The notes under the pieces are model-generated. The model had not been told where the DNA came from, searched no databases, and worked only from the letters and a program-made list of their open reading frames with translations. The position numbers and the translations under genes are program-made. Shown here piece after piece: positions 1 through 64,000 of a DNA stretch of 64,000 nt. Numbering within the stretch: position 1 is the first letter of the stretch; the number at the start of each line of letters is the position of its first letter. This stretch comes from Hyperoplus lanceolatus (taxonomy: Eukaryota; Chordata; Actinopteri; Uranoscopiformes; Ammodytidae), in the NCBI GenBank assembly GCA_026929865.2, contig CM049409.1, forward strand, positions 16,556,952 through 16,620,951, written 5' to 3'.

Positions 1-1020
1 CTGCTCCACAAACACAGCTGCAGACTGGTGCTAAAAGTTCAAACCAATCAGTTGCAGGTTTTACATAATTTAGTGTTTTTATTTTACATTTCACCTCCTG
101 CACAATTATAAGAAAATTAATTCCATTATTGTTTATTTGTTCTGTATCGATGATCAGGGTATAACTTCCTACAGACCTTTAAGAAGTCTTGAAAGGCATT
201 CAATAGGGGAATCAAAAAAAGAGCCTTAATTGATATCAAATGTCTCAAATCATTAAATTAGGATTACGATTTTGTTAAACATTTTGTCTCACACTTCAAT
301 TTAAAATGTCAGATTTATTAGTAGAATCTTTTTTATTATTTACTAATGCACTGCATGGTCTAATATGGCCACTTTGAGACGTAATTATTATTTTGGCATT
401 GACGTGGTCTTACATCAAACTTTTCTTTAGTTGAATAAGACTTGATGATTGGTTTATCAGTTATTCTGCTAATCAGTTAATTAATAAATTAATTGATGGT
501 TAACTAATGGTTTCTGCGCAGATTGATAACATTTGATATCTAATCCCCTCCCAGTAATATTGACCTTACATTTGCCCCTGCTCAGTTTTCTGCTCACACA
601 GTGCAGCAGACACAGAAATGTAAAATGTAACACATGTATTAATGTCACTGACTCTTTAACTGTGTTGCTAAAGTATTTCACCAGTGGTTTGTGTGTGGGA
701 GGAAAAGAGCAGTGGGTCTGTTTGTGTTAGGGATGCGTCTTTGTGCCTGTATGTGTGATGATGAATAAAAAAAGAGAGAGGGAGAGAAAGAGGTCAGTCA
801 TACACTAGTAAAGTTTTATAGTCCGTGCAGAATAGAGTAGATGCTAAACTGTCTGAAAGCCCATACTGTTTCCTATGTGTTGCCGTGTGTGCTGTTCCAA
901 AGTAGTAGGAATTTGTTAGTGGTTTGAGTCTATTAATCAGCTGACAATTTGATTCTCAACTAAAATGTCTTAAAGTCGTAATCAGCAGAGAAAAAAACAT
1001 AATAAAATAAAACTTTTTAC

Positions 1021-1179
1021 TTAAAGGCCTACTTCACCGGTGGGAATTTGAAGGTGTATTGAATTCTGAGATCCTATGTAGTATAAATGTGCAAAAAAAT
1101 TGAAATTGGACATTTATACTACATAGGATCTCAGAATTCAATACACCTTCATATTCCCACCGGTGAAGTAGGCCTTTAA
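1021..1179. mobile_element. TTAA-ended hairpin MITE
   Basis: Two near-perfect inverted arms of about 70 bp (AGGCCTACTTCACCGG outward) surround a loop of about 20 bp, with TTAA at both ends. TTAA is the target of piggyBac-type transposases. Similar TTAAAGG/CCTTTAA ends recur at 3584, 20549-22832 and 29725. Confidence 0.75.
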
Positions 1180-3583
1180 CATGTGAGCTCATCATCTGCA
1201 TTTTTCTTCTTAGTAGAAGTTAGAAGACAGTAGCAGTCAGACAAGAATCACTTAGATTTTACTGCTGATTACTTCTCTTAGCACGCCCTTCCTTTCCTCC
1301 CTCCTTCCTTCCTTTTTAGTTCAGTCTGTCCCATCATCATCTTCATATCTATCCTGATCTGCCTCATCACCGTAAGGCTTCAGAACATATCCACCCTCAA
1401 ATGCTGTTCCAATTCTTTTTTGTTCCTTTATGTTCAATTTTTCTCTCTTTTTCTTTCTCTCTTTTTTTTTTTACATTGTGATGTTAGAAAACATTCTAGC
1501 ATCCGGTAACTTCATCCCATAGTTAGAAATGAAAGAAACAGCACAGTAATCTGTGACACAGTCAGTGTGTGGTCCTTCTGGACTGATTCTGGGACTCTCA
1601 ATAATAATTTAGACACCAATTTAATCTTTCTATTTGTGAAATGTCCACAGAGATTCCCTGCTGAAGTGCTCACAAATTCTTTATTATGTTTCTTAATAAA
1701 AACACAGGCCACAGACTTGGTTCTCTTGTTTCTACTTTTGGGAGGAGGATGTTTAATTCATGCTCACTAACTGTAATATTTTCATCTAAGATCGCTGCAA
1801 AGCTTTTTTTCCATTTTAAGCATATTATTCACTCATTACATTACACACACCGGCATCGACTAGCTGCATCTGAAAATCTATTCCTTAAACTTTCTGTATC
1901 AGTCACCTTAATTTATCTTGGCTGAATGGCATTTCAGTTTTTTGTTTGCTGTGCTTATCTTTCAGCAAATGGCCCTCCTAACATCACATTTTGTCTTGCT
2001 CACAGCGCTTACAGGGTATTGTCCTTAACATTGCTTTCACTTAGGTTACATCTGTTCTGAGTCCTAAGCCCGTTCACAATTCCGGTCCAAATATAAGTGG
2101 TAATTGATCAGTCAAAAAGCGGCATAATCCCTGTGTGTGTATGGAGTTAACACACACAGAGTGAAATGTTTCTGAAATACCAGTAGTACTATTTACTGTA
2201 GCGTTGACTGTTTCCTCAGGATGGACACAACAACGTGAATACTGTACATTTTTTCAGCTCAGTGCAACAGAAAATTGTATAGCCTTATAAAAACTGTGTG
2301 ACAGGAACGTTAATTAATGTTAAACCATGTTTATTTCAAAACTGAAGATTATTCTGCTTTCTTATGTCAGTTTTAAATGGTCTCAAAAGTAACATTAAGT
2401 GCAATATACAGAGTTTTTAGGGCCATTTCAGAACTTAACATGCCTTTCCAACCAGTTCAATCTCCACTAATCGCTCGTATAGTTTTTTGGTTTAGTTTTC
2501 GAATGATGCAATGCTTTGTGTTAGATCAGGATTTGGATTTTTCTTCCTCTACTGGCTGTGTTGTGCCAACATTTCCTGCTGCTTCATGCTGACGAATTAC
2601 TGTTGCTGTTTTCTGATCAACAAAATCGGCCCTCTCTCTGTTTCCAAGAATGCACTGGAAAGTGTAGCCTGATGTGCTTAGCTACCTGTGGTAGCTCAGA
2701 GGGGGCAGAAGCTGCAGTCCAATGTGAATAATTGACCTACTTTAAAAACAAATTAGGGGCACTCTGATTAATCCAGGCAGTTTTAACCACTCATTTTCTA
2801 ATTTCTATGGCATTCCATGAGCTTTTAATGGCGAATAGCCCAAGACCCCCATACATTCCTAATGGTCTGAATGCCATATGTGCCTTTAGCGGAAAATGTA
2901 TTACACCTGAATTTTATAAGACTGTTGGCACATTTAATATTAGTATATATTCTATTTGGTCTGAAGAGTCAAAAGACTCAAAACTCTGTTCGAGTGACCT
3001 GTGTATCAAATGTGCAGTCGTGTCGTTGAGGGCAACCCCCTCCACGGCAAGACTACACATCTGTGGTTTAGATGGCAGCAGACTTCTTACATGTGTGCTG
3101 CGGAATTAACTTTTCTTATCATCATCATCATCATCATCATCAGTGTAACGCATAAAATGCATACACATAAATACAAAATAATTTATATACGGTATGTAAT
3201 ACATGCTGCAACATTTAGTATGTATATTTCAAATGCACTTAGATATGTTGCAGAAACAGAGTAAATTAGTGTAATTTATTTTCCAAATTTGTATTTGAAT
3301 GCGTTCATAAAAGAATAGGTGGGTAAACAATAATGACTGATTTGTTTCTGTTTTCCTTAACCGTACTTGTTTTTCCTTTTTCTTCTACTCAACAGATAAG
3401 AAAACCAACCAATTGAAAATATTCAGTTGTAGTATTTCTCTCAGTTCCCCAGAACCACAGCACTCAGGCTTTTTTCTTTACCCAACCTGCACTGACTTTA
3501 AGCCACATGTTCTCACATGTGGCTTATCCTGCTTCCTCTAGTGCCATGCCATCACAGTTGTAATGGAACAGTTGTTTTCCCTC

Positions 3584-3963
3584 TTAAAGGAGCTCTATGC
3601 AGTTTCATGGAAGGGGGAATTTGTTTACTTTTTCAAAGCCTGCAGTTAGTTTATAAAACATATTTTCTCTACATGAAATTCTTAGTATTGAATAATTCTA
3701 TCATACATCAAAACAAAACTATCCTGAGGAACCTGGAACCAAAGGTAAATATGTTTGCTAGAATATGTTTGTAATCAAAACAGCGGTCCCTGCTGCTGTC
3801 TACAACAACAGTGAAACAGTTGTTTCAGGAAGCTTTCTAACTTAAAACAGTGTTCCAGGGATCCAATTTTTCTGTAAGTAAAGTTTGTTGATTTAGATTT
3901 GAGAATACATCTTAGAAATATTTCACTTCTCTGACACACCCAAAGTTACATAGTGCACCTTTA
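3584..3963. mobile_element. Dispersed TTAAAGG-ended repeat, copy 1
   Basis: About 380 bp beginning TTAAAGGAGC and ending GTGCACCTTTA. Closely similar to the sequence flanking the nested insertions in intron 21 (20549-22832), including the shared segments ACCTGGAACCAAA and AAACAGTGTTCCAG. Confidence 0.7.
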
Positions 3964-4514
3964 CGCTAAAAGCCCTAACCACAGCTGTAAGACAACTGGG
4001 TCTGGAAATAAGCGAGTCATGTTTCTACATGTCCCTATACATCTGAAATGATACATTCAAACATGTATTGGAGCATCACCAGCAGTGAAGGCCTCCAAGT
4101 GCCTCTGCAATCAGGAAAAACTGCACGGCCGGTTACTAAGCAACAGCCATGGAGCAGAAATATGGAGCTGATATTTCAGCCAGTGAAAAAAACTGCAGGG
4201 CCGAACTTTGTCTTCACTCACTTGTTCTGTAATAGACGGCAGCGCTGCTGACAGCCGGAGTGTCAGCCATATTACTTCTGCCCTTCCACACTCTTAAAAT
4301 GGATGTGTCATTTTCAATGTGTCTGAGTGCGTAGTTAGGGATACTATACACCCTGTGTTACTCTGAAGACAGTGTGCGTTAAAAAAAGTGTTACTATGAT
4401 AAAGTTGGCGCAGCATGTGTTGTTTTTTTTGTGTGATGTCAGAATGGCTATCCCTAACTGAACTCTTGAGTTATGCAGAACACACCTGTATGAAAGCAGC
4501 TGTTTAAGACGTAC

Positions 4515-4549
4515 GTGTGTGTGTGTGTGTGTGTGTGTGTTTTTTTTTT
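4515..4549 (+). repeat. (GT)13 followed by T9
   Basis: A short microsatellite 120 bp upstream of the candidate microexon. Confidence 0.95.
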
Positions 4550-4669
4550 GTTTGCGAATGTGTGAGTGTTTAGACCATGGTGATCCAGCCGTTTGTCTGG
4601 GTGGGCTCTTTGTTTTGATTTTATTCTCTTCTTCTCTCCGTTCCAATGCTTCCCCCCTCTCCTATGCAG

Positions 4670-4687
4670 CAAGGACAAGTTTGGAAG
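4670..4687 (+). CDS. nckap1: Candidate 18-nt in-frame microexon of nckap1 (intron 1)
   Basis: Eighteen bases encoding QGQVWK lie between a strong acceptor (pyrimidine tract then ctatgcag) and a weak donor (gtttgc). Exon 1 should end and exon 2 begins in phase 0, so inclusion adds exactly six residues after the YNIKK end of exon 1. From memory, mammalian NCKAP1 has a 1,134-residue isoform six residues longer than the 1,128-residue form, inserted near this position. TGC motifs just upstream of the AG, and the weak donor, are typical of SRRM4-regulated neural microexons. Inclusion in RNA is inferred, not shown. Confidence 0.72.
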
Positions 4688-7600
4688 GTTTGCAAAGTTT
4701 ATCACCTTCCACTGATGAAACCCCACCTTCCTCCCCCTTCACCCTTCCTCAGATCCCTCCTCCTCTTCCTCCTTCCTCTTCCCACCTCCTCCTGGCTACC
4801 TGTACTGATCTGTTGGTCCTCTCCTTTGTGCCTCACTCCTCTTCCTGTTTTGAATCTGTAATGCTGAGTGTGTAAGGCTGAGCTCCCATCCACTGTGAGT
4901 TTAACCAACACACAATGGAAAACACAGCATAATGTCACACATAGTATTTGCGTGCTTTGTTTTCTCTTACTAGTCTTCAAAGCAAAAATTCAAAAGTACA
5001 TATTATCCATTTTAACAATTAACAGGTGGATAAGTCTTCACCTGATGAATAGTATTTCAATAAACCAATTGGCAGATGTAGTGATCCACAGAGTACTTGA
5101 CACAGTGAGAGTGCAGCTGCAGTGTCAATCAAAGCCAATGCTAACGTGGACACTATCCACTTTTATGTTCAGAAAATATGAAGAAACTATTTTCAAGAAC
5201 CATAGGAAATACATTACATTATGTACATTAAAGCCAACAAATGTAAAAAGGTTGAGTGAAGATTAGCAGCAGACAGTGGGCCAGCTCTTAGAAGGTTGTA
5301 GTCCTCCTCTGTTTCTCTTTTCTAACCGCATGAAACGATTCATTCTTCATAGCTCCTATTTTTTCTGTCTGTAGTAGTTAATCCCTTTCTTGTGTAAAAA
5401 AAAAAAGAAGAAATGAGAGGGCTCACACACTTTGATGAATGATGGACAAACACTTATTCGTCTCAGCCATGATGACAAGTATGTATTTTGCGGTGGTTTA
5501 CAGGGACTCACTTAAATGGTGCCATGGGGTGTTGGAATATTTCATTCAGCAATTAGCAGCTGTAATTAGTTTCCAGATGTAGCTTTTACCCTGGCCCCGG
5601 GCAATCTATTACATGCTCCCATGCAGTATGTTGTAGGAGCTCAGCTGTTCATTTCTAACTGGGAGTAGAGGAATGATGGTGGAGGAGAGACTAAGGTCTA
5701 TGCTGGTATCCAGGCAACAGCTCCCTTTACGTGTCCCCTGACCACGACTGATTTCTCAGCTTCTGCCCATGCCCGGTCCCTTCATTCACCACATCCATCC
5801 GTCCATCCATTTTACCATCAACCAACCCCCACCCAAACCCAGCCAGCCAGCTTATTTCACTAGCCACCACAATGGGCAATATCACGCCATGTAAATGACA
5901 AGAAATTATTAATGAATATGGAAGATTTTGTTCTGTGATGCTAATAAAACACAGTAGCCATTTATGTGCCTTACCTCTAAATGTAAAGCAGTGAATAATA
6001 GCTTAGGAAGTCATTTGAGCTAAATCAATTGTTGAGACGCTGCAATGGTGTGGCTTTATCTGCACATATTAAACTTGGTCTCTAGCATATACTATAATAG
6101 ATTTTTAAGGAGATTTTTTGAGGTTTTGCATGTTTTAGCCCAGCAACTAATGTCTCACTTACTGAACACTACTGCCAACCATTATCCAAAGTATAGGTGT
6201 TTTACATTGGATTTTAATCAATGTGTTGGTAACTGCTTTCATTTCTAAATCAAATTCATAAAACCGATGATGATGCAACGATAGCTTTTTGTTGCTTTCA
6301 AGTGCTTGTGGGAATTTCTGATATGTAAGAGCCACATCCACAAACTATATTTTCAGAAAATTGAAAGCAGAAAGAAATTTAGAATAAAGTAGTTTGTTAG
6401 TTTCTTTATTATATTATAAAAGGTTGCTGAATGGTGTTGTGACCCACAAAGTCTTGGATGTTGACACTTACAATCATTTGAATGCACCAACAAGTAAGTC
6501 AATAAACCAGTCAAGTTTAATTAAAGAGTATTTTTTTGAGCAAGCATTGCAAAACACTTCCTAAAATAATAAAGAATAGTTTACACATTCCAATTTAAAA
6601 GCTTCACGTTGTTTACCAGCGAGAGCTGTTGCAGACACACAGCAGCAAAACAAAAAAAAAACCTTTTAGTTTGGAGTTTGGGCTAAAACATGAAAACCAC
6701 CTGTTCAGCCTTTCAGTCAGCATACCAATGTTATGGAGTAACCTGACAGTGTTTTTCACTCTGCAGTTGCCGGGCGTGAGTCAAAGGGTAAATACCTTGT
6801 AGTGGCCAATGTAGAGACTAGTCTGCTGTGTAGAGTGAGGCCAGTGGTGTGTTGTCTTTCAGAAGAGCACTGTGGTAGCAAAACAACAAGGCTAGTGCTT
6901 TTGCAATGGCATGGATTTCACAGTCACGTCTTGATTCCTTGTTTCTCATTTAAAAATGTTCAAGTTTTAAACTCAGTCTGCTTCTCACACACCTACACAG
7001 ATTTTATATTGGCCATTACCTGTTTAGCAAACTTACAATGAGCATTGATGTCGGTTGGAAGTTGTTAATCTGGTAAGGTGTGAGAGAAGTGGACGCAAGG
7101 AAACAAGCTGAGACTCAAGGTCCAGTCAGTGTCTTTCATGGGAAATGAAATCATGTTGGTGTTGTGTGTATTTTCTATGTTGAATCCCCTCCCCAAGTGT
7201 CCTAGTATCTTGTGTTCAAGACCCTGCAGTAGGTGTGCTTCAGACCCGGCTCTAAAAGAGCTCAGTATGCCTGTTTCTGCTGTTTTTATTGAGTGAACTA
7301 GCTTCAGCTAACAGATTAAACAGACAAACTGAACTGGGTTTTGACTAGGTAGCTAGCATGATACATATTGCTGAGGCTTGCGGGATGGAATATACTTTCT
7401 TTATTCCTGTCACTTGCACCAGTTTGCATCCCATGTTTACTGGGACCACACCAACGTGTGACAACTCTGCAATTTTTGGTTAGTTTATGAAAGTGTTAAA
7501 GCAAATTAAAGGGCAGCAAAAGCAGAACCTCCACTTTTTAATACTCAGGTTGTCAGTTCCCTGCTGTGCCTATGTGAACTAGCATGTTTTGCTGTTTTTC

Positions 7601-9032
7601 TGTAGTTTCATTTTGTAATGGCGAATGCTGGAAACATTTCTGCGCCATGCAAACTGAAATCCAGGTTTATGGTTGTGGGGCTGTTTTAAGCCTGTTGGTT
7701 CAGTAGCTGTGACGTGTTAGTGCTGGTAGAAACATTCCATTGTATAGCATATTTATGTCTTGTATATTTAATTTAGGTATCTTTGTATTCCTTTTTAATG
7801 GCTTTTCTAAAATGTCTACTTTCTCAACTTAAAATTTAACCACGAGGGTCTGAATCCTGAGAACAATCAAAGACACCGACCTCTTCTAGGATTCTTCTTA
7901 AGTTTTGTTTGGCAGCCTGCACTTTGACATTCACTGTATTTATGGCACATGCTTGCACCATATCTTCCTCACCATTCACTGGTTCACATAATGCATGTGC
8001 ACTGTTGCTTCCTGCCAGAGTCAGGGTATTAAATATACATTGTAGATGGGAATATTGATTAGAAATAATTAAAATATTGTAGCTCTGCAGAACATTTCAC
8101 TCGCATATGCGACAGGGAACATTAAGAGGAAGGCCTTTCACTCTGCCACTTTCTCTCCGTCTCCTGCCTTCATTTTTTCTCTCCTGAGTCTTTCTCTCTT
8201 CTCTGTTTCATTCAGCCCCTTCTTCATTCTACCCATCCATCACTCTTACTGTTATGCGTGGTACTAACCAGTGATTTCTCAGCGACACCATTTGAAACTG
8301 AAACCCTCGCATTACCGTGGACTCTCTCAGTGGTTCTCATCATGTCTGTGTTGTGGATAACTTTTTGCAAAAGCATATTCCTGTCAGATCAAAATGAGAC
8401 ACTCTAAATCATAAGATGCTTAAGAACTGTTCTTCATGTAAAACGTTTTTGTATTTTAAATGTAATGGTCATTATCTAAGTTGAGTTGTCTGGTGTCCCC
8501 AGCATAGCACTTGAGAACCACTGATGAGTTCACGCTCAGTGTAAACAGTTGAACCTGGTTTATCCAAAACATGAAAATCACAGACTTCCAAATTCAAATC
8601 AGCAAAGTGGAAATATCCCCTTGCCCTGCTGATTTTTAAATATTTTGAAATCTCCTTGCTCACATGTGCATCTTTTTTAATGACAAATGAGACTGCACAA
8701 GTCACCTGCATGAAGTTTTATGGTTTCTGTAAACTTCATCACACATACAGTGGTGTCAGTAATTAATTCATCTCTTTTCATCAACATCCCCCCCCCCCCT
8801 CCCGGCCAGGATAAACCAGTTTGCACTGCAAGCACTTAATGTTTCCATGGTGATGATGACCACTCATAACATGACTGACCACGAGGAAATACAATGTTAG
8901 AATCGTAGAAAAAAAATCAGTCAGAAATGGCAAACACTAATGAGCCTAGGTGTTTCAGTAGCAGCAGTGTACATGGCATATTTGTTTGATGTTTTCCTCC
9001 CCCTTACCTCTTATTCTTTTCTCCTGTTCCAG
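4688..9032 (+). other. nckap1 intron 1, right part
   Basis: No exon or clear transposon end recognised. The stretch around 5480-5680 looks like a conserved regulatory element (see 5550-5569). The last 30 bases are the pyrimidine tract of exon 2. Confidence 0.6.
5550..5569. promoter_or_regulatory. Homeodomain/E-box/homeodomain cluster, candidate enhancer core
   Basis: CAATTAGCAGCTGTAATTAG is a near-palindrome with TAATT-type homeodomain half sites on both sides of a CAGCTG E-box. The surrounding 200 bp (5480-5680) is less AT-rich than the intron and free of repeats. Enhancer function is inference. Confidence 0.35.
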
Positions 9033-31407
<22,375 letters not shown>

Positions 31408-33039
31408 ACTCACACTAAAGACAGCATACTGTCAGAACATACAATTAAACACTAAGCACATACACTGAATACAAACTAAACACACTAAACTAGGCCTGCA
31501 ATGCCTCCTTGTGACTTGTTGACACACTAAACGAGTGGTATTTAAGGCCCACACTAAAAACTGAACAAAATACTAAACGCCAAAAGAACTCACACAAAAC
31601 GAAACACTCAACATTTCAGTGCACTAAAAAAATTGGACGAACATGAACAGACACAGAAACGCACACACACACATTCTCTAGCTGGATGAAGTTGGGGGAT
31701 CAGTGTCTTTACTTTAATCATTGTACTTTTTCATGATGTTGCCAGGGACCGTTACCATAGCAACACATACTATACCATATCTTTGGTTGGTATAAAAGAA
31801 CAAAAATATAAATATATAGTATATATATAGTTGACACTAAAATATTTTCTTTTCTTCTTTTCTTTTTTTCTTCCTGATGAAAGATTTGAGTTTTTTAGTG
31901 GCCAGCTGATGACTTCTACGTGGATTTGGATGCTTACTTTGGGAATGCTAATGATTCAGAAGTGATGTGTATTTTTTTCTTTTACCGTGGAGGGTGGGGT
32001 GAGGATTTTCTGTTTTGATAATGAAAGACATGTTGCTTGTTAATGTAAGTTTACACTTACCCACACACACACACACCACTCACACACACGTACTGACGGA
32101 CATCCTGCGCAGATATAAAACTACATACACACTCATCTAATAGTGACACACATTTGTATAACATGGTGATGTTTTCTTTCTTTTTCCAAGCTAGTGGTAA
32201 CATGCAACTTTTTTGTGGGTAAAGATATAATATCTGTATTCTACTTTGATGTGAACTGAACTCGTCTGTTTTTTAATGTTTATGTTTTGTTATTTTTATG
32301 ATGATGACGACAATGTTGATAACGATTTTGCCAAATGTGTTGACACTAAACATTGTGTATCAGGGCTTGGAAGTGGTGGAGTGTTTGGATATTAATTGGT
32401 GAAATTCTATTTTAAGCGTTTTGAACGATAGACTTTCCGGAAAACAAATCCTCCTGACTCTGAGGCAGCTCGGTTAAAAACGAAAGGGGTCAGACAAGAA
32501 GTTTTACAGTGGGAACACACTGCAAAATAAATAGATACAAAATATTGCTGCAGTAATACTAAGGTAAAGGCATGGAGCAGCGGGGGAAAAAAACCTGCAA
32601 ATATTTTTCACAGCTGCTGTTATTCAGTTCTCCTGATTCAGTAAAGGTCCAGTAGGTGCTACTCCTATTCTCCAGTAGAAATAAAGTCAGTGCAAAATGT
32701 AATTTATATTTTCTCTTGCAAAACTTTTCTCATAATATCCATCTTTATCAAGGGGGGAAATTCTGTTTTTCTGTGTCTTCATTTTTTATTTGCAGTCTTG
32801 AAGTGCTGGCAAAAAATGGCCCCTACTGAAGCAGCTGTGCTGGGATAGTGCCTTGCTCAAAAGGCATCTTAACAGCAGCTGACTAGTTTCCAACCATTAA
32901 CAGATAAGTGTGTTTGAATAGGAGCAATTAAAGTCAATTTAACCAATTCCTCCATGGAGAACCAAGTCAATCTTAATTAATCTCAGACCTGTTAAAAGTC
33001 TATAAAAAGCTGGAGCGGCAATAAGACAAAACAAAACAA

Positions 33040-33047
33040 TGTACATA
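33040..33047 (+). promoter_or_regulatory. Pumilio response element (TGTACATA) in nckap1 3' UTR
   Basis: An exact match to UGUANAUA, the PUM1/2 binding consensus, in the sense strand of the predicted 3' UTR. Function is inferred from the motif alone. Confidence 0.4.
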
Positions 33048-33647
33048 TATACTCTTGGTGATGTCTTCACTGCATTTGTAAGTTGCGGTCGACGGCACAT
33101 CCGCCAGTGAACTTTCCATATGAGCTGTTACATTTTCACCATGGTTGAACGGGACCTCCAATCAGACTGATGGACGACTTTTACAAAGTGCTGTCTGAGT
33201 TTTTTTTTGCTCTCAATTTAAGGCATAGCAAGGGCTACATATTGAGACACATACACAAACCATGCTCCCTTTATGCCAGCCCCTCTGCACATGTTTTACT
33301 AACACCAGGGATTTCTCTGAAGGCTAATGCTGCATACTATCGAGACTACATTTCACCCAGGACTGTTTTACAAAGTTTAAATCCAGAAGCAGTTGCAAAT
33401 CGAAGACACATTTTCCAGTATGTAGCAAGAACACACCACTTAAAAATCTAGTAAGTGCCATGTCTGCACTTTACAGTAGATTACATGGTCTCTTTCTACT
33501 GTGTCTTTTAGTCAGTAGTATGCATTATAAGCATGAAAGAACAGATCCGTGGACCCATTCTGCCATTTGACGTGGACTGATTGCTGTTTTCTTTCTAACC
33601 TCTTTCTTTGTGTCTCTGATTCCACCGTGTAACTTAAAAATGACATG

Positions 33648-33658
33648 AATAAAATAAA
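33648..33658 (+). promoter_or_regulatory. Doubled AATAAA polyadenylation signal, nckap1
   Basis: Two overlapping AATAAA hexamers (33648 and 33653) lie 2.24 kb past the stop codon. Proximal signals at 32526 and 32680 could give shorter isoforms. Confidence 0.55.
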
Positions 33659-34389
33659 CTTTAGGGCTGTGTCAGACCTGAGCTGTTGGTGAATGTGAAA
33701 CTGTTTTTTGCTCATGGACTCCACTGAGATGAGGTGAAGTCAGAAGAACCCGGGTAGTTGAATCCGGTTTCCAACCATAAGACTCACATTTCATCACTTA
33801 AAAGTCAACTGAACTATTCCAAAAGTAGCCTAATTGTTGTGTTTTTTTGGTTTTCACATGGAATTAATCCTCAACACACTTCTAATTGATGGAAGCCCAT
33901 TTTAAATAGTGCAATGTCTTTTGATAGCTTATACTAACTGAAATAAAATAATATATTGATTTCTATAGAGTTTTCGTCCTACTGAATATGCTAAAGTTTG
34001 ATTTTCCAAAAAAGAAAACACTGTTGGCTACCGTGTCAACTATTTATTTCACGTGTTGGTTTCCAAACAATCCCCAGTTCATGGCATCTGTAACAACATT
34101 TGTCCTATTATGTCTGAGGAAATTACAAAAACACAGCAGCCACCAGGGGGCACCCCAAGAAAACTAATACCAAATTGTAAACAGACAATCTTATATTCTC
34201 TAGTCAATTGCATACAATCAATGTGGTGACTTCTTGCCGTTATTGATATAGCCTAGTAAGACAACGATAGAACTACAAATAGGCCTACAGATTAACAAAA
34301 GACAGAAAATCCAATTTATCCCCCCATCTGTTTTATTTAGAGTCAAAGCATGTGCTGGTAAACTGATGTCTTTGTCGTATTGCTTAGAG

Positions 34390-35616
34390 CAGGGGTGGCC
34401 ACTAGGTCGATCGCGATCGAGGGTAGTGTGGGCCGATCGTAGCCTGGCTTCGCCCGCCCGCCTACTTCCGGCCAAATTTTATTTTCCCTTCTGTACAAAT
34501 GAAATGAAGTACGATGGTCTCGTAGCACCAGGCTAGGTCGATCGCGTGGCATTCTTAAAAAAAAACGTTCGGTGGAGGGAGAGAGGACACCACTTTCTAA
34601 TTTGACAGTGAGCTAACCAAAGCTAATCCAAGTCAAGGAAGTGGAGAGGCTTCTGCACTGTGACACATTCTACTATGTAAAATACAGCCAGAGAGAGGAA
34701 GACTGTTCAGACAAACAGACCACCACATATTCTAGTGCAGGGGTGTCCAAACTACTAAACTTTTTTGCATTTCTTAGTTAACCCACTAGTGCAGGGGTGT
34801 CAAAACTGATTGATTGTCCCGTTGCACATTTTAAAAATATGATGTAATATGGCCCTTTTAATTTTTAAATAATTTAAATGCACTCATTATATTACAGAGA
34901 AATATGTCCCATAAAAGAAAAAGAGCACCAAGCCCATCCCAGAGGACCCTGCATAATATTTTATTTTAAATTAATATTATTATGGAAAATCCATGTGTCC
35001 TTCTCCAATAGCTTCCAATTCATCTGACACAGTGTCTCCATTTTTTTCATATAAAATTCTTCAGCTTTAGCCTCTTAATTTTCCTCTCAAAGTGCACCAG
35101 ATTCATGCATTTCACTTTAAAAACTTTAAAAAAATCTCCCGGGGGGCATACCCCCGGACGCCCCTTAGAGGGGCGGGATCTCGGCTGGCTACTATTTTCA
35201 CCCAGCTGGACATTGGACGCAAAAGCAGAAAACACTGGGTGTATCACTGGCATTTAACAAGAGGGGGGGTGTATCTGTTTAATGTGCAAGTAAAGTGTTG
35301 CCGTGAAGAAGGATTACAATTTACGAAGACACTATGAAACTAAACATCAGAGCAGCTATGTCCTGATAAATGTGTTATTTTTGCAAAGTGGCCTGGCCCT
35401 TCGTAGATTTTTCTGTATGTGGCCCTCAGTGAAAATTCAATTCTGCACACATTTTTCCTCTTAACTGAGAACTGTACCATACAGAACAGAACCGTGACTT
35501 AAAAACCAAGGTACGTACTGAACCGTGACTTTTGACCCCTTATAGTAGGTGGTAGCTCACTTTGACTTGGTCATTTTAAAAGTAGCTCACAAGCTGAAAA
35601 ACAGTGGCCACCCCTG
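34390..35616. mobile_element. hAT-type element with perfect 8-bp target duplication
   Basis: Ends CAGGGGTGGCCACT and AGTGGCCACCCCTG. Flanked by GCTTAGAG at 34382-34389 and 35617-35624. The interior is composite: it has two further CAGGGGTGTC starts (34738 and 34794) and a GC-rich palindromic patch at 35135-35180, which suggests a second hAT inside. Confidence 0.85.
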
Positions 35617-36523
35617 GCTTAGAGAAAAAGATTACTTATTGTTAGGCTATAGGCCTATTCAAAATGGCCCCGAACTATCACCTCACATGAAATATTGTTG
35701 TCCTGAATCATGATGACTATGCTAAACCTGACTTATTTCTATAGGTGAGTTACATTATGAAAATGTACTAATTGAATGTAGAAGTTAAGTCAGTACGCCT
35801 TTGTATTCATTGCCATTAATTTTGTTTGAGTTGGACTATGTAGTTCATCAACTGCAAATAGCTGTTCCAGCTAACTGCGTAGCACCTGGCAAGCAGACAT
35901 AATCTAAAATTATACTATTCAGATGTTTTTATACATTTTTAGTAAACTGCTATTTTATGCGATTAACTAGCTTAAACTGTTCAAGCTAACTAGTTATCAG
36001 GTCTAGTAAACCTTTGCAAGTTAGCTCTTCTCAGCGTCTTTTCGATTTAGGCAACATTTCTTTACATTATCAGTAGGCCTAAGCACTGCTACTTGACCAA
36101 AACTAGACCACTACTTTAGACCAAATATAAAATTTTATTTTTTTATTTTTTTACAGTTCTTAAAACAAGTTACTCTAAAGAGACTTTCCCACCAACAGGT
36201 GTTAAAATGTTGTTGGCTGTTTGAAGTTCAACTGTTGTGAAGGCAATGAACTGTTACCAAGTTGCTACTTTTTTATAAAGAGGAAAAAAACACTTCCCAC
36301 CTTATTTATGACCAACACATGGGAAATGTAGCTAAATTCAAACTTTGGTGAACATGATACTCAGGGTTTAGACAACAGCAACACTTTTCTTTGCTGCCTC
36401 TCATTAAAACGTGAACTTCTGTGTCTCTATACACATAGTATCCTCTAATCGATGTCTTGTCATGTGAAGGTCCTATACTCCAGATGGATGCCAGAGTGTG
36501 TGGGTTTGTCCAGAACATCAAAG

Positions 36524-36585
36524 ATGGCCGCCCCTTCCCCTGGTTCAGTCGTCCTGGGGGTTGGTTTCCTCCTCGTCCTCCTCAG
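36524..36585 (+). CDS. Weak candidate first coding exon (signal-peptide-like)
   Basis: ATG in a fair context (aagATGG) opens MAAPSPGSVVLGVGFLLVLL, a hydrophobic leader-like segment, and meets a good donor (CTCAG|gtacaa). An acceptor-like ttgtccag lies 10 bp upstream. No partner exons were found on this strand, so it may be chance or part of a repeat. Confidence 0.2.
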
Positions 36586-37339
36586 GTACAAAACCTTCCA
36601 GTTTACCTACACACACAAATGTGACAGTATGTATGGTGGCTTTTTATCAAATTATCATAGACCTACAGGTGTAGACTCAACAATTACATTACCTGCAGAG
36701 TCTAGAGAAAGCAGATACACTGGTGGAAAGTAAATAAGAACATTTACTTCACCCCTTAAATTGCAACAAACTGTCAGGATGACTTACTCCATATGCATGA
36801 AAGAAAGATAAACAAAACATTTTTTAAACACATTTCTGAATGGGTTTTTCAACTGAATTAATACGTTTAACAAACCAATGAATAGAATGATCAATTATGT
36901 AACAACTATATTATAAAATCCACTGTGATGGCTGATACGAAACTATACCATCAAAAAAAGGTAAAAGAAAACACATAGTGATTGCTATGCATGAAAGGTT
37001 ACAACTTGACATAGGCGTAGATTCTCGAGGATAAATAAAAGTTAAATGAAAATAATGTAGCTTAATATGTGACTATCAGCTGGATTACATAAATTATATT
37101 AATAATATAATAATATATAATATTAATAATAACTTGGTAGGCGACACGATCCATTTTGGCTAGCAAACTTTCCTTCATAAATGTTTGCTTGAATTGTGTG
37201 TGGTTCAGTGCGAAAATTAATGAAAACACCTTAAAATGTAAATTTATGAAAAATTAATAAAAACACCTTAAAACGTCATTACGCACAGGTTTTAATTTGC
37301 TTTGAAGCCTTTGAATGGAAACGTTCTTTATTTTTTTTT

Positions 37340-37480
37340 ATTTTTTTTAAAGAATATTTTTTGGCATTTTCAAGCTTTATTAGAAAGTACAGAGTTGAAA
37401 TGGAGAGACAGAGAGAGAGGCGGAATGACCTGCAGTAAAGGTCTACGGGTCGGATTTGAACCTGCGACCACTGCAACAAA
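37340..37480 (-). mobile_element. SINE-like, tRNA-derived repeat, reversed
   Basis: Contains GGCGGAATGACCTGCAGTAA and GGGTCGGATTTGAACC, the complement of a B-box-like GGTTCAAATCC. Same family as 27328-27450, opposite orientation. Confidence 0.55.
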
Positions 37481-38092
37481 TACGCATTCTATCCACTACA
37501 GTTATTTACTGAAGTGGAGCAGGACTTAAAAAAAAACTAAGGAGCGGTTGCCAGTAAATTGTTAACAAAGTGTCTCTAAATCTTTCTTTTTACAACTGCA
37601 CGTTTAACGCAGAAGATCAGTTCCTGTAGGACATCTCATCTGTTGACATAGCCTCTCAGGGTCAACATAACACACTCATTCATAAACACACATATCCATA
37701 TCAGCTGATATGCAGTCAGGAGAAGATCCCCAAACAAAGGGGTCATACATACGTATGTGAATAAAGCAGACATACAATGTCTTTATTATTGCACACAAAA
37801 AAAACACCATGCACCCTTTTACTTCTGTAATAATTAAAACCTCTGTAATGTTTTAATCTCTTAAAAGCTGTCCCAATGCCCCTTTCAATCTCTGCTGTGC
37901 TTACATGTTACACTTCTTCTTCAAAGCTAATTACTGCATTTACTTATATATACCAATTGCTTCTTTAAAATGTGTTCAAAAAACAGTGTTTAAGCGTGAA
38001 AATACAGAAGCTTAAAAACATTCACTAAAGGATAAAGAACTCCCATACATACAGGGCAGTAAATGTTTTAATATAATACATCTTTATTCACA

Positions 38093-38098
38093 AGCAAC
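38093..38098 (-). promoter_or_regulatory. AATAAA polyadenylation signal, ppp1r1c-like
   Basis: On the - strand, about 320 bases after the stop; a second signal at 37782-37787 would give a longer 3' UTR. The intervening 3' UTR contains a (CA)n run in the sense strand. Confidence 0.5.
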
Positions 38099-38184
38099 AC
38101 CTCACCAACATCACTACAGTAATGTAAATTTGGACTGATATACGTAACTTAAAGCTGTGTGTGTAGTGTGTGTGTCGTAACTTA

Positions 38185-38186
<2 letters not shown>

Positions 38187-38238
<52 letters not shown>

Positions 38239-38251
38239 TGTTTAATTGTGT

Positions 38252-38282
<31 letters not shown>
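38187..38282 (+). repeat. Interrupted (TG)n in ppp1r1c-like 3' UTR
   Basis: TG tract broken by AGTGTTTAAT and AG. Read from the - strand it is (CA)n in the predicted 3' UTR. Confidence 0.9.
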
Positions 38283-38283
<1 letters not shown>

Positions 38284-38415
38284 CAAGCATAGATTGGGCA
38301 AATCAACACATAGTATTTAAGTAGCAGTGTGTCAATGGAATCAGATGAACAGCAGTAAGTGAGGCAGAGTAAGTTGGTTATGGAGAGGGGAAGAGATGAA
38401 AGTGAGCAAAGGCAG

Positions 38416-53416
<15,001 letters not shown>

Positions 53417-53450
53417 TATTACTGACTGAGAGATAGAAAGAAAGACAGAC

Positions 53451-56740
<3,290 letters not shown>

Positions 56741-56936
56741 TTTTAATAGTCCTCCTGTCAAAATGTAAAACTTATAAAACAATAGCTGCAGTGTCAGTTT
56801 TCACTTAGCATCTGTTAGTAGTACATCCAGGCTTCAGGGTCTTACATGGTTCTCAGTGGTGAAGTGAATGCTAACCCCCTGTTTCTGGTAAACACTGAAA
56901 CACTGCAGGGCTGTTTACTCATCTGGGAAACTGTCC

Positions 56937-57710
56937 TCAATTGTAATGATGACTCTGGTAGGCCTGAGGAAAGGGCGCTTGGTAACAGCACCAGCACGTC
57001 TGTGGAGTGAGTGCATGCAGATGGGTCTGAGGTGTGTGTGGGAGCCTCCGGGACTGTAGGTCTATCACAGGAAGTGTGTGCAGCGCTGGCAGTAACCTTT
57101 GACCTTGAGTGAACGGAGGAGCAAAGAGTTGAGACTGCTGCTGTTGCTGGTGTTGATGCGACCGCTGATGTGGCTGGTGTTGTTGCCGTCGGTACTTGTG
57201 TGACAGCTGGTGACGTTGCAGTAATGTGGTTGGAGTTTTGGTTGACCGCTGTTGCCACGTTACTGCTGTCTCCTGCCATGGAAATGGTTGCAGAGGTGAC
57301 GCGTTGTGGATTCCTCCAGCAGTTTTCTCCTGGTCCCTCTCAGTGTGCTGCTGTTTGACGATGCAGAAAGCTTGGGCGCAGTCATCGTTGATTTGGGTTA
57401 ACACCTGCAGGTTGAGGGTGGAGACGACTTTATGAGGGGTGAGAGAGGTCTCCGACGTCTCCTCTAGTCCGTTGCCATCTTTTCCTTCTGTTTCATGGAT
57501 CTCCGAATAAGCCTTACCAACGCTGCTTGAGCTGCTGCTGCTGCTGCTGCTGCTGGATTCTACTTCTTCAGAGCCCCAGTCTTCCTCCTTTTCAGAGTTG
57601 CCTTCTTCTGAAGAACTGGACTCTCGGCCGTCCCCTCGCTTAGAGCACCTCTTCTGGCTGTAGCAGGCGGCACAGCGAGACAGACCCAGATACTCAGAGC
57701 CCGATCTGGA
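56937..57710 (-). CDS. Ser-rich gene, last coding exon
   Basis: Follows acceptor gtctgtccag; starts SRSGSEYLGLSRCAACYSQK. Stop at 56937-56939 in this frame. ATTAAA at 56742-56747 on the same strand could be the polyadenylation signal. Confidence 0.65.
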   Translation of the reverse strand, partial: SRSGSEYLGLSRCAACYSQKRCSKRGDGRESSSSEEGNSEKEEDWGSEEVESSSSSSSSSSSSVGKAYSEIHETEGKDGNGLEETSETSLTPHKVVSTLNLQVLTQINDDCAQAFCIVKQQHTERDQEKTAGGIHNASPLQPFPWQETAVTWQQRSTKTPTTLLQRHQLSHKYRRQQHQPHQRSHQHQQQQQSQLFAPPFTQGQRLLPALHTLPVIDLQSRRLPHTPQTHLHALTPQTCWCCYQAPFPQAYQSHHYN

Positions 57711-59557
57711 CTGGACAGACATGGAGATGAAGACAGTTAGGCAGAGAGTTGATGCGTTTTCTTTCTACCGATTTGTAGTACCACCCGCATATTGCATATT
57801 GACACGCTGAATGAAACTGGGATCCATGTGATTTCCATCCATCACCTTCTTAACATAGCACCATTCTTTTTCTTGCAAATGTGTTAACACGGTTTCATTG
57901 ATTTCGTTCATTTTCCAGACTCTTTTTTAACAACAGTTAACACAGATCCCATTGACTGGGTTGGATGAACTGTGTTCAACAAAAGGAAAAGGTATACTTT
58001 ACAATAATGTGGCATTCATTTACTGTTAGTAAATGCTTAGTTAATGATGAATAAGCATCAGCAAAGCATTTATTACTGCTTAGTTAATGCTTAATAAGCC
58101 TTTACTAACCATTATGCTTATTTAATAACTATGCATTAACTAATTATAAATAGCATTAACTAACAGTTAATTAATGTACCCTTATTGTGTTACATATTGT
58201 TGTGAGTGTTACCAAGGAGAACAGGTTGCATGCTCAATGTGTGTATGATTAAGACAAAGTCTGTTTCTATTCGACTTTGTCGCATTTTGCGCTTATCCAT
58301 GCACCAACTTCTCCAACTCAGTTGTGTCGAGGCAATTGTAATTCCCTTGAGAGATGAACGAACACAACTTTTATTTATATACTGTATACTACACAGATGG
58401 CTGAGGAGTCTGACCAAGAAAATCTCTCCAGTCACAATCTGTCAGTTTACAGGAAGTTTTGACCAGCACGAGGGCTCTTGGTTTTGTCGTTACCCCATAC
58501 AAAGTTCATCCTTAATCAATTACAACAAGCAACTGTCCTATTACCGCAATAAACAGTTCCTTATTACTCCTCTTAAACCACACCTAACAAACAGCTATTT
58601 ATTGCTCCTGCTAACAACACCTCCAGTTACGGATACATTTAGAACTGAATATTTGATGAATATCTGCATGCAAATAGTTTCATAATAAATTACCATCACA
58701 AGTGGATCATAAAAACCTTTATTAAAGGGTATTTTTTGAATTCTCTGCATTTTTTAATGCGCAAATTAGATATGCACGAACAATGCACCTTTCTGAGCTG
58801 CTTTGAAGCAATATTGTTGCAGAATGTATTTTTCTTTACTAAAACAGACAAGCTTTGAGAAAAATACCTTTAGTTTGTGATGTTCACTGTGTGTAAACAG
58901 GTTTTCAGTGGAGCCTCCAGAGTGTGACTGAAGTCCTCTAGACTGGACACCTCCTTCTCTCATTGTTTCCAATTCTTCACTGCATTCGGTCCCTTCCACT
59001 GCAAAAACCATATCAGCAAGAACAAGTTAAACAGTCTTTTGAAGAAACTCATAAAAAGAAAAAAAGAGAGACTGCAATTATTGATTCTTTCCATTCTGGA
59101 TTCATTTGCGGATTCTTTTCTCCATCAATCGGTCGATTCATTGCTTTGAGCCCAAAGTGACACCTTCACAATGCTTGTTGTGTCCAAAGCTTAATATTGT
59201 TACAAACATATTCAACTTCTTCATATCAATTAAGGGAAAAGTTGCAAATATTCACATTGAAAGCCGCAACCAGGATAGGCTTTCACAGGTAAAACGACAA
59301 AATCAAACAGTTGCCAGCAAATGTTCTATCAGTTACCTAAATGAGTTAACTCATTGTTTCCGAAGTATAGTCTGTACTGTTGGTTAGTTTGATTAATGAA
59401 AAATCATTGTTTGTCATGGTTTGTGTGTAAACAATCATATTTGTAACATAACTAAAGCTGTCAGTTTATTGTAATAGAGTTCAAATGAAAAGTAAAAGTT
59501 TTCAGTAGAAAACAAGTACTTACTCATTCTTCCACTTTCTCCTCCAGGATGCAGCAT
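56937..59557 (-). CDS. Unrecognised Ser-rich acidic protein, three coding exons
   Basis: I do not recognise this protein. Exons 59524-59557, 58868-58998 and 56937-57710 join in phase into 312 residues, starting MLHPGGESGRMMEGTECSEE. An in-frame TAA precedes the ATG in the same exon, supporting this start. Residues 62-77 (YLGLSRCAACYSQKRC) contain a CxxC and a third Cys. Then come an acidic Ser/Glu-rich stretch, a 12-Ser run (about residues 107-118) written mostly as an AGC repeat, and a more ordinary segment VSTLNLQVLTQINDDCAQAF. The last 100 residues are low-complexity (His/Gln-rich). A second frame is also open there and ends at 56842, so the true C-terminus is uncertain. No signal peptide or membrane segment. 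It lies upstream of the ppp1r1c-like gene on the same strand. Confidence 0.6.
57991..58213. mobile_element. TTAATG-rich MITE in the Ser-rich gene's intron
   Basis: Ends GGTATACTTTACAATAA and, inverted, a looser GGTAACACT...ACAATAAGGGTAC. The interior is a series of TTAGTTAATG-like units. Fish-type MITE by appearance. Confidence 0.55.
58868..58998 (-). CDS. Ser-rich gene, middle exon
   Basis: Encodes MEGTECSEELETMREGGVQS through FTHSEHHKLK between ttttgcag and gtattt. The first two bases complete the Met split from the previous exon; it ends in phase 0. Confidence 0.7.
59524..59557 (-). CDS. Ser-rich gene, start-codon exon (coding part)
   Basis: Encodes MLHPGGESGRM plus one base, donor gtaagt. 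The exon itself probably starts at 59701 after tttgcacag, leaving 144 bases of 5' UTR and implying an upstream non-coding exon. Confidence 0.6.
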
Positions 59558-61086
59558 GACTCTGGTTGTAAATGTAAATGAGTGTTTTACACACCCAGCT
59601 GAGCAACTTTAACTTGTGAGAGTACACAGTTGGTCCCAATGAATTCAGGACAGTCAACACACCCTCTGTAAACACACGGAGGGGGACCGTCCTTCGAGGA
59701 ACTGTGCAAAAAAAAAACTCGAGCAATTGATTTTTTTCTGTAAATCATTCGACACGTGTGCCTATAACCTCTGCTACACACACTATGACTCAATTAAATT
59801 CACTTCAGTTTAAAATATTTTCTTTTATTTAGACAATGAAAAGTCTGATACAACCACACACATTACTTTGCGCAGAGACACTTAAGGCATGAAAATCTCT
59901 CCGCTGGTTTGTCCAAAAACTGAACAGAAAAAATAAATAAAGATATAATAAAGAAACTATGATTCAGTCATATATCAGCAGTTTAATTCAGGTATTTTTT
60001 TTCTAATTTAAACAAGTAGCAGAATCATTAGCCTAGATCTCTCCAAAGGTAACACAATCCACCACCTTGAAATAAATCAACACTTTATGTCCTGTTTGCT
60101 AAATCTGAAACTAAATGTTTTTGGATTTATTCCCAAACGAATACGAGAGTGGTGTCATACTTCAACTAATTGCGAGAAAGCGAATAAAAGTTTTTCCCAA
60201 AATGTAGAACTATTCCTTTAAAGAGGAGAGTTTGTCCAAGATCAAAATTATAATGAGGTTAAATTATTTTAATGATACAATTTACAGAAAATGCTCACCT
60301 TAAATAGCTGATAATATGATTAACTATTTTCCCTGTTAAGTCTGTTGATTCTTTTTTTCACTGATTAATTTAGAACAGTTTTTACCGACCAAATCCATCT
60401 TCTAAATTAAATAATATTATAGGCAACACAGGAATATAAACAATCATTTAAAGATAAAATATAGACCACCATGCTGTTATAAATAATAATAAAAAGGGAA
60501 TCACAGGTTATTTGACAAGCGCTAAAAACTGTGACAGTTTGATTACAGTCTGAACTCTTGTTCTTTTACAAACAAATAATGGCATTTGCACAAAAAAGTC
60601 TCCATGGCATTTAGAGAAAGTGAAGTGAAAATTCTGACAGTTTCAGCGTGTTCTTGGCAAATAACTGAACATACATTTTGGTAAAAGTGGACAAACTGTT
60701 ACTGTTACACATGAAGCTGCTGCTTTTAAACATTAATATCAGCTTCACAATCATCATCACTGTTTTCCACCACAGCACCTTTGTCACTGAAAGCCTCAGT
60801 ACTAGCATAAAAAAAGGAAACATACATCGTTTTGATCTCTAAAGTGCAAAACAGCCACACGTGCACACTGTGTAATATGTCTAGTGTATGCTCTATAAAT
60901 AAGATAATTGATTGAATTAATTTTTCAACTTACTCTTAATATATTTTGAAACTGTTTGGATTTTATTTCCCTTTTTTGAATTGGCAAGTTTTAAAAAGTG
61001 TCTTAAAGGCAAATACAAATGTTTTATAGCATCAACTGTGTTTTATGGGAAAGTCTGATATTTGTGAGGTAAAGGTTCAGTCTGAA

Positions 61087-61321
61087 GGCCTTTGCACACC
61101 GGGCGTGTTTTTTTCGTGCGATTAATTTGCCTGTCAATAATAATTACCGAACATGTATAGAGTCAATATAAGCTTCCATATCAGCGACGGCTTTTATTTT
61201 TTCGAACAGAGTTAGATTTTTCGAAGACGTCGCTTCTGATAGGCAGACGCGTCAAAATTCCAAATGATTCGCTTTTTCGTTCCGTTTATTCGCGTCGTGC
61301 CTGGTGTGCAAAGGCCTTTAC
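61087..61321. mobile_element. MITE with AAGGCCTTTGCACACCG ends, copy 2
   Basis: About 235 bp; ends and interior match the copy at 38813-39064, in the same orientation, with moderate divergence. Lies in the predicted 3' UTR of the right-edge gene. Confidence 0.8.
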
Positions 61322-63051
61322 ACTACAAAACCGCGCCTGCATTTGGATGAAAGTTCACATCCAGATTATTGACTATGTGTTTAGATGACATCTTTTTGCT
61401 CGTGTTCAAACAGCAAGCGCGTCACAAGACAAATCATTTGTAAACTAGGGGAATTAGATTCACAAATTTCAGTTTAGTTTGCTGACAATTGCTTATATAT
61501 TTACCTTAAGATTGATTTCTCTTTTGGCAGGAGATTTTCCTAAAGGACTAATATATTATATATTCCGAGCTGCCATGAGTGCAACTGTAGAGGCCATTTG
61601 AGAAACATCAAGCTGTTTACTTTGGCAGCTTGTCGGACAGCATTTAACACAGACCAAAAACTTCCATCCTCATCCAAGTTCATTCATTGAAGCACTTACT
61701 GACGGTGGCCCTGAGGGCTCAACACATACTGCAACAGAGAGCAAATGCAACGGCCGGAACAACATCAAATAAAAGGAAAAACATGCTCGACAGGTTGACA
61801 ACACAACTATGTTTTACAAGACAAGAACAATTAATGAATGTGTTTCTTCATTTTTGTTTGGCTTTCCCAGTGCTTTTGAGCATTCAGGGCCACCGTACTT
61901 CTTTCTTCTCTGGGTCAAGTTTGGCTTGAATTCATCACTCAAGAAAAAGGAAACATTTAAAAGGCAGTACCTTGCACACATTCACACCTATCTGTAATTT
62001 ATAGACTCCATTCACCTGATCTGACAGCAACAAGAAGCAGGTGCAAACTCCTCAAGCAAAGAGCTGCAGATCAGAGTGGAGAATCTTTCCGTCTTTGTCA
62101 TCCAGTTTAAAACACCAACGGCGCTGTTTAGACTAAGAACAGGTGGGGAAGAAGAATGATAATGGCACATTTAATGTAGATCATTACAGTGGTGCACACT
62201 TTGGCATCTGAAGCTCCTTCGGCTTATACTGTCAACCGAGGGAAGTGGCTTCAGGAAACTGCACAGACGCCTTTCATCAGTCTGGTTTCATCCTAGAACA
62301 CAATAAGCCAACAGGAAGAGGGACGGAGATGCCTTCATGATTTCAGCAAAAAGGTTCTTGGCTACTGTGAAGAACTGAAAATACTATACGATAGGATACT
62401 TTTCTTTTTCACAGTTGCAAGACTTCAACGTCTCTTCCAAACTCCATGTCCAGGTCAATATACAGCAGAGAACAATCGACGCCGGCGTCCAAACTGCTCA
62501 TAAAAAGGAGACTTCACTGTTTATCCATATTGAAACTGGTCCAGGGAGCTGCCTGCAACAATCGCAGTTTAACTTTTCACTTACTTTGTTCACAGCTTCG
62601 GGTCACAAACCTCTTGAGCTCCAAGGCTACACATCATCACCAAAAGTGTGTGTTAATGTGGTGACCTACTGAAATATAGAAGGAAGAGACACAGCAGCAT
62701 CCTCTCATGTCAGTGGGTTTAACATGTCCTATTCATCATGCTCACAATGTCTCAACTCTCGCAGTCCAGCTGTAAGACCTCCCTCATCATGCTGTGTTTT
62801 TTCCATCCCTCCAGTCCGTATGTACTGTGTGACTGAAACACTTATAAAGGGGACAATGAAGCAAGTCTCCAAAGTGCATGTGTTTGGCAATCAGTTCACG
62901 CTCCCAGTAGAGGTCAAACAATGGTCCACTCGTCCTCAGTTTAACTGAAACGTCAACGTCAATAATCCTGACCGGATGTAGTCCCTGTCACTGGTATGGG
63001 TCCTGTCTGGTTCTGGAGCTCTCCTAGAGTTTAAGGAAGATTTTTGGACAG

Positions 63052-63179
<128 letters not shown>

Positions 63180-63182
63180 TCT

Positions 63183-63295
63183 TCAGATGGACAGGTCAGT
63201 GTCTGTGTCAGTGGGCGTGGTCTTTGGGCTAGGACCTTGGCCTCCTCTCTCCTCAGGGATGGAGCACGAGTCCCCGTTGAGACCGGGTAGCGTGC
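63183..63295 (-). CDS. Right-edge gene, last coding exon
   Basis: Completes Arg and encodes TLPGLNGDSCSIPEERGGQG through DTDTDLSI and TGA. The acceptor ttcag follows a (GT)n run. A (CA)n tract begins five bases after the stop. Confidence 0.68.
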
Positions 63296-63863
63296 CTGAA
63301 ACACACACACACACCAGACAGGGAGGAAATACACATATTAAAGCTGGAGTCAAAGATTCTGGGGAACGTTTGTTGTCAAAATTACTGTTTGTCAAAATCA
63401 GTAAATATATCCTCACCATCCATTACCTGTCCGTACTGTGTGCGCACTGAAAAGAAACCTGGTGTTAATACGCATCCTAGGCTCTGTAAACTGGTATGTA
63501 AACAAAAGCTAGTAACACGCTAGTAACAGAGCCTAGGCTGTGTATTAACACTGAGGTTTTTTCAGAGCAGAGCACACACAGTACGGACAGGACTCCTTTA
63601 AGCTTACCAGGTGGTTTGTTTTTTGCAAAGATGCATCACACAGACAGGAGAGGAAGTCAAGGTTTGATATGCCTATCGAAAGAGCTCTAAGTTAACCTAA
63701 TAAAGGAATATTTTAAAACTTTTCATTTAAGTTAAGCTTCTATGGACTGTTGTATGTGTCTTTCTTACGCTCAGTGTCATACACGGAGCTGTCGGAGCAC
63801 GTCCGGTTTCTACGCTGATTTGACCTCTGACCTCCACTCAGGTACTCCTTGAGCACACCTGAC
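63183..63863 (-). CDS. 3' end of an unrecognised gene running off the right edge
   Basis: Two exons (63769-63863 and 63183-63295) join in phase into the last 68 residues: SGVLKEYLSGGQRSNQRRNR, TCSDSSVYDTER, then TLPGLNGDSCSIPEE and a Thr/Asp-rich end DTDTDLSI with TGA. The Ser/Asp-rich SDSSVYDTE looks like a phosphorylation-rich cytoplasmic tail. I do not recognise the family. The other exons lie beyond 64000. If mammalian gene order held, ITPRID2 would be expected near here, but this tail does not resemble what I recall of it. Confidence 0.65.
63338..63602. mobile_element. Hairpin MITE in the right-edge gene's last intron
   Basis: Ends TTAAAGCTGGAGTC and GGACTCCTTTAA. The core 63428-63591 is a long inverted repeat (CCTGTCCGTACTGTGTG with its complement; CCTAGGCTCTG with CAGAGCCTAGG). 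Would fold into a stem of about 70 bp in the pre-mRNA. Confidence 0.75.
63769..63863 (-). CDS. Right-edge gene, penultimate coding exon
   Basis: 95 bp between ttcctcag and gtaaga. Encodes SGVLKEYLSGGQRSNQRRNR TCSDSSVYDTE plus one base of Arg; its first base completes a codon from an exon outside the window. Confidence 0.7.
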
Positions 63864-64000
63864 CTGAGGAACAAAAAAAAGAGAAGATGTTAGCTTAAAT
63901 TTTAAAAAACGTTCTCGCCTCAGTCGATATTAGTGTGTAGAAAAGTTGACATTTTAACATTTATAAAATACAGAGGACAATAAGTAATAGAAAACACAAA

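Follow-up and report, generated by a model that had tools for sequence, protein, structure and literature searches.

Does intron 1 of nckap1 in the fish Hyperoplus lanceolatus hold a neural microexon, and which factors might control it? The question concerns 18 nucleotides at positions 4670 to 4687 of the window, that is, the whole 64-kb stretch of DNA analyzed here, which belongs to the plus strand of contig C15 in an 807-Mb genome. NCKAP1, also called Nap1, is an actin-regulating subunit of the WAVE regulatory complex. Exons 2 to 4 of the host gene lie at 9033 to 9143, 11648 to 11740, and 11853 to 11909, and their translation differs at 2 of 87 residues from Nck-associated protein 1 in the Protein Data Bank (3p8c_B). 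Exon 1 lies on C15 upstream of the window, where a Pfam Nckap1 match covers profile positions 1 to 38. It has 36 codons, ends with NIKK in phase 0 (AAA AAG, with K36 last), and is followed by the donor GTTCGA; the exon ends at window position -1560. The next constitutive exon, which is exon 2 if the microexon is skipped, is the plus-strand exon at 9033 to 9143. It opens with GCA TGT GGC in phase 0, encodes ACGDPK, and matches 3p8c_B from residue 37. Intron 1 is 10,592 nt long.

Besides the locus in the window, Pfam Nckap1 matches were found in the genome on contig C2 and, once, on contig C17. The C2 matches form a second multi-exon Nckap1 locus, which we take to be nckap1l (HEM1). Its exon 1 ends with YIKK and its exon 2 starts with TCADPK, and the junction between them falls at the same place and in the same phase as in nckap1. 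From the protein matches, we assign the host gene in the window to NCKAP1 rather than to its paralogue NCKAP1L. The lone C17 match (17677968 to 17678147) is weak (E = 3.1e-9) and has two TGA codons inside. Its translation, with two stops in 60 codons, bore no likeness to nckap1 by eye.

The 18 nucleotides, read directly from the bases of the plus strand, are CAAGGACAAGTTTGGAAG and encode QGQVWK. They are preceded by AG and followed by GT; in context, CCTATGCAG runs into CAAGGACAAGTTTGGAAG and then into GTTTGC. Within the 64-kb window, the 18-mer is found a single time, on the plus strand. The piece is an in-frame cassette of phase 0-0 in nckap1 intron 1, within the 3- to 27-nt microexon range, and both of its splice dinucleotides are intact. 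Because exon 2 starts in phase 0, inclusion would insert six residues after K36 and before A37 and keep the frame. The preliminary description had placed an 18-nt candidate coding QGQVWK here, and its coordinates, length, and peptide are all exact. It had also held that the piece is a multiple of three in the right phase with exon 2 and would insert near the N terminus before ACGDPK. The phase-0 end of exon 1 and the start of exon 2 at 9033 bear this out, and the protein junction reads K36, QGQVWK, ACGDPK.

The human gene provides the key comparison (here and below, statements on cited papers refer to the available portions of their text). In human NCKAP1, the sole difference of isoform 2 from isoform 1 is that K36 becomes the loop 36-KQGQVWK-42 (PMC11632847). 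The fish peptide is identical to this insert at 6 of 6 residues and at the same position. The six-residue-longer mammalian isoform invoked in the preliminary description is therefore real, with the same hexapeptide in the same place. An 18-bp microexon of human NCKAP1, numbered exon 2, is included in neurons and skipped in progenitors, and it is lower in autism cortex as cited in the same paper (PMC10842930). From its length and position, we infer that this 18-bp exon is the one that codes for the six residues of PMC11632847. The human exon and the fish piece share length, peptide, place after K36, and the flanking ACGDPK. However, neuronal inclusion is in print for the human exon, whereas the fish likeness rests on peptide, length, and position. 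The Protein Data Bank chains of NCKAP1, namely 3p8c_B and four further entries of identical sequence, have the short form, IKK-ACGDPK.

Because the printed human insert agrees with the fish piece in all six residues and in position, the window almost certainly holds, on this sequence evidence, the fish orthologue of the known neuronal NCKAP1 microexon of 18 nt. As the fish copy of an exon described in human, it is an already described exon and no new kind of element. It is a neuron-linked six-residue insert of a WAVE-complex subunit, tied in print to autism cortex, and its peptide is the same in this fish and in human. Therefore, fish are a reasonable system for asking what the loop does.

The splice sites of the microexon are of unequal strength. 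The 3' splice site (4622 to 4669, plus strand) is pyrimidine rich, with a UC tract, a C run, and TATGCAG. The 5' splice site, GTTTGC (4688 to 4693, plus strand), is weak, with a score of -0.8. Scores are from a rough position-weight scheme, not from MaxEnt. The microexon acceptor outscored every one of the 26 acceptors that were automatically assigned in the gene. Of the 26 assigned donors, 3, exon 1's own among them, scored as low as or lower than the microexon donor. These ranks are approximate, because the automatic assignment of junctions contains errors: the true exon at 11853 to 11909 was missed, and several rows lie far from the profile. Within that approximation, the strong acceptor and the weak donor of the preliminary description both hold. 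It had also pointed to TGC motifs at the acceptor. Two are present on the plus strand: a candidate SRRM3/4 site at -23 (4647 to 4649), with the role of the motif taken from PMC5247714, and one at -5 (4665 to 4667), which by sequence reading adjoins the AG. However, they are not distinctive, since 3 of 21 other acceptors likewise have two UGCs within their final 35 nt (21 of the 26 assigned acceptors were counted, five poorly fitting rows being dropped).

These features bear on control by Srrm3 and Srrm4. SRRM4 targets are described as having a UC-rich tract with UGC (PMC12626420, PMC5247714), and this layout was taken as a sign of likely Srrm4 control in 42 of 95 zebrafish-conserved microexons (PMC12626420). 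The fish piece shares with SRRM3/SRRM4-dependent neuronal microexons, such as protrudin exon L and the zebrafish conserved set, a UC-rich tract and UGC just upstream. It is likewise a very short in-frame cassette, in a genome with SRRM_C loci. It differs from them in that some other acceptors of the gene reach the same UGC count. Because those acceptors also carry two UGCs, the layout supports Srrm4 control weakly. The SRRM_C domain (PF15230), which we take to be the eMIC domain of Srrm3/4, the kind of domain that drives such exons, has two loci above the Pfam cut-off in the genome, as domain matches on contigs C13 and C3. In zebrafish, loss of srrm3/4 affects 191 of the 243 neural microexons that had coverage (PMC12626424). 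The available text of the two zebrafish microexon deletion studies does not name nckap1. Given the UC tract, the UGC layout, and the SRRM_C loci, control of the fish nckap1 microexon by SRRM4 or Srrm3 is plausible, and by its class it is likely. By analogy with this class, the exon would be spliced in H. lanceolatus, with inclusion in neurons and dependence on Srrm3/4.

We propose the following mechanism. In most cells, exon 1 would be joined straight to exon 2, giving NIKK-ACGDPK. In neurons, an Srrm3/Srrm4-type factor with its microexon-enhancing domain may act on the UC/UGC-rich 3' splice site and rescue an exon that would be too short, with a donor too weak, to be defined alone. The neuronal product would then read NIKK-QGQVWK-ACGDPK. 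The six residues would form a loop near the Nap1 N terminus, and we infer an effect on the WAVE complex in which the loop probably tunes assembly or interactions in neurites.

It is also conceivable, although unlikely, that in this fish the exon, while real and orthologous, is broadly included, or is mainly under Qki, relief from PTBP1, RBFOX, or muscle or endocrine programs. The acceptor that tops all 26 assigned ones while its UGC content is ordinary would fit this, as would the fact that srrm3/4 loss leaves some of the zebrafish neural microexons unaffected. Downstream of the exon, 132 of 170 nt (4688 to 4857, plus strand) are C or T by base count. This part of the intron is a candidate PTB-type repressor platform and fits PTB repression. 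However, about 500 nt to each side of the microexon contain no ACTAA, the Qki core; over the same distance, the only CTAAY matches are at -216 and +471, and the only GCATG, the RBFOX motif, is at -257. Mouse Nckap1 does appear in a table of Qki-regulated splicing targets, where the exon is unnamed (PMC6429586), and so other regulators may act on nckap1. Qki is a possible further regulator of the microexon. In zebrafish, inclusion of some neural microexons extends to endocrine pancreas, muscle, or immune tissue (PMC12626424). Against this reading, the human exon is skipped in progenitors and included in neurons (PMC10842930).

The neuronal, Srrm-dependent reading could be extended to the whole intron. 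The exon 1 donor, GTTCGA (at about -1559), scores -0.9 and is as weak as the microexon donor at -0.8. The C2 paralogue, which is without the microexon, has a consensus-like exon 1 donor, GTGAGG. In its intron 1 (1,686 nt), no QGQVWK-like piece was found in six frames; a loose GQSW match in a 4-kb stretch on C2 lies beyond exon 2. The weak exon 1 donor might delay excision of the 10.6-kb intron 1, leaving an Srrm-type factor time to include the microexon, which would make the whole intron a neural switch. We regard this extension as speculative and rather improbable.

The weakness of the donor might instead mark a decayed relic, an ancestral microexon kept in the sequence and no longer used in this lineage. 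However, all six residues of the peptide are preserved, as are the frame and both splice dinucleotides, and we consider a relic very improbable.

We also scanned intron 1 for open, phase-compatible candidates of 3 to 27 nt. At an acceptor score of at least 6 and a donor score of at least -3, thresholds that were chosen after the candidate was seen, the microexon is the only sense candidate in the 10,592 nt, and the antisense strand of the intron gave no candidates. In 100 first-order Markov introns, the mean was 0.3 candidates at these thresholds and 0.01 at the microexon's own scores. At an acceptor score of at least 2 and a donor score of at least 0, the microexon falls out because of its weak donor, and two other sense and two antisense candidates are found in the intron. 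Open pieces of 18 nt between AG and GT might be expected to arise by chance and never be spliced, and AG-N18-GT windows are indeed common (42 in intron 1), but the peptide is identical to the insert of the human isoform and sits at the same residue, and exact QGQVWK between AG and GT is expected only 2.7e-8 times in the intron, which leaves chance with a negligible probability. In a separate pattern scan, the coding 18-mer with its AG and GT flanks matched four times in the genome contig collection. All four matches are bacterial (Verrucomicrobiota, Saprospiraceae, and two in Pseudomonas) and, from the record titles, were taken as chance. The same pattern had no matches among viral contigs.

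Several other features of the window were observed. Rfam gave no matches at gathering scores over the whole window. Intron 1 carries a near-perfect inverted repeat at 1021 to 1179. Its 74-nt arms (1021 to 1094 and 1106 to 1179) are 97% complementary and 11 nt apart, and the repeat resembles a foldback or MITE-type element. Long CA/GT dinucleotide repeats at 40932 to 41201 and 62936 to 63450 give rise to spurious open reading frames on both strands. On the minus strand, overlapping open reading frames of 261 and 145 aa at 56842 to 57722 are rich in Ser, Gln, and Thr and are possibly an exon of a neighboring gene or low-complexity sequence.
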